Shown: positions 1-51,766 of the stretch, one piece after another
Position numbering within the stretch: position 1 is the first letter of the stretch
Layout: the number at the start of each line of letters is the position of its first letter
Origin: a virus
Direction: 5' to 3' (one strand)
IMG/VR virus record: IMGVR_UViG_3300042866_000819
Coordinates: 1 to 51,766 of that record
Length of the DNA stretch: 51,766 bases
Notes under the pieces: generated by a model
What the model was told of the DNA's origin: nothing
Databases searched by the model: none
Seen by the model: only the letters and a program-made list of their open reading frames with translations
Program-made: the position numbers and the translations under genes

Positions 1-244
1 TACAGAGGCCGTAGTCAATAAGTTACTTTGAACTCCCTGTGCTACTGGGTGAGAAGCACTACACAAACAAACGCCATCACCACCTATATAATTGGAGTTA
101 AAAGCTCGGTTTGGTACGTTAGCTGACAGCGTTTCTTTGGTATCAACCAGTGATTGCGCTAGATGTTTAGCGAACGTCTGACCAATACGAATATGATCGC
201 CGTCCTCAACAAGCACTTTGGTCAACGCAAATGCCATGCCGTAA
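1..244. repeat. Left copy of the 244-bp terminal repeat (contig closure)
   Basis: These bases recur at 51523-51766 with two differences: T115 versus C51637, and A196 versus G51718. Both fall in third codon positions of the capsid gene and are synonymous (Val and Asp). Because the repeat sits inside one open capsid reading frame that becomes whole when the ends are joined, it is best read as assembly overlap of a circular or circularly permuted genome, not a physical direct terminal repeat. Confidence 0.93.
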
Positions 245-498
245 ACCTTGTAGACATACCGCTTCATAAACAGCACGCCGCCTTGTTGATAGGTTACTGC
301 TGCACCATCAGGAAGCTCAGGTGCTGCCGGGAATCCGTACAACGCCGGCTCTTCGTGATAGTTACGAGGGATACCGTTTTCCTCTTTGAAAACTTTTGAC
401 CACTCATCTGCCCTTAAATCATAAATCCCATCGAAACATTCATTCAGTATTGGCTCAACTATTGAACGAAAGTCCGTACTACGCATTGGTGCGCTCAT
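1..498 (-). CDS. Major capsid protein, N-terminal 166 residues (gene split by contig ends)
   Basis: This is the 5' part of the major capsid gene. The ATG is at 496-498 and the protein begins MSAPMRSTDF. The frame stays open to base 1 and continues in register into 51522-51106 through the terminal repeat, giving a 304-residue protein. That length and the middle/C-terminal pattern resemble the Mu gpT-like branch of HK97-fold capsid proteins. Position supports the role: it follows portal, scaffold-like and small head genes. The start is preceded by AAGGAGAATAAG, a strong ribosome site. The family assignment is by remembered sequence pattern; the capsid role is well supported by context. Confidence 0.85.
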   Translation of the reverse strand, partial: MSAPMRSTDFRSIVEPILNECFDGIYDLRADEWSKVFKEENGIPRNYHEEPALYGFPAAPELPDGAAVTYQQGGVLFMKRYVYKVYGMAFALTKVLVEDGDHIRIGQTFAKHLAQSLVDTKETLSANVPNRAFNSNYIGGDGVCLCSASHPVAQGVQSNLLTTASV

Positions 499-510
499 GT
501 CTTATTCTCC

Positions 511-1083
511 TTAGATCGCGTTAGCGACTGGTCTGTATTGATGTTTAGTGATGCTCACATGAACATTCGTGTATGCATCTCCCCAAGCATTGTCAATGTT
601 CGGAGCAAGATTCAATATTCTGAATGTGGCGTTATTCCCAGCCGCTGCCAATGTCGTGCTTAATGTAGTCTGAGACAATCCAGTGGTCGTCGAACCCGCT
701 GTTGCATTAGTGAGGTCGGCTTCATCACCGACTGATGCTTGCGTCAGAGACCCATCTGCTTGCATCTCATAAACAATTTCAGCATCGCTATAGAAATATG
801 CCCTGCAAGAACCCGCCAGATATGCGGTATTAGCTGGCCAATAATTCGACACTCTTGCGCGACCCGTTGTGTCCGTCCATTCCACCCCAGCGAACGATCC
901 CAGCATTGCGTCCCCTGCTGCGCACGCTTGAATGACTCCGGTTGTAGCCATCTTGATCGCTTGACCTTTCAGGATAGCGCTGGAGTACGTTGATAGAATG
1001 CCGTCTGTTAACACTACTGGCCTAATTAATCCGCTAGGATGGTATATAGGCTTCAATCCAAATGGTGCTGCTGTTGAACTCAT
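511..1083 (-). CDS. Head-associated structural protein, possible capsid decoration protein
   Basis: The 190-residue protein is Ser/Thr/Ala-rich with beta-type composition and begins MSSTAAPFGLKPIYHPSG. The opening 'AAPFGL.P' resembles small head proteins encoded next to capsid genes in many environmental phages. It lies immediately upstream of the capsid gene on the same strand with only about 12 bp between them, and has a GGGAGAAT ribosome site before its ATG. A decoration or head-stabilising role is inferred from size and place. No catalytic motif is visible. Confidence 0.6.
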   Translation of the reverse strand: MSSTAAPFGLKPIYHPSGLIRPVVLTDGILSTYSSAILKGQAIKMATTGVIQACAAGDAMLGSFAGVEWTDTTGRARVSNYWPANTAYLAGSCRAYFYSDAEIVYEMQADGSLTQASVGDEADLTNATAGSTTTGLSQTTLSTTLAAAGNNATFRILNLAPNIDNAWGDAYTNVHVSITKHQYRPVANAI

Positions 1084-1107
1084 GTTAATTCTCCCATGTT
1101 TGTTATA

Positions 1108-1650
1108 TTAGCCAGCGAATACAGGTGCTGACCTTCTTTCCGCAATATCTGCAAGACCGTCGCCCTCGACTGATCCTAAAACTCTACCGTTGTTATCTCT
1201 GCTTTGCATTTCTTCCACTTTGCGTTTGATGTTGGCCGCGTCATCGTTTGGTATATCGTGGTGCATCATGGTCATAACTTCTTGATACACATCCATCGGA
1301 ATCTTGTACAACAACATCTCGTTGCATGAAATAAACCCAGCATATTCACCGTCTTTAACCCGTGATCCAGCATCTAATCCTAGTTCTTCTGCCATAACTG
1401 GCACATATCCTAGTTTCATACGCTTATCAATCGTGTCATATTGATTGATGGTGGATAGCCAACATAAATGCCAACCCGGTATGGTTTGCAACTGCGGCAA
1501 TGCGCTTTGTGTCCAACCGTCACGCCACATCTTACGGCGTTGCTCGGCTGACACATTTACATCCTCCGGTGGTCTACGGCTTTCGTCTTCGGTTGCACGA
1601 TCCTCGCGACTCGTTGGTGTAGTTGTTTTCTTGATTCTGTCGTCGTTCAT
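1108..1650 (-). CDS. Conserved head-region protein of unknown function
   Basis: The 180-residue protein has a charged, probably disordered N-terminus (about residues 1-45, rich in Arg, Glu and Thr) followed by a folded part with WRDGWTQSALPQLQ and a segment rich in Met/Tyr. I place the start at the ATG at 1648-1650 because AGGGAGATAAC sits directly in front of it and the preceding gene's stop is one base upstream; an upstream in-frame alternative at 1680 would overlap that gene by 29 bp. The place between the scaffold-like and head genes suggests head assembly. I do not recognise the family. Confidence 0.6.
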   Translation of the reverse strand: MNDDRIKKTTTPTSREDRATEDESRRPPEDVNVSAEQRRKMWRDGWTQSALPQLQTIPGWHLCWLSTINQYDTIDKRMKLGYVPVMAEELGLDAGSRVKDGEYAGFISCNEMLLYKIPMDVYQEVMTMMHHDIPNDDAANIKRKVEEMQSRDNNGRVLGSVEGDGLADIAERRSAPVFAG

Positions 1651-1651
1651 G

Positions 1652-2614
1652 TTATCTCCCTGCCTTTCTGTCTGAGTCAATATACCTACGGATCATTTTG
1701 TTTCTCACTTGGACATTGTCATACATTCCAGCTTCTTTTAATGCCCTCACGCGATCCGCGCTTAATGTGAAGGTCGCTTTCGTGGAGCTACCACTATTGG
1801 CTTCCCTTCCCGATGACTCATTCATACTTCTAGGTCTTTCACGGACAACTCCTTCACTTGAATCATCATCGCCACTGTAATGTTCAGGCAATGTTTTTTT
1901 CAATCGGTTTGTGAACTCTTCCCAATACTTTTCAGTTCTTGGGTTGAATCCCTCTTTCAATAATACTTTGTCAACAGCGACTGCAATGGCCGAGTCTTGA
2001 TCACCGACGTTCGGATCGTACCAAGAATTCTCACGCATCCATTTGCCAGCCATTTCAGCAACAACAGGATCCTGTGTTTGCTGTGGTTGTTTGCTTGCTT
2101 CAGTCGCCTGACGTTTAAGGTTAGCTAACTTATCAACGTTGACCCGCGCTGAGTGCAACATCCTTTGCGCCCCGATCATCGCGTCACCGTCACCGGAGCG
2201 CGTGGCTTTGTTGATCTCCATTTCAGCGTACTCAAGGCGCACCATCTCATCTTCTAGTGCTTTATCCACCCGCACTTGGTCTGCTGCGTTGGTGCGCTGT
2301 TCAACGGCGGATAACCGAGTTAATAGTTGGGCGTTTTCACGCTTCAATTGCTCATATTTGAAATCCTTTTCAGCCCGTTCCTGAACATGCATCTGTTTCC
2401 GGGCTTTGCGCTTCTCACGTCTGATGCGCCTGATTTCTTCGGTGTCGCTGGCCTGATCTACGCCACCATCATCGGGCACGTGGTTTGATTCACCCTCCTC
2501 TCCCTCGTGTTGATCATCTTCAGGCTGCTCAATTTTTGAACTATCGACCTCAACCGTGCCATCACTTTTTTCGACAATCGGCAGTTCGTCGTCTTCTCTA
2601 TGTCCGGCGGCCAT
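1652..2614 (-). CDS. Probable capsid scaffolding protein
   Basis: This 320-residue protein has the usual make-up of a scaffold: a very acidic N-terminus (about residues 1-65, many Glu/Asp), a long charged helix with coiled-coil character (about 65-180, with KRKARKQMHVQERAEKDF), and a basic C-terminal tail ending in RRYIDSDRKAGR that could contact the capsid shell. The gene lies between portal and capsid genes, the classical scaffold position. Its ATG overlaps the stop of the co-chaperonin gene (TGATG), implying coupled translation. No protease is encoded nearby, so the scaffold may be recycled as in P22. The role is inferred from composition and position. Confidence 0.72.
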   Translation of the reverse strand: MAAGHREDDELPIVEKSDGTVEVDSSKIEQPEDDQHEGEEGESNHVPDDGGVDQASDTEEIRRIRREKRKARKQMHVQERAEKDFKYEQLKRENAQLLTRLSAVEQRTNAADQVRVDKALEDEMVRLEYAEMEINKATRSGDGDAMIGAQRMLHSARVNVDKLANLKRQATEASKQPQQTQDPVVAEMAGKWMRENSWYDPNVGDQDSAIAVAVDKVLLKEGFNPRTEKYWEEFTNRLKKTLPEHYSGDDDSSEGVVRERPRSMNESSGREANSGSSTKATFTLSADRVRALKEAGMYDNVQVRNKMIRRYIDSDRKAGR

Positions 2615-3195
2615 CAGTAAATCGCTTTCATGGCGAGGGGGTCGCCTGTCACAGCCGCAATAACTTCATGGTCGTTTAGCACAACGAACAATGCACGCTC
2701 ATCTTTGTCACCGTATGGTACTTCCCATCTGTCACCGCCCCACTTGGGCACGCGGATGTAATCGCCTTCCGCGCACCATGCGCCTTCTGGCCACGGCTCC
2801 ATCGTGTCGCGCTTCTTAAATGCCAGCGGTCCGATCGCGATGACTTTACCCACCATGTTGTTGAATTTTTCGGCATCAGTGGTTTCCTTCACCAACATGA
2901 TGCCTGATTCTGTGGTCTTCGCTTCTGTCGCTTTCAATTGAACAAGTATCCTCGCGCCCAATGGCCGCGCACCCGGAGGGATGACCGGGAATGCCCTATT
3001 CAACCTTTCTTGGTAATCTAATACTATTTCTGCGGCAACCACGCCGGGTTGACCTTCATATTCGCTATCCTTAAAGATGAATCTTCTTCCGAATGCTTGG
3101 TCAGCATCGTTTATTTTCCTTGCAGTAGGCTGCATCCTACCCGCCGCCATATCAGCCGCTAAATCCCGCTTTTGTTCATCCATTAACTGTGCCAT
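2614..3195 (-). CDS. GroES-like co-chaperonin
   Basis: The 193-residue protein has a roughly 77-residue N-terminal extension followed by a GroES-type domain (about 78-183): PLGARILVQLKATEAKT at the first strand, a mobile-loop-like stretch with TTESGIML, then MVGKVIAIGP and a late GDYIRVPKWGGDRWEV strand pair. GroES proteins cap the GroEL folding cage; phage versions such as T4 gp31 let host GroEL fold large capsid proteins. Its place between portal and scaffold genes fits that role. The extension is absent from the usual ~97-residue host GroES. A GAAAGGAAA ribosome site precedes the ATG. Confidence 0.82.
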   Translation of the reverse strand: MAQLMDEQKRDLAADMAAGRMQPTARKINDADQAFGRRFIFKDSEYEGQPGVVAAEIVLDYQERLNRAFPVIPPGARPLGARILVQLKATEAKTTESGIMLVKETTDAEKFNNMVGKVIAIGPLAFKKRDTMEPWPEGAWCAEGDYIRVPKWGGDRWEVPYGDKDERALFVVLNDHEVIAAVTGDPLAMKAIY

Positions 3196-3239
3196 ATCAT
3201 TTTCCTTTCAACGCGCATATCTCAGCGCAAGCAATGCAA

Positions 3240-3422
3240 TTACGCATCATTTTGTTCGTCCATCAACCCGTTTAAAATATCCATCACCTTGTGCATCCCT
3301 TGAACGTATCCGGCTTTTGCTTTGTACTCCGCGAAATCCTTCGCCGTTCCATTTGCCAAGTACGTTGAAACATCGCTTATCTCCGCCTGTACTGCGTCGA
3401 TAAATTTGTTAACATCTATCAC
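3240..3422 (-). CDS. Small hypothetical protein in the head module
   Basis: The 60-residue protein starts with GTG (3420-3422), which overlaps the upstream gene's stop as GTGA. It looks fully helical, with IDVNKFIDAVQAEISDV and an acidic end. It resembles the short helical phage proteins encoded next to portal genes, but no function can be assigned. The tight overlap with its neighbour supports it being translated. Confidence 0.55.
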   Translation of the reverse strand: MIDVNKFIDAVQAEISDVSTYLANGTAKDFAEYKAKAGYVQGMHKVMDILNGLMDEQNDA

Positions 3423-3568
3423 TTGGATGTCTTGTTCACTGGTGCTGGCTTCTTGTCACCACCTGACAGCGATTTACCATCCAATGGAACGCCCATTGCC
3501 ATGCGCTTATGCTGCGAAACAAGTTCGCTCTTCTGTGCTGCATCACTGCTGCTCTTCTCGTTCATCAT
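3419..3568 (-). CDS. Small hypothetical protein after the portal gene
   Basis: This short frame encodes 49 residues (MMNEKSSSDAAQKSELVSQH at the start, Lys-rich tail with SGGDKKPAPVNKTSK). Its tandem ATG codons (3566-3568 and 3563-3565) overlap the portal stop as ATGATGA, and its own stop overlaps the following GTG start, so the three genes are translationally chained. Composition suggests a flexible, basic peptide. Function is unknown. Confidence 0.55.
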   Translation of the reverse strand: MMNEKSSSDAAQKSELVSQHKRMAMGVPLDGKSLSGGDKKPAPVNKTSK

Positions 3569-6057
3569 GCTTCTCCATTCATAGATTGTTGTATTCTGTC
3601 CTGCAATCCCACAACCGTCTTTTCCTGCTCACCCTTCAGCTTTGCGGCCTCAACAGACAACTCAATCGTTGATATCCGCTCCTTCGTCAGGTTCTGCTCT
3701 GTCGCCATCGCTGCGGTCAGCTCATTCTTCTCTGTTGCTTGTTGGTGTGACAGCTCCAGCTTCTTGCCATCCATCGTTATATCAGCCATATCCTTTTCCT
3801 TGCGCCTCTGTGTCTCAGCGAGTGATGCCTGCAGAATAGGGTCTTGCTGTGGTTGCGGTGCGTACTGCTGCGCTATCTGTGTGAGTTGCTGCAATGCAGC
3901 GGAGAACTGCTGGAAGCCTTGCTCGATGTCGTTGTTTACAGCATGTGCCGCGCCAGCAATGGCGTGGTCTATCTCCCGTAACCCTTTTTTCTTGTCGTAC
4001 TTTGGCTTCAACTCGCCTGTTTCATGTGCTGCGTACTCCTCAACCCTTTGCGTGTACCACAACAGCATGTGCTGTTTGGCGTGCTCTATGGCCGCTGGCA
4101 CAAACACTGGAGCCATTATCGGGTTAGAGCCTAATGCCGGGTTCATCGCGAAGGAGAACAGCGTCTCCAAGTGTGCCAAGTGGTCTTGCTCAGGATACGC
4201 AACAACTGCCCGCCCAATGGCCATCGCTGCGTTCTCGTCTGCCGCGTGCATTTCGATGTTCTTGTTGAACTGCGGCATGATCTCAGCTACGTTCGGCACG
4301 CGCATCTGTTTCATGATCCTGCCATGAACGGCTCTTGGGTCGTACAGGCCGGGGGCTTCCTTCATCAGCTGCAAGATCATTTGGTTCTGCGCTACCCGCT
4401 GACCTTCAGAGAATATGTGCGGGTCGCTGACCGGGATGATGTCGCTGCTGGACGCGAAGTCCGCTTCCGTTACGCCGAACTCCTCCACCATGTCCTGCTG
4501 CTTTTGATCAATCAAATAATACTTGTTGATTCGTTGCAGGATCTTGAGCACACGCCTTTGTGAGTCGTGGAGCTTCGCGTGTATCGAGGAGAACACCACG
4601 GAGCCTTGCTCAATCAGAGCTTGCGTCGTGCCCACTGGCGCGTTGCTTGTGATGTCGGCGATCTTTTCTTCAGCGGTTGTCACCACACCTTTAGCCGCGT
4701 TGGTGATCCATCCTAACAATTCGAACAGCACAGGCGAAGGTGGATTGAACGGCATTGGCATTGCGATCTTGCGGATGTCGTCAACACCTACCGCGCCTTC
4801 AATCTCAACGATCTGCGTCACCTCGACACTCTTCGATTGCCCGGATACTTTCGCGCCCTTGAGCTTGAGCATCGTTGCAGTGTTGTTGATGTGGGCAGTG
4901 TCCAACAGAGCACGCAAAGCACCTGTTGCGCTTGCGGCCAAGCCGCCGATCAACTGGGGCAGGCCGATGGCATACGCACCACGCCATGGAATGAACTTGA
5001 ATTCAACCATCCAATCCAGCCGCTCTAACGTTTCGTCGCCGTCTTCCCAATTGCGATACAGGCCAACGATTGAATAGTCTTGGTCATCGATCATGAGCAT
5101 GTACGGAGCTTCTTCGCCGCCTGTGATCTGGTCGTCCTCCAATGACAGGTTGCAACTCACGTGGTACATGCGCCTCAGGCGTTCTGTGTCGTCGGTGCCT
5201 TGATACTCCTTGCCCTCTATTTTCTGATTAGCCGACTCCGACAACGTGGCATCAGGTGCGAGTGAGGCCGCGCTATAACTGCCGTCCAAGTACAGCCCGC
5301 GCTTGATCCTGCTCCGATACTCGAAGTCAGATATGTCCTGCATTTCGGTGGTGCGCTGCGCACAATAGAAATTGGTCGCGGAGAATGGCAACAGGATCCT
5401 GTCGATGGGTACGAACTCCGCGCATGGACGGCGCTTCTTAGCGTCCCACCACATCTTTAGAAACTGGCTGCCGCCCAATGGTAGCTGGGTTAGCAACTGC
5501 TCGATCTCATCGCGGAACTCGACGATCTGCTCCGTCAACTGCCAGTTCATGAAGTCGCGTTTGCGTTCAGCGATCTCTATTTTGTCTTCTGTGTTTTCAC
5601 CTTTGATGTTTATCCGCACGGGACCATCAGGCGGGAATATCTCTTTCATGCCGCGTGCTGCGAAATCAACACACGCTTCGGCCATAACAGGGTGCGTTAC
5701 ACGTGCCGCGCCGGCAAATGCAGCACCGCCGGGAGCGTCATCGCCCATGCCAGTACGCCTGAGTCCCTCTTCATACTGCTCATCACGCTGCTTCCGCGCC
5801 TCTTTATCTGATTCGATGTTGTAGATGTATTGCAGGGCGAGGCTGGACAGTTCACTCTTGCTCACAACCGCTGCCAAATTCTCGTAGAAGTCGCCGCCCG
5901 ACTGCTGTTCACCGTCCAGCATGACCATGACGGAACCATCAGGCATTTCGACCAAGCCTTGATCCGTCATATCAACAGCGAAGTCTTCGGGCTGATATTC
6001 TTCAGGAGCGTACTGCTCAATGTCTGGGGTGGCTTGTTGTAAGGGGAAGTTATCCAT
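3565..6057 (-). CDS. Portal protein (head-tail connector)
   Basis: This 830-residue protein is the large portal type found in podoviruses with P22-like tails. The portal dodecamer forms the vertex through which DNA is packaged and ejected. Visible features are an acidic N-terminus, a conserved block around HPVMAEACVDFAARGMKEIF, the LPLGGSQFLKMWWD segment, a clip/stem region, and a long Gln-rich coiled-coil C-terminus (about 690-825, with LTQIAQQYAPQPQQDPILQ) that could form a barrel inside the capsid. It follows the small terminase gene and precedes co-chaperonin and scaffold, the standard packaging/head order. Start codon context has no clear Shine-Dalgarno. Confidence 0.88.
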   Translation of the reverse strand: MDNFPLQQATPDIEQYAPEEYQPEDFAVDMTDQGLVEMPDGSVMVMLDGEQQSGGDFYENLAAVVSKSELSSLALQYIYNIESDKEARKQRDEQYEEGLRRTGMGDDAPGGAAFAGAARVTHPVMAEACVDFAARGMKEIFPPDGPVRINIKGENTEDKIEIAERKRDFMNWQLTEQIVEFRDEIEQLLTQLPLGGSQFLKMWWDAKKRRPCAEFVPIDRILLPFSATNFYCAQRTTEMQDISDFEYRSRIKRGLYLDGSYSAASLAPDATLSESANQKIEGKEYQGTDDTERLRRMYHVSCNLSLEDDQITGGEEAPYMLMIDDQDYSIVGLYRNWEDGDETLERLDWMVEFKFIPWRGAYAIGLPQLIGGLAASATGALRALLDTAHINNTATMLKLKGAKVSGQSKSVEVTQIVEIEGAVGVDDIRKIAMPMPFNPPSPVLFELLGWITNAAKGVVTTAEEKIADITSNAPVGTTQALIEQGSVVFSSIHAKLHDSQRRVLKILQRINKYYLIDQKQQDMVEEFGVTEADFASSSDIIPVSDPHIFSEGQRVAQNQMILQLMKEAPGLYDPRAVHGRIMKQMRVPNVAEIMPQFNKNIEMHAADENAAMAIGRAVVAYPEQDHLAHLETLFSFAMNPALGSNPIMAPVFVPAAIEHAKQHMLLWYTQRVEEYAAHETGELKPKYDKKKGLREIDHAIAGAAHAVNNDIEQGFQQFSAALQQLTQIAQQYAPQPQQDPILQASLAETQRRKEKDMADITMDGKKLELSHQQATEKNELTAAMATEQNLTKERISTIELSVEAAKLKGEQEKTVVGLQDRIQQSMNGEA

Positions 6058-6059
6058 GT

Positions 6060-7550
6060 TTAGTTATGCATCGTCATGCGCTGGACATCTAGTGAAGGCT
6101 CAACCCAGCCGCCATTGGCCATCTTTTTTGGTTCTGGCGGGTATAGATGCGGGTTTGCCAGCTTTTGTAGTTCGATGAACTCCTCCATGGTGAGTGCTCC
6201 CGGTATTTCTCGACCAGCAGCTTTTAACGCTTCGATCTCGGCAATGGTGAATACTTTGTGTGGATCAAATAAGCCGGCATTGGCAAGGTCAGCGTATTCA
6301 TCGAACGCGCCCTTCTTCACATAGTCCTGCATCATCGGAGTCAGTTCGTTGCGATACTCGGGGTTTTTCTCCATCCACTCTTTGACGCGCTGGCTTTCCC
6401 AACTGTTGCCGAATGGCTTCATTTCTGCGAGCCGCCTTACACCCGGCGTGTCCGAATAGTTTACTGCCTGTTGATATGCATTCTGAACATGCGGCCTGCC
6501 TGTTGAATCAATTAGCACATGCAGCTCGCTGTCGCCGCCATATTTTAGTGCTGCCGCTTCACCCTGCGTACACCAGCCACCAGCGCATCCGACCTCCTGC
6601 ACCTTTCGCAAACCTTCGGGCGTATCTACGCCGGGCAACTTCCTCCAGCTATGGCCGCTAGGGTATTCATGTATCACTGGCAGTTGCAGGTTGCCAGCGA
6701 AGCCAGCGTCTTCCGCCTTCCGCGACAACGCCTCAGCTTCTTGGTTGGCAGTGTGCGTCATCCTGACGGCATCATGGAAAGCCATTCGACTTAATGACTC
6801 AGGACGAAGCGTTCCATCAGCCAGCTTGTTTCGCAGGACGTCTACTACGTGATTAAAGCCAAGCGCTCCTGGCCATTCGTGAACACCGTAAACCGTTTCG
6901 TCCGGAGGCAATTTGGAGAGCCAAGGTTCTTCCCTCAGCGTCCCCGCCGATTGATCTGAGACTTTTGCGCTGGTTATTGCTTCATCCGAAGCGGATTCCC
7001 AACCTCTCGCGGCTTGCGAGATGCCACGCGGCTCAGGGAATCCTGCAATGCTTCTTTTTGCTGCCAATGCGTTTGCATCAGCAACGCGATTATTGTTAGC
7101 GAAATCCTTATGCACGATACCCTGCTCCGCCAACGCTCTGACTCTATCCCCCTCTGTTCCCATTTCGTTCTTGATGTATTTGGGGATGGCGGTGTTGATC
7201 CATTTACCGAGTGACGATAAAGGGACAGGAACAGCGCGGTCACCCATGAAATCCTCCACAGACTTGTTGAGCCAATTGCCGCCTTTATGCTTGACGATCC
7301 CGGCCATCCCGGCACCACCAAACTGCGCAGCAGCTTCACCCGGATCCATTCTCCCCCATCGTGCAGCTTCTTCCGCCAACGTGCTCAATGGGTGTGTGAT
7401 GCGCTCACCAACACCTTCCATGTAAGTCTGCGGTTGGTTCTGAATGCTAGGACGGCCATCACCCTGCATGCCTGCCTCGTAGAGAGAACGAGGTGACGCC
7501 AGTGCCATCCGCATAGCGTCAAGGCTCATTTCACTGTTGGCAGTGGGCAT
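6060..7550 (-). CDS. Large virion-module protein of unknown function with a PcfJ-like motif
   Basis: This 496-residue protein sits between small terminase and portal. Around residues 323-362 it carries VGCAGGWCTQGEAAALKYGG followed by ELHVLIDSTGRPHVQ. A 'G.WC...Y.....L.V..D..G.PHV' pattern of this kind is seen in PcfJ-type and other phage proteins; that similarity is from memory. The C-terminus ends in KKMANGGWVEPS, one of several GG-hydrophobic tags shared with other late proteins of this genome. It may be a minor head protein or one co-injected with DNA, but the sequence does not settle it. Confidence 0.5.
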   Translation of the reverse strand: MPTANSEMSLDAMRMALASPRSLYEAGMQGDGRPSIQNQPQTYMEGVGERITHPLSTLAEEAARWGRMDPGEAAAQFGGAGMAGIVKHKGGNWLNKSVEDFMGDRAVPVPLSSLGKWINTAIPKYIKNEMGTEGDRVRALAEQGIVHKDFANNNRVADANALAAKRSIAGFPEPRGISQAARGWESASDEAITSAKVSDQSAGTLREEPWLSKLPPDETVYGVHEWPGALGFNHVVDVLRNKLADGTLRPESLSRMAFHDAVRMTHTANQEAEALSRKAEDAGFAGNLQLPVIHEYPSGHSWRKLPGVDTPEGLRKVQEVGCAGGWCTQGEAAALKYGGDSELHVLIDSTGRPHVQNAYQQAVNYSDTPGVRRLAEMKPFGNSWESQRVKEWMEKNPEYRNELTPMMQDYVKKGAFDEYADLANAGLFDPHKVFTIAEIEALKAAGREIPGALTMEEFIELQKLANPHLYPPEPKKMANGGWVEPSLDVQRMTMHN

Positions 7551-7556
7551 GTGGAT

Positions 7557-7802
7557 TTATTTGGTCTTGGACTTTGCGGGCTTTGCTACAGGAGCTTCGT
7601 CTGCTTTTGTATAGAATTGCGCCAGTGCCTCGGGTGATATATACCACTGATCGATGGTGTTGCTCGGATCTACGCCTATTTTGCCACCAGCACACGGCAC
7701 GACGCCGGAACACACTTTGACATCACTCAAGCTCTCGCCGGGGACATAATCACGGAAGTAAGCGATTGTGGTTTTCTGATACTGTTCAAAGCCTTCAAGC
7801 AT
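7557..7802 (-). CDS. Small hypothetical protein
   Basis: The 81-residue protein (MLEGFEQYQKTTIAYFRDYV at its start) has two central Cys and a Lys/Ala/Pro-rich tail (APVAKPAKSKTK) that looks disordered. It lies 18 bp after the small terminase gene with an AGGAGACATC ribosome site. The family is not recognised; position suggests a packaging or head accessory. Confidence 0.55.
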   Translation of the reverse strand: MLEGFEQYQKTTIAYFRDYVPGESLSDVKVCSGVVPCAGGKIGVDPSNTIDQWYISPEALAQFYTKADEAPVAKPAKSKTK

Positions 7803-7820
7803 GCTGATGTCTCCTGTGGA

Positions 7821-8348
7821 TTAGTCTTGCGAAGTGGTGCGTCTGGTCAGCTCCATGTTCTTGATGATCTCGGCCATTCGGTCCATGTTGTCGCTGGACT
7901 CGCGCACGTCAACAGCGATTGCATCATCCCGACCAGTGCCTGCCAGGACAGTTCTGTCACCGTATTCAACTGGATTGTAGGCTTTTGCACGCCAGCGATA
8001 GTGTGATGCAATTTCCCGTGCGATAGCCACCGAACCCGCGACAGAGGTATCAGCACTGCGCAATTCGTTTACCGCCTCTTCGTCCCAGTGTCGGGCGGAG
8101 ATGGCGCGTGCCTCCTTGATTTTTGCCGTGCGCTCAGCGTTGGCCAGCACCCATGCGCACATGTGAGAACAGGAAATACCCTGACTGCGGGCGATCGAAG
8201 CTTGAGACTCGCCATTCATTATGCGTTCAACAATTTCATCTTCGATGTCTGTTAGCCGTTGGTGGACAGGAGAATCAGGTTTAGTTGCACTCTTCATATT
8301 CGCGCGGGACGTTCGTTTTTTGAATGACAAAGGCGTGATATTTTCCAC
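7821..8348 (-). CDS. Terminase small subunit-like DNA-binding protein
   Basis: The 175-residue protein carries a helix-turn-helix at about residues 36-72 (IVERIMNGESQASIARSQG, then a recognition helix) followed by a helical part with a conserved SHYRWRAKAYNPVEYGDR stretch typical of phage small terminases. Such proteins recognise the packaging start site and regulate the large subunit. It is the first gene of the leftward late unit and directly flanks the palindromic intergenic region. The start is GTG at 8346-8348, 11 bases after GAGGAG; an in-frame ATG 17 codons later lacks a ribosome site. The large subunit is encoded far away on the other strand. Confidence 0.78.
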   Translation of the reverse strand: MENITPLSFKKRTSRANMKSATKPDSPVHQRLTDIEDEIVERIMNGESQASIARSQGISCSHMCAWVLANAERTAKIKEARAISARHWDEEAVNELRSADTSVAGSVAIAREIASHYRWRAKAYNPVEYGDRTVLAGTGRDDAIAVDVRESSDNMDRMAEIIKNMELTRRTTSQD

Positions 8349-8442
8349 ATGAAATAATTCTCCTCGACTATTTGGAATAAAGCAAGCTATTTATTGCACC
8401 AAGCACCTTTCCCTCAATTCTCCCCCAGCTCATTCCATTTTA

Positions 8443-8563
8443 CGAATGTGGGGGGCTGTGGGGGTGCAAGAAGCACGACCCCTATAAATCATATTTCCCC
8501 TTAGATTCTGCTTATGGTTTATAGGAGTCCACGATCTTAGGGGGGCACAGCCACCCACATTCG
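8443..8563. repeat. Concentric imperfect inverted repeat
   Basis: The outer arms 8443-8460 and 8546-8563 are reverse complements at 17 of 18 positions (CGAATGTGGGGGGCTGTG against its partner). The inner arms 8481-8492 and 8514-8525 match at 11 of 12 (CCTATAAATCAT). Both pairs share the same centre near 8503, so this is one 121-bp symmetric site with two conserved zones, not two chance repeats. Symmetry suggests binding of a dimeric or multimeric protein, or a cruciform. Confidence 0.8.
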
Positions 8564-8600
8564 GAGGGTGCATTATTGAGCTTGATGCCAAAAATAAAAT

Positions 8601-8629
8601 TTGCCAAGCAAAACTTTTCCAGGCATAAT
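8601..8629 (+). promoter_or_regulatory. Rightward early promoter
   Basis: TTGCCA (8601-8606), a 17-base spacer, and CATAAT (8624-8629) form a near-consensus sigma70 promoter about 30 bp before the first rightward gene. The TTGC start of the -35 box and the 17-base spacer recur at 11122, 20460 and 23067. Host RNA polymerase would be sufficient; no phage RNA polymerase gene is visible. Confidence 0.7.
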
Positions 8630-8659
8630 TTCAAACCTCAGACTTAGGCAGGGGCACCC

Positions 8660-8932
8660 ATGGCATTATCAGAACGAGAAATTTCCTGGCAGAAAAACAA
8701 CCAGAGCAAGATCGACTCAGCAGCAAAGTTGCTGGAAAAACTAAATTGGCCGCAAGTCGTTTACTCAACGGCATTCAACTGTGACAGAGACAGCATTCCT
8801 TTGGTGGCAAAAATACTCGGGTATAAAATCAGGCGATGTTCTTGGACGGAAGACGGAGTCTGGCGCAACAAGGACGGATCACTAAAAGCATTTGTACTTT
8901 ATGAAAGGGAGAAGAAGGATGGCGAGGCTTGA
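8660..8932 (+). CDS. Hypothetical early protein
   Basis: The 90-residue protein is the first gene of the rightward unit. It begins MALSEREISWQKNNQSKIDS, with GGCAGGGGC before the ATG, and its end overlaps the prim-pol gene by 14 bp. It looks helical at the N-terminus and mixed afterwards. I do not recognise a family; the coupling suggests a partner of primase/helicase or an early host-takeover protein. Confidence 0.6.
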   Translation: MALSEREISWQKNNQSKIDSAAKLLEKLNWPQVVYSTAFNCDRDSIPLVAKILGYKIRRCSWTEDGVWRNKDGSLKAFVLYEREKKDGEA

Positions 8933-11078
8933 GATTTTATCAGCGGCAAAAAAATACATCGCAATGGGCTGGAAGGTATTCCCGTGTCACACAATTTCAG
9001 AAGACGGTGAGTGCTCTTGTGGCAGGAAGGCGTGCACAGACGCTGGCAAGCACCCGAGAACAGATACAGGATTGAAAGAAGCATCATCAGACACCGACCA
9101 AATAGAAGCGTGGTTTGGGGCAGGCTCTCCGCCGTCCAATATCGGAGTCGTTACTGGCAAGGTTTCTGGCATCACCGTGATCGACATCGACATCGGCCAC
9201 GGCAAGCTCGGTGCAGAGAGCTGGTCGGCACTCATAGCGGAAAAAGGCGAGCCGAACACATTGATGTCAAAGACTGGAAGCGGAGGCCTCCATGTGCTAT
9301 TCAAATACAACTCGGCATTGAGGACAGGCACAAACAGGCTCGGGAAAGGAATCGACATACGCGGAGACGGAGGATACATCATCGCTCCTCCATCAAGGCA
9401 TCGCTCCGGCGGGGTCTACGAATGGATGAACGACACGCAGCTAGACGATCTTCCGGAGCATCTTCTGGCGAAGAAGAAAGATTTGCGCGGAAGCTACGAG
9501 CGACAAAAGAAATACACGGCTGTGCAAATAAAGAAAATGCTAGACCACATTCCGCAGGAAGACAGAGACACCTGGAGGAATGTCGGCGTTATACTCGGCA
9601 GAGAATTCTCTCGCTCAGAGGACGCCTGGAAGATGTATTGCGACTGGTCTGGCGAGTGGGAAGGAAAGAAGGGCAGAAACCACGACGAGATAATGAAGGA
9701 GGCATTTTACGTCATCAGTCAAGATCCAACTTCCGGCAGCAATCTTTCCGTCGGCACTCTCGTTTATTTGGCAATAGGAGGAGGCTGGACGCCAGAGACA
9801 GGCGTTGTGCCGATACAGAACTTCGTATTTTTCGCTCCTGGCAACAATTACATATATCGCCCAACCGCCAGCTTTTGGATAGGAGCGGCAGTCGATTGTG
9901 CCGTTGGCAAGGTCAATAGCGAAGGCCAATTGTTGAAGGCTTCTCAGTGGCTGCAACAACACATGCTCGCCACCAGCATGACGAAAACACCAGCACTGGA
10001 AGGTGATTACATAAAAGGCTTCGATTGCAGGGAAGGAGACTTGATCGTAGAGACGGGTTCCGCCGTGTTTAACGCATACAGGAGGCCTGTGATTGAGCTG
10101 GGTGATGCCAACCTAGCTTCCCCATTCCTTGACCACGTCAAACGTGTGTTTGACAAGCCGGGCGATGCTGACCAATTTTTAGACTATATGGCACACAGAG
10201 TGCAGTTCCCTGCACAGAAGCCAAGATTCGCACTATTGATCGCTGGAGATCAAGGTGTCGGCAAAGACACCGCTGTGGAATTCTGCGTCCCTGCCATCGG
10301 AGCTTGGAATGTAGCCAACACAGAGCCTGCAATATTGGATTCCGCATACAACGAATACGTCACGGCCACGCTTGTGCGCGTTAGCGAGGCGGCTAATCTG
10401 CACGACATGAGCAAGTGGGCTTTCAACGAGCGCATGAAAGTACTCATTGCAGGCTCTCCGGATTACGCAACCGTCAACCCGAAGTACGGTCACACCTATT
10501 CTGTCAAAATGCATTGTGGCGTCATCGTGACAACAAACCACCTGTTGACTGGCATTTACATTCCATCAGACGACCGACGCTACGACGTCATAGACTGCGC
10601 ATCAAAGAGCGCAATGGGGCTGACAGACGACACAAAGGTGAAGGAATATTTTACGGTGCTGTGGGAGTGGTTCAACGATGGAGGATTCGCACACGTGGCA
10701 GCACTGCTACATCGTCGTGACATCAGCAAGTTCTCTCCGAACAACGGCCAGCGAAAGACCTATGCCCACCAGAGCGTGGTCAGCTCATCATTCACTTCCG
10801 ACCATGAATTCCTGGATGCGCTACACGAGATGGGGGAACCAGACATGCTGCGCAGTGACGCGATAATGGCAGTGCTTATGCGCAATGGATCGGGACACGC
10901 AAAGGACTATGGAGGAAGGCTGTCACCCGCCTTGATGCGCCAGAAATACTTCATTCATCGCAATCCATTGCGTGCAGACTCACGCTGGAAATACGACGGA
11001 AAACTTGCGACAGTATATGTAAAGCAAGGGTCGGACCCGACGAATGAGAAGCTACAGAGCTTAAAAGTCCCATTCTAA
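8919..11078 (+). CDS. Bifunctional primase-polymerase / helicase
   Basis: The 719-residue protein has three parts: an N-terminal prim-pol domain (about 1-165) with the metal-binding VIDIDIGHGK, GGLHVLF and a GDGGYIIAPPSRH block; a PriCT-like linker (about 195-280, HIPQEDRDTWRNVGVILG and DEIMKEA); and a C-terminal superfamily 3-like helicase with Walker A AGDQGVGKDT near residue 440, then an SPDYATVNPKYG segment. Such proteins prime and unwind at phage and plasmid origins. I choose the ATG at 8919 because AAGGGAGAAGAAGG lies just upstream. Its place beside the palindromic control region suggests the replication origin may be nearby. Confidence 0.88.
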   Translation: MARLEILSAAKKYIAMGWKVFPCHTISEDGECSCGRKACTDAGKHPRTDTGLKEASSDTDQIEAWFGAGSPPSNIGVVTGKVSGITVIDIDIGHGKLGAESWSALIAEKGEPNTLMSKTGSGGLHVLFKYNSALRTGTNRLGKGIDIRGDGGYIIAPPSRHRSGGVYEWMNDTQLDDLPEHLLAKKKDLRGSYERQKKYTAVQIKKMLDHIPQEDRDTWRNVGVILGREFSRSEDAWKMYCDWSGEWEGKKGRNHDEIMKEAFYVISQDPTSGSNLSVGTLVYLAIGGGWTPETGVVPIQNFVFFAPGNNYIYRPTASFWIGAAVDCAVGKVNSEGQLLKASQWLQQHMLATSMTKTPALEGDYIKGFDCREGDLIVETGSAVFNAYRRPVIELGDANLASPFLDHVKRVFDKPGDADQFLDYMAHRVQFPAQKPRFALLIAGDQGVGKDTAVEFCVPAIGAWNVANTEPAILDSAYNEYVTATLVRVSEAANLHDMSKWAFNERMKVLIAGSPDYATVNPKYGHTYSVKMHCGVIVTTNHLLTGIYIPSDDRRYDVIDCASKSAMGLTDDTKVKEYFTVLWEWFNDGGFAHVAALLHRRDISKFSPNNGQRKTYAHQSVVSSSFTSDHEFLDALHEMGEPDMLRSDAIMAVLMRNGSGHAKDYGGRLSPALMRQKYFIHRNPLRADSRWKYDGKLATVYVKQGSDPTNEKLQSLKVPF

Positions 11079-11205
11079 CTTATTGAATCAAAACAAAAAC
11101 ACAAAATAGTTGAAATAACGCTTGCTTTTATCAAACAACAGGTTCATGATTCTTTTCGTCAGCGGAACTTGCCGCTGCCCACCAACCAGAAAGAGGAGAA
11201 ATAAA
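11079..11205 (+). promoter_or_regulatory. Intergenic region with weak promoter and hairpin leader
   Basis: An AT-rich stretch follows the helicase gene. TTGCTT (11122-11127), 17 bases, then CATGAT (11145-11150) is a moderate promoter sharing ATAACGCTTGC (11115-11125) with the promoter at 23060-23095. Downstream, CAGCGG/CCGCTG (11160-11165/11172-11177) forms a 6-bp hairpin, followed by the conserved leader CCAGAAAGAGGAGAAATAAA before the next ATG. No terminator U-tract is present. Confidence 0.5.
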
Positions 11206-11322
11206 ATGGATGCACATGTTGATGAATATTATGCTTACTGGGAAGCGGTAGAAGCAGAGGAAGCTAACGATCAAATGCGCGCCGCCGAAGGTGCTTGGGA
11301 AGATGCAGGGTGCTATTCATGA
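11206..11322 (+). CDS. Small acidic protein
   Basis: A 38-residue, strongly acidic peptide (MDAHVDEYYAYWEAVEAEEA at the start) preceded by an excellent ribosome site (AGAGGAGAAATAAA). Its stop overlaps the next ATG as ATGA. Size, charge and early position are typical of phage proteins that interfere with host enzymes or mimic DNA, but nothing in the sequence shows this directly. Confidence 0.6.
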   Translation: MDAHVDEYYAYWEAVEAEEANDQMRAAEGAWEDAGCYS

Positions 11323-11531
11323 AACTTACAACAACCCTAGCAAGAATCCGCAGACTCAGAGCAAAAATAGCCTACTCACGGATCGCCCGCACAATCCTGC
11401 GCCCACTCACGGCGGAAGGGTGCCGCACTCACTGGTTGCAAGGCGCGTTAGCTGGTGATGATCATGCATGGCATATTGTCCGGTATAGCAAACTGCGCGG
11501 CCTGGTGCAGTGGATTGCCATTCATAGATAA
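11319..11531 (+). CDS. Small basic protein
   Basis: The 70-residue protein is rich in Arg and Leu (MKLTTTLARIRRLRAKIAYS at the start) and probably helical. I place the start at the ATG overlapping the previous stop (ATGA). It may bind nucleic acid or membranes because of its charge. The beginning MKLTTTLARIR loosely resembles the start of the following alanine-repeat gene (MTQLTTTLNDIR), hinting at a shared leader or old duplication. Confidence 0.5.
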   Translation: MKLTTTLARIRRLRAKIAYSRIARTILRPLTAEGCRTHWLQGALAGDDHAWHIVRYSKLRGLVQWIAIHR

Positions 11532-11544
11532 GAGGAGAATCAAA

Positions 11545-12237
11545 ATGACCCAACTTACAACAACACTAAACGACATACGCAAATGCAGCCCATGCGAGTC
11601 GGGATGGAAAATTCTGCTCAAGCACCTCGACAAAACTGAGGCGGACGATGAACCACTGCTCTTTAGTGTTATCGTTGAGTCAAACGGTCTCACTTATGCT
11701 TTGTGGTGTACACGCGCTGCGCCTGAATATGACAAGGAGTGGAGGTTGTTTGCGGTATGGTGCGCCCGGCAGGTGCAGCACATAATGGTAGATGTGAGGA
11801 GTATAGCTGCAATAGATGTTGCGGAACGATTCGCGCATGGAAGAGCTACAGATGAAGAGCGAGCAGCTGCGAGGGATGCTGCGAGTGATGCTGCGTGGGC
11901 TGTTGCGAGGGATGCTGCGAGTGTTGCGAGGGCTGCGTGTGCTGCTGCGAGTGTTGCTGCGTGGGATGCTGCGTGGGATGCTGCGAGTGATGCTGCGTGT
12001 GCTGCGAGTGCTGCGAGTGTTGCTGCGAGTGATGCTGCTGCGTGGGATGCTGCGAGTGATGCGACTGCTGTTGCGACTGCTGCTGCGAGTGTTGCTGCGT
12101 GGGTTGCGAGTGATGCTGCGTGGGCTGCTGCGAGTGCTGCGACTGCTGCTGCGAGTGCTGCGTGGGCTGCTGCGAGTGCTGCGACTGCTGCTCAAAAAAC
12201 CGAGTTCTTACGTGTCGTGTCGGGAGCACTAAAATGA
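11545..12237 (+). CDS. Alanine-rich repeat protein
   Basis: The 230-residue protein has a conserved N-terminal domain (about 1-105, with CESGWKILLKHLDKTEADDE, ALWCTRA and FAVWCARQVQHIM) and a long C-terminal tract (about 110-220) made almost only of Ala with spaced Asp, Ser, Trp and Val (units like ASDAAWA). This architecture, with a variable number of alanine units, occurs in hypothetical proteins of many phages and plasmids; no function is established to my knowledge. The repeat should form long amphipathic helices. The ATG at 11545 follows AAGAGGAGAATCAAA. Confidence 0.7.
   Translation: MTQLTTTLNDIRKCSPCESGWKILLKHLDKTEADDEPLLFSVIVESNGLTYALWCTRAAPEYDKEWRLFAVWCARQVQHIMVDVRSIAAIDVAERFAHGRATDEERAAARDAASDAAWAVARDAASVARAACAAASVAAWDAAWDAASDAACAASAASVAASDAAAWDAASDATAVATAAASVAAWVASDAAWAAASAATAAASAAWAAASAATAAQKTEFLRVVSGALK
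11864..12192 (+). repeat. GCTGCG-rich degenerate tandem repeat inside the alanine-repeat gene
   Basis: The DNA is built from short units such as GCTGCGAGT, GCTGCGTGG and GCTGCGACT, in frame with codons for Ala, Ser, Trp and Thr. The regular units would let the number of repeats change by slippage without frameshift when they are multiples of three. It creates long spurious open frames on both strands. Confidence 0.85.
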
Positions 12238-12398
12238 ACCCACCACTCACACCCGCCGAAAAGCTCGCCGCAGCAATCGAGTACCTGCGCACACGAGGCA
12301 AATACCTGCCCGATCAAGCCTGCACATTCAAGCCAACCAGCGCGATGAACACCGATGTCGCGGCCACTTTTGCACAACTACGAAAGGAAGCAAAATGA
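12234..12398 (+). CDS. Small hypothetical protein
   Basis: A 54-residue protein beginning MNPPLTPAEKLAAAIEYLRT. Its ATG overlaps the stop of the alanine-repeat gene (ATGA) and its stop overlaps the next ATG, so it belongs to a translationally chained series. It is probably helical and soluble. No family recognised. Confidence 0.5.
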   Translation: MNPPLTPAEKLAAAIEYLRTRGKYLPDQACTFKPTSAMNTDVAATFAQLRKEAK

Positions 12399-12484
12399 AA
12401 CATTTCATCCTTGACTGCGTACTGCCGATATTATTCGGCGCGATTGTCGCGTTCCTGTTCGTCTACGCGGTACTCAGCGCATGA
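12395..12484 (+). CDS. Small single-pass membrane protein
   Basis: A 29-residue peptide, MKHFILDCVLPILFGAIVAF at the start, followed by a short hydrophobic end. It is almost entirely one hydrophobic helix. ATGA overlaps on both sides and AAAGGAAGC before the ATG support real translation despite its size. Its function is unknown; early phage membrane peptides often affect the host envelope or superinfection. Confidence 0.5.
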   Translation: MKHFILDCVLPILFGAIVAFLFVYAVLSA

Positions 12485-12672
12485 AAGGCGGCGCGCGACC
12501 CGGAGCAGGGCGCAAGCGTCTGCCACCCCACCTCCGCAAGAGCAACATCACAGTGCGCGTAACCCCTGCCGTCGCGCAATGGCTGCGCGCACAGGAACAA
12601 AGTTACTCAGCATTGATTAACGCGCTACTCGCCACCGCGATGTGGCAAGACCAACCAGAAAGAGGAGGATAA
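12481..12672 (+). CDS. Ribbon-helix-helix-like DNA-binding protein
   Basis: The 63-residue protein opens with MKGGARPGAGRKRLPPHLRK, the basic GARPGAGRK lead-in common to small phage and plasmid DNA-binding proteins, then a strand (NITVRVTP) and two helices, as in the ribbon-helix-helix (CopG/Arc) fold. It is probably a transcription regulator, a good candidate to act at the repeats or promoters of this genome. Its 3' end contains the ribosome site for the next gene. Confidence 0.65.
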   Translation: MKGGARPGAGRKRLPPHLRKSNITVRVTPAVAQWLRAQEQSYSALINALLATAMWQDQPERGG

Positions 12673-12676
12673 AATG
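12631..12676 (+). promoter_or_regulatory. Hairpin plus conserved Shine-Dalgarno leader
   Basis: GCCAC/GTGGC (12631-12635/12642-12646) forms a short hairpin, followed by ACCAACCAGAAAGAGGAG (12650-12667), identical over 18 bases to the leader at 11181-11198, then GATAAAATG. It lies inside the end of the preceding gene. Confidence 0.5.
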
Positions 12677-12865
12677 AATCCAATTGTAAAAATATTAATG
12701 GAACGAGACGGGTTGACGGAACAAGAGGCCAAACAACGACTGCGGCTTGCACAGAATCGTGTTCTTGGAGGAGAAGACCCGGAAGAGGTGTTGTTTGATG
12801 AGTTCGGCATTGAGCCGGATTATGTGTTCGATTTGATCGATGGAATGTACGAGGTGGTTCGATGA
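12674..12865 (+). CDS. Small hypothetical protein
   Basis: A 63-residue acidic, helical protein beginning MNPIVKILMERDGLTEQEAK and containing ARQR-like helical charge pairs and a GEDPEEVLFDEFGIEPDY segment. This 'DEFGIEPDYV' type of ending is familiar from small proteins of Pseudomonad phages, function unknown. Strong AGAGGAGGAT ribosome site; the stop overlaps the next ATG. Confidence 0.6.
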   Translation: MNPIVKILMERDGLTEQEAKQRLRLAQNRVLGGEDPEEVLFDEFGIEPDYVFDLIDGMYEVVR

Positions 12866-13158
12866 AAGACCCAACTTGCACGGCATTGCTTTTTGATGAG
12901 CTGAAGGTCGCGAAAGATTTTAGAAGCGTCGCGCAGCTGATGGAATACACAAGACTTGATAAATTTCACGTGATGCACACCCTGTATTACTTGAAGAAAT
13001 GCAAGGCTGCCGACCTGGTCTCAGACTGCTCCGGCACATGGTGGTTTGCGACCCCGTCAACAGACAAAAGAATTTGCCAAATGGCAACAAGAAAGATCGA
13101 AAACGAACCAAGGAGGAAAAATGCGAACATTCGTATTCAAAAGAAACTTAACTGTTGA
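12862..13158 (+). CDS. Possible winged-helix protein
   Basis: The 98-residue protein shows a helix-turn-helix-like arrangement at about residues 18-50 (DFRSVAQLMEYTRLDKFHVM), then a turn and a GTWWF strand that could be a wing, and a basic tail. It may be a small transcription factor. The C-terminal 38 bp overlap the next gene, which has its own strong ribosome site. Confidence 0.5.
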   Translation: MKDPTCTALLFDELKVAKDFRSVAQLMEYTRLDKFHVMHTLYYLKKCKAADLVSDCSGTWWFATPSTDKRICQMATRKIENEPRRKNANIRIQKKLNC

Positions 13159-13315
13159 AGAGATCTATTCCGTGCAGATGTCAGACAAAATGGCAAATCC
13201 GTCTGTCGCACGCAGCATGTTGATGAGGCAACTCGCAAATGAGCAATTGACAGATGCCGTCAAATTAACCAACTCGCAAGTTATTAATACAGGGAGGATT
13301 GGCAAATGTCTATGA
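13121..13315 (+). CDS. Small hypothetical protein
   Basis: A 64-residue protein starting MRTFVFKRNLTVEEIYSVQM after AAGGAGGAAAA, an excellent ribosome site. It looks mixed alpha/beta with a helical C-terminus. It overlaps both neighbours slightly. No family recognised; it immediately precedes the nucleotide-metabolism island. Confidence 0.55.
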   Translation: MRTFVFKRNLTVEEIYSVQMSDKMANPSVARSMLMRQLANEQLTDAVKLTNSQVINTGRIGKCL

Positions 13316-13893
13316 ACGTTCTTAATATCTTCTCTATGGCATCATCACTCTCGTCGATGCAGAGGTATTCTCAGACTTTCCTCAACAAAAAAGAGTCGGT
13401 GCTTGAGCACACAGGGTTCGTTGTCTTGTTTTGTTGCCTTGTGGCTCAAGAATTAATAGCAATAGGAAGGAAAGTTGATTTAGGATTGCTTTTGAGCAAG
13501 GCCGCGTTGCATGATATTGATGAGATAATAACAGGTGATATTCCAAGGCCAACGAAATACTTTGATGAAGAGACCCGGAAGAACTTTGAAAAAATCGAAG
13601 TTTCTGGGATGGTCAATTTGATTAAGAGCATGGACTTGTGTCAATCAACTTTTCTTATTTGGAAGGGAAGTAAGGACGGTTACGAAGGCACGATTGTCGC
13701 AATTGCTGATGTTGCTGCGGTCGCATTTAAGTCTTGGGAAGAGACAGAATTATTGGGCAATAAAATGTTTTCCCACAATGCCAATAATTTGGAGAGCCAC
13801 CTTAATAAGATTTTATTGTCTGTGGATGATGAGTTCTTAAAGGGAATTGTTGTTGATCTTCTTAAATTAACAAGGAAAGCACAATGGAAATAA
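13306..13893 (+). CDS. HD-domain 5'-deoxynucleotidase (YfbR-like)
   Basis: The 195-residue protein matches the HD-phosphohydrolase YfbR pattern: Arg20, His35 (SVLEHT), His69-Asp70 (ALHDIDE), Glu73, Asp78 (TGDIPRPTK) and Asp135 (AIADVAAV) line up with the E. coli YfbR metal and phosphate ligands. YfbR removes phosphate from dNMPs; relatives in dZ-DNA phages (DatZ) instead destroy dATP. Here it starts an AT-richer block of nucleotide genes, so it could shape the pool by removing a normal nucleotide. Which nucleotide it uses cannot be read from the sequence. Confidence 0.8.
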   Translation: MSMNVLNIFSMASSLSSMQRYSQTFLNKKESVLEHTGFVVLFCCLVAQELIAIGRKVDLGLLLSKAALHDIDEIITGDIPRPTKYFDEETRKNFEKIEVSGMVNLIKSMDLCQSTFLIWKGSKDGYEGTIVAIADVAAVAFKSWEETELLGNKMFSHNANNLESHLNKILLSVDDEFLKGIVVDLLKLTRKAQWK

Positions 13894-14900
13894 CAGTTCT
13901 TAAAATTGATTCTTTAGACATTCTAAATGAGGCTTGGAAAATTTCCAGACCCGGTGAGAGTTCAGAAGAAGTTTCAAAAATACTATCAATTGATGCTCCA
14001 ATTAATGATATTCCGTGCGCTGTTCTGCACATCACCAGCTCAATTGCAGAGAGGGAGGTGTTCGCCTCCTCCAGAGACCATGTTATGTGGGCAAAGACAT
14101 CCAGGGTATCAGACCCAACTGAATGGGGAATTCCGCTTGTTGGCAACCTGAAGGCTCTTCACGAAGAGCAGCTTGCAATGAAGGCTTCCGGAGTGTCGCA
14201 AGATATCTACAGGATGCACATGCCGCTTGGGGCGATAACAGAATACACGATCAAGATTAGCATTAGAAGTCTGGTGAAATTATCGGATTATTTTAAATAC
14301 CTGAGCATTGATAATTCTGCTCTTGAAAAAGTTTTATCAGACTGGATTATGGAAGCTCCTCGGCCAAATTATAAACTGACAAAATTCATGTCAAGAATAA
14401 ATAGCTCTGGCAATGGTATTGTTGGTGATTTTCTAATTGTGACAATCAAGGCGTCGCTCGCTCTTCGGGCACAAGCTGTTCGTCACAAGCAATTCATCAT
14501 CAAGGACGGTCTGGAGGAAATGTTGCTTGGTGGCGCATTCGAAGGGGTGTCGATCAAAACAGAAATTGATATGCAGCTTTGCGCCTCCATTGATTTTTGG
14601 AAGTCAATTCTGGAAAAAAGAAGTTGTTGGATGGCGCAGTACGGCTTTTGGTCGGACGTAATCATTCTTGTGCAGCAATATATTCCGCTCTCTGAGAATA
14701 TGTTGCCGTGCAAGGAGTATTGCGTATTTGGGAAAGATGCGGAGCTTCGGTACACGGACAAAGATCCTGGCAGTCCGTGCCCGAAGCACATCATAATCAA
14801 CAAGCGTGTGATTACAGAGCAACAGCTTGTTGACATCAATAAACAGTATGAGTTGGAGAAACGTCCACAATTTTGGAGGAAAATAATAAATGAAATTTGA
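13884..14900 (+). CDS. Diverged ThyX-like (flavin-dependent thymidylate synthase) protein
   Basis: This 338-residue protein shows a ThyX-like layout in its first half: SSRDHVMWAKTSR (62-74) where ThyX has RHRxxSxNxxSxR, then GVSQDIYRMHMPLGAITEY (103-121) and NLR-type helix ISIRSL, as in the ThyX dUMP/FAD fold. The signature residues are altered and there is a long C-terminal half (about 150-338, with RAQAVRHKQF) outside the usual ~220-250 residues. It may still be a thymidylate synthase, or methylate/alkylate another pyrimidine. The assignment is by pattern from memory. It overlaps its neighbours on both sides, so it is in one operon with the HD hydrolase and deoxyribosyltransferase. Confidence 0.55.
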   Translation: MEITVLKIDSLDILNEAWKISRPGESSEEVSKILSIDAPINDIPCAVLHITSSIAEREVFASSRDHVMWAKTSRVSDPTEWGIPLVGNLKALHEEQLAMKASGVSQDIYRMHMPLGAITEYTIKISIRSLVKLSDYFKYLSIDNSALEKVLSDWIMEAPRPNYKLTKFMSRINSSGNGIVGDFLIVTIKASLALRAQAVRHKQFIIKDGLEEMLLGGAFEGVSIKTEIDMQLCASIDFWKSILEKRSCWMAQYGFWSDVIILVQQYIPLSENMLPCKEYCVFGKDAELRYTDKDPGSPCPKHIIINKRVITEQQLVDINKQYELEKRPQFWRKIINEI

Positions 14901-15378
14901 TCAAGTTTATGTGTATATTGCTGCACCGTTTTTTAACGCGGAACAGATCAAGATCGTGCAAGACATCGAAGACACGCTCCGCACAGCAGATGTGAAATTC
15001 TTTTCACCAAGAAGTGAAGGGGTGTTAATAGAGATCGCGCCACAGGATCGCGCAGCTCATCTTGAAAGGGTATACCAAAGTAACGTAGAGCATATGATGG
15101 ATTGCAATGTGATGCTGGCGGTTGTTGATGGAAGAGACATCGGCACCATGTTCGAGATTGGATTCTTTGCGTCAAAAAAACTCACAAACAAAGATAATTT
15201 ATCAATCACATTTACTGATAAGTCCTTCGGGTTGAATGTGATGATACAGCAAAGCGTCGACGGACACTTGAAAGGTGTTGGTGATTTAACTATGCTTCTT
15301 GAGATGGTAAAATACAATGGCGGTATTGGTGAAGAGCAGCTGTCATTTTTTAAAGACTTCAATCAAAATGTTTATTAG
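14890..15378 (+). CDS. Nucleoside 2-deoxyribosyltransferase-like protein
   Basis: The 162-residue protein has the family's opening YVYIAAPFF (7-15) and the active-site region VVDGRDIGTMFEIGFF (78-93), where Glu89 is the expected nucleophile and Asp80/Asp83 bind the sugar. These enzymes swap the base on a deoxynucleoside or deoxynucleotide, so they can install unusual bases. The gene overlaps the ThyX-like gene by 11 bp and belongs to the nucleotide island. The length matches the family. Confidence 0.82.
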   Translation: MKFDQVYVYIAAPFFNAEQIKIVQDIEDTLRTADVKFFSPRSEGVLIEIAPQDRAAHLERVYQSNVEHMMDCNVMLAVVDGRDIGTMFEIGFFASKKLTNKDNLSITFTDKSFGLNVMIQQSVDGHLKGVGDLTMLLEMVKYNGGIGEEQLSFFKDFNQNVY

Positions 15379-15388
15379 GGGACTCAAA

Positions 15389-15739
15389 ATGATCAAAAGA
15401 GCTATGCAAGAAATTGTTGCTGAATATAATTCACTTACAGGGCAAAACGTAAAGAGATTTGCGACAGCTGAAATCGGAGAGAAGCGACTCGCGCTTGCGA
15501 AGGGGAGCAAGCCTGTTCCTGTCCTAAAAACCAAGCCTATTCCAAAATGGAAAATGGCAGGAATTACGGTTGATGGATGTCCTTATCGAAGCATAAAGGA
15601 GGCTTTTGATAAACTCGGTCTGCCGCTCAACAAGCATGGCAAGTTAAGGTTGAGGCTGAAAGCTTCTGGCAAAGAAATTTTTGAGCACAACGGGAAGCAA
15701 TACCACTTTGGGCTAATTGAACAAGGGAAATTATTATGA
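15389..15739 (+). CDS. Hypothetical protein with a NUMOD-like DNA-binding motif
   Basis: The 116-residue protein has two parts: an N-terminal segment with VAEYNSLTGQNVKRFATAEI (a small domain seen at the start of various phage/plasmid proteins) and a C-terminal part with DGCPYRSIKEAFDKLGLP, KHGKLRLRLKASG, resembling the short helix-turn-helix modules that accompany homing nucleases. No nuclease domain is attached. I take the ATG at 15389 because GGGGACTCAAA precedes it; the previous gene ends 10 bp upstream. Confidence 0.5.
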   Translation: MIKRAMQEIVAEYNSLTGQNVKRFATAEIGEKRLALAKGSKPVPVLKTKPIPKWKMAGITVDGCPYRSIKEAFDKLGLPLNKHGKLRLRLKASGKEIFEHNGKQYHFGLIEQGKLL

Positions 15740-16245
15740 TTCCGGGAGCAGAATTGATTCGCTCACAAGGTGATGTGCGCACGGCATTGATGCATGTGGC
15801 CGCTGAAATTAATGCCAGACTGGCTAATACGAACCCATTGGTGCTGTCCGTGATGGACGGAGCCGTGGTATTTGCAGGGCAGTTGTTGCCACTTCTAAAT
15901 TTCCCTCTTGAATTTGGGTGTTTGCACGTTTCGCGCTACGGCAACGACAAGCACGGGGGAGAGGTTCGTTGGAGAACCGAGTCAAAAAATCCAGCAGGTC
16001 GCGTGGTGCTGGTGCTGGACGACATTTTGGACGAAGGGGAAACATTATACGCTATCAAGCAGCGCATGGAAGAGCTTGGGGTGACAAAGTTTTATAGTGC
16101 CGTTTTCGCCGACAAGGACAATGGCAAGACCAAGCCGATACGCGCCGATTTTGTCGGACTTACCTTGCCAGACCGTTTTGTATTTGGCTACGGGATGGAC
16201 ATTGAGGGTGCGTGGCGCAATTTGCCTACAATTTATGCATTATAG
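15736..16245 (+). CDS. Hypoxanthine/guanine-type phosphoribosyltransferase
   Basis: The 169-residue type I phosphoribosyltransferase has the PRPP-binding motif VVLVLDDILDEGETL (90-104) and LSVMDGAVVFAGQL earlier, in the positions seen in bacterial Hpt. The class joins a purine base to PRPP to give a nucleotide. Together with the deoxyribosyltransferase and MazG-like gene it suggests purine salvage or production of an altered purine nucleotide. Its ATG overlaps the previous stop by 4 bp. Substrate preference is not evident. Confidence 0.82.
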   Translation: MIPGAELIRSQGDVRTALMHVAAEINARLANTNPLVLSVMDGAVVFAGQLLPLLNFPLEFGCLHVSRYGNDKHGGEVRWRTESKNPAGRVVLVLDDILDEGETLYAIKQRMEELGVTKFYSAVFADKDNGKTKPIRADFVGLTLPDRFVFGYGMDIEGAWRNLPTIYAL

Positions 16246-16253
16246 AGGACATC

Positions 16254-16559
16254 ATGAAAAAATCAGTGCCTACAATACTCACAGAGGCTGCAAAGACATA
16301 CGAAGAGCGCAACAAGATTTATGGAGACACTTATAAAAACTTTGGTGGAGCGATGGCAGCTGCTTTCCCAAACGGGTTGGTCGTTAAAACTGCGGACGAC
16401 TGGAATCGAATAGGTTTGCTGGTTCAAATAATGGGCAAGGTCACGCGCTATGCAGCCCAGTTCGAAAATGGCGGACACCTGGACAGCGCACACGACGCCT
16501 GTGTGTACGCGGCGATGCTTGAGGAGTTGACCGTTGAATATTCCTCAGTCGGGAGTTAA
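16254..16559 (+). CDS. MazG-like / DUF6378-type protein
   Basis: The 101-residue protein has ILTEAAKTYEERNKIYGDTY at the N-terminus, then DDWNRIGLLVQIMGKVTRYA and GHLDSAHDACVYAAMLEEL, the order seen in the small phage DUF6378 proteins that resemble all-alpha NTP pyrophosphohydrolases (MazG-like). It may hydrolyse selected dNTPs. I take the ATG at 16254. The last 26 bp overlap a following small gene. Confidence 0.65.
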   Translation: MKKSVPTILTEAAKTYEERNKIYGDTYKNFGGAMAAAFPNGLVVKTADDWNRIGLLVQIMGKVTRYAAQFENGGHLDSAHDACVYAAMLEELTVEYSSVGS

Positions 16560-16692
16560 TCAACAGAAGGTGAAATTCTTCCAAGAGATTGCGCACGCAT
16601 TCCAATTCTTGTCGCTGTACCATTCGTTGTCTGAGGAAGATCAATTGTCCGTTATGCAAATGCTAACAAAATTACAAGGTAAAAATAAATGA
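16534..16692 (+). CDS. Small hypothetical protein with TTG start
   Basis: A 52-residue frame starts with TTG at 16534, seven bases after GAGGAG (16521-16526), and ends in TGA overlapping the next gene's ATG (ATGA). It would encode a helical peptide (NIPQSGVNQQKVKFFQEIAH near the start, EEDQLSVMQMLTKLQG near the end). It fills what would otherwise be the only sizeable gap in this packed operon. Function unknown. Confidence 0.5.
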   Translation: MNIPQSGVNQQKVKFFQEIAHAFQFLSLYHSLSEEDQLSVMQMLTKLQGKNK

Positions 16693-17186
16693 GTTCCCAC
16701 AGACCTCCTCCCGTCAAAGGGAAAGCGTGGCAGCAATTGTCTTTTGAGGAAAGATTCAGTGCAAGTTTCACAATCAACAAAGACACTGGTTGCTGGGAAT
16801 GGGACAAGGTGCACCCGACAAATGGTTATGGAGGAATTGTCTTTGGAGGGAAGCAACTCAGTGCTCACAGAGCATCATGGATATTTCACAAGGGGTTGGA
16901 GAAAGAAACTGATTGTGTCTTACACAGGTGTGATAATCGCCGATGTGTGAATCCTGACCACCTTTATGTCGGTGACAGAAAACAAAACCGAAAAGATTTC
17001 ATGGAGCGCCACCCTAGGGCAAAAGAGCTTGTCGACATTGGACAGAAAGCGGCAACGAAAGGATCAAAGAAAAAGTGGGACTCGATGACTGTTGAGCAAA
17101 GAAAAGATTTCTGTAAAAGAAGAGCAGAAGCTCAAGCCAAGAATGTTCACAACAGAGTCAAGAAATACAAAAGGAGAACGACATGA
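16689..17186 (+). CDS. HNH homing endonuclease
   Basis: The 165-residue protein carries an HNH_3-type nuclease core: GCWEWDKVHPTNGYG, then AHRASWIFHKGL, CVLHRCDNRRCVNPDHLYVG with the H-N-H residues and paired Cys. A basic tail (KKYKRRTT) could add DNA affinity. Such free-standing nucleases are selfish elements that cut and invade related phage genomes. It sits between the nucleotide island and the exonuclease gene, joined to both by 4-bp overlaps, and no intron is needed to explain it. Confidence 0.85.
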   Translation: MSSHRPPPVKGKAWQQLSFEERFSASFTINKDTGCWEWDKVHPTNGYGGIVFGGKQLSAHRASWIFHKGLEKETDCVLHRCDNRRCVNPDHLYVGDRKQNRKDFMERHPRAKELVDIGQKAATKGSKKKWDSMTVEQRKDFCKRRAEAQAKNVHNRVKKYKRRTT

Positions 17187-17710
17187 CCATTTCCATTATA
17201 CTGGATTGTGAAACAACGGGCTTGCCGCTCCCGGACTGCGCAGATCTGGACAAACAGCCATGCATCATCGAGCTTGCCGTTGCCAGAATCGAGGGTGGTA
17301 AGATCGTCGCCGAACACTCATGGTTGATGAATCCTGAGCGTCCGTTGGAAGCGATTATTACCAAGATAACAGGGTTGAAAGACGAAGACCTGGTCGACAA
17401 GCCAAAGTTCCGAGAATTGCTAGGCGAAATCGAAGAAGCATTCGGCGGTGCAGATCAACTTATAGCCCACAATGCACCGTTTGATGTAGGGTTGCTAGGG
17501 TTTGAGTTGTCCAGAGCCTGCAGGACTGGTTTCCCATGGCCTAAAACGACGATATGCACCGTACAGGAGTTCTTCCACGAGAAGGGCAGGAGATTGACAC
17601 TTGCCCAGCTGTATGAATTGAAGCTCGGACGGCCTTTAGCGCAGACACACAGGGCAATGGATGATGTCAGAGCACTTGCTGAAATTTGCATTCACGAGAG
17701 GATTGTATGA
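17183..17710 (+). CDS. DnaQ-like 3'-5' proofreading exonuclease
   Basis: The 175-residue protein is a DEDDh exonuclease: Asp8 and Glu10 in ILDCETTGLP (Exo I), IAHNAPFDVGLL (Exo II, Asp near 99) and THRAMDDVRAL (Exo III, His near 156 and Asp near 160). It corresponds to the epsilon subunit of DNA polymerase III. Its stop overlaps the start of the polymerase alpha gene as ATGA, so the two are probably made together and work as a proofreading polymerase. Confidence 0.9.
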   Translation: MTISIILDCETTGLPLPDCADLDKQPCIIELAVARIEGGKIVAEHSWLMNPERPLEAIITKITGLKDEDLVDKPKFRELLGEIEEAFGGADQLIAHNAPFDVGLLGFELSRACRTGFPWPKTTICTVQEFFHEKGRRLTLAQLYELKLGRPLAQTHRAMDDVRALAEICIHERIV

Positions 17711-20451
17711 TCCAGCTACGCATCAGGACGGAATTCACATTTGGGCAGACTTATGCTCCCATCGACAAGGTGATTGCCCACCTCAAGGAAACGGGGTGCA
17801 CGGCAGCAGGAATTGTTGACCAAGGGAGCACATGGGGGCACGTCAAGTTCTTTAATAAGTGCAAGGAGGCAGGAATCAAGCCGCTATTGGGGGTTGAACT
17901 TGTCGTGACGGACGATTCCGACGAGTCTCCGCGTATGTGGTTTATTGCCAAAAATATGGAAGGGTTGCAGGAACTATATCGTTGGTCAAGCAAGACATAC
18001 CAGCAGCAGCTTCCCGGCAAACGCGGAGCTATCGCTGGTCTGCGCCGAGCAGATGTGATGAATATGTCAGACAACATCATCAAGTTCGCAGGGGACATCA
18101 TCGACGAAGAGTTCTTGAAGGAAGTCGGGGCATTCGCCGACATCAGTCCGGCCAGTCGAGTGCTGGCTATGAAGAAGCGGTCGATTGGATTGCCAATTGT
18201 CGGTGTGTCGGACAACTCGTACATTAAGCCGGAGGACTCAAAGACATTCGACTTCATGGGAGGTGGCAGGAAGCCTTCGCCGCAACACATATTGCTTGAA
18301 TTGGAAGGACAGGACGTTGCGCAGCAGATCGTCGACAGCATCACGCTCGACGCGCTGCCAAAAGCACCGATGATACGCGCAGAAGGAGATGTAGAGGCAT
18401 TGTGCCGTGAGGGCATAAAGTTCCGCAGGATGGAGGAAATGTGGACAGAAGAATACGAGCAGAGATTGCTATATGAATTGGGATTGATCAGAAGCAAGGA
18501 TTATGATGCTTATTTCATCATCGTCGCAGACATGGTGTGCTATGCCAAGCAACGCATGCTGGTCGGTCCATCAAGAGGATCAAGTGCCGGATCTTTGGTT
18601 TGCTATCTAATGCGCATCACAGAGGTGAATCCAATTCCTCCAAAATTGATGTTTGAGCGATTCATAGACATTAACCGCTCTGACCTTCCGGACATAGACC
18701 TGGACTTCCCCGATAAGAAGCGCCACGTTGTGTTTGAGTATATGGCCGAAAAGTACGGCGTCGAGAATACAGCGCACATCGGAACGGTAAGTGTATACAG
18801 ACCGAAGAGCGCATTGGTGCAAGTTTGCAAGAAGTTGAACATTTCGCCGTCTGCCACGGCAGCTGTAAAGGTCGCGATGATTGAACGTGGGTCTGCCGAC
18901 TCACGCTCGACCAGTTGTCTGGAAGACACGCTCAAGACGACAGATCCAGGGCGTAAGCTGGTCGAAATGTATCCGCAAGTGGTGATTGCCACCGAGCTGG
19001 AGGGGCACGCATCACACACGGGTGTCCATGCGGCAGGCCTGTTGGTGTGTAATGATAATATAACCAACTATTGCACCGTTGATGATAACGGTATCGCGCA
19101 CGTCGAGAAAGGCGCGGCAGAAGAGCTTGGATTACTAAAGATTGACGTTCTTGGTCTGCGCACTCTTGGGGTGCTGGAAGACTCCGGGGTGCCGATTGAC
19201 TGGTACAATCTGAAGTTCGACGATCCTGCCGCCTATGCCGTGTTCAACAGCGGAAGGTACAGCGGAATATTTCAATTTGAGGGGAGCGCATTGCGTTCTG
19301 TTGGAGGGCAGATAGACTTCACATCAATGGTGCAGATCGATGCTGTGACGGCACTGGCTCGTCCCGGTCCATTTGGTGGTGGTGTAACAGAGAAGTATAT
19401 TAACCGCAGCAATGGCGAGAAATATGATCAATTGCACCCGGCTGTTGCGCAATATATGTCGGAGACATATGGTCTTCCGATTTACCAAGAGCAGGTGATG
19501 GCAATTGTTCGTTACATCGGCAACTTCAATTGGGAGGACGCATCATTCATCCGCAAGTCAATGGCCAAACGGCTTGGATCGGAATTTTTCAATACATTTT
19601 ATGCGAAATTTGAAGAAGGTGCTATCAGCAATGGTCTTACGAAGGCACAAGCGGCAGACATTTGGGAATTGATAAAGGTGATGGGCACGTGGTGTATGAA
19701 CAAGGCTCACACCTATAGTTACGCCATCATCAGCTACTGGACGGCTTACTTGAAGGCGCACCACCCGATGGAATTTGCTGCTGCCAACTTGCGCAATGCT
19801 AAGGACGAGGAAAGTGCTGTCGGATTGCTTCGCGAGATGGTTAAAGAAGGGTTGAAATATATTCCATTCGACATAGAAAGGTCTGAAGAGCATTGGGCGG
19901 CGAAAGGTGATGTGTTGTACGGAGGCTTTATGAATCTTCACGGCTTCGGAGAAGCGAAGGCGAAGAAGTTTTTGGAGGCACGCAATGCAGGAAAGTTGAC
20001 GCAGAAGATGCGCGAAGATGTGGCAAGTGCGCAAAATATATTCTCAGACTTGTTTCCGTTCAGGACGAAGTACGGCCAAATGTATGATGATCCGAGCGGC
20101 AACGGGTTGGGGGGAGAATTGAGTCACATCGAAGACTTTGATGGTTCGCAATTTGGAAGCCACTTGTTGCTCGGAGAGATCATCTACAAGAACTTGCGGG
20201 ACATCAATGAGGATGTAAACGTCAAGAAGCGCGGAGGGAAGGTCGAAAAAGGACAGCCAACATTCATCGATCTAAGGTTGCGCGACGACACTGGCGAAAT
20301 GTTAGCCCGTATCCATCGTTTCGATTACAAACGGATAGGCGAAGAGCTATTCAACACGATTCCGGAAGGAGCACACCTGTTGGTGCGTCTCAAGATTTGT
20401 CGCGGCATCAAGTTTGGCATCATCGAAAAATGGAAAAGAATTGATGTGTAA
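17707..20451 (+). CDS. DNA polymerase III alpha subunit-like replicative polymerase
   Basis: The 914-residue C-family polymerase has an N-terminal PHP domain, palm residues in PDIDLDFPDKK (near 330) and LLKIDVLGLRTL, and GPSRGSSAGSLVCYL plus fingers with KAHTYSYAIISYWTAYLK. Bacterial DnaE is about 1,160 residues, so this one is short and its C-terminal OB/clamp part is reduced. The PHP domain looks inactive: the usual H.H/H.S start is TEFTFGQTYA and the later metal ligands are replaced (IVDQGSTWGH). The start ATG follows GAGGATTGT. No clamp or loader is encoded, so it must borrow the host's or work without. Confidence 0.92.
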   Translation: MIQLRIRTEFTFGQTYAPIDKVIAHLKETGCTAAGIVDQGSTWGHVKFFNKCKEAGIKPLLGVELVVTDDSDESPRMWFIAKNMEGLQELYRWSSKTYQQQLPGKRGAIAGLRRADVMNMSDNIIKFAGDIIDEEFLKEVGAFADISPASRVLAMKKRSIGLPIVGVSDNSYIKPEDSKTFDFMGGGRKPSPQHILLELEGQDVAQQIVDSITLDALPKAPMIRAEGDVEALCREGIKFRRMEEMWTEEYEQRLLYELGLIRSKDYDAYFIIVADMVCYAKQRMLVGPSRGSSAGSLVCYLMRITEVNPIPPKLMFERFIDINRSDLPDIDLDFPDKKRHVVFEYMAEKYGVENTAHIGTVSVYRPKSALVQVCKKLNISPSATAAVKVAMIERGSADSRSTSCLEDTLKTTDPGRKLVEMYPQVVIATELEGHASHTGVHAAGLLVCNDNITNYCTVDDNGIAHVEKGAAEELGLLKIDVLGLRTLGVLEDSGVPIDWYNLKFDDPAAYAVFNSGRYSGIFQFEGSALRSVGGQIDFTSMVQIDAVTALARPGPFGGGVTEKYINRSNGEKYDQLHPAVAQYMSETYGLPIYQEQVMAIVRYIGNFNWEDASFIRKSMAKRLGSEFFNTFYAKFEEGAISNGLTKAQAADIWELIKVMGTWCMNKAHTYSYAIISYWTAYLKAHHPMEFAAANLRNAKDEESAVGLLREMVKEGLKYIPFDIERSEEHWAAKGDVLYGGFMNLHGFGEAKAKKFLEARNAGKLTQKMREDVASAQNIFSDLFPFRTKYGQMYDDPSGNGLGGELSHIEDFDGSQFGSHLLLGEIIYKNLRDINEDVNVKKRGGKVEKGQPTFIDLRLRDDTGEMLARIHRFDYKRIGEELFNTIPEGAHLLVRLKICRGIKFGIIEKWKRIDV

Positions 20452-20459
20452 AATAATTG

Positions 20460-20488
20460 TTGCTTTTATTTTGCAATTGGAAGATAAT
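20460..20488 (+). promoter_or_regulatory. Promoter after the polymerase gene
   Basis: TTGCTT (20460-20465), 17-base spacer, GATAAT (20483-20488): five of six -10 matches to sigma70 and the same TTGC-17 layout as the promoter at 8601. The transcript would start just ahead of the hairpin leader at 20495. Confidence 0.65.
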
Positions 20489-20494
20489 GCTTCA

Positions 20495-20535
20495 TCGCGC
20501 AATAGTGCGCGACCAGAAAGAGGAGAAATAAAATG
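20495..20535 (+). promoter_or_regulatory. Hairpin plus conserved Shine-Dalgarno leader
   Basis: A perfect 7-bp stem TCGCGCA/TGCGCGA (20495-20501/20506-20512) with a 4-base loop is followed directly by CCAGAAAGAGGAGAAATAAA and ATG, identical over 23 bases to the leader at 11186-11208. A hairpin placed at the 5' end of a new transcript can protect it from decay; that role is inferred. Confidence 0.6.
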
Positions 20536-20778
20536 AAAATCCATCCCGCCATGCGTCACGTCAAGAGACTGTTCGAAGTTGCTGGATTTCAGATTCTATA
20601 TGTTGGCACTTTGTCCGCGCACGTATGCTATCGAGGCTACGTCACGCGCCCGTTGATTATTGACGTTAAATTGTCACCTATTGAGAACATTGGCAAGATT
20701 GATGTCTGCGAATTTTCCGACCAGCACCCGCTCTATGTTGATGTGATGAAGTTGCATGGCGTAAAGTTTGCATTTTAA
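20533..20778 (+). CDS. Hypothetical protein
   Basis: An 81-residue protein beginning MKIHPAMRHVKRLFEVAGFQ, with alternating hydrophobic residues suggesting an alpha/beta fold (PLIIDVKLSP, HPLYVDVMKLHG). It follows a promoter and a strong ribosome site and is the first gene of a probable sub-operon leading to the helicase. No family recognised. Confidence 0.55.
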   Translation: MKIHPAMRHVKRLFEVAGFQILYVGTLSAHVCYRGYVTRPLIIDVKLSPIENIGKIDVCEFSDQHPLYVDVMKLHGVKFAF

Positions 20779-20779
20779 T

Positions 20780-20869
20780 ATGAACTCCTACCAATTTAAA
20801 ACCGAACCGTTCGCCCATCAGCTGACGGCGCTTGCGCTTTGCAAGGACGCGGAGGGCGTAACAGCATGA
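20780..20869 (+). pseudogene. Duplicated N-terminal fragment of the SNF2-type helicase
   Basis: This 29-codon frame reads MNSYQFKTEPFAHQLTALAL and then CKDAEGVTA before a stop. It matches the start of the downstream helicase (MLNYQYKTTPFAHQDSILKE) and of other phage helicases in the same motif-Q-like region. The stop overlaps the HNH start as ATGA. It looks like the original 5' end of the helicase gene, cut off when the HNH gene moved in, while the helicase regained a new start behind it. The alignment is visible by eye; the history is inferred. Confidence 0.75.
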
Positions 20870-21564
20870 ACTACTCATTGCACTACGAGCGGTTAATTCA
20901 GCGGGCACGAGACCGCGCAAAGCCGGGCGAGTACACCGAACGGCATCACGCACTACCGCGCTGTTTAGGCGGCTCCAATGATCGGCACAACTTGGTGCAT
21001 CTTACGGCTGAAGAACATTATGTCGCGCACCAATTGCTTGTGAAAATGTACCCCGGAAACGGTAAGCTAGTATTTGCAGTCAACGCTATGCTACGTAGTT
21101 CGCGAAGGCATAAAGATCGCGCAGCGAATAAAAGCTACGGATGGATACGCCGAGCATTCGCGATACAATCATCCCTACAAAATTCGGGAGATAATCACCC
21201 AATGAAACGTCCAGAGGTTGCAGCAAAATTAAAAGGCGCGAACAACCCGATGTATGGAGTTAAAGGAAAAGCGCACCCAAACTTTGGCAAACCCGTAAAG
21301 CTTGATCAACGCGGGGCGAAAAATCATATGTTCGGTCGCGCTGGCGAGATGCATCATATGTTCGGGAAGCGCAACGATGCTATGCAGCGCCCGGAAGTTA
21401 TCGAAAAGATGCGCGCCACATCACTCAATAAAACCGCTGAAGAAAAAGCAGCTATCCGTGAAAAGAAACGCGCGACATTTCGAAATCGCACGACTGAGCA
21501 ACGTGAGCAATTCCATTCTAGGTATGCTGCAACGCGCACGAAAAATAAGGCGGCATCATGCTAA
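20866..21564 (+). CDS. HNH homing endonuclease with NUMOD3 repeats
   Basis: The 232-residue protein has an HNH-like core (YTERHHALPRCLGGSNDRHN, then LVHLTAEEHYVAHQLL) followed by NUMOD3-type DNA-binding repeats: NNPMYGVKGKAHPNFGKP, NHMFGRAGEMHHMFGKR. Such proteins are free-standing or intron-borne homing nucleases. It is wedged between a helicase N-terminal remnant and the complete helicase, the expected mark of invasion at the helicase gene. The start overlaps the remnant's stop and its end overlaps the helicase ATG by 7 bp. Confidence 0.85.
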   Translation: MNYSLHYERLIQRARDRAKPGEYTERHHALPRCLGGSNDRHNLVHLTAEEHYVAHQLLVKMYPGNGKLVFAVNAMLRSSRRHKDRAANKSYGWIRRAFAIQSSLQNSGDNHPMKRPEVAAKLKGANNPMYGVKGKAHPNFGKPVKLDQRGAKNHMFGRAGEMHHMFGKRNDAMQRPEVIEKMRATSLNKTAEEKAAIREKKRATFRNRTTEQREQFHSRYAATRTKNKAASC

Positions 21565-23060
21565 ATTATCAATACAAAACGACCCCGTTCGCGCATCAAG
21601 ATTCAATTTTAAAAGAATCATGGGAGGATGAATACGTTGGGCTATTTCTTGAGCAACGCACTGGAAAAAGCAAGATAGTGCTAGATAACGCTGCCCAATT
21701 GCATCGAATGGGGCGCATCAACGGACTGCTAATAATTGCACCGAATGGCGTTCATCGAAATTGGATTGCGGACGAGATTAAAATCCACCTGCCAGACTGG
21801 TGCTCGCGCATAACCGCAACGTGGAGTGCGGCACAAACCAAAAAGAAAGGCGTGGAGCTTGAAGACCTGTTCAACGCTGGTCATGAGCTGCGTATCCTCT
21901 CAATGAACGTTGAAGCTCTTGGAACGAAGCGCGGGTATGATTTCGCAAGGCGATTCCTGAATGCGACCGCTTGCATGATGGTCGTTGATGAAAGTACTCG
22001 CATCAAGTCGATGGGAACAGGCGTAACTAGAGCAGCTTTAAAGCTCGCACCGCACGCGAAGTATCGTCGCATACTGAATGGCACGCCTGTGACTCAGTCG
22101 CCTTTGGATGTGTACGCACAGCTGCTGTTCCTGTCCGAGGACGCTCTGCCAGTGCAATCGCACGTGGCATTTAAGGCGCGATACGCTGACTACTTGCCAG
22201 CAAGTCATCCTATGATACAAGGCATCATGCGCAAGTCCGGCACGCGTTTTGTGCCGCCGATCATGGCAACGAACGACGACGGCACCCCTGCATACAAGAA
22301 CTTGGAAGAGCTGAAGCAGTGGGTTGACAAGTGCTGCTACCGCGTGACCCGCAAGGAGTGCGCTGACCTGCCTGAGAAGCTATACAAACGCTGGGAAGTC
22401 GAACTCGCACCGCATCAGGACAAGCTCATCAAGCACTACCTCCAAGCGATGAAGAAAGGCGAAACGCCGGAGCCGATCAACAAAATGGTCGCCGTCATGC
22501 TGTACCAGCGCATGATATGCGGCATCATCCCGAAGCAGCTGACGGGCGGCGAACAGCACACAAAGGTATTTGACAGGCCGCTCGATAACCCGCGCATTCA
22601 GGCAGTGTTGGAAATCATCGAAGCATACCCTGACGCAAGCATCATATTCTGGGCGCGATTCAAAACTGACTTGAATGACATTTGCGCAGCGATAACGACC
22701 GCCACGAACAAACCGATTGCACGATATTGGGGGGACATTTCAAACGATGAACGCGAAGCAGCGAAGGAAGGTTTTCAGGCAAAGCGTCTACAATACTTTG
22801 TTGGGCAACAAGGTGCGGGCGGTGTGGGTCTACCGCTTCACGCAGCCGATGTTATGGTGTATCACTCCAACGACTTCTCCTTATACCATCGGCTGCAAAG
22901 TGAAGATCGTGCGGAAAATATGCTCAAGAAAACGGGGACGTTGATAATTGACATCGAAGCGGCGGGCACGGTTGACAGCAAGATCATCGATGCACTGCGC
23001 AACAAGAAAGACGTTGCTGATTTAATAACCGGGGATGAAAGCGGAAAGTGGTTAGAATGA
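21558..23060 (+). CDS. SNF2/DEAD-type DNA helicase
   Basis: The 500-residue superfamily 2 helicase has the Q-like start YQYKTTPFAHQ, Walker A in LEQRTGKSK (about 31-39), Walker B VVDESTRIK (about 142-150), motif III ILNGTPVTQSPLDVYAQL, and a C-terminal RecA-like domain with YFVGQQGAGGVGLPLHAADV and HRLQSEDRAEN (motif VI). These helicases act in phage replication or recombination. The N-terminal 20 residues are less like the family than the fragment at 20780-20869, which fits replacement of its 5' end. Confidence 0.88.
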   Translation: MLNYQYKTTPFAHQDSILKESWEDEYVGLFLEQRTGKSKIVLDNAAQLHRMGRINGLLIIAPNGVHRNWIADEIKIHLPDWCSRITATWSAAQTKKKGVELEDLFNAGHELRILSMNVEALGTKRGYDFARRFLNATACMMVVDESTRIKSMGTGVTRAALKLAPHAKYRRILNGTPVTQSPLDVYAQLLFLSEDALPVQSHVAFKARYADYLPASHPMIQGIMRKSGTRFVPPIMATNDDGTPAYKNLEELKQWVDKCCYRVTRKECADLPEKLYKRWEVELAPHQDKLIKHYLQAMKKGETPEPINKMVAVMLYQRMICGIIPKQLTGGEQHTKVFDRPLDNPRIQAVLEIIEAYPDASIIFWARFKTDLNDICAAITTATNKPIARYWGDISNDEREAAKEGFQAKRLQYFVGQQGAGGVGLPLHAADVMVYHSNDFSLYHRLQSEDRAENMLKKTGTLIIDIEAAGTVDSKIIDALRNKKDVADLITGDESGKWLE

Positions 23061-23066
23061 TAACGC

Positions 23067-23095
23067 TTGCGCAACTCCACAAAGTAAGTTACAAT
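23067..23095 (+). promoter_or_regulatory. Promoter after the helicase gene
   Basis: TTGCGC (23067-23072), 17-base spacer, TACAAT (23090-23095), five of six -10 matches. It shares ATAACGCTTGC (23060-23070) with the 11115-11125 region. The next ATG is at 23120 with AATAGGAGAATAA in front. Confidence 0.65.
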
Positions 23096-23119
23096 TTGCA
23101 TTCAGAAATAGGAGAATAA

Positions 23120-23470
23120 ATGTCAAAAGTTTTTGTAACTCACGAACCCACGAAATGGGATGAAACTGCACAGCGTCTGGTGCCGATCTTCAATTTAACG
23201 CCCGCTGCTGTGTACGGCGACCTTGAAATACTCCTGCCAGCAGGTGCATCGTTAATCAGCACAGTCCCTATGGTGCGGATGATGCGCGACCGACTTGCGG
23301 GATTCAGTGATGACGACTATATCCTGCCCGCTGGAGATCCCGCCAGCATGATGGCAGCAGGCATGATCGCAAGCAGTTTGAACCACGGGCGGGTGAAAGT
23401 CCTGCGCTGGGACAGGCAGAGCCGGGCGTATATCCCTCTCCAAATCGACGTATCAGGCCGAGCAGTTTGA
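23120..23470 (+). CDS. Conserved phage hypothetical protein
   Basis: The 116-residue protein (MSKVFVTHEPTKWDETAQRL at the start) has GDLEILLPAG and DDDYILPAGDPASMMAAGM segments. Proteins of this pattern sit near SSB-like and recombination genes in other phages. Function is unknown. Its own promoter and strong ribosome site suggest substantial expression. Confidence 0.65.
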   Translation: MSKVFVTHEPTKWDETAQRLVPIFNLTPAAVYGDLEILLPAGASLISTVPMVRMMRDRLAGFSDDDYILPAGDPASMMAAGMIASSLNHGRVKVLRWDRQSRAYIPLQIDVSGRAV

Positions 23471-23518
23471 ATTGGAATTGTTGCCGAATGCCGCCTGCGT
23501 GCTGGTAGTCTTGGGCAA

Positions 23519-23567
23519 CCCGGAACCATAACCGGGAAGAACTTAACTTTAGAAAGGAAATACCGTG
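23519..23567 (+). promoter_or_regulatory. Hairpin plus TTTAGAAAGGAA leader
   Basis: CCCGG/CCGGG (23519-23523/23532-23536) forms a short hairpin, then TTTAGAAAGGAA (23548-23559) serves as ribosome site for a GTG start at 23565. The same purine-rich leader recurs before 24147 and 27104, each with a hairpin nearby. Confidence 0.45.
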
Positions 23568-24086
23568 GAACATATACCAAGCAACGCTGACATCGCTGAA
23601 ATAAGCGCACTCGCCCGCCGACAACGAGCACAGGAGCTTGAGCTCACCGTGTTAGAGGACTTGCTGAAATTAGCTAAGGCCGCGCTCAGGCAAACGCAAG
23701 AGGTAGACTTGCCGCTTGCTATGCAGCAGGCAGGAGTGGCCGAAATCAAACTACCCTCCGGCGAGAAGATCAGCATCAAAGATGATGTTTACGCGACCAT
23801 GCCGAAGGGCACTGCCTGCGACGCTGCGCTGCTATGGCTTCGAAATCATGGGTTGGGTGACGTTATCAAAAGCGAGGTCACGGTCTCATTCGGCAGAGAC
23901 GAAGAGGAGCAAGCCACCGCCCTGCTCGCTGAGTGTCATGTTAACGGCTGGAACAATGCAGCATTCGCCGCTACCGTGCACAACCAAACGCTTAAAGCAC
24001 TCATCCGTGAACGCCTCGCGAAGGGTGCTGAATTCCCGATGGAGTTGTTCGGCGCAGGAGTTGTAACGAAGGCGGTAATCAAATAA
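23565..24086 (+). CDS. Conserved phage replication-region protein
   Basis: The 173-residue protein starts with GTG. It has a long N-terminal coiled coil (about 8-50, LARRQRAQELELTVLEDLLK), then a folded domain with EIKLPSGEKISIKDDVYATM, AALLWLRNHGLGDVIKSEV and VTVSFGRDEEE, ending in a helical LKALIRERL and EFPMELFGAGVVTKAVIK. This arrangement is widespread in podoviruses next to SSB-like genes; its role is not established to my knowledge. Its consistent neighbourhood suggests a DNA-replication or recombination partner. Confidence 0.7.
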   Translation: MEHIPSNADIAEISALARRQRAQELELTVLEDLLKLAKAALRQTQEVDLPLAMQQAGVAEIKLPSGEKISIKDDVYATMPKGTACDAALLWLRNHGLGDVIKSEVTVSFGRDEEEQATALLAECHVNGWNNAAFAATVHNQTLKALIRERLAKGAEFPMELFGAGVVTKAVIK

Positions 24087-24146
24087 CACCCGCTTGAGTC
24101 GGACGGCGGTTTAAACAAGTCCGGCAAACCTTAGAAAGGAATCAAA

Positions 24147-24923
24147 ATGAGTAAAGGCATCGTAGAAGCACAGGAAACAAAAGTCGCAGTAATGGCACCT
24201 CAGTTCGAGGACGACGCAGGCGCGGGATTCGAGCAAGCAGATTCAAGCGCGTATGCCATTCCCTTTCTGTCCGTCTTGCAAAGCATGTCACCGCAATGCA
24301 AGAAGTCAGACGGAGCGTATATCAAGGGCGCGGAGGAGGGCATGTTATACAACTCCGTTTCACAGGAAATAATTGACGGCACGACAGGTGCGATCGTCAT
24401 CCCCTGCTACTTCAAGCGCAGTTTTATCAAATGGGCACCGCGTGACAGCGGCGGCGGGTTCAAGGGGGAATTGACTCCATCCGACCCGCAAGTGGCGGCG
24501 GGTGTGGTGGATAACGATGGGCGGTTGATAGATAGCGAAGGCAACCTGCTATCCGACACCCGCACCCATTATGTGCTGGTGCTGGACGGCAAAGGCGGAT
24601 ATCAACCTGCTGTAATCAGTCTCGCCAGTTCACAGATCAAGAAGTCGCGCCAGTGGATGAGCAAGATGAACGGCATCAAGATGCAACGCGCTGACGGTAC
24701 ACACTTCACCCCGGCGATGTTCAGTCACCAGTACCGCATCACAACAGTATCGGAGAGCAACGACAAGGGCAGCTGGTTCGGCCTTAAAGTCGAGACACTC
24801 GGCGCGGTTGAAAGCGCAGAGCTATATCAAGCGGCGAAAGCCTTCCGCGATGCGGTGTCTAGCGGTGAGGTCAAGGAGCAAGTGCGCACCACCGATGGAA
24901 TGGAAAAAGATATACCGTTTTAA
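24147..24923 (+). CDS. Putative single-stranded DNA-binding protein
   Basis: The 258-residue protein belongs to a widespread phage family found with replication genes (YAIPFLSVLQSMSPQCKKSD near the start, IVIPCYFKRSFIKWAPR, SRQWMSKMNGIKMQ). It ends in GMEKDIPF, which matches the D-I-P-F tip by which bacterial SSB proteins recruit replication partners. A classical OB-fold motif is not obvious by eye. A SSB function is inferred from tail, size and location. It is preceded by TTAGAAAGGAATC. Confidence 0.68.
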   Translation: MSKGIVEAQETKVAVMAPQFEDDAGAGFEQADSSAYAIPFLSVLQSMSPQCKKSDGAYIKGAEEGMLYNSVSQEIIDGTTGAIVIPCYFKRSFIKWAPRDSGGGFKGELTPSDPQVAAGVVDNDGRLIDSEGNLLSDTRTHYVLVLDGKGGYQPAVISLASSQIKKSRQWMSKMNGIKMQRADGTHFTPAMFSHQYRITTVSESNDKGSWFGLKVETLGAVESAELYQAAKAFRDAVSSGEVKEQVRTTDGMEKDIPF

Positions 24924-24991
24924 TCGCCCGACTGACCGCCGTAAGCGGTCACCAAACAACCAACAGCAACGACAATAATGACGGGGCAGTG

Positions 24992-25216
24992 ATGAAAGCA
25001 ACAATTGCATTCTTAAAACAGTTCAACGCGTGGCGGCGCGGGGATGAAACAGTCCCACGCCCGCACCCCGCAGCGATAGGGGTAGAGCTTGATCGCGCGA
25101 TACGCGCAACGGAACGCTATGAAAAAGTGCGCATATTGAACCCTCGCCAGTTCAAAGCCTTGTGGGATCGCAACATGAAGGGTGAGCGGTTTGATGATTT
25201 GGTGGACGGCCTATGA
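24992..25216 (+). CDS. Small hypothetical protein
   Basis: A 74-residue basic protein (MKATIAFLKQFNAWRRGDET at its start). A hairpin GACCGC/GCGGTC lies upstream at about 24933-24949 without a U-tract. The stop overlaps the next ATG as ATGA. I prefer the ATG at 24992 over the in-frame GTG immediately before it. No family recognised. Confidence 0.55.
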   Translation: MKATIAFLKQFNAWRRGDETVPRPHPAAIGVELDRAIRATERYEKVRILNPRQFKALWDRNMKGERFDDLVDGL

Positions 25217-25401
25217 TTTCGATAGTGAATGTCGCGCCAAATGCTAAGCATTCCGGACCGCACGTGTACGAGCTACGCATAAACAGCCTTGTGATAACGC
25301 GCTTTGTGCATAATCGTGAGGAAAGTCTGGCAATATGCCTACGCAAAGCAGCGACCGCCGTTGACGATGCTCAATTACAACGATTGATAGACGCGCTATG
25401 A
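25213..25401 (+). CDS. Small hypothetical protein
   Basis: A 62-residue protein beginning MISIVNVAPNAKHSGPHVYE, with beta strands then a helical end. ATGA overlaps join it to both neighbours. It is likely translated as part of this chain; function unknown. Confidence 0.5.
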   Translation: MISIVNVAPNAKHSGPHVYELRINSLVITRFVHNREESLAICLRKAATAVDDAQLQRLIDAL

Positions 25402-25850
25402 AGCCTGAAACGAGATTGTGGAAAAGGATGCAACCGGGCATTGCGCCATTTTGTTTTGCGCAGAGAATTGAGAATCTGGTCGGCGAAGGTGTGCCCGATG
25501 TCGTGTTGCATTCGCGAGTTAGCGGACATTGCGCGTTCGTTGAGCTGAAATGCAGGCTTTTAATGCCAGTTAGGGAGAGTACCACTATTTTTAAGGGCGA
25601 TTACGGCCTGCGCCCTGAGCAGGTGGCATGGATATACGGGCGTGCGATGGCTGGCGCGAATGTTTGGATCTTAGGGCAGGGGGGTGATTGGCTCGTTTTG
25701 GTCCACGGCAAGCATGCACGGGAATTGGAAAGTATGACGGCGGATGGTCTAATTCAGGTAGCGGGTTGGTACGGCGCAGCTCGTAAGACGGATTGGAAAG
25801 CTATGCTGGAAGCGGTTTTTAGAAATATTTTAGACAAAGAGGAAAAATAA
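25398..25850 (+). CDS. VRR-NUC / PD-(D/E)XK nuclease (probable Holliday-junction resolvase)
   Basis: The 150-residue protein has the nuclease signature ENLVGEGVPDVVLHS (Glu near 25, Asp34) followed by CAFVELKCR (Glu49-x-Lys51) and GLRPEQVAW, the usual order in VRR-NUC and related phage resolvase-like enzymes. It would resolve branched DNA before packaging or act in recombination. It sits after the SSB-like gene and ahead of the terminase. Confidence 0.78.
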   Translation: MKPETRLWKRMQPGIAPFCFAQRIENLVGEGVPDVVLHSRVSGHCAFVELKCRLLMPVRESTTIFKGDYGLRPEQVAWIYGRAMAGANVWILGQGGDWLVLVHGKHARELESMTADGLIQVAGWYGAARKTDWKAMLEAVFRNILDKEEK

Positions 25851-26132
25851 ATGAAAATCACAATTCACATATACCAAGAGCAGTACACATGGGAAAAATC
25901 AGGACGCATCGAAGTCTACTCGTTCAAGCACGACAATTCACCAGAACGGCTCTGGCTTGATTCACACGAAATTGATCTTCCTGGGGTAGAGCTTATGCCT
26001 GATGCCACGCGGACAATATTACAGATTGCAGAATTGCGGGAAGAGGCTGCGCAGTTGCAATCAAAAGTGAATCAGCAACTGAGCGAAATAGAACGCAAAA
26101 TTGTCGCCGCTTCGCAATTATGCAACCGTTAG
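25851..26132 (+). CDS. Small hypothetical protein
   Basis: A 93-residue protein: an N-terminal beta-rich half (MKITIHIYQEQYTWEKSGRI) and a C-terminal coiled coil (about 62-90, LREEAAQLQSKVNQQLSEIE). It directly abuts the nuclease stop. Function unknown; the coiled coil suggests an oligomer. Confidence 0.5.
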   Translation: MKITIHIYQEQYTWEKSGRIEVYSFKHDNSPERLWLDSHEIDLPGVELMPDATRTILQIAELREEAAQLQSKVNQQLSEIERKIVAASQLCNR

Positions 26133-26551
26133 TCGTTAAACCGCACCGCAGGACATGGGAGCAATGCCCCCGTGTGTGCGTAGTGTGTGGTGAAACCCAC
26201 GCGGAAGGACAGCCAACGCCCAGCGGCAGGCAGTGCAAACAGGTGCAACCAAGCCGCTACGTTCCGACTCACGCGAAGATAGGCCGTCCGCCGAAGGTTG
26301 CTGTTGACCGCACCTGCAAGATGTGCGGTGTGGCGAAGGCAACCGACCAGTTCAACGGGCTGCATTCGTTCCGCTGCTTGGCCTGTTGGGAGGAGGTGAA
26401 GGCGCAGTCCGTCGTGAAACAGCAATTGCTCAACGCAACATGGCGCGCCAACAATGCGGAGAAGGTAAGGGCGATTAACGCGGCTGGCAATAAGCGGTGG
26501 CGGGAGAAGCAGAAACTTAAGAAGGAGGCGGCAGATGAAACCAACACATAG
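26120..26551 (+). CDS. Zinc-ribbon protein
   Basis: The 143-residue protein has two Cys pairs near the start (CPRVCVVCGETH) and a second knuckle (CKMCGVAKATDQF...CLAC), followed by a basic, helical tail (KVRAINAAGNKRWREKQKLK). The second motif is like the zinc-binding part of endonuclease VII-type and HNH proteins, but the catalytic residues are not clear. It is probably a DNA-binding protein. Confidence 0.6.
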   Translation: MQPLVVKPHRRTWEQCPRVCVVCGETHAEGQPTPSGRQCKQVQPSRYVPTHAKIGRPPKVAVDRTCKMCGVAKATDQFNGLHSFRCLACWEEVKAQSVVKQQLLNATWRANNAEKVRAINAAGNKRWREKQKLKKEAADETNT

Positions 26552-26807
26552 ACGAATTGTAAGGGACGCCGAGTGTTACCAGTGGACGGGTGATAATACT
26601 CAGGAAATCGTAGATTTTTTAGGTAAGCACGGCATGGTCGGCAGTCTATATCGAGACAAGTTCCTATCGGTACGAAAAGACGGATTCGTCGTGCATACGA
26701 TGTGGCCTGGCAGTTGGGTGATAGAAGGCGAGGATCACGAAATCAGGTTTTACAGCGATGAAAAGTTTCGGACGATGTACCAAACTATCCCGCAAGGGTT
26801 GTCGTGA
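26535..26807 (+). CDS. Small conserved phage protein
   Basis: The 90-residue protein (MKPTHRRIVRDAECYQWTGD at its start) has the pattern 'P.A.Q..G....V..F' and MWPGSWVIEGEDHEIRFYSD, typical of small phage proteins with a 'PGDW.' core. The role is unknown. A strong AAGGAGGCGGCAG ribosome site precedes the ATG, within the previous gene. Confidence 0.6.
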   Translation: MKPTHRRIVRDAECYQWTGDNTQEIVDFLGKHGMVGSLYRDKFLSVRKDGFVVHTMWPGSWVIEGEDHEIRFYSDEKFRTMYQTIPQGLS

Positions 26808-26820
26808 TTTTTCATAACGG

Positions 26821-27085
26821 GGTGCGCTGATGTTGAACCCAGTCTTATCAGCGTAGCACGCGGCGGTATGGTTCACGGCGTAAATAAACTGCCAAGCCGC
26901 CCAACCTCTGCCCTCAACAATCGCAATGAGGGAACGAAAACTGGAAAGCGATGACAGCTTGGAAAGACAAGCACCAACACAGCTGCACCCTGTTCCTGCG
27001 ATCTGCGATTAAAGGGTAAATCGCTTTCCCTGTGGGCGCGGACAGGTTCAGGGTGCAGCTGTGTTGGTGAACGTAGCGGCAACAC
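26821..27085 (+). ncRNA. Structured non-coding region upstream of the large terminase gene
   Basis: No gene is plausible here (26808-27103). Stems by eye: CGCTGAT/ATCAGCG (26825-26831/26847-26853); CCCTCA/TGAGGG (26911-26916/26927-26932); a perfect 21-bp pair at 26972-26992/27049-27069; GCGATT/AATCGC inside its loop (27005-27010/27019-27024); and GGAAAGCGAT/ATCGCTTTCC (26943-26952/27020-27029), which crosses the 21-bp stem as a pseudoknot. GTGTTG/CAACAC (27061-27066/27080-27085) competes with the 21-bp stem just before the next ribosome site. No U-tract follows, so a plain terminator is unlikely. A phage ncRNA, a leader switch or a packaging/DNA site are the options. Confidence 0.55.
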
Positions 27086-27103
27086 TTTTAGAAAGGAAGA
27101 ACC

Positions 27104-27199
27104 ATGTTCATAAGTGGCTGGAAATATATAAAAGTCGGCTTGTTAGCGGTGTCGGTAACAGTGGGAGCGTGGTATTTATTCTTCCACACCCTGCCATGA
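27104..27199 (+). CDS. Small single-pass membrane protein
   Basis: A 31-residue peptide (MFISGWKYIKVGLLAVSVTV at its start) with one hydrophobic helix. It has a good ribosome site (TTTAGAAAGGAAGAACC) and stops 9 bp before the terminase start. It may be mainly a leader that couples the structured region to terminase translation, or a genuine small membrane protein. Confidence 0.5.
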   Translation: MFISGWKYIKVGLLAVSVTVGAWYLFFHTLP

Positions 27200-27208
27200 G
27201 ACCGCACA

Positions 27209-28606
27209 ATGGATGTTGACATACTATCAAGCGTTAACTGGAAGGCACTTCCGAGTGCTGACAGAATAGCGTATGTGGCGCATGCTGAATGGCTTAGCAA
27301 AGCACACCCGTATCAAGTGCCGCCGCCTATGGAGATGGATTGGTACGTATGGCTCTTGCTTGCTGGCCGTGGAGCCGGGAAGACCGCTGCCGCTGCCGAG
27401 GGTCTTTGGTGGTGGGCGTGGACGTATCGATTCAGGAGCTTGGTTCTGGCACCCACCAGTAACGACTTGAAGCACACTTGTTTTGAGGGTCAGTCGGGCT
27501 TGCTAAGCGTGATTCCCAGCAAATTGATCCAGTCCTACAATAAATCCGAGCATCAGATCATCCTAACCAACGGTGGTTCAATTCGCGGCATATCCGCTGA
27601 CTCTTATGAACGCTTGCGCGGTCCACAGTTTCACGCCGCGTGGTGCGACGAATTAGCAGCATTCAACTATCTCGGAGAAGGTCAGGCATGGGACATGATG
27701 AACATGGGCTTGCGCTTGGGTGACAGTCCGCGTGTCATTGTGACAACCACGCCGCGTAACAAGGAGTTGATTCTCGAACTCATAGATCGTGAGGGTGATG
27801 ATGTAATCATAGACCGTGCCACCACATACGCAAACATCAAGAATCTCTCCAGCACATTTTCCAAGCAGCTAGAGAGGTACAAGGGCAGCAAGCTGTACGA
27901 CCAAGAGGTATTGGGGCAGGTTATTGATCTTGAGGTCGGCAAAGTAGTTAGCAGGTCGATGTTCAAGCTGTGGCCGCATTCGAAAGCGTTTCCGAAGTTT
28001 GAATACATTGTGCAGAGTTATGACTGCGCATTTACTGACAAACTGTGGAATGACCCTACGGCCATGACCACATGGGGGGTTTTCAAGCCGCTTGATGGTC
28101 CGATGTCGATTCTGCTTATCGATTGTTGGGAAGAGCACCTAACCTTCCCAAGCCTCAAGCCGAAAGTGATTGAAGAATTTGGAGTAGTGTACGGCGAAGG
28201 CGTTGATGCAAGACGGCCTGATATGATACTGGTGGAAGACAAAGCTGCTGGAATTAGCTTGATTCAAGAACTCCAGAAAGCCTACCTGCCAGTCAGGGCA
28301 TGGAATCCGGGCAGGGCAGATAAAATGCAAAGGCTTCAAATAACAGCGTCTGTATTCACGTCTGGCCGGGTATGGCTTCCTGAGAACAAAACCAAGCGCG
28401 GGTATGTGAGAGGTTGGGCAGAAGGTATGTTGAGCCAGCTTTGCAGCTTTCCAGATAGCACTCGTGATGACTACGTGGACTCGACCACACAGGCTATACG
28501 GTTCCTGTCAGACACCGGATGGATTGAAATAAACTCACAACCATATGACCCAGATTCAGATTCAGACGAAAGCAACGATATGCAAGGCAACCCATACGCA
28601 GTTTAA
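27209..28606 (+). CDS. Terminase large subunit (packaging ATPase/nuclease)
   Basis: The 465-residue protein has Walker A LAGRGAGKTAAAAEG (about 51-65), Walker B HAAWCDELAAF (about 145-155), the coupling motif VTTTPRN (C-motif), and RNase H-like nuclease residues in YDCAFTDK, ILVEDKAAG and DDYVDSTTQA. It drives DNA into the procapsid and cuts the concatemer. It is encoded at the end of the rightward unit, opposite in strand and about 19 kb from the small terminase gene, which is unusual. Its acidic tail (SDSDESND) follows the nuclease. Confidence 0.93.
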   Translation: MDVDILSSVNWKALPSADRIAYVAHAEWLSKAHPYQVPPPMEMDWYVWLLLAGRGAGKTAAAAEGLWWWAWTYRFRSLVLAPTSNDLKHTCFEGQSGLLSVIPSKLIQSYNKSEHQIILTNGGSIRGISADSYERLRGPQFHAAWCDELAAFNYLGEGQAWDMMNMGLRLGDSPRVIVTTTPRNKELILELIDREGDDVIIDRATTYANIKNLSSTFSKQLERYKGSKLYDQEVLGQVIDLEVGKVVSRSMFKLWPHSKAFPKFEYIVQSYDCAFTDKLWNDPTAMTTWGVFKPLDGPMSILLIDCWEEHLTFPSLKPKVIEEFGVVYGEGVDARRPDMILVEDKAAGISLIQELQKAYLPVRAWNPGRADKMQRLQITASVFTSGRVWLPENKTKRGYVRGWAEGMLSQLCSFPDSTRDDYVDSTTQAIRFLSDTGWIEINSQPYDPDSDSDESNDMQGNPYAV

Positions 28607-28621
28607 CTAAAGGAGAATGAA

Positions 28622-28852
28622 ATGAAATTATTATACACAGCACTACTCGTGGCTGCTGGCGCACTGCTGTTTAATAGTGAATACATCGCTAGCATAGGTT
28701 TCTTCATCTCCGGTATTTGCTTGGCCGTTGCTGCGAGTGTGCGTGACAAATATGAGATAGATATGGTGATTAAAGATCGTCAACTCGCAGTAGAACGTGA
28801 GTATAGATACGTATGTGTGGATAATTACATCAAACAAAGGGGAACGGTATGA
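28622..28852 (+). CDS. Small membrane protein
   Basis: The 76-residue protein has two adjacent hydrophobic segments (about 2-18 and 20-42: MKLLYTALLVAAGALLF, then ASIGFFISGICLAVAASV) and a charged C-terminal helix. It follows terminase with AAAGGAGAATGAA as ribosome site. It is not next to the lysis cassette, so a holin role is only possible, not supported. Confidence 0.6.
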   Translation: MKLLYTALLVAAGALLFNSEYIASIGFFISGICLAVAASVRDKYEIDMVIKDRQLAVEREYRYVCVDNYIKQRGTV

Positions 28853-28926
28853 TCTATACAGAAGAGCTGCGCAATAATGTACGAAAGAGAAAGAATGAGG
28901 CTACTTGCACACGAGCTTTTAAATAG
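28849..28926 (+). CDS. Tiny hypothetical peptide
   Basis: A 25-residue basic frame (MIYTEELRNNVRKRKNEATC) whose ATG overlaps the preceding stop as ATGA, with AGGGGAACGGT in front. Another overlapping frame (about 28878-28982) is equally short. Coding status is uncertain. Confidence 0.3.
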   Translation: MIYTEELRNNVRKRKNEATCTRAFK

Positions 28927-28943
28927 CAGAGGGGAGAACGAAA

Positions 28944-29768
28944 ATGATAAATTTAGAAAATGTGATAAAAGCAGCGCGTAAAATTGATTATTTTGGTTTA
29001 CTGGGAAAAGAATATATTCTTGTTGACTTCTTGAAATCCTACAACGACCTGCAAGAAAAAGCCTGCTCCGATCCAGAAGCATGGCGTGAGAAATGCCGCG
29101 AGAAGCAAGCGGCGGGGGTGAAGTACGCGTGGCGAGACAAACTCGGAAACTGGAGAATGGAGGAGCAATTGGTTTTTTGTTTTGATAAAGAAAACTACCG
29201 AGAAGTTGTTGAAACACCCAAGCCACCGTTCCCTGATCTCGGAGGAATTCAGAACAGAATCCGCGAAGCACTAAACATAGAGGGGAAACATGGTAACTGG
29301 AACTTCGACCCGTACATGCATGGTATGTACAACGGGATGGAATTTGCCTTATCCATTGCAGAAGATAGAGAGCCTCAATATAAGGATGCTCCTGCACGCT
29401 GGCTATACAAGTGCAAAGGCATAGAAGAAACGCCCAAGCCAACAATCCCACACATAGCAGAACGCAAACTCTGGCTGGCACAGAGAGAGGCGGGTACGAA
29501 TGAGGTGTGGCAGATAAAGTATCCACCAGCAGGGAATTGGGTAGATATAGCCGATGGCACGGAGCCTCACTGGTGTCCTCAACATGAATACCGCGTAAAG
29601 CCCAAGACCGAAAAGCGGTATATGGCTATGGTTAAAACGGCAGAGGCTCGCCGAGTAATAGCCGTTTCATCCCGTGATGAGGAAACAAAAGAACAGTTTA
29701 GGGAACGGGTGATATATAGCCGCTGGACTTTACTTGGTGACATCGTTGAGAGGGAGACGGAGCTATGA
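28944..29768 (+). CDS. Hypothetical protein with two phage-type modules
   Basis: The 274-residue protein contains a module GNWNFDPYMHGMYNGMEFAL (about 116-135) and a second module KLWLAQREAGTNEVWQIKYP, GNWVDIADGTEPHWCPQHEY (about 175-216). Both recur, in varying arrangement, in hypothetical proteins of many phages. No catalytic motif is clear. A good GGGGAGAACGAAA ribosome site precedes the ATG. Confidence 0.6.
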   Translation: MINLENVIKAARKIDYFGLLGKEYILVDFLKSYNDLQEKACSDPEAWREKCREKQAAGVKYAWRDKLGNWRMEEQLVFCFDKENYREVVETPKPPFPDLGGIQNRIREALNIEGKHGNWNFDPYMHGMYNGMEFALSIAEDREPQYKDAPARWLYKCKGIEETPKPTIPHIAERKLWLAQREAGTNEVWQIKYPPAGNWVDIADGTEPHWCPQHEYRVKPKTEKRYMAMVKTAEARRVIAVSSRDEETKEQFRERVIYSRWTLLGDIVERETEL

Positions 29769-30085
29769 GTGACGGAACGTTATTAGGAGACAGGAAAGCA
29801 GCCGCTGACGTGGTCAGGCGAAAAGAGGGGTATAGATTGGTCGTTGAATATTTGGACGCGGTAGAAGCGGAGCTGGCGGTGCTACGCTCTTTTGTTGATA
29901 AAATTTTGCCGCTATCCAAGCAGGCGGATGTGTCGTCCGAAGAAATTGCTATCATAGGGGCTAAGCACGGACTACTGATCAAATCGACTGTCTATAAAGC
30001 GTGCTCACCGGGCTGCATATGCGATGACACGTTCAGCGAAGAAGAGTTTGCAGCGGGCGTGGCGTGTTATTGTTTAAAATCTTGA
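29765..30085 (+). CDS. Hypothetical Cys-containing protein
   Basis: The 106-residue protein has a helical N-terminus and a C-terminal CSPGCICDDTFSEEEFAAGV, CYC pattern similar to small phage proteins with a zinc-knuckle-like end. The ATG overlaps the upstream stop (ATGA). Function unknown. Confidence 0.55.
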   Translation: MSDGTLLGDRKAAADVVRRKEGYRLVVEYLDAVEAELAVLRSFVDKILPLSKQADVSSEEIAIIGAKHGLLIKSTVYKACSPGCICDDTFSEEEFAAGVACYCLKS

Positions 30086-30100
30086 GAGATAGGCGAAATT

Positions 30101-30529
30101 ATGAGACTCATCATCGAAACGATTGATACCGTAAATGAAGACGACACACGAGACAATGAATTTGTGCAGCTAATAGAGCGGCGCATTGGCGAATTTTACG
30201 ATGTGTACCCCGTTCAATCATACCAGTGCATGGATCGCTTTTTAACAAGCGATGGGGCGATTGTAGAGATCGTCGCGGTGTCTTTTGTTCTCGAAACGCC
30301 TAACAATGAGGGGTGTCACGAAAGATTGACAAGCAAAATGTGTGACGAAATACTCTCCTTTTGGAAGGAAAAAGCATTCGTCGTCTGGCGGAAGCGACCA
30401 GAGTTCAGAGTGGACAATAATATCAACGGAGAGTCAGTAGTGCGACTACGCCTCAGGATAGGTGGGCATGGCGATGTGCTATTGCCTGAAAACGCTCACA
30501 GGGAAGGTTACCCCATTCCGCTTATTTGA
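30101..30529 (+). CDS. Hypothetical protein, last gene of the rightward unit
   Basis: The 142-residue protein (MRLIIETIDTVNEDDTRDNE at its start) has a beta/alpha look and no recognised motif. Ribosome site GAGAGATAGGCG. Its 3' end overlaps the 3' end of the oppositely oriented transglycosylase gene by 8 bp, leaving no room for a separate terminator. Confidence 0.55.
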   Translation: MRLIIETIDTVNEDDTRDNEFVQLIERRIGEFYDVYPVQSYQCMDRFLTSDGAIVEIVAVSFVLETPNNEGCHERLTSKMCDEILSFWKEKAFVVWRKRPEFRVDNNINGESVVRLRLRIGGHGDVLLPENAHREGYPIPLI

Positions 30530-31064
30530 GACTCTGCGACATTTCTTCCAATGGAGACACATACGCAGATTGATCGCCGTATCCAAGATGCGTACCGTTT
30601 GGAACAAGGGCATTAAGTGCTGTTGGTGGTGGCGTGGCGGTGGTAGCAAAACCGCCATAATTTCTGACCCTGTTCACGTAATCGTTAGTTTCTTTAGAGT
30701 ACGCCCGATCATTGGCATACGCGGTTGGTCCCGCATTATACGCACGTGCGATACCTTCAGGATCGTCCCCAAACCTATCACCAAGCACTTTCATATACAG
30801 CACTCCAAGTTCGATATTCTCTTCCGGATTTTTGGGGTCGAGTCGAATTCCTAGCTTCTTGAATACTGCATCGGCAGCATCCTGCTTGACCTGCATCACC
30901 CCTGTCGCCTTTTTCGCGTTAACCCCAGCATCAAAAAGACGGCTTTCTGCCATCCCTTGCGCCAGCGCCAAATCAGGCGAAACGCCGTGTTTTACGGCAG
31001 CACCATGAATTCGCCATGCTATTTCGAGTTGCGTGGGGGTGAGTTTAGAATAGTCGATGCTCAT
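30522..31064 (-). CDS. Virion-associated lytic transglycosylase
   Basis: The 180-residue SLT-type protein has the catalytic Glu40 in GMAESRLF, ATGVMQVKQDAAD (the G-V-M-Q motif) and ARAYNAGPTAY. Such enzymes cleave peptidoglycan during entry and in podoviruses are often internal virion proteins. It is the last gene of the leftward unit and overlaps the preceding ejection-type gene. The C-terminal ~45 residues look disordered (TTATPPPTALNA). Confidence 0.85.
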   Translation of the reverse strand: MSIDYSKLTPTQLEIAWRIHGAAVKHGVSPDLALAQGMAESRLFDAGVNAKKATGVMQVKQDAADAVFKKLGIRLDPKNPEENIELGVLYMKVLGDRFGDDPEGIARAYNAGPTAYANDRAYSKETNDYVNRVRNYGGFATTATPPPTALNALVPNGTHLGYGDQSAYVSPLEEMSQSLK

Positions 31065-32692
31065 TGATCTTCCTGCCCCAAGGCTTGTCCCGCTGCCCGT
31101 GCTATTCCGCTAGACACATATGGCTCAACTTCCTGCATCCAAGATGGCCTCTCTGTGGCTAATTTAGTAGTTAGACCCATCATTGGTTTATTGTATAAAG
31201 CACCAATTGCCGTGAGTGGCATTAAACCTGTTGCCAAATGTCCAGCCCCTTCAGCAGCCCCTCCAACTAGCATTTTGGAAGTCATCATCCTGCCAGCCGT
31301 TCCGCTATCTGGAACAGCCTTGCCAAGCACTGATTCTGCTGCTTGTGATGTTGGTATATATTTCCCTCTACCAGTTGCCGTTCCTCTTATCCCTGATGCT
31401 TTTTCTGTTTGATTCGCGAACTGGCCGGGGCTAAATACACCTTCATTCGCACCCCTCATGGCCGCAGCTTTCTCCATTGGGATATATGCCTTGAATGCTT
31501 TATGAGCAGCCATTAATTCTTTGCCCACCACTGGGTTTTGATCTATCATTAGCCCTCTAACATGGGAAAGTATGTCTTGTAATGCATAACCAACTTCTTT
31601 TGTCTGTGGATTCATCATATAGGTACGAGCTTTAGCGCCAAGACTTTTTTCTGCGCTTCTATATTCTTCTCCTGTCATGAATCCATTCTTTGTTAATGAA
31701 TTTAAGAATGTACCTTTAACTTCGTTAGCGATTAATTTTTTGTTTGCTTCTATTGGGTCAGCCGTGACACGCCCAACTTCCCGCAGAATTGACTGCCTCG
31801 CTGTTTGACCTGTTGCCGGATTAGCAGTATTAGACAAGTTGATATATGGAACAACATCGTCGTATGCTTTACCGATTTGCCCATGAACGTAGTCGAGCAA
31901 ATCATTTCCCGCGTTAATATCCTCGGGCACTTTCTGTCCTATATTCCCTAAAACTTTATTACCAATTGCTCTATTAAAATCCTGATTAGCCACGTCCAAT
32001 CCATGAGACACAATCGATCCAGCTATTGGTAGGCTGGTTATTGCTTTCTCGGCATTTTGTATCCCTTTGCCTACAAAGGGGAGTTGGCTTGCAAGCTGTC
32101 CTGGTGTAAAGTATTTCATGCCAGCATCTTTAAGCATTTTCACTTGTTCTGAAACTTTTGGATTAATTACTGCTTGTCCAGCCTTTCCAAGCACCGCGCC
32201 CAGACCAGCACCTTCTCCAGTTTGTATTACCTTGTCCTTTAGAAATTGCGTATAGCCTTCGGTATTATTAGTATCTGTCGGTGAAAATGCCGCACCCGCC
32301 GCGCCCTGACCAGCCATTCTAGCCGCCACCGAACTGCCTACTTTAGGTATGGCCTCTATCCCTTTCGCTGCCAAATTACCAACCTTCCAAGGTAGGGGGC
32401 TTGCGACCTGTCCGATGACATTTGCACCCGTCGCCCAGCCACCACCAACCTCTTCAGCATACTTCGTGATGTCTTTTAACTTATCCGCTGGCGCGTTATA
32501 GCCAAAGTATTGTGCAGCACCAGCGAACGGTGACGCAAGGCCAGTGAGTGCAGCCAAAGCAGAAGCAGAGATCACATCGCCCGTACTTGGTTCAGGCGCG
32601 GCAGTCTCTTTTGGCTTTTCAGCGTTTACAACAATTTCTTGTAGAACGTCGTCAGCACCAAGCGGTATCTCTTGCAAGACTTCAGTTTCCAT
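31061..32692 (-). CDS. Internal virion (ejection-type) protein
   Basis: The 543-residue protein is Ala/Gly-rich with long hydrophobic but soluble-looking helices (ISASALAALTGLASPFAGAA, MAGQGAAGAAF) and an acidic N-terminus, the profile of podovirus proteins stored in the head and ejected with the DNA. It lies between another ejection-type gene and the transglycosylase and overlaps the former's stop by one base. Function is inferred from location and composition. Confidence 0.62.
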   Translation of the reverse strand: METEVLQEIPLGADDVLQEIVVNAEKPKETAAPEPSTGDVISASALAALTGLASPFAGAAQYFGYNAPADKLKDITKYAEEVGGGWATGANVIGQVASPLPWKVGNLAAKGIEAIPKVGSSVAARMAGQGAAGAAFSPTDTNNTEGYTQFLKDKVIQTGEGAGLGAVLGKAGQAVINPKVSEQVKMLKDAGMKYFTPGQLASQLPFVGKGIQNAEKAITSLPIAGSIVSHGLDVANQDFNRAIGNKVLGNIGQKVPEDINAGNDLLDYVHGQIGKAYDDVVPYINLSNTANPATGQTARQSILREVGRVTADPIEANKKLIANEVKGTFLNSLTKNGFMTGEEYRSAEKSLGAKARTYMMNPQTKEVGYALQDILSHVRGLMIDQNPVVGKELMAAHKAFKAYIPMEKAAAMRGANEGVFSPGQFANQTEKASGIRGTATGRGKYIPTSQAAESVLGKAVPDSGTAGRMMTSKMLVGGAAEGAGHLATGLMPLTAIGALYNKPMMGLTTKLATERPSWMQEVEPYVSSGIARAAGQALGQEDQ

Positions 32693-35172
32693 TATTTATA
32701 CTCCTTTGAGCCATCGCTGTATTGATATAGCACTTTCCCTTTGTTCTGTCCTTCGATGACGTTGAATCTCTTAACGACTGTTTTTGAACCACTGTCGGGT
32801 GACTTGCCAACTGTTTCAATAGGCGGAACCTTTTTGTGCGCTTCAAAGTAATCTACCACATGCCTCGACCTTTCCAACTGACGGATAGATGTTTTTTCAA
32901 TTTCATCAATAATGGTTGCTCGCGCTTTTGCCGTCAACGTTGAATCGGTAAGTTTCCCAAGACTGTCTAATATTTTCCTCGTTTCGAAGTCAGAAACTGC
33001 GCCGGGTGCACGTGGAGCCATAGATATCATGCCAGCAGACAATGCTGATAATTCTCGTTGAGCCGTGTTTGCATCACTACCCGTTAATTTTCCCGCTGTA
33101 GATGCAACGCCTGATTCAATGATTCCACTTGGTGCTCTGCTTGAAATCGAGCGTAGTTGATTCAATTGCCCTATGAACTTTGAAGCATTGGTCGCTTGTT
33201 CAATAGCAGGAAGCACGACATGTTGATAATCCAATTTTTCCTGTGGAGACATCATTTCTTGACTACGCCGCACACTCTCTTCTCTGGCCAATTTCGCTGT
33301 CTCTGCATTCTGTTGGGCTATACCAAGCTGGATTTGGCTGGCTTGGTCACGCGCTTGATTAGTGGCATGTTGCTCAAGATAGGCTATTCTTTGCTGCGGT
33401 GTCAGTCCAGAAAGCATCGCCGCATCTTGCCCAGACACGGTAGGCATACTTGCGCCAGTCGCCAGCTTCGGCGTTACGCTTTCCAAATACTTTTCCGCGC
33501 CAGCGACATCACCGCTGCCAGTCATCCCGACATACTTTTCATAATGTATCGGCAACATCAGCGTCATCCCTCTCGACGTTGGATAGTATTCAGGCTTCTG
33601 GTTGTGGTAAGGTGCATCGGCAGTTCGTTGCCCTGTTTCCGCATTCACAACCTTCACCATATCTTCACCGAGCTTAGGGTCAAGTTGCATGAATCTAACA
33701 AGTTGATTGCTGGTAAATGGCAACCTGTTCCCGCCACCCAAGCCACCACCAACTTCACCAGCCTGACCACCTTGCGGTCTTGAATATTCATCCATCAAAC
33801 TCATTGAAGCATCTGTCCCGGTTTGCTTCATTTGAGCCTGAGCTAACTCCATTCGCATCTTAGCGAGTGCTTGGAGCTGTTCGGTTGTCTTGGTTTGGTT
33901 ATCTGAATATGACCCAATTGCTTTGCCGAAAGCCTCATGGAAGCTCCCTGTCTGGGTTGGTGCACCGAACCCCTTCGCTAAAGCAAACCAACTGTTTGAG
34001 GGTTGATCTATCCTTAATTGAAGGTCATCGAGTATCTTTTGCTGTTGTGCGTTTAGCGCGTTCCGTTTATCAGTGTAGTTCTTCATTATGCTCTGCATCC
34101 CGGTCATCGGCGCGGGTTGCGGAGTCGGTGCGCGGGCTGGTGCGCCAGACGAAGGTTGTGCAGCGGACTGTGCCGCCGCCTGCTGTCCTAACGCTGGAGC
34201 AACAACCTCCTGCGGTTGCGCTGCTGGCATGGGTTGCGGTGGGGTCATTTCCGAGTTGGGTGGCATTGTTGGTTGCACTGGCGCTGCTTGTTGACCCAAT
34301 GCTGGAATAGCCTCTCGCTGGGGTTGTGCAGGATTGCCACCCCGTAGGCTTTCCGCGTATTCTGCCGCCTTCTGCATTGATGCTTCCGACTTGGCATTTA
34401 GCCCTTCTATCATTTTTGCGTCTTCAGCTTGCCGGATGGCGGATAGTCTTTCATCTTCTGCTTGACCAGCCAAGAATTTATTATGCACCGCTTCAGCCGC
34501 TGGATCGCCCTCAAACTCATTGATGTCTGATCCGTTGCTGTTGTACATTTCAACGTCTGTTTTGTTACTGTTGACAGTTTTATCTGCTTTTGCTTGCTTT
34601 AATTGGGCGAATTTTTCATTAGCTTGATCAGCCAATAACTGCGCGTCGGTAACAGCTTTATTAGCAGATTCTGTCTTGAGATGTGCCGCGTTAAACCTTT
34701 CCGCTTTTGCTTGTTTTAGTTGGGCAAGTTTTTCATTCGCTTGGTCGGCCAATAATTGCGCCTCAACAACTGCTCTATTTGCTGCTTCTGTCTTGAGATG
34801 TGCCGCCTCTAACATAGACGCACTGACAACTCGTTGCGCTACCTCTGACTCTTTTTCAGCACCGACAATAGCGTCAGTCAGAACCTTTTGCACACTTGCT
34901 TCCCAATCTGGTTTTTCTACAGGTGTCTCGTTATCACTGGGCAATGAGCTACCATTAAGTCTCTGCACTAACTTTGGGAACCCTTCATTTACGCGCCTTG
35001 TCCGTTCTTCTGGCGTTTCATTTTCCTGCCCCATCTCTCTTGTTAGCCTATTAGACAGGTCATCAAAGCTAGAGTTTATCCGCATAGACCGCTCTTCTGG
35101 AGTCTCTGTTACAACGCCCCCATCGGCATATTTTCTAACTTGATTACGCATTACTTCGATTGGCATGTTCAT
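32692..35172 (-). CDS. Large internal virion protein with coiled-coil repeats
   Basis: An 827-residue protein. The start ATG at 35170-35172 follows the previous stop at once (GGGAGCATAAT ahead). It has a KYADGGVV tag at the N-terminus, helical repeats containing AAHLKTEAANRAVVEAQLLA and a second near-copy (34584-34690 and 34701-34807), a Pro/Gln-rich linker (QPQREAIPALGQQAAPVQ) and a long helical C-terminal half. It is the best candidate for the largest ejection protein, which would form part of the trans-envelope channel. Confidence 0.65.
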   Translation of the reverse strand: MNMPIEVMRNQVRKYADGGVVTETPEERSMRINSSFDDLSNRLTREMGQENETPEERTRRVNEGFPKLVQRLNGSSLPSDNETPVEKPDWEASVQKVLTDAIVGAEKESEVAQRVVSASMLEAAHLKTEAANRAVVEAQLLADQANEKLAQLKQAKAERFNAAHLKTESANKAVTDAQLLADQANEKFAQLKQAKADKTVNSNKTDVEMYNSNGSDINEFEGDPAAEAVHNKFLAGQAEDERLSAIRQAEDAKMIEGLNAKSEASMQKAAEYAESLRGGNPAQPQREAIPALGQQAAPVQPTMPPNSEMTPPQPMPAAQPQEVVAPALGQQAAAQSAAQPSSGAPARAPTPQPAPMTGMQSIMKNYTDKRNALNAQQQKILDDLQLRIDQPSNSWFALAKGFGAPTQTGSFHEAFGKAIGSYSDNQTKTTEQLQALAKMRMELAQAQMKQTGTDASMSLMDEYSRPQGGQAGEVGGGLGGGNRLPFTSNQLVRFMQLDPKLGEDMVKVVNAETGQRTADAPYHNQKPEYYPTSRGMTLMLPIHYEKYVGMTGSGDVAGAEKYLESVTPKLATGASMPTVSGQDAAMLSGLTPQQRIAYLEQHATNQARDQASQIQLGIAQQNAETAKLAREESVRRSQEMMSPQEKLDYQHVVLPAIEQATNASKFIGQLNQLRSISSRAPSGIIESGVASTAGKLTGSDANTAQRELSALSAGMISMAPRAPGAVSDFETRKILDSLGKLTDSTLTAKARATIIDEIEKTSIRQLERSRHVVDYFEAHKKVPPIETVGKSPDSGSKTVVKRFNVIEGQNKGKVLYQYSDGSKEYK
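34584..34807 (-). repeat. Tandem near-duplicate coiled-coil units
   Basis: Copies at 34584-34690 and 34701-34807 are offset by 117 bp (39 codons) and encode near-identical helical segments (QLLADQANEKLAQLKQAKA and QLLADQANEKFAQLKQAKA). The DNA copies differ at many sites, so the duplication is not very recent. Confidence 0.8.
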
Positions 35173-35173
35173 A

Positions 35174-36244
35174 TTATGCTCCCAACCAAAAATCAGGATT
35201 TGTGAATCCATCAGGGATTGTTATTTCAGGGTCTATTACAAAATCACCCGGCAAAGATGGGATTAATGTTCCGGGGTCTTCTAGTCCCGGTATGCCAACC
35301 CCACCCTGTTCAGTAAACGGGTCAGCACCCTTTCCAAAGTATTTCTCGTAAGCATCCTTGCCATACGTCTTATATAATGACACCGCTATCGAGTCGGTTG
35401 GGTTTCCGTCTTTGTCCCTGCCCGGAACAAACAAGCCGCCTAATGTCGTGCCGTAGAGCGAGGCAAGTTCAGCCGCTGACTTCTGATATTGCCCTTGCTG
35501 TCCCGGTCCAACGGTTGTTTGTACTGTGCTTGATGGAATGATGTTTCCAGCGAACAGCGCCGCGTAATCCTTCAACGAAGCCATCGGCTGATTGAGTCGT
35601 GCTTGTTCAGTGGCTTGCTGCTGGCTGCCCAGTTTAGATAGCACGTCAAGTCCTCCAACGCCTTGCGCGTAGGCTTGCTGCCCTAGATTAGTGAACCCCG
35701 TCGCTGTGTCCAGTCCAATCCGTTTATCGGCCTGTGCCGCGTCCATAGCGTTCTTGTACCCCGCCTGAAGTGCGCCGCTTTGCTGACCGAGTATATTGCT
35801 CGCTGCATCGTTAGCGGTCTTCCCATAAACTTCCATTCCGCGTCTTGAGCCGAACTGACCTGAGCCAGCAGCAGCAGCGGTTGCACCGGGTGCAAGCACA
35901 TCGTTGAAATTCTTAACGCCAAGCCTTCCAACTTCATCGACCACATCACTGATATACGGGTTCATGTAGCCTTGCGCCATTTCTGGGGTGTACGCCCCCG
36001 ACACATCGGACAGCTCTTGTCCAGCACGTTGTAGTGCAGGCACACCCGCGTTAATTGTGCTCTGTGCGCTACCGTAGGCCGCTTGCTGCAATGGGGAAGC
36101 ACCCGCCGCGCCTGATGCGTTCAGTGCCGCCGCGCCCTTGTTCGCTAGGCCACTCAAATAATCCGTGTACCAACTTGGTGTGGTAGTCGTCTTGCTAAGT
36201 GTGCTCGTGATGTCCGGTAATGCTCCACCCTGTGTAAAGCTCAT
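35174..36244 (-). CDS. Podovirus internal / DNA-transfer-type protein
   Basis: The 356-residue protein contains YMNPYISDVVDEVGRLGVKN and GSGQFGSRRGMEVYGKTAND, then QQSGALQAGYKNAMDAAQAD, a pattern common in internal proteins of environmental podoviruses. It is helical with an acidic Pro-rich C-terminus. It overlaps the preceding gene by 4 bp. Ejection role inferred from genomic place. Confidence 0.65.
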   Translation of the reverse strand: MSFTQGGALPDITSTLSKTTTTPSWYTDYLSGLANKGAAALNASGAAGASPLQQAAYGSAQSTINAGVPALQRAGQELSDVSGAYTPEMAQGYMNPYISDVVDEVGRLGVKNFNDVLAPGATAAAAGSGQFGSRRGMEVYGKTANDAASNILGQQSGALQAGYKNAMDAAQADKRIGLDTATGFTNLGQQAYAQGVGGLDVLSKLGSQQQATEQARLNQPMASLKDYAALFAGNIIPSSTVQTTVGPGQQGQYQKSAAELASLYGTTLGGLFVPGRDKDGNPTDSIAVSLYKTYGKDAYEKYFGKGADPFTEQGGVGIPGLEDPGTLIPSLPGDFVIDPEITIPDGFTNPDFWLGA

Positions 36245-37695
36245 GCTTTTCTCCTCATATATTCCAACGGTGACTTGGCTTGCGGCGGTATTTTATCAAT
36301 CGGCGCAGATCGTTTGTGCTTCCTAATTTCTTCCCTCATTTTGTCCAGCACTGCCGCACCAGCCTCGCTCGACCCATCGCCCAAAGCTGATACCGTGTCC
36401 GAGTCGATGACGTATTCATCTTTGGCGAGCATTGTCGGTATTTCATCCGATTGACCAGTGCCAATGCCTTTTACGTGAAACCCGCGTTTTGCATGTCGCG
36501 CATAGTCCCTGTTTTCTGGACCCGGCACCATTTTAACTGATCCACCCGCCTTCATGCCGATGATATTCGTTTGCTCGGGGGTCAGCCCTTGCCACATTTC
36601 GGATACTTGCTCAGGAGCCTTAACCGTAGACACTTCATCTGTGATGAACTCCTGTTTGGGTAGTGGCGTAGCAAATGCTGCCGCGCTGAACAGCTTTGCC
36701 CAGTCGGGCTGTGACGATTGCTGTTTCTGCGTGCCACCACCAAGATTGCCGCCCGTATTTTGATTTCCGCCGCCTAGCAAACTGCCGCCAGTCAACTGAT
36801 TGACAATGCCTAGCCCTGTTTTCCCTTTTTTATATAGGCTATATGCATCGTTTACATTGGGCAGCAATGAACTGCCTAGATTGCTGCCCAAATTAGAACC
36901 GCCTAATCCGGGTATAGTTGAACCACCAACTCCCCATGCTGGCACAGTTCCTAGCCCTGCGCCGGGAGTGGTATAGGGGAACAGCCCCGATTCTAATCCA
37001 GTGGGTGGAATCGTTGTCGATGGGAATAATCCAGATTCTAACCCTCCAGTTCCGCCAAGTCCGGGAATATTAGGGACGCCAGATATATCAGGGACAGGAG
37101 CTCCAACCCCTCCCAGTAAATCCAAACCAACCCCAGTAAACCCACTTATGACCGCTGATTGCAACGCCGCTTTACCTAGCTGAACAAGCCAATGAGGAGG
37201 GGGGTGCTTTCTATTCGCTTCGCTGCCTATTGGAACAAATTGACCGGGGTATCTAGGGTCGAACCCATCAGTGCCTTGCAGTGTTTGTAGGTACTCAACT
37301 TGCTGAATAGGGCTGAGTTCGGCATGATTCCCCCACTGCGAGGGGGAGACAGAATACCCTCCCGCCATCAATTGTTCTGGAGTTTGCGTCTTAACCCAAT
37401 CATAATCCGGCATTCTAAACTCAGCTTCTCCCGGCTGATAATATCTGGAGTCACCAGTGCGATCAATATATTTGGCAGCCTCGGGGTACTGGTTGGCGTA
37501 TAGCTCATCCGGTGTCATTCCTAACGTAGGGTGTTCCCTGTCTCTCCCAAAAGCCGCCCAGTAATCTGCGGAAGAGTTAATGGTAGCTCCGGGGTTTTCA
37601 GCTAAATACTGCTGCACCTCATCGAAAGGCTTCCGACCTGCGGCATACTCTGGGTCGAGCACGTAGCTGGTGTTCGGATCATAAGCTGCTGGCAT
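36241..37695 (-). CDS. Virion protein with a conserved C-terminal domain
   Basis: The 484-residue protein has a mixed N-terminal part, a long Gly/Pro/Leu-rich low-complexity centre (about 170-330), a GMKAGGSVKMV tag, and a C-terminal domain (about 400-484: GIGTGQSDEIPTMLAKDEYV, DSDTVSALGDGSSEAGAAVL) that recurs at the ends of many podovirus structural proteins. The domain's function is not known to me. It is followed by another ejection-type gene. Confidence 0.6.
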   Translation of the reverse strand: MPAAYDPNTSYVLDPEYAAGRKPFDEVQQYLAENPGATINSSADYWAAFGRDREHPTLGMTPDELYANQYPEAAKYIDRTGDSRYYQPGEAEFRMPDYDWVKTQTPEQLMAGGYSVSPSQWGNHAELSPIQQVEYLQTLQGTDGFDPRYPGQFVPIGSEANRKHPPPHWLVQLGKAALQSAVISGFTGVGLDLLGGVGAPVPDISGVPNIPGLGGTGGLESGLFPSTTIPPTGLESGLFPYTTPGAGLGTVPAWGVGGSTIPGLGGSNLGSNLGSSLLPNVNDAYSLYKKGKTGLGIVNQLTGGSLLGGGNQNTGGNLGGGTQKQQSSQPDWAKLFSAAAFATPLPKQEFITDEVSTVKAPEQVSEMWQGLTPEQTNIIGMKAGGSVKMVPGPENRDYARHAKRGFHVKGIGTGQSDEIPTMLAKDEYVIDSDTVSALGDGSSEAGAAVLDKMREEIRKHKRSAPIDKIPPQAKSPLEYMRRKA

Positions 37696-37706
37696 ATTCT
37701 ATTTCC

Positions 37707-37934
37707 TTATTGTGCCACGTTAAGCAATGCAGTTGCCCATCCATCCCATGTTATGAATATAGATGGGGAAATCGCACCATCTTTTGCTATATCAGTAACA
37801 TTTATGAATTGCTCTGCCCAGTCTAACCAATTATCTTCAACCGCATCAGATATTAAGCCATGATTCGCGTTTGCTTCGCACATCAATGATGCCCATGATT
37901 CAAAGGTGTGATGTCTAGGGTCATAAACTTGCAT
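37707..37934 (-). CDS. Small hypothetical protein
   Basis: A 75-residue acidic, Trp-rich protein (MQVYDPRHHTFESWASLMCE at its start). Its ATG overlaps the gp10-like gene's stop by one base. Small proteins of this kind often sit after the gp10-like gene and could be tail accessories. Not recognised. Confidence 0.5.
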   Translation of the reverse strand: MQVYDPRHHTFESWASLMCEANANHGLISDAVEDNWLDWAEQFINVTDIAKDGAISPSIFITWDGWATALLNVAQ

Positions 37935-40030
37935 TAGCTATGACCTCTCACGTCTCCAAATTCTGCGTTCAAGATTATATTACCAGTTTGATAATCTCCG
38001 CTTTGCACATTACTAACAAATCTTAATCTAAGTTCTCTGCGTTGTTGTTTTAAATCAATTTTACCAGTTGTAGCATCAAACGTGTACGGCCCAGACGTTA
38101 CATCGTCCTGTTGTGCGTATGGCCGTCCAGTTATGTACAGCTCCATCTCCCCAACCTGCACAAAGTCTGGCTCGACTCTGTCTATTCTTATCCAATGATT
38201 ATCACCAACCATCGACGATTCAGAAGGTCCTCCAGTAACTATTCCGAGGTCATTTGTTTCGAACATGCTCTTGATGGCGGATATGTTCTGACCTTTTATT
38301 TCGTTCGACCCGAATTCATGCTGCCACAAACTAATGAGGCCAGATATTGTTGAGAATGTTGCGCTTACTGTCGCTGTCGCTGTACATATCTTGTCAAGGA
38401 ATACTTCGTACCCTGATATGGTAGATCCGATAGCTGTAACCAACGAACCAACCTGTATCCCAGTTCCAGCAACAAGCAACCCTATCGCAATATTCATATC
38501 TGGGGAAGCCGTTATTATGCTGCTGCTGTTAGTCGTCCCAACATTAGCTGTTAAAAGGACTGTCTCTTCGGATAATTCTGTCCCTGCATTTACTGGGTAT
38601 CTAAATCCCTGAGCATAGTAACCAGCAGACCGTTGCGCCCCCGGCGACGATCCTGCGTCATACCAAGTCTGCTCTCTCGTATTGTAGATTATTGCATCGG
38701 TGCATTCTGTTGCACTCCCTCTTGGGTAGAACCACCATATCTCGCCATACTTTGGAACTTTGGTTGCCCATACTTTCTGTCTTTGTGAGAAGTTCAGATT
38801 GTCATAAAACCAATTTGTGTTCATGTTGTTCGGCAATTCTTTTATAACGCCGTTGTACAGCATGAATCTATCTATCCCGCACCAAAAATATATGCCGTCA
38901 TATTCAATGACCGACTGACTCGATAATATTGTCAGGCTACCAATAATGTCATACCGCCAATAGAGCTGTGCGGAATTGACTGTCATCGGGCTGTAGCTTA
39001 CTTTGATAAGGCTATCCAAAGCCCAGAACAATCCGCTAGGTGAATTAGACCCGCCCCTGATAGCTATTCCTTTAACTATCTTCTGTGCAGATAAATTCGC
39101 CTCGTTAGAGTCTGGGGAATTCCAATCGAAAGCATTGCCAGCAGAACAGTTCTTAATTAACCCGTTGTCTCCATATACGAATACATATGGATGAAGGCAC
39201 ACAACCCCGCCTGAAACTGCAATCAGAGCACCTGTCGGCGCAGAGCCTGATGTGTCTTTGAGCGGGTAGAGAGGGGGGAACACATAAGGACCATTTGAAA
39301 CGCCTCCGGGGTCGCACGCCATTACATTCGATGTAGTGGTATTGTCGATCGACAATAAATTCTGTCCTGCATGGGACAGCAGCAAATTATCACCATTCCC
39401 TGTTGAATCATAAAACCCATCGAACTGCCAAAGATTCTTTTCTGAATCAACAAATACATCCTGTATGGTATCAATCGATACATACATTCCCGACCCAGTT
39501 CCACCAATATCCGCCGCTGCCGCTTGCAGAAGCCCATCAAAAGTCATGTTTGTCGTGCTTACTTGATACCCGTTACCCGCTGTTGTAAGTGTAACTACTG
39601 TAACAACACCACCTGCAACTGTGACTGAAAACGTAGCCGATTGGCCGCTGTTGCCTGTCATGGTTACACCGGGATAGACCCCGTTTGTGTATAAAGTACC
39701 CGCTGCAAATATTGATATAGTGAGTATCGGCCCACTCTCTACCGCGTAAATAACAGTCCCCGACCCTACCCCGCTGCTATCACATGAAACACGCTCTAGC
39801 CCTGATTGATAGCCGTTGAATATCCTGTTTTCGCCATCCAGTGAGTCGGCATAAATTCCCCTCGATATGCCGTGCAAATTATCATCGATCTGCCTATAGC
39901 CACCGATCTTACGAGGCCGTCCACGTTGAAACCTCACCCATTCGCCATCAGTGTAATATTGCCTATCCAAGACAGTGCCATCGCGCTGAATCCCGGCCTT
40001 GGTGTCTAATGCAAAAACCTTTTTAGTCAT
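37934..40030 (-). CDS. P22 gp10-like tail stabilisation protein with inserted domains
   Basis: The 698-residue protein shows the gp10/DNA-stabilisation pattern: DGEWVRFQRGRPRKIGGYRQ (29-48), a beta-propeller-like body, and AVSGGVVCLHPYVFVYGDNG and QRSAGYYAQGF segments. Residues about 96-188 form an insert rich in Gly/Thr (TVIYAVESGPILTISIF, VTVAGGVVTVVTL), a module common on phage virions, and about 487-567 form a second insert. In P22, gp10 plugs the tail below the adaptor. The two inserts probably decorate the tail surface. Confidence 0.72.
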   Translation of the reverse strand: MTKKVFALDTKAGIQRDGTVLDRQYYTDGEWVRFQRGRPRKIGGYRQIDDNLHGISRGIYADSLDGENRIFNGYQSGLERVSCDSSGVGSGTVIYAVESGPILTISIFAAGTLYTNGVYPGVTMTGNSGQSATFSVTVAGGVVTVVTLTTAGNGYQVSTTNMTFDGLLQAAAADIGGTGSGMYVSIDTIQDVFVDSEKNLWQFDGFYDSTGNGDNLLLSHAGQNLLSIDNTTTSNVMACDPGGVSNGPYVFPPLYPLKDTSGSAPTGALIAVSGGVVCLHPYVFVYGDNGLIKNCSAGNAFDWNSPDSNEANLSAQKIVKGIAIRGGSNSPSGLFWALDSLIKVSYSPMTVNSAQLYWRYDIIGSLTILSSQSVIEYDGIYFWCGIDRFMLYNGVIKELPNNMNTNWFYDNLNFSQRQKVWATKVPKYGEIWWFYPRGSATECTDAIIYNTREQTWYDAGSSPGAQRSAGYYAQGFRYPVNAGTELSEETVLLTANVGTTNSSSIITASPDMNIAIGLLVAGTGIQVGSLVTAIGSTISGYEVFLDKICTATATVSATFSTISGLISLWQHEFGSNEIKGQNISAIKSMFETNDLGIVTGGPSESSMVGDNHWIRIDRVEPDFVQVGEMELYITGRPYAQQDDVTSGPYTFDATTGKIDLKQQRRELRLRFVSNVQSGDYQTGNIILNAEFGDVRGHS

Positions 40031-40032
40031 TT

Positions 40033-41064
40033 TTATGGTGCGGCATTAACAATGTTATAGGAATCATTTACCAAAATAGCTTGCTGTGCTGGTATCAACG
40101 CCACTGTCGTTCCACCAGTGCCTACTGAAATCGTAACCGTATACGCAGCAGGACTTGTTGTTGCGTTATTCACATACATCACTTGAATCGTTGGTGGAAC
40201 TATAATCGTCACATTCCCCACAAGGTCGCCAGAACTAGTGAATTTTAATAATGTGTTTGATGCTTCAGAGTCTGTGAGGGTATATGTACCAGTCGAGACT
40301 TGCTTCACCAATTGAGAAAAATTGAACTGTGTATTTCTTCCAAGACCAACAGAATAGAATGTTGTGCCAGAGCAATGTAGGTGCAATGAATCTCCTGTTT
40401 GAAGCCCAACCGTTGCCGACCCATTTAATGTATCAGCACCAGCACAGTCAATCGTCAAAAGACCAGTTCCCTCATTTCTTACTTTGATGAACCACCCATC
40501 ACCAAGCGTAGCCGCCGCCGTTAAGTTCAGCGTTCCAGCACCGCCAGTCCAAACAAAGAGCTTTGTTCTATCAGCAGCACCAGCCGTATATGTCCCGGAG
40601 AATGTTGTAACTAATGTTGTTAGGTTTAATGTTGTCGTGATGGCCTCAAGCCCATATCCCTCAAGAGTAGCTGCATCGGCACTTGATGTTCCAGTGCCAA
40701 AGGCAACATTCGACCATGTGCCTTGTTCAGTGGCATTAGTCTTGATGTACACATATTTAGACTCGCCAGCCGCTATCGATATGACTGTATTCGTACCCGC
40801 ATAATCTTTGACCGTGAAAGTATTAGCCCCCACGTTCCTAAATAATATATCCTGCCCCTTTGAGGCTTGATTAGCGGGAGGCAGGTACACAGACAAGCTG
40901 CCAGCCGAGGCGGTGACTTCTGTTATCCTGCCAACCGCTGTTAAATCTGGATCACCGTTGATAGGCCACTGTAACTGCGTGCTGACAGCTATTGTCAACT
41001 CCACCAACGACACATCTGCCGGGAGTATCGAATCGCCACTAAACGGGCTTGAGTAACTTGTCAT
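40033..41064 (-). CDS. Beta-rich tail or surface protein
   Basis: The 343-residue protein is rich in Thr, Gly and Val with repeated strands (TLNLTAAATLGDGWFIKVRN, DSLHLHCSGTTFYSVGLGRN, GNVTIIVPPTIQVMYVNNA), as in phage tail fibre or head-fibre knobs. It lies between the adaptor and the gp10-like gene. Function is inferred only from composition and position. Confidence 0.55.
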   Translation of the reverse strand: MTSYSSPFSGDSILPADVSLVELTIAVSTQLQWPINGDPDLTAVGRITEVTASAGSLSVYLPPANQASKGQDILFRNVGANTFTVKDYAGTNTVISIAAGESKYVYIKTNATEQGTWSNVAFGTGTSSADAATLEGYGLEAITTTLNLTTLVTTFSGTYTAGAADRTKLFVWTGGAGTLNLTAAATLGDGWFIKVRNEGTGLLTIDCAGADTLNGSATVGLQTGDSLHLHCSGTTFYSVGLGRNTQFNFSQLVKQVSTGTYTLTDSEASNTLLKFTSSGDLVGNVTIIVPPTIQVMYVNNATTSPAAYTVTISVGTGGTTVALIPAQQAILVNDSYNIVNAAP

Positions 41065-41065
41065 T

Positions 41066-41704
41066 TTATGTACCTTTCACGAATGCTTGTCGATCCAGTA
41101 TGCGCTGGACATCTTCTGTTTTCAGGCTTTCGATTACCTCGTTATACATGCTTTGCCATACTGGAATACGGTCATCATTCTTCAGAAACGGGATGGCTTG
41201 AAGTAGCGTTCCATAAAGCAATGCTTGTGGTGCGTTGATCGTAAACCAATTGGCCTGTGCATCTGATGATAATGGCTCCACCCTTTCATAATAAGTTACT
41301 TCAAACTCCAAATCGGAAGCAGGAGTTGGGGCGACTAGCCAACGGTAGAAATTATAATCGCTATAGTATTTTGGAGTTCCTGTTACTGCTGGATCGGGTG
41401 CGTATGCGCGGAGGACTTCATATTTACGCAATAGAACAGGATTGATCTTTCCTGTCGAGTCCGTGCAACTCATGGATACAGTTTTTTTCCATCTTGAAGG
41501 TTTTACTAGAACAGGATCAGAGGTAGTGAAATTGCCAGTAGCGACAACCAAGCTGCCAAGAAATTTTATGTTAGTGGCTATAACCTGCTCTGCCAACATA
41601 ATCAACCGTGGTATCTGATTTATAGTATCAGCGTCAGACCTCTCTAAATACAGGGTGACGTCACTCACCAAACTGTCATACGTCATTACTGCCGCTGCTA
41701 CCAT
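41066..41704 (-). CDS. Head-tail adaptor protein
   Basis: The 212-residue protein matches the podovirus adaptor pattern: IPRLIMLAEQVIATNIKFLG (about 30-49), VKPSRWKKTVSM, then a segment with NAPQALLYGTLLQAIPFLKN. Adaptors of this class bind under the portal and receive the tail. It precedes the gp10-like gene in transcription order, as in P22-like tails. No ribosome site oddity. Confidence 0.65.
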   Translation of the reverse strand: MVAAAVMTYDSLVSDVTLYLERSDADTINQIPRLIMLAEQVIATNIKFLGSLVVATGNFTTSDPVLVKPSRWKKTVSMSCTDSTGKINPVLLRKYEVLRAYAPDPAVTGTPKYYSDYNFYRWLVAPTPASDLEFEVTYYERVEPLSSDAQANWFTINAPQALLYGTLLQAIPFLKNDDRIPVWQSMYNEVIESLKTEDVQRILDRQAFVKGT

Positions 41705-41735
41705 ATAATCCCCTCAATACATTTATTTAGCATAG

Positions 41736-42206
41736 TTATTTCTCTGGTTTGAGTATGCTGACTATTCCGTTGTTATTGGCAGCACATTTTTTATACTGAT
41801 CTTGGGCTCTGGCAATCCAGTTAACGATGTCGGTATCGGAGGCAACTCCGCCGGTACTTTCTTCAGTAGGGTCGCGGGGACGTGGGGACAAACCAAAGAC
41901 CTTAGTGGGTTTGTTGAGCAGCCTGACAGCATCAGCAGACAGGCAAGGCTTATTGGTAGTGATTTTGGAAACATTGATTAGTACCTCCGTTAATGCCTCA
42001 GCAGATGAGCGCTCTAGTTCTTGCACCTCGGCAGCTTTCTTGTTGCCGTATTCAACTGCTACTTTATACTCCTCAGCGGCTTTAGCTGCTACTTTAGCAT
42101 TCTCTACTTTCACCTCATCGTCACGCGCTCCACGACCTTGAAAGTAAGCAGTGGTATGCGAGCCGACAAGGAAGAGTACCACTGCAAGCAGCACGTAGGG
42201 ATTCAT
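41736..42206 (-). CDS. i-spanin (Rz-like inner-membrane spanin)
   Basis: The 156-residue protein has an N-terminal membrane anchor (PYVLLAVVLFLVGSHTTAYF, about 3-22) and a periplasmic coiled coil (about 28-75, KVAAKAAEEYKVAVEYGNKK). It follows holin and endolysin genes and contains the o-spanin in another frame. Spanins fuse inner and outer membranes in the last step of lysis of Gram-negative hosts. Confidence 0.85.
   Translation of the reverse strand: MNPYVLLAVVLFLVGSHTTAYFQGRGARDDEVKVENAKVAAKAAEEYKVAVEYGNKKAAEVQELERSSAEALTEVLINVSKITTNKPCLSADAVRLLNKPTKVFGLSPRPRDPTEESTGGVASDTDIVNWIARAQDQYKKCAANNNGIVSILKPEK
41762..41974 (-). CDS. o-spanin (Rz1-like outer-membrane lipoprotein), nested
   Basis: The 70-residue protein lies wholly inside the i-spanin gene in another frame. 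It has a lipoprotein signal MFPKSLPISLACLLMLSGC with the lipobox LSGC at 16-19, then a Pro-rich short mature part (PAELPPIPTSLTGLPEPK). GGAGGTACTAATCA is an excellent ribosome site before its ATG (41972-41974). This nested arrangement is the lambda Rz/Rz1 pattern. Confidence 0.88.
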   Translation of the reverse strand: MFPKSLPISLACLLMLSGCSTNPLRSLVCPHVPATLLKKVPAELPPIPTSLTGLPEPKISIKNVLPITTE

Positions 42207-42427
42207 TCTTGATTTACCTTATCATGTATTGATTCAGTAGTCTTGCTTCTAAAGTAGGCTATCAACATTGCAATTATGATACCTATTCCAGCGAACATCT
42301 CCGGTGTCATTTTATGGATGAACGCTGGAATGGCAAGCTGCGCCGCGCTTAAACCAGCGATTAAAGTGGCAAACAGATTTGTCTTTGATCTAATCAACAT
42401 CAACCACCGACGTTTAATAGCTTTCAT
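42203..42427 (-). CDS. Probable holin
   Basis: The 74-residue protein has two hydrophobic segments (LFATLIAGLSAAQLAIPAFI and AGIGIIIAMLIAYF) between charged ends, typical of class II holins that make holes in the inner membrane. I take the ATG at 42425-42427 because AAAGAGAAATAAA precedes it, rather than a longer GTG frame. It lies between endolysin and spanins. Confidence 0.75.
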   Translation of the reverse strand: MKAIKRRWLMLIRSKTNLFATLIAGLSAAQLAIPAFIHKMTPEMFAGIGIIIAMLIAYFRSKTTESIHDKVNQE

Positions 42428-42505
42428 TTTATTTCTCTTTCGGAAAAGTGCGAAACCAAACTTTGAGTGCAATGAGCCAGCCTTTAACACGTTCTATAAA
42501 ATTAT

Positions 42506-42922
42506 TCACGCGATCATTTCTCCATTAAAAAGTTGCGCGATCTTCAGCCCATCAGTAAATTGGCAGTGTGCCATTTCGCGATTATGCTCCCATCGTCCCG
42601 CCCACTCCAATCCAACGTCCTCAGCAATCTGCCCGCACTTCTTCCACAAGGCGGTATTGTTCCAGTCGATCTTTCCGTTCTGGATAGGCGCGAAGTCGAA
42701 AGCCAAACGGTAGTTATGGTATGACCATCCGCCATGAGCGTTTGTTACAATAGCACCAGCGGTTGCCCTGCCCTGTGCGTACAGCGCGTCTTGCGATTCC
42801 TTGTCGCGGTAGGTGGAAGTGATGATGACATCAATACCGTCGACCATGCACTCAGCAATGAATTTCTTACACAACTCCTGCACCTTGGGGTGAAGGTCAG
42901 CGATCTGTCTACTGTTAATCAT
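42506..42922 (-). CDS. Endolysin, L-alanyl-D-glutamate peptidase (M15C-like)
   Basis: The 138-residue peptidase has the zinc ligands His69 and Asp76 in SYHNYRLAFDF and His119 in EMAHCQF, with ITSTYRDKESQDALYAQGRA preceding them. This is the VanY/T5-endolysin type, which cuts the peptide stem of murein. It has no signal peptide, so it should need the holin next door. Its start overlaps the upstream gene by 4 bp. Confidence 0.88.
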   Translation of the reverse strand: MINSRQIADLHPKVQELCKKFIAECMVDGIDVIITSTYRDKESQDALYAQGRATAGAIVTNAHGGWSYHNYRLAFDFAPIQNGKIDWNNTALWKKCGQIAEDVGLEWAGRWEHNREMAHCQFTDGLKIAQLFNGEMIA

Positions 42923-43233
42923 TGCCTGTCACCATTCCCACGCTCGAGGAGCCGCGTCACCTTCGCATCAATCTCACGAACGGTTGTTCTTAACTCGGCG
43001 GTTTCGCGCACTCGTTCAGCTTTCAAGTTGGCAATCTCGGCGGTGTTGGTGGCGATAATGGTTTTAACTTCTGTTGCCCAACTGAACATAGAAACTATCA
43101 GACCTATAGTAGCTATAATATGTGTGATATTAAATGCGGCACTAACTGAGAATTTATTGTCGCTCCTCCGCCTGTTGTGCTGGTCTGGCCGCCTGTCCCG
43201 GTAGCTATCATCATCTCCAACATTATCACTCAT
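42919..43233 (-). CDS. Single-pass membrane protein with coiled coil
   Basis: The 104-residue protein has a charged N-terminus (DDSYRDRRPDQHNRRRSD), one membrane segment (about 34-52, ITHIIATIGLIVSMFSWATE) and a C-terminal coiled coil (AEIANLKAERVRETAELRTT). It comes right before the endolysin, so it may be a second holin, a holin regulator or an antiholin. That role is inferred from place. Confidence 0.6.
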   Translation of the reverse strand: MSDNVGDDDSYRDRRPDQHNRRRSDNKFSVSAAFNITHIIATIGLIVSMFSWATEVKTIIATNTAEIANLKAERVRETAELRTTVREIDAKVTRLLERGNGDRQ

Positions 43234-43268
43234 CTCAGACTTCCTTGTTTATTGTTGTGAAATCGTTT

Positions 43269-43604
43269 CTACGCAAGAATCTCAGCCGCACGTCCTGCGC
43301 CTATCAATCCAGCCGATTCAAGCGCGTTAATCCCCGCAATGGTTTGGTCATGGGTAACATTGACATCTTTTGCGGAAGCCAGATCTTCAATCCATACCTG
43401 TATCGCTACAACAGACTTTGCCGCCGTGTAAATTGCAATTTTTTCAGCTTGAGTAAATCTATTGCGGAAGTCTAAAACAGATATTGGCTGTTTGATTTCA
43501 GGCGCGGGTTCATCATCTTCTTGCAATACCGCGTCTGGATGATGCGCTGCGATAAAATCAGCGTCAGCTAGTATTACATTCCCATCTTTTAGTTTATAGC
43601 GCAT
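43269..43604 (-). CDS. Tail-fibre-associated protein (possible assembly chaperone)
   Basis: The 111-residue protein has QPISVLDFRNRFTQAEKIAI, VIQ-type helices (AIQVWIEDLASAKDVNV) and GRAAEIL, a pattern of small proteins encoded after phage tail-fibre genes. Many such proteins are thought to help fibre folding or cap the tip; that is inference. Its ATG directly abuts the glycine-rich adhesin's end. Confidence 0.55.
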   Translation of the reverse strand: MRYKLKDGNVILADADFIAAHHPDAVLQEDDEPAPEIKQPISVLDFRNRFTQAEKIAIYTAAKSVVAIQVWIEDLASAKDVNVTHDQTIAGINALESAGLIGAGRAAEILA

Positions 43605-44614
43605 TAGCCTATCCTTTCGATTACGACAAGACCTTTACCGCCAGGCCCACTCACACCGGTGCCTGTTGCGGTGTTACAGCCACCACCAGACCCGCCACCC
43701 AGTGATGGAGTCCCGCTTTTACCACCCGCTGCCGTTGCACATACGCCACCACTACCACCGAGAACCCCAACTATAACAGCGTTGCCAATCGTTGTATTTG
43801 AGCCAGCCGTTCCGCATCCACTACCACTTTCGTTACTTCCGCCACCGCTACCGCCAGACATAGCCCTGAATGGGTCGTATATAGAATCAAATCCGAATTC
43901 CATTCCTCCCGCAGCCTGTGTTGCAAGAGATCGCCTGATACCGTCAGCACTTGCCGTTGATCGTCCGATGTTACTCTTACAAGCCCCGCCAGCGCTTGTT
44001 GCAGTTGCTCCGCTTAGTGCATCTCCGGCAGTTCCAGCACCGCCGCCACCGGAAGCACTTGTTGTTGCAGTGCTGGTATTTGCGCCACCAGCACCACCTG
44101 TTCCGAATGGAGACCCCGCACCGCCGCCACCTGCTGCTGTACCCTTACCCGTTGTGCATAAGGCGCTACCCCCGGCTCCGCCTGAGTTGTTAAGCAGCGT
44201 GCCGCCAGAGCATGTACCCCCCGCGCCACCCGCTGCTGTTGCCCCGTTGGTTGTAGAAATCGCACCCCCGGAGCCGCCAATAGCAGTGATCGTGGTCATC
44301 CCTGTGCCGCTTAATGAAGATGTGCCACCTACGTTACCCGCTGCATTCGTCACGCTAGCACCACCAGCACCAACAGTAACAGTTAATACAGTCGCAGCGG
44401 GAAGGTAAACTTCTGTTTCTCCAAAGCCGCCGCCGCCCCCACCGCTTGCTGCATTTGTAGTGCTGTTAGTATTACCGCCCCCGCTACCACCAGCACCAAG
44501 TACAGATAGCCGATACACCCCGCTTACTGGTATCGTGTAAGTAGTCGATGAAGGAAAGAATATCGCTGGGCTTCTTACGCCAGCACCACCAATGAATTGA
44601 CTTAGATTGCTCAT
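43604..44614 (-). CDS. Glycine-rich tail adhesin
   Basis: The 336-residue protein is about one third glycine in runs such as GGGGGGFGETEVYLP, GGAGGTCSGGTLLNNSGGAG and SGGGSNESGSGCGTAGSNT, with a starting beta-strand part (YTIPVSGVYRLSVLGAGGSG). This matches glycine-rich-domain and T4-like gp38 adhesins, where poly-glycine II helices form a receptor-binding tip. The ATG (44612-44614) overlaps the fibre gene's stop by 4 bp. The fibre, adhesin and assembly-protein order suggests a receptor-binding module. Confidence 0.65.
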   Translation of the reverse strand: MSNLSQFIGGAGVRSPAIFFPSSTTYTIPVSGVYRLSVLGAGGSGGGNTNSTTNAASGGGGGGFGETEVYLPAATVLTVTVGAGGASVTNAAGNVGGTSSLSGTGMTTITAIGGSGGAISTTNGATAAGGAGGTCSGGTLLNNSGGAGGSALCTTGKGTAAGGGGAGSPFGTGGAGGANTSTATTSASGGGGAGTAGDALSGATATSAGGACKSNIGRSTASADGIRRSLATQAAGGMEFGFDSIYDPFRAMSGGSGGGSNESGSGCGTAGSNTTIGNAVIVGVLGGSGGVCATAAGGKSGTPSLGGGSGGGCNTATGTGVSGPGGKGLVVIERIG

Positions 44615-45768
44615 GTTAATTTCCACCCCACTGTACTGTCGATATAAGTTAATGTGATACTGATATTGTTCGTGCTGATTACCATATCCTCAGATAAGCT
44701 CATTATTTTTGATGAGTTACGGCCTATGGTTAAGTTATTTGTTGCGAATGTCCCTGCGTAATCTGCAATATTTACTACGTGATTAGCCGATGGAGTTGCT
44801 GGTAATGTGATCGTGAACGCCGCGCTTGTGGTATCGGCCATCAAGTAATCGCCAGTAACTGCGGTATAGGTTGTGGTTTTGATTACCCATGCTGCGCTAC
44901 CAATATCGCTAGTCATCGCCACCGTCCCATCTTTATCGGGTAGCGTCCACGTTCTTGCGGCAGTTGTAGCGTTGGTAAAGAAGTTGGTAAATGTGTTGGC
45001 TGCGTTTTTCAGGTTGAGCTTAAACAGAGTAAGCCCTGCGTAACCTCCGGTTGCGTCCTTGTTGGCTGATGTTTCTCTCGTGGCATCGTTCCCATTCAGC
45101 TTCTGTATTGCTTGCAGGATCGTGTCAGTCGCTGCAACCGTTCCCGCGCCTGATGTGTAGCCGGTGAGTACCTTTGCGATTACTGCCGCATTGGTGAGGG
45201 TTGTTGCATTGCCAACTGACGTTACATCGCCTGTCAGGTTGGCATTAGTAGTTACCGTGGCGGCATTGCCAGTGATATTTGTCTGGTCGCCAGTATTTGT
45301 TCCAGTAGCAGTACCGCCTCCCGTGGCTACATCGCCATCGCTAATCGCCGTATTTAACTGCGCTACCGTGAAGCTCCCAAGAACCGCCGCATTGCCCGTG
45401 GAAGTGACATGACCTGTTAGATTAGCGTTGGTCGTGACGGTCGCAGCGTTACCACCAATACTTAATCCAGCCGCGGTTCCTGTGATGTTCGTTCCTACTA
45501 GCGCAGTCGGAGTGCCTAGTGCAGGGGTGACTAAAGTTGGGCTAGTGGATAATACTGTGCTGCCTGTGCCAGTGCTTGTTGCGACTCCTGTCCCGCCCCT
45601 TACAACAGGCAGTATCCCGCTGACAATGGCCGAAGCGTCAAAAGTCAGTCCAGCCCCAAACAAATCTACTGTGGCTTGTTTTGCTTGCCCATCCTGAAAC
45701 GCCAATACAACATCAGTTGCTGCTATTGAGGTAGCTGCTGGCAAATCAGTGATTCTTTTTTGTGCCAT
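44611..45768 (-). CDS. Tail fibre protein
   Basis: The 385-residue protein has repeated short beta motifs of tail fibres: ILPVVRGGTGVATSTGTGST, TPALGTPTALVGTNITGTAA, and two copies of GNAATVTTNANLTG followed by VTS.GNA. The C-terminal part has RTWTLPDKDGTVA and a knob-like end with NIADYAGTFATNNLTIGRNS. It probably forms a trimeric fibre. The following glycine-rich gene overlaps it and could form its tip. Confidence 0.75.
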   Translation of the reverse strand: MAQKRITDLPAATSIAATDVVLAFQDGQAKQATVDLFGAGLTFDASAIVSGILPVVRGGTGVATSTGTGSTVLSTSPTLVTPALGTPTALVGTNITGTAAGLSIGGNAATVTTNANLTGHVTSTGNAAVLGSFTVAQLNTAISDGDVATGGGTATGTNTGDQTNITGNAATVTTNANLTGDVTSVGNATTLTNAAVIAKVLTGYTSGAGTVAATDTILQAIQKLNGNDATRETSANKDATGGYAGLTLFKLNLKNAANTFTNFFTNATTAARTWTLPDKDGTVAMTSDIGSAAWVIKTTTYTAVTGDYLMADTTSAAFTITLPATPSANHVVNIADYAGTFATNNLTIGRNSSKIMSLSEDMVISTNNISITLTYIDSTVGWKLT

Positions 45769-45769
45769 C

Positions 45770-46102
45770 CTATATCTCCAGTGAATCCATATTGCCGTTT
45801 GTTGTAGGGTCGTCGGTATTTTCTACCGCTATTTCAAACGTACCGTAATCTCCAGTTGCTAATGTATTTCCAGTTTCGGCTATATCAACGTCAGGCCGTG
45901 GGAAGTTCAACGCAATTTTCTCAGGTTGCCTTGCTGGCAATCTCCAAGGGTCTTTCCTGTCCCTGCATCCTTTGTCGCACACTCGCAAGCCGGGGATATT
46001 TGGGTCTGATCCCATCGAAGCTAATGGCCGCTTCATCCTACACCTATCGCAAATTGCAATCGCTAAGGTTGACATGCCACGAGTGTTTAAGAACATGGGC
46101 AT
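45770..46102 (-). CDS. Zinc-ribbon protein in the tail module
   Basis: The 110-residue protein has CDRCRMKRPLASM followed by GLRVCDKGC (two CxxC/CxxxC-like pairs, about 19-22 and 42-46) and DRKDPWRLPARQPE, similar to the small 'CDRC...GL.VC..C.D...P' proteins found in P22-like tail regions. Its ATG overlaps the preceding stop as TAATG. Its role is unknown; Pro/Asp-rich C-terminus. Confidence 0.6.
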   Translation of the reverse strand: MPMFLNTRGMSTLAIAICDRCRMKRPLASMGSDPNIPGLRVCDKGCRDRKDPWRLPARQPEKIALNFPRPDVDIAETGNTLATGDYGTFEIAVENTDDPTTNGNMDSLEI

Positions 46103-47154
46103 TATCGGCTGTACCCTGAAATATTCGGGCTAAAGAAAATCGGAGAGTTATCCCGCTCCTCGTCTTCCGCTTGAGCAAGGTACTTATCCGCTTGTCCGTC
46201 CAAGTATACGATCTTTTCCATCGGCACGTCTGGCAGCTCCAGCGACATTCTGTGCGCAAGGATGAACAGGATTGCTTCATACCAGCGTTGCGGTATTTCA
46301 AGCGAACCGTTCAGGTCGCCCACATCCATGATGTACCGTGAGCAGTAAACCACTATTTGTGTGAAGTCTTCACTCGGCACAGGCCAGACGTTCATCGTCG
46401 GCTGTGGGATTGTCCGATCAAACCAATATTGCAACGGCTGATTGGATGTGAAGTTCTTATTGGGAAGGTTGGTATAGTCATCCCTATTAAGTCTTGCCAT
46501 TGGAATTTCAATAGGATTACTGCCAACCACAAATTCGCGGACTATTAAAGTCCCGCCTGCTGTCTCGCGCATTCTGTAGTACATCACTGCATGGCCGGGA
46601 TCGATGTCATACCAAAGCCATGTGTTATCAACCCATGTTGTAATTCCAGGAGCGTATAGCGTGCTCCATGTAGTGCCATCGGTTGAGTATTCTATTACTA
46701 TTGTGAACGAGCCGCTTACGCCGGGAAGAATGCCGAACTTTGATGCGTACACCTCATCCGAAAATGTTACCGCGATGTTCCCGTTGATTGCTGACTGCGT
46801 GCACGAAGTATCAACATCACCATCAAACGCATTAGCAGCAGTGCCCGTAGACGCGCTGTAAACGCCCGTGTTGCGTGTTACGCGCCTGTACAGGGCGTTG
46901 AGTACGTCAATAGAGCCAACGGGCAGTGTATATAGTCCCTTGTTCGCTCTCGTGCCGACAATTGACTTCTGTATAGCCCAGTAACTAATGCCGCGATTAC
47001 CCAAGCTCGACAGCGCGAAGTACAGACTCTCCCGCGCTGACTGTATTTGTTCAACAGTCAGCTCCTCAGAGAAATTGCCGCACCTCCTCGCGCCATGCTC
47101 GATTAACTGCATGACATCAATGACTGTCTGGCTAATTGTTCCCGATGTTGTCAT
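46102..47154 (-). CDS. Adaptor/tail protein with an inserted discoidin-like domain
   Basis: The 350-residue protein has flanks typical of adaptor-type podovirus proteins (N: SARESLYFALSSLGNRGISY; C: MARLNRDDYTNLPNKNFTSN, PTMNVWPVPSEDFTQIVVYC, ILAHRMSLELPDVPMEKI). Between them, residues about 95-205 look like an F5/8-type C (galactose-binding-like) domain: GTAANAFDGDVDTSCTQSAI, YASKFGILPG, FTIVIEYSTDGTTW. Such insertions often add carbohydrate binding. The fold call is by pattern. It is the first of two adaptor-like genes in this unit. Confidence 0.6.
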   Translation of the reverse strand: MTTSGTISQTVIDVMQLIEHGARRCGNFSEELTVEQIQSARESLYFALSSLGNRGISYWAIQKSIVGTRANKGLYTLPVGSIDVLNALYRRVTRNTGVYSASTGTAANAFDGDVDTSCTQSAINGNIAVTFSDEVYASKFGILPGVSGSFTIVIEYSTDGTTWSTLYAPGITTWVDNTWLWYDIDPGHAVMYYRMRETAGGTLIVREFVVGSNPIEIPMARLNRDDYTNLPNKNFTSNQPLQYWFDRTIPQPTMNVWPVPSEDFTQIVVYCSRYIMDVGDLNGSLEIPQRWYEAILFILAHRMSLELPDVPMEKIVYLDGQADKYLAQAEDEERDNSPIFFSPNISGYSR

Positions 47155-47166
47155 TACAGCCTTTCG

Positions 47167-47805
47167 TTATTTAACTTGCCCGAAGTCCATTTTTATTTCG
47201 TGTACCATTAGCTCGTGCGCTTGCCCAATGTTCCGGTAGAACTTAAGCGACTGTGATGCAGGGTCGTATCTCATGCCGAAATACGCTGTATCAGTTTGCC
47301 CAAAAGCCCAGCTTGAGTTGGGTATCATCAATCCATACCTAAACGCCTCAGGGTTTTGAATCTGTATCCCCGTTAGCCCTCTAGCAGTGGCATGAGGCTG
47401 CATGTTAATTCCGATGGTGTCTGTGCCAACTTGCGTCTGTGGAAACTCAATATTCAGGCAAATTGATGTGCCGCCCGGTACTGTGTCGTAAACATCGCAA
47501 TGTATACCTGCTGCCCAAAATGCACCATTTTTAACGGCTGTGCCATGTACCCCAACAATATCGTGTACACCCCATGAGCCGACGTTACCATTGCCTCTAG
47601 CTATGCCGTACATGCTGAAATTTGCGCCTGCTGACCCGCTGCTAAAATCCATCGAAGTATCAGACTTGATACCTGTATGCAATCCATTGGCAGCCGAGAA
47701 ATTACCTGTAATCTTGTATTGATCTTGACTGACTGAGTTTTCTGCATTTACCTGAAAACTCAGCAGCATCAATCCAATTAACGGTAGCTTCATGGTGGCT
47801 TTCAT
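47167..47805 (-). CDS. Signal-peptide-bearing protein in the structural operon
   Basis: The 212-residue protein begins MKATMKLPLIGLMLLSFQVN with a clear Sec signal (short basic n-region, hydrophobic core, VNA|EN cleavage near residue 21). The mature part is beta-rich with Gly/Asn and looks like a phage surface domain (MDFSSGSAGANFSMYGIARG, YFGMRYDPASQSLKFYRNIG). Virion parts normally lack export signals, so this protein may act in the host envelope or periplasm. No Shine-Dalgarno is obvious at the first ATG. Confidence 0.65.
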   Translation of the reverse strand: MKATMKLPLIGLMLLSFQVNAENSVSQDQYKITGNFSAANGLHTGIKSDTSMDFSSGSAGANFSMYGIARGNGNVGSWGVHDIVGVHGTAVKNGAFWAAGIHCDVYDTVPGGTSICLNIEFPQTQVGTDTIGINMQPHATARGLTGIQIQNPEAFRYGLMIPNSSWAFGQTDTAYFGMRYDPASQSLKFYRNIGQAHELMVHEIKMDFGQVK

Positions 47806-47816
47806 TATGGATTACG

Positions 47817-49565
47817 TCACATAGTGTGGTAGATGTTATCGCTATAATCCCCACGCGCCTGCCTCTCCGCTATTGCCTTTCTTTCTTCAGCCATTTGCCG
47901 CTGAAATTCAGCGTCCGACATGCTGGGGGCAGATGGACCAAATTTTGATATTACATCTTTTAAATTAGGCAGTGCTCCTCCGCCGAACAACGATCTGTAA
48001 TCTACTCCGCCATTTTGCTGCGGCCTTACCCATCCCGGCGCAGTGCCGGGGTCGTCATCTCTTTCTCCGGTAAGGAACTGCCGTGAACCCGGATATGCGC
48101 CGTATGACCCAGTTTCTGGATCAAGATATTTCATTTCCGTTGTCCCGGCTCGCCCCGGGATGTTACTGCCCCCAGTGAGTACTTTGGGCATTCCCGCGAA
48201 TCTTCCGGTTTGCTGTAATTCATTTTGCTGTGACGGTCTTTCAAACTTCGTCCCGCCGCCTTGTTGTGGATACCCAAGCCTGTTTCCGATTACCTGTGCG
48301 CGTTGCGGTAAATATTTGTTTTGACCACCTAGATTATTTTGATTCAGGAAGCCCAATGGATTCCCTCCCATATTTTGGAAAGGATTCCCTCCCATATTTT
48401 GGAAAGGAAGCCCTCCCATATTTTGGAAAGGAAGCCCTCCACTTTGGATCGGTGGCGACGTTACGGAGCCTACACCTTGTCCGTTGCCTGTTGATGGTGC
48501 TGGATTGATACCATACCTGTCTCTCGCCTGATCTTCGAAGGTGTATGCACCGCCTGACCCAGTTCCTGCGCCTTGACCGCTACCTGTTGATGGTGGCGTT
48601 ACGGCTGGCGCTGCCTTATACAGCTTGGATGTTGTTGGGAGTGCGGCTTGTGCTTGCTGCAAAGCCTGTGTTTGCGCCGCCTTAGAACCGCCAACGTAAA
48701 CCGCCTGCCCGGATGGGTCATACGCTTGCGGATTTCCCGCTGCTGGATTAGCTCTCAATCCGATTCTTCGTGCAACTTCTTCCTGTGGCGTAAGCGTCCC
48801 GGCGGAAGGCACTGCCGCGCTGTGATACGCCATTTGTGTCGATGGCGACGATTCCATAGCAGGGGCGGATGCGCTAGGAGGCAATGCCCTAGTAGCCGCC
48901 CTGTTAGCCCAGTAATCCGATCCGGGAACTATCCCACCTTCGGCCATCTTTTTGACCTTGCCGCCACATTTCAGACCTTTGTGGCCTTTGGATGCTGGCA
49001 GTTTTTCATGGGACTTCAATTCCTTGCTGATAGCCGCAATCTTTTTAGTTTCTGCCCTTTCGTCTTTGGCAGATTCTTTGACCGCCCCGCCTTTGGCAAA
49101 CTTCAATTCGCCACCCGCCTTATTGTATGCGTCTTCCATGAGTTTTAATTCACGGGCTTCATCCCGCGCTTTTCTCATTTCTTCCTGTACTTTAGGCGAA
49201 GGTGTACTATCATCGGCTGGCTTGGCTTTAACAGGTTCTACTTTCTTCACCTTGACGATGGGAACTATCCCACCTTCCGCCATCTTGCCGCCTTTCTTAG
49301 CTGCAAGAGGAATCTCAACAGATACTTTAGGTTTGAGCTTCATCGCTGCCCTGCGGTCCTTAGCTGAAGGCTTGCCGGGAGCAACAGAACCACCGACTGG
49401 TTTGCCAACTGCATCGATGATGCTAATTGCCCCACCCACTGCCTTCTTGGTAGCCTTGAAGCCTTGATCTTCCTCTGCTCTGGCTTTGCCTACATAGCCA
49501 CCATCCTTCATGCGAGGAACCGAGCAACCGCACCCCATTTTCTGCAACTTGCCGAATCCTTCCAT
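47817..49565 (-). CDS. Large low-complexity structural protein with GGxV tags
   Basis: The 582-residue protein has a basic N-terminal half with repeated Lys-rich segments and tags (MKDGGYVG, GKMAEGGIVPIVKV, KCGGKVKKMAEGGIVP), a Pro/Gly/Gln-rich centre including three PFQNMGG units, and a short helical end (MSDAEFQRQMAEERKAIAER). It is probably disordered over much of its length and may be an internal core or scaffold-like component. It is the third structural gene after the capsid. Confidence 0.55.
   Translation of the reverse strand: MEGFGKLQKMGCGCSVPRMKDGGYVGKARAEEDQGFKATKKAVGGAISIIDAVGKPVGGSVAPGKPSAKDRRAAMKLKPKVSVEIPLAAKKGGKMAEGGIVPIVKVKKVEPVKAKPADDSTPSPKVQEEMRKARDEARELKLMEDAYNKAGGELKFAKGGAVKESAKDERAETKKIAAISKELKSHEKLPASKGHKGLKCGGKVKKMAEGGIVPGSDYWANRAATRALPPSASAPAMESSPSTQMAYHSAAVPSAGTLTPQEEVARRIGLRANPAAGNPQAYDPSGQAVYVGGSKAAQTQALQQAQAALPTTSKLYKAAPAVTPPSTGSGQGAGTGSGGAYTFEDQARDRYGINPAPSTGNGQGVGSVTSPPIQSGGLPFQNMGGLPFQNMGGNPFQNMGGNPLGFLNQNNLGGQNKYLPQRAQVIGNRLGYPQQGGGTKFERPSQQNELQQTGRFAGMPKVLTGGSNIPGRAGTTEMKYLDPETGSYGAYPGSRQFLTGERDDDPGTAPGWVRPQQNGGVDYRSLFGGGALPNLKDVISKFGPSAPSMSDAEFQRQMAEERKAIAERQARGDYSDNIYHTM
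48361..48432 (-). repeat. Three 24-bp tandem repeats
   Basis: Units starting at 48361, 48385 and 48409 are nearly identical and encode PFQNMGG plus Leu or Asn. A partial fourth follows. The close identity of the units points to recent slippage within the low-complexity gene. Confidence 0.85.
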
Positions 49566-49575
49566 GATTCTCTCC

Positions 49576-50256
49576 TTAAATGGTAGATTGTTGAACGATG
49601 GTCAATGATACTGACCCACCGCCCGAATTAACGAGTACCCTGATTGCCCGCATCAATGTGGTTGTTACCCCCGATGTTTGGCTAGCCGTGGCTGTTGTTA
49701 GCGCGGCTGTTGGGTGCGCTACGACTTGATGCGCTAACGTATTGTCGAACGGGTCTTCGTTTGTATACTGAACCGAATAATTGATAGTTCCTGTTACGGT
49801 AGCCGATATGTTTGTCACTTGATTCGGCACATAAATATCAAGCGGTATCCAGTCAGTAGAGCCGGATTGCAGCGTTCCAGCCGTTATCGCTGCCGCTGTT
49901 GCCGCTGACGTTGCTATCCTTGTTACTGTTTTAAATGACTTTGCAGTTGATACTGTAGCAATATTGCCACCCGCTAGAGTTTCACTAATTAAAGATCCGC
50001 CATTATTAGTCCCATAAACTGTGAATGTCATACCACTATCATTCCCGGCTGATGCTATCGAGACTTTTCCTGAAACAGACAGTGTAGCGACAACCTTCTC
50101 CACTTCTGGCGGAATCTGTGAAACAAATTGGCTTGTGGTCGCCGCCAATGATCCATTAAGCGTCACATTAGTTGCAGATGCTGGCGACTGGCTTAACGCA
50201 ATAGAATTGGCACTAAGGGCTGCGTAGCCTCCCCATGTTTTGCTTATTGGACGCAT
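49576..50256 (-). CDS. Beta-rich virion protein
   Basis: The 226-residue protein is Thr/Ser/Val-rich (NVTLNGSLAATTSQFVSQIP, SASETLAGGN-like strands, VRTLVNSGGGSVSLTIVQ end). It resembles capsid-surface or fibre-type beta proteins. It follows another such gene after the capsid, with AAGGAGATTAATC ahead of its ATG. Function unknown. Confidence 0.55.
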   Translation of the reverse strand: MRPISKTWGGYAALSANSIALSQSPASATNVTLNGSLAATTSQFVSQIPPEVEKVVATLSVSGKVSIASAGNDSGMTFTVYGTNNGGSLISETLAGGNIATVSTAKSFKTVTRIATSAATAAAITAGTLQSGSTDWIPLDIYVPNQVTNISATVTGTINYSVQYTNEDPFDNTLAHQVVAHPTAALTTATASQTSGVTTTLMRAIRVLVNSGGGSVSLTIVQQSTI

Positions 50257-50268
50257 TGATTAATCTCC

Positions 50269-51021
50269 TTATACTTGAGTTACACCTAAAGCCCCAAGTC
50301 TAGTAGCCGCTGGACCAGCCGCATTAGACGGCAATAATATCGCAACAACAAGGCGTTTCGCACCGTCCGAAACAGAACTCAATGCCAGTGTCCCGCGTAC
50401 ATCACCAGTCGTCGTAGTTGCAGGAGATGTCGCAACAGCAGCAGTGAATGTCCCTGTATTCTCAGCAAGAGTGCTATCCCATCCGCATCTAGCAACATAC
50501 CCCAGATCACTAACAGCTAAAGGCATCCCGATAATATCAGTCGTTCCAACCGTCACCGTGACTACTGGGCTTGCTGCTATTGTCATCGTGGCAACTTGCC
50601 AGAATGCTTTTTTGCCGTTAACTGTTGTCGAGGCAGATGCGCTACTGGTTATTACCTCGCTCATTGGCTGACCGTAATAGTCATAACCAGTAATTGTGAT
50701 TGCGCGAGCTGTTGGCGATCCGGCACCAGTCCTTACACATAGAGCGCGAGGGGTGTCTAGTTGTGTAACAGTGACCCCATCCGGTCTAACTACGGACGTA
50801 GTGCCTGTCCCTGCAACTCTAGTGATTGCTGCTGTATATACGGAAGCCGTAGCTAATGCGACCAAGTTAAGTGCAAGTGGCACTACATCATGGATATAAA
50901 TTCTACCCAGCGGTCCAACTCCGGTTTCCATCGGTGAAGAATTACCTAAAGCTGAAGCAGGAACAACGCCCTGATATGTCTCCGCTGATCCTAAAAATAA
51001 ATCATCTGTAAATTTCGGCAC
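50269..51021 (-). CDS. Beta-rich virion protein after the capsid
   Basis: The 250-residue protein begins MPKFTDDLFLGSAETYQGVV and is rich in Ala, Thr and Val, with GRIYIHDVVPLALNLVALAT and ITITGYDYYGQPMSEVITSS. The last pattern is seen in phage structural proteins next to capsid genes. It is the first gene after the capsid terminator, with AAAAGGAGCAT before its ATG. A minor capsid or head-fibre role is likely. Confidence 0.6.
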   Translation of the reverse strand: MPKFTDDLFLGSAETYQGVVPASALGNSSPMETGVGPLGRIYIHDVVPLALNLVALATASVYTAAITRVAGTGTTSVVRPDGVTVTQLDTPRALCVRTGAGSPTARAITITGYDYYGQPMSEVITSSASASTTVNGKKAFWQVATMTIAASPVVTVTVGTTDIIGMPLAVSDLGYVARCGWDSTLAENTGTFTAAVATSPATTTTGDVRGTLALSSVSDGAKRLVVAILLPSNAAGPAATRLGALGVTQV

Positions 51022-51055
51022 GATATGCTCCTTTTTATCTATTCAATAAATCCAT

Positions 51056-51087
51056 AAAAGAAAACTCCAGTCTCAGAGTTTTCTTTT
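51056..51087 (-). terminator. Rho-independent terminator after the capsid gene
   Basis: A perfect 12-bp stem AAAAGAAAACTC/GAGTTTTCTTTT (51056-51067/51076-51087) with an 8-base loop lies 18 bp after the capsid stop, with T-rich arms on both strands. In the leftward direction it would end or weaken transcription past the capsid gene; the genes beyond still need read-through. Confidence 0.8.
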
Positions 51088-51105
51088 GTTTGGATATGCG
51101 TTACA

Positions 51106-51766
51106 TTAAATGCCGGGAGTGCCCCATACTGCACGCCAGTCTGTCCAGCCAACATCGTAACGCTCTGTTGCCTTGAATCTCATGCTGTCAGTCTCGAAAT
51201 CGCCTTCCATAGTCTTTTCAAGCTTGCGCCTCATCATGAGCTTAAGCCCTTCTGGTGCGTTAGTCTGAATCCACCATGCAGTGGAAGAAGACAGACGTGA
51301 CATCACAACTGCGCCATCAGCCAGAGAGCCTGTTGATTTGATTGGGTTAAGGTCGTTGTTGGCATTGCCTGACCTTAATACTGACTTAAGGATAACTTCG
51401 GCTTGGAACATATTGCCAGGGGCTACGATAAGTTGCGTTGGCTTAAGAGCGATTTTCTTATTCGTATTGTCCTGCGCTCCCCTGATCTGAATCAACATCT
51501 GTTCTGCTGAAGTCTGAGACAGTACAGAGGCCGTAGTCAATAAGTTACTTTGAACTCCCTGTGCTACTGGGTGAGAAGCACTACACAAACAAACGCCATC
51601 ACCACCTATATAATTGGAGTTAAAAGCTCGGTTTGGCACGTTAGCTGACAGCGTTTCTTTGGTATCAACCAGTGATTGCGCTAGATGTTTAGCGAACGTC
51701 TGACCAATACGAATATGGTCGCCGTCCTCAACAAGCACTTTGGTCAACGCAAATGCCATGCCGTAA
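51106..51766 (-). CDS. Major capsid protein, C-terminal part (gene split by contig ends)
   Basis: This is the 3' part of the capsid gene. The in-frame sequence from the window end to the TAA at 51106-51108 includes the shared 244-bp repeat; joined to 1-498 it gives 304 residues. Recognisable segments include FNSNYIGGDGVCLCSASHPV, IRGAQDNTNKKIALKPTQLI and the final TDSMRFKATERYDVGWTDWR, in the order of Mu gpT-like capsid proteins. An ATG at 51757-51759 is only an internal Met, not the true start. Confidence 0.85.
   Translation of the reverse strand, partial: YGMAFALTKVLVEDGDHIRIGQTFAKHLAQSLVDTKETLSANVPNRAFNSNYIGGDGVCLCSASHPVAQGVQSNLLTTASVLSQTSAEQMLIQIRGAQDNTNKKIALKPTQLIVAPGNMFQAEVILKSVLRSGNANNDLNPIKSTGSLADGAVVMSRLSSSTAWWIQTNAPEGLKLMMRRKLEKTMEGDFETDSMRFKATERYDVGWTDWRAVWGTPGI
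51523..51766. repeat. Right copy of the 244-bp terminal repeat
   Basis: Partner of bases 1-244. It carries C at 51637 and G at 51718 instead of T115 and A196. Confidence 0.93.

Follow-up and report, generated by a model that had tools for sequence, protein, structure and literature searches.

Between two divergent operons of a viral DNA sequence lies a palindrome of 121 bp, and the question raised by this locus is to which of its neighbours such a symmetric site belongs. The sequence is the IMG/VR record IMGVR_UViG_3300042866_000819, positions 1 to 51,766; this whole stretch of 51,766 nucleotides is called the window here. A prediction made from the letters of the window had left several answers side by side, namely a repressor site, a terminase site, and a replication origin, with the small terminase (TerS) and a ribbon-helix-helix (RHH) protein as candidate binding proteins.

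A palindrome with two concentric pairs of arms

As the original prediction had it, the element adjoins the small terminase gene and the primase operon, and its outer arms of 18 bases and its inner arms share the centre 8503, forming a single symmetric site (Table 1). The inner arms, which had been given as 12 nt with 11 matches, exist but are longer than that, and contain those 12 nt. The outer arms are separated by 85 nt, and the less conserved zone described between the two pairs corresponds to 8461-8476 and 8530-8545. Two concentric pairs of arms had been called unlikely by chance, and the shuffles agree: the palindrome scores 15 in an intergenic region of 311 bp, whereas the best of 1000 dinucleotide shuffles scored 13, and, with the outer arms given, equally good inner arms sharing their centre were produced by 2 of 20,000 shuffles. 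When the whole window was shuffled six times, no palindrome scoring at least 15 appeared. Folded as DNA, the element gave z = -5.8, and the window holds it as a single copy, no second one being found.

Table 1. Coordinates of the element, its parts, and the neighbouring features in the window
Feature	Position	Strand	Remarks
Whole palindromic element, 121 bp	8443..8563	.	Proposed replication origin
Outer left arm	8443..8460	+	18 nt, 17/18 complementary to 8546-8563
Outer right arm	8546..8563	+	Pairs with 8443-8460
Inner left arm	8477..8493	+	17 nt, 15/17 complementary to 8513-8529
Inner right arm	8513..8529	+	Pairs with 8477-8493
Lower-GC centre, putative unwinding region	8467..8539	-	~40% GC
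Repeat unit 1 TGTGGGGGGC, putative iteron, left arm	8447..8456	+	7/7 self-match at lag 10
Repeat unit 2 TGTGGGGGTG, putative iteron, left arm	8457..8466	+	7/7 self-match at lag 10
Mirrored unit TGTGGGTGGC, right side	8559-8550	-	
Sf6-type small terminase, divergent neighbour	7821..8348	-	phrog_1482, PF20901; association with palindrome not conserved
Predicted sigma-70-like promoter TTGCCA-17-CATAAT, for ORF 8660 and primase	8601..8629	+	-10 region conserved in L012
Stand-alone relative of the initiator's C-terminal winged-helix domain, 90 aa	8660..8932	+	Between element and primase
Initiator, 728 aa	8892..11078	+	Prim-Pol (PF09250), PriCT-2 (PF08707), SF3-type helicase (DUF5906, PF19263), C-terminal winged-helix-like domain

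The original prediction was to be given up if the arms were not conserved in relatives, and they are conserved. An IMG/VR contig from a different sample (L011) differs from the window at 1 of the 121 positions of the element and at 21 of 190 positions of the flanking intergenic DNA (Fisher p=0.0004), that is, by 13.8% on the left and 8.3% on the right of the element (~11% overall); the genes diverge by 15.5% (TerS) and 5.7% (primase gene). Judged from this alignment, the element is protected from mutation by strong purifying selection. A further relative, L012, whose primase is 85% identical at the protein level, carries a homologous palindrome that is also 121 bp long, with 26-bp arms, and three base pairs show a double compensatory change between it and the window. 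In the 121-bp register, 63 positions are identical when both elements are read in the orientation of the primase, and 78 when one is flipped. In other words, with respect to the primase gene the centre has the opposite orientation, the minus strand of the window's centre aligning with the plus strand of that of L012. Beyond the close relatives and L012, an exact pattern search of IMG/VR returned no match, and a DNA similarity search of phage sequences found no relatives of the element.

Two close contigs end in this neighbourhood. The near-identical L003 (IMGVR_UViG_3300037517_000373) stops at window position 8561, 2 bp short of the end of the right outer arm, and L006 ends at 8372. The end of L003 resembles a possible DNA terminus and might leave a small place for one here; other close contigs run through the right arm region where L003 ends.

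Association with the initiator rather than the terminase

Two relatives separate the neighbours of the element from one another. The contig of L012 (G001) has the palindrome, the primase, and a homologue of the small winged-helix ORF (58%), together with a different TerS and a different large terminase (TerL), and the RHH protein was not found in it. Conversely, the TerS of the window (83%) and the RHH protein (95% over 42 aa) are both encoded on the contig of L008 (G027), from which primase and palindrome are absent. This double dissociation argues against both proteins that had been proposed to act on the site, the small terminase and the RHH protein (12481-12672, BrnA-antitoxin-like). A terminase site also fits poorly with two other contigs, G003 and G006, in which the element lies ~10 kb or more from the terminase. 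Terminase families cut across the types of arm, so that arm sequence does not track the terminase family: G003 and G009, as well as G005 and G022, have GGCCGTGT repeats in common but not the terminase. In the window, the large terminase gene (27209-28606) is not adjacent to the small one but 19 kb away from it. The 496-aa gene that adjoins the small terminase (6060-7550, minus strand) has no Pfam, PHROG or NCBIfam match.

The association with the primase was followed in sequences that carry primase relatives, about 30 viral contigs along with two bacterial MAGs; most are metagenomic contigs, and they were scanned for palindromes over their whole length. Most of the primase-bearing phage contigs have a comparable palindrome that spans about 111-136 bp and has arms rich in GC around a centre rich in AT, the mean GC of the centre being below that of the arms in 25 of the 25 elements compared. 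It usually lies between primase and TerS, mostly 3' of the primase. With fixed criteria (score at least 13, span 95-140), a palindrome was found in 19 of 24 primase contigs and in 4 of 17 phage contigs without Prim-Pol, a second set that is smaller per contig (p=0.001), and 9 of 24 such palindromes fall within 1 kb of the primase gene, a zone that makes up 5.6% of the sequence (p=3e-6). Lower thresholds add G005 (17707-17834) and G023 (6301-6420), whereas no convincing palindrome was found on scanning G002, G011, and G013, and contig G026 ends too early to show one. Arms are more alike where the primases are more alike (Mantel r=0.42, p=0.002), and this holds even for the displaced elements of G003 and G006, which lie directly 3' of a helicase gene, about 10 kb or more from the primase, and have arms that match those of phages with a primase-adjacent element (G003 versus G005, 21/24). 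A consensus in the primary sequence of the centre (TATAAAAGATTTAATTAAATA...GGGAAAGGG) is seen within subgroups only.

Among isolated phages, Vibrio phage pYD21-A has such a palindrome at L106 7679-7802 with the same layout as the window, and Vibrio phage K300 has one near TerS, far from the primase. No such palindrome lies near the primase in H188, H40/1, Sf11, Milano, and ZP6, phages with a related Prim-Pol domain, so the rule is not valid for all Prim-Pol phages. Three further observations concern palindromes of this kind. G010 (L049, L051) has three with the same arm sequence (5718-5844, 49760-49873, and 49853-49985), of which two overlap near the primase and the third is distant, perhaps representing two origins. 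In G032, in which Prim-Pol was not detected, a palindrome of the same build lies upstream of the terminase (L119:2254-2371, span 118, arms repeating AAGTAACA). The isolated Roseobacter phage RDJL3, whose primase is only distantly related, has a long palindrome upstream of its DNA polymerase gene (L098:3105-3249, arms 21, loop 103).

In the window's initiator, the protein considered for the HUH-type nicking endonuclease that a rolling-circle origin would need, a domain search returned, beyond Prim-Pol, PriCT-2, and DUF5906, only a weak VapE-like match. Its closest solved relative is the helicase part/C-terminal region of the NrS-1 phage polymerase (hmmsearch E=4.8e-12, Foldseek E=5e-13). A winged helix is predicted for the C-terminal 117 residues (612-728; pLDDT 79), and the Foldseek list for this domain consists mainly of winged-helix regulators, none of them significant (best E=0.19); on the model, the C-terminus is probably a winged helix. 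The small ORF between element and primase is recognised by an HMM of stand-alone copies (hmmsearch E=1.4e-6) and aligns with the primase C-termini (hhalign prob 93%, E=3e-7). Such stand-alone genes lie near both primase and palindrome in G004, G007, G017, G020, G022, G023, and G025, and next to the primase in G011 and G021. An mRNA made from the promoter predicted for this ORF and the primase would not include the element, because that promoter is downstream of the palindrome.

Stem-loop origins and repeats in the arms

To replicate, the Sulfolobus islandicus plasmid pRN1 depends on a stem-loop of 100 nt (21-nt stem, 58-nt loop) that adjoins the gene of a Prim-Pol/SF3/winged-helix protein (Berkner et al. 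2014, PMC4234260). The stem-loop and the rep operon are sufficient, the loop is required, the element functions when moved, and its structure is conserved whereas its sequence is not; the same kind of stem-loop origin was proposed for Bordetella phage BIP-1 (PMC4234260). Our palindrome scanner returned the known pRN1 origin as its top palindrome (5084-5183, arm 21, loop 58) and, in BIP-1, a 104-bp palindrome at 26607-26710 that is the proposed stem-loop. The window resembles pRN1 in having an inverted repeat of ~100 bp with ~20-bp arms and an AT-rich loop beside a Prim-Pol, SF3, and winged-helix initiator gene (PMC4234260; Joshua et al. 2013, PMC3869888), in the small regulator gene that precedes the initiator gene, and in a structure kept as the sequence diverges. 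It differs in its second, inner zone of arms within 121 bp, in an initiator that carries PriCT-2 and DUF5906, and in a small neighbour that is a winged-helix relative and not ORF56.

Compared with stem-loop origins as a class, the window's element has the usual dimensions (span about 100-130 bp, arms about 20 bp, loop about 60-90 nt) and the usual initiator domains (Prim-Pol, PriCT-type, SF3, and winged helix, the last by prediction and without a significant Foldseek match), and the family shows the same persistence of structure with differing arms (palindrome in 19/24 contigs). Such origins lie directly 3' of the replication-protein gene, in pRN1 54 bp downstream, but the window's element is 5' of it, with one ORF between. 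Because the pRN1 stem-loop works when moved, position marks a variant rather than a function. By analogy, the element most likely works like the stem-loop origins of the pRN1/BIP-1 type.

Other replicons are more or less close to this arrangement. BIP-1/BPP-1 is a tailed phage with the domain order Prim-Pol, PriCT-2, SF3 helicase, and winged helix and with 9-bp tandem repeats in the arms, but its palindrome is 3' of the initiator gene and unrelated in sequence to that of the window. The phage P4 primase is of the TOPRIM type, and the P4 origin is not one large palindrome. The NrS-1 phage polymerase (PDB 6k9c, 6k9e, 6lrb) likewise has a Prim-Pol followed by a hexameric SF3-like helicase. The Rep protein of SaPI is a helicase of the SF3-like type that loads itself, and its C-terminal domain attaches to iterons adjoining the rep gene, apparently with two hexamers taking part (Ubeda et al. 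2007, as described in PMC7581432); in that description, from which the likeness is drawn, the origins are iteron origins and not stem-loops.

Tandem repeats are present in the arms of many members of the family. They were spotted by eye prior to testing, and were then defined as a 7-mer in the outer 26 nt recurring (at least 6/7) at a spacing of 9 or 10 bp. By this definition, 15 of 22 elements have them, pRN1, BIP-1, and the window included, compared with a mean of 1.1 and a maximum of 5 in 1000 shuffles. The left arm of the window has TGTGGGGG twice at a 10-bp spacing, and the right arm has one full unit and a second one reduced to TGTG; the repeats are TGTCCATAG TGTCCAACT in pRN1 and TGCCTCGTT TGCCTCGTT in BIP-1. 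Outside the test set, G005 has a 10-bp repeat, pYD21-A and G032 have repeats at 8 bp, pRN2 reaches only 5/7 at 9 bp by hand count, and no clear arm repeat was found in pDL10, pSSVx, and G023.

These repeats, together with the stand-alone winged-helix relative, suggest that the “stem-loop” may consist of inverted iterons around an unwinding region. For the pRN1 replication protein, Berkner et al. detected no specific binding to the stem-loop, and the origin was said to lack iterons; ORF904 showed no nicking activity (PMC4234260). Inverted iterons around an AT-rich centre would reconcile the absence of iterons and of binding reported for pRN1 with the iteron binding of SaPI. We offer, tentatively and at somewhat below even chances, the broader view that the Prim-Pol/SF3 stem-loop origins, pRN1 included, act as duplex origins and are not recognised in hairpin form: tandem 9-10-bp iterons, in two sets, would face each other across an unwinding region, two initiator hexamers would load head to head as in SV40 or papillomavirus, and in many phages a stand-alone winged-helix copy would compete for the iterons and set the replication level, the hairpin shape being a by-product. 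More than 20 elements now allow the two ways in which pRN1-type initiators might recognise the stem-loop, as a hairpin or through iterons, to be tested directly against each other. Across this set, the arm repeats vary together with the initiator, and many elements have a gene for a separate winged-helix protein beside them. A practical rule also follows for finding origins in phages with Prim-Pol/DUF5906 initiators, mostly without an annotated origin.

The proposed origin and its rivals

Taken as a whole, the element is in our opinion quite probably the replication origin of the phage, its arms being recognised by the adjacent primase-helicase. Of the functions first suggested, the origin is the one favoured by the association with a Prim-Pol/SF3 helicase, by the homologous elements of relatives, and by the characterised stem-loop of pRN1. 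In the course of events that we infer, covering binding, melting, priming, the direction of replication, and the role of the small protein, the primase-helicase would recognise the short repeats of the two GC-rich arms through its C-terminal winged-helix domain. As the arms mirror each other, two SF3 hexamers could load face to face, melt the lower-GC centre, and prime synthesis there. The 90-aa protein probably binds the same arms or the initiator, and would tune initiation. The cumulative GC-skew minimum, at 8443, falls on the element and coincides with the switch of coding strand. We dropped it as evidence for an origin, because the minimum follows the coding strand and, in co-directional relatives, lies away from the palindrome.

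The same arms might instead form an operator, bound by the stand-alone winged-helix protein or the initiator and repressing the divergent promoters, with replication starting elsewhere. The element does lie between divergent operons, 38-158 bp upstream of a good promoter, mirrored repeats are compatible with a dimeric regulator, and the literature knows P4 Cnr and pRN1 ORF56 as small copy-control proteins of such replicons. We consider an operator unlikely all the same: in most relatives the element is found 3' of the primase, or of a helicase gene (G003, G006), and not where divergent promoters would lie; operators do not usually contain a low-GC spacer whose size is conserved; and the pRN1 loop is itself required for replication (PMC4234260). 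A packaging site (cos or pac) recognised by the small terminase seems very improbable. It is true that 95 bp separate the element from the small terminase gene, that TerS follows it in most relatives, and that L003 breaks off within the right arm, but the element comes and goes independently of TerS (G027, G001), its arms do not follow the terminase families, it can lie far from the terminase genes, with TerL in the window 19 kb away, and pRN1, which is a plasmid and not a virus, carries this kind of element too.

That the element folds far better than shuffles as RNA (z=-4.8 and -4.7 on the two strands) would suit a structured RNA, regulatory or packaging, encoded between the operons. The stability is alike on both strands, however, arm mismatches across the family lack a wobble bias (G.T 6, A.C 11 of 50), Rfam gave no match, either to the window at the gathering score or to 8380-8660 at E<=1, and the predicted plus-strand promoter lies downstream; by contrast, at 26972-27069 the plus strand folds better and the stems covary. 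Such an RNA is just as hard to credit at 8443-8563 as a packaging site. Least credible of all is a miniature inverted-repeat transposable element or other mobile insertion, for which inverted terminal arms, a total of about 120 bp, and the inverted centre of L012 would speak. Inspection of the flanks revealed no target-site duplication, the window has one copy, no empty sites or extra copies were seen in the contigs of close relatives, the arms differ between phages in step with the primase, and the element is under strong purifying selection. The phage replication origin is the reading that we retain.

The second palindrome of the window, at 26972-27069 (plus strand), has a perfect 21-bp arm match and lies about 140 bp upstream of the large terminase gene. 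In a closely related phage (TerL 99%), the corresponding position shows this same architecture (L109:628-724, plus strand); of its 34 pairs, 10 carry double compensatory changes and one is broken. It is missing where TerL is 49-77% identical, and no credible Rfam family was found for it. It looks like a structured RNA, possibly a packaging or leader RNA. As for other genes of the window, the polymerase at 17686-20451 is of the DNA polymerase III alpha type, an assignment to family A having proved wrong, and a GroES-like co-chaperonin gene lies at 2614-3195.
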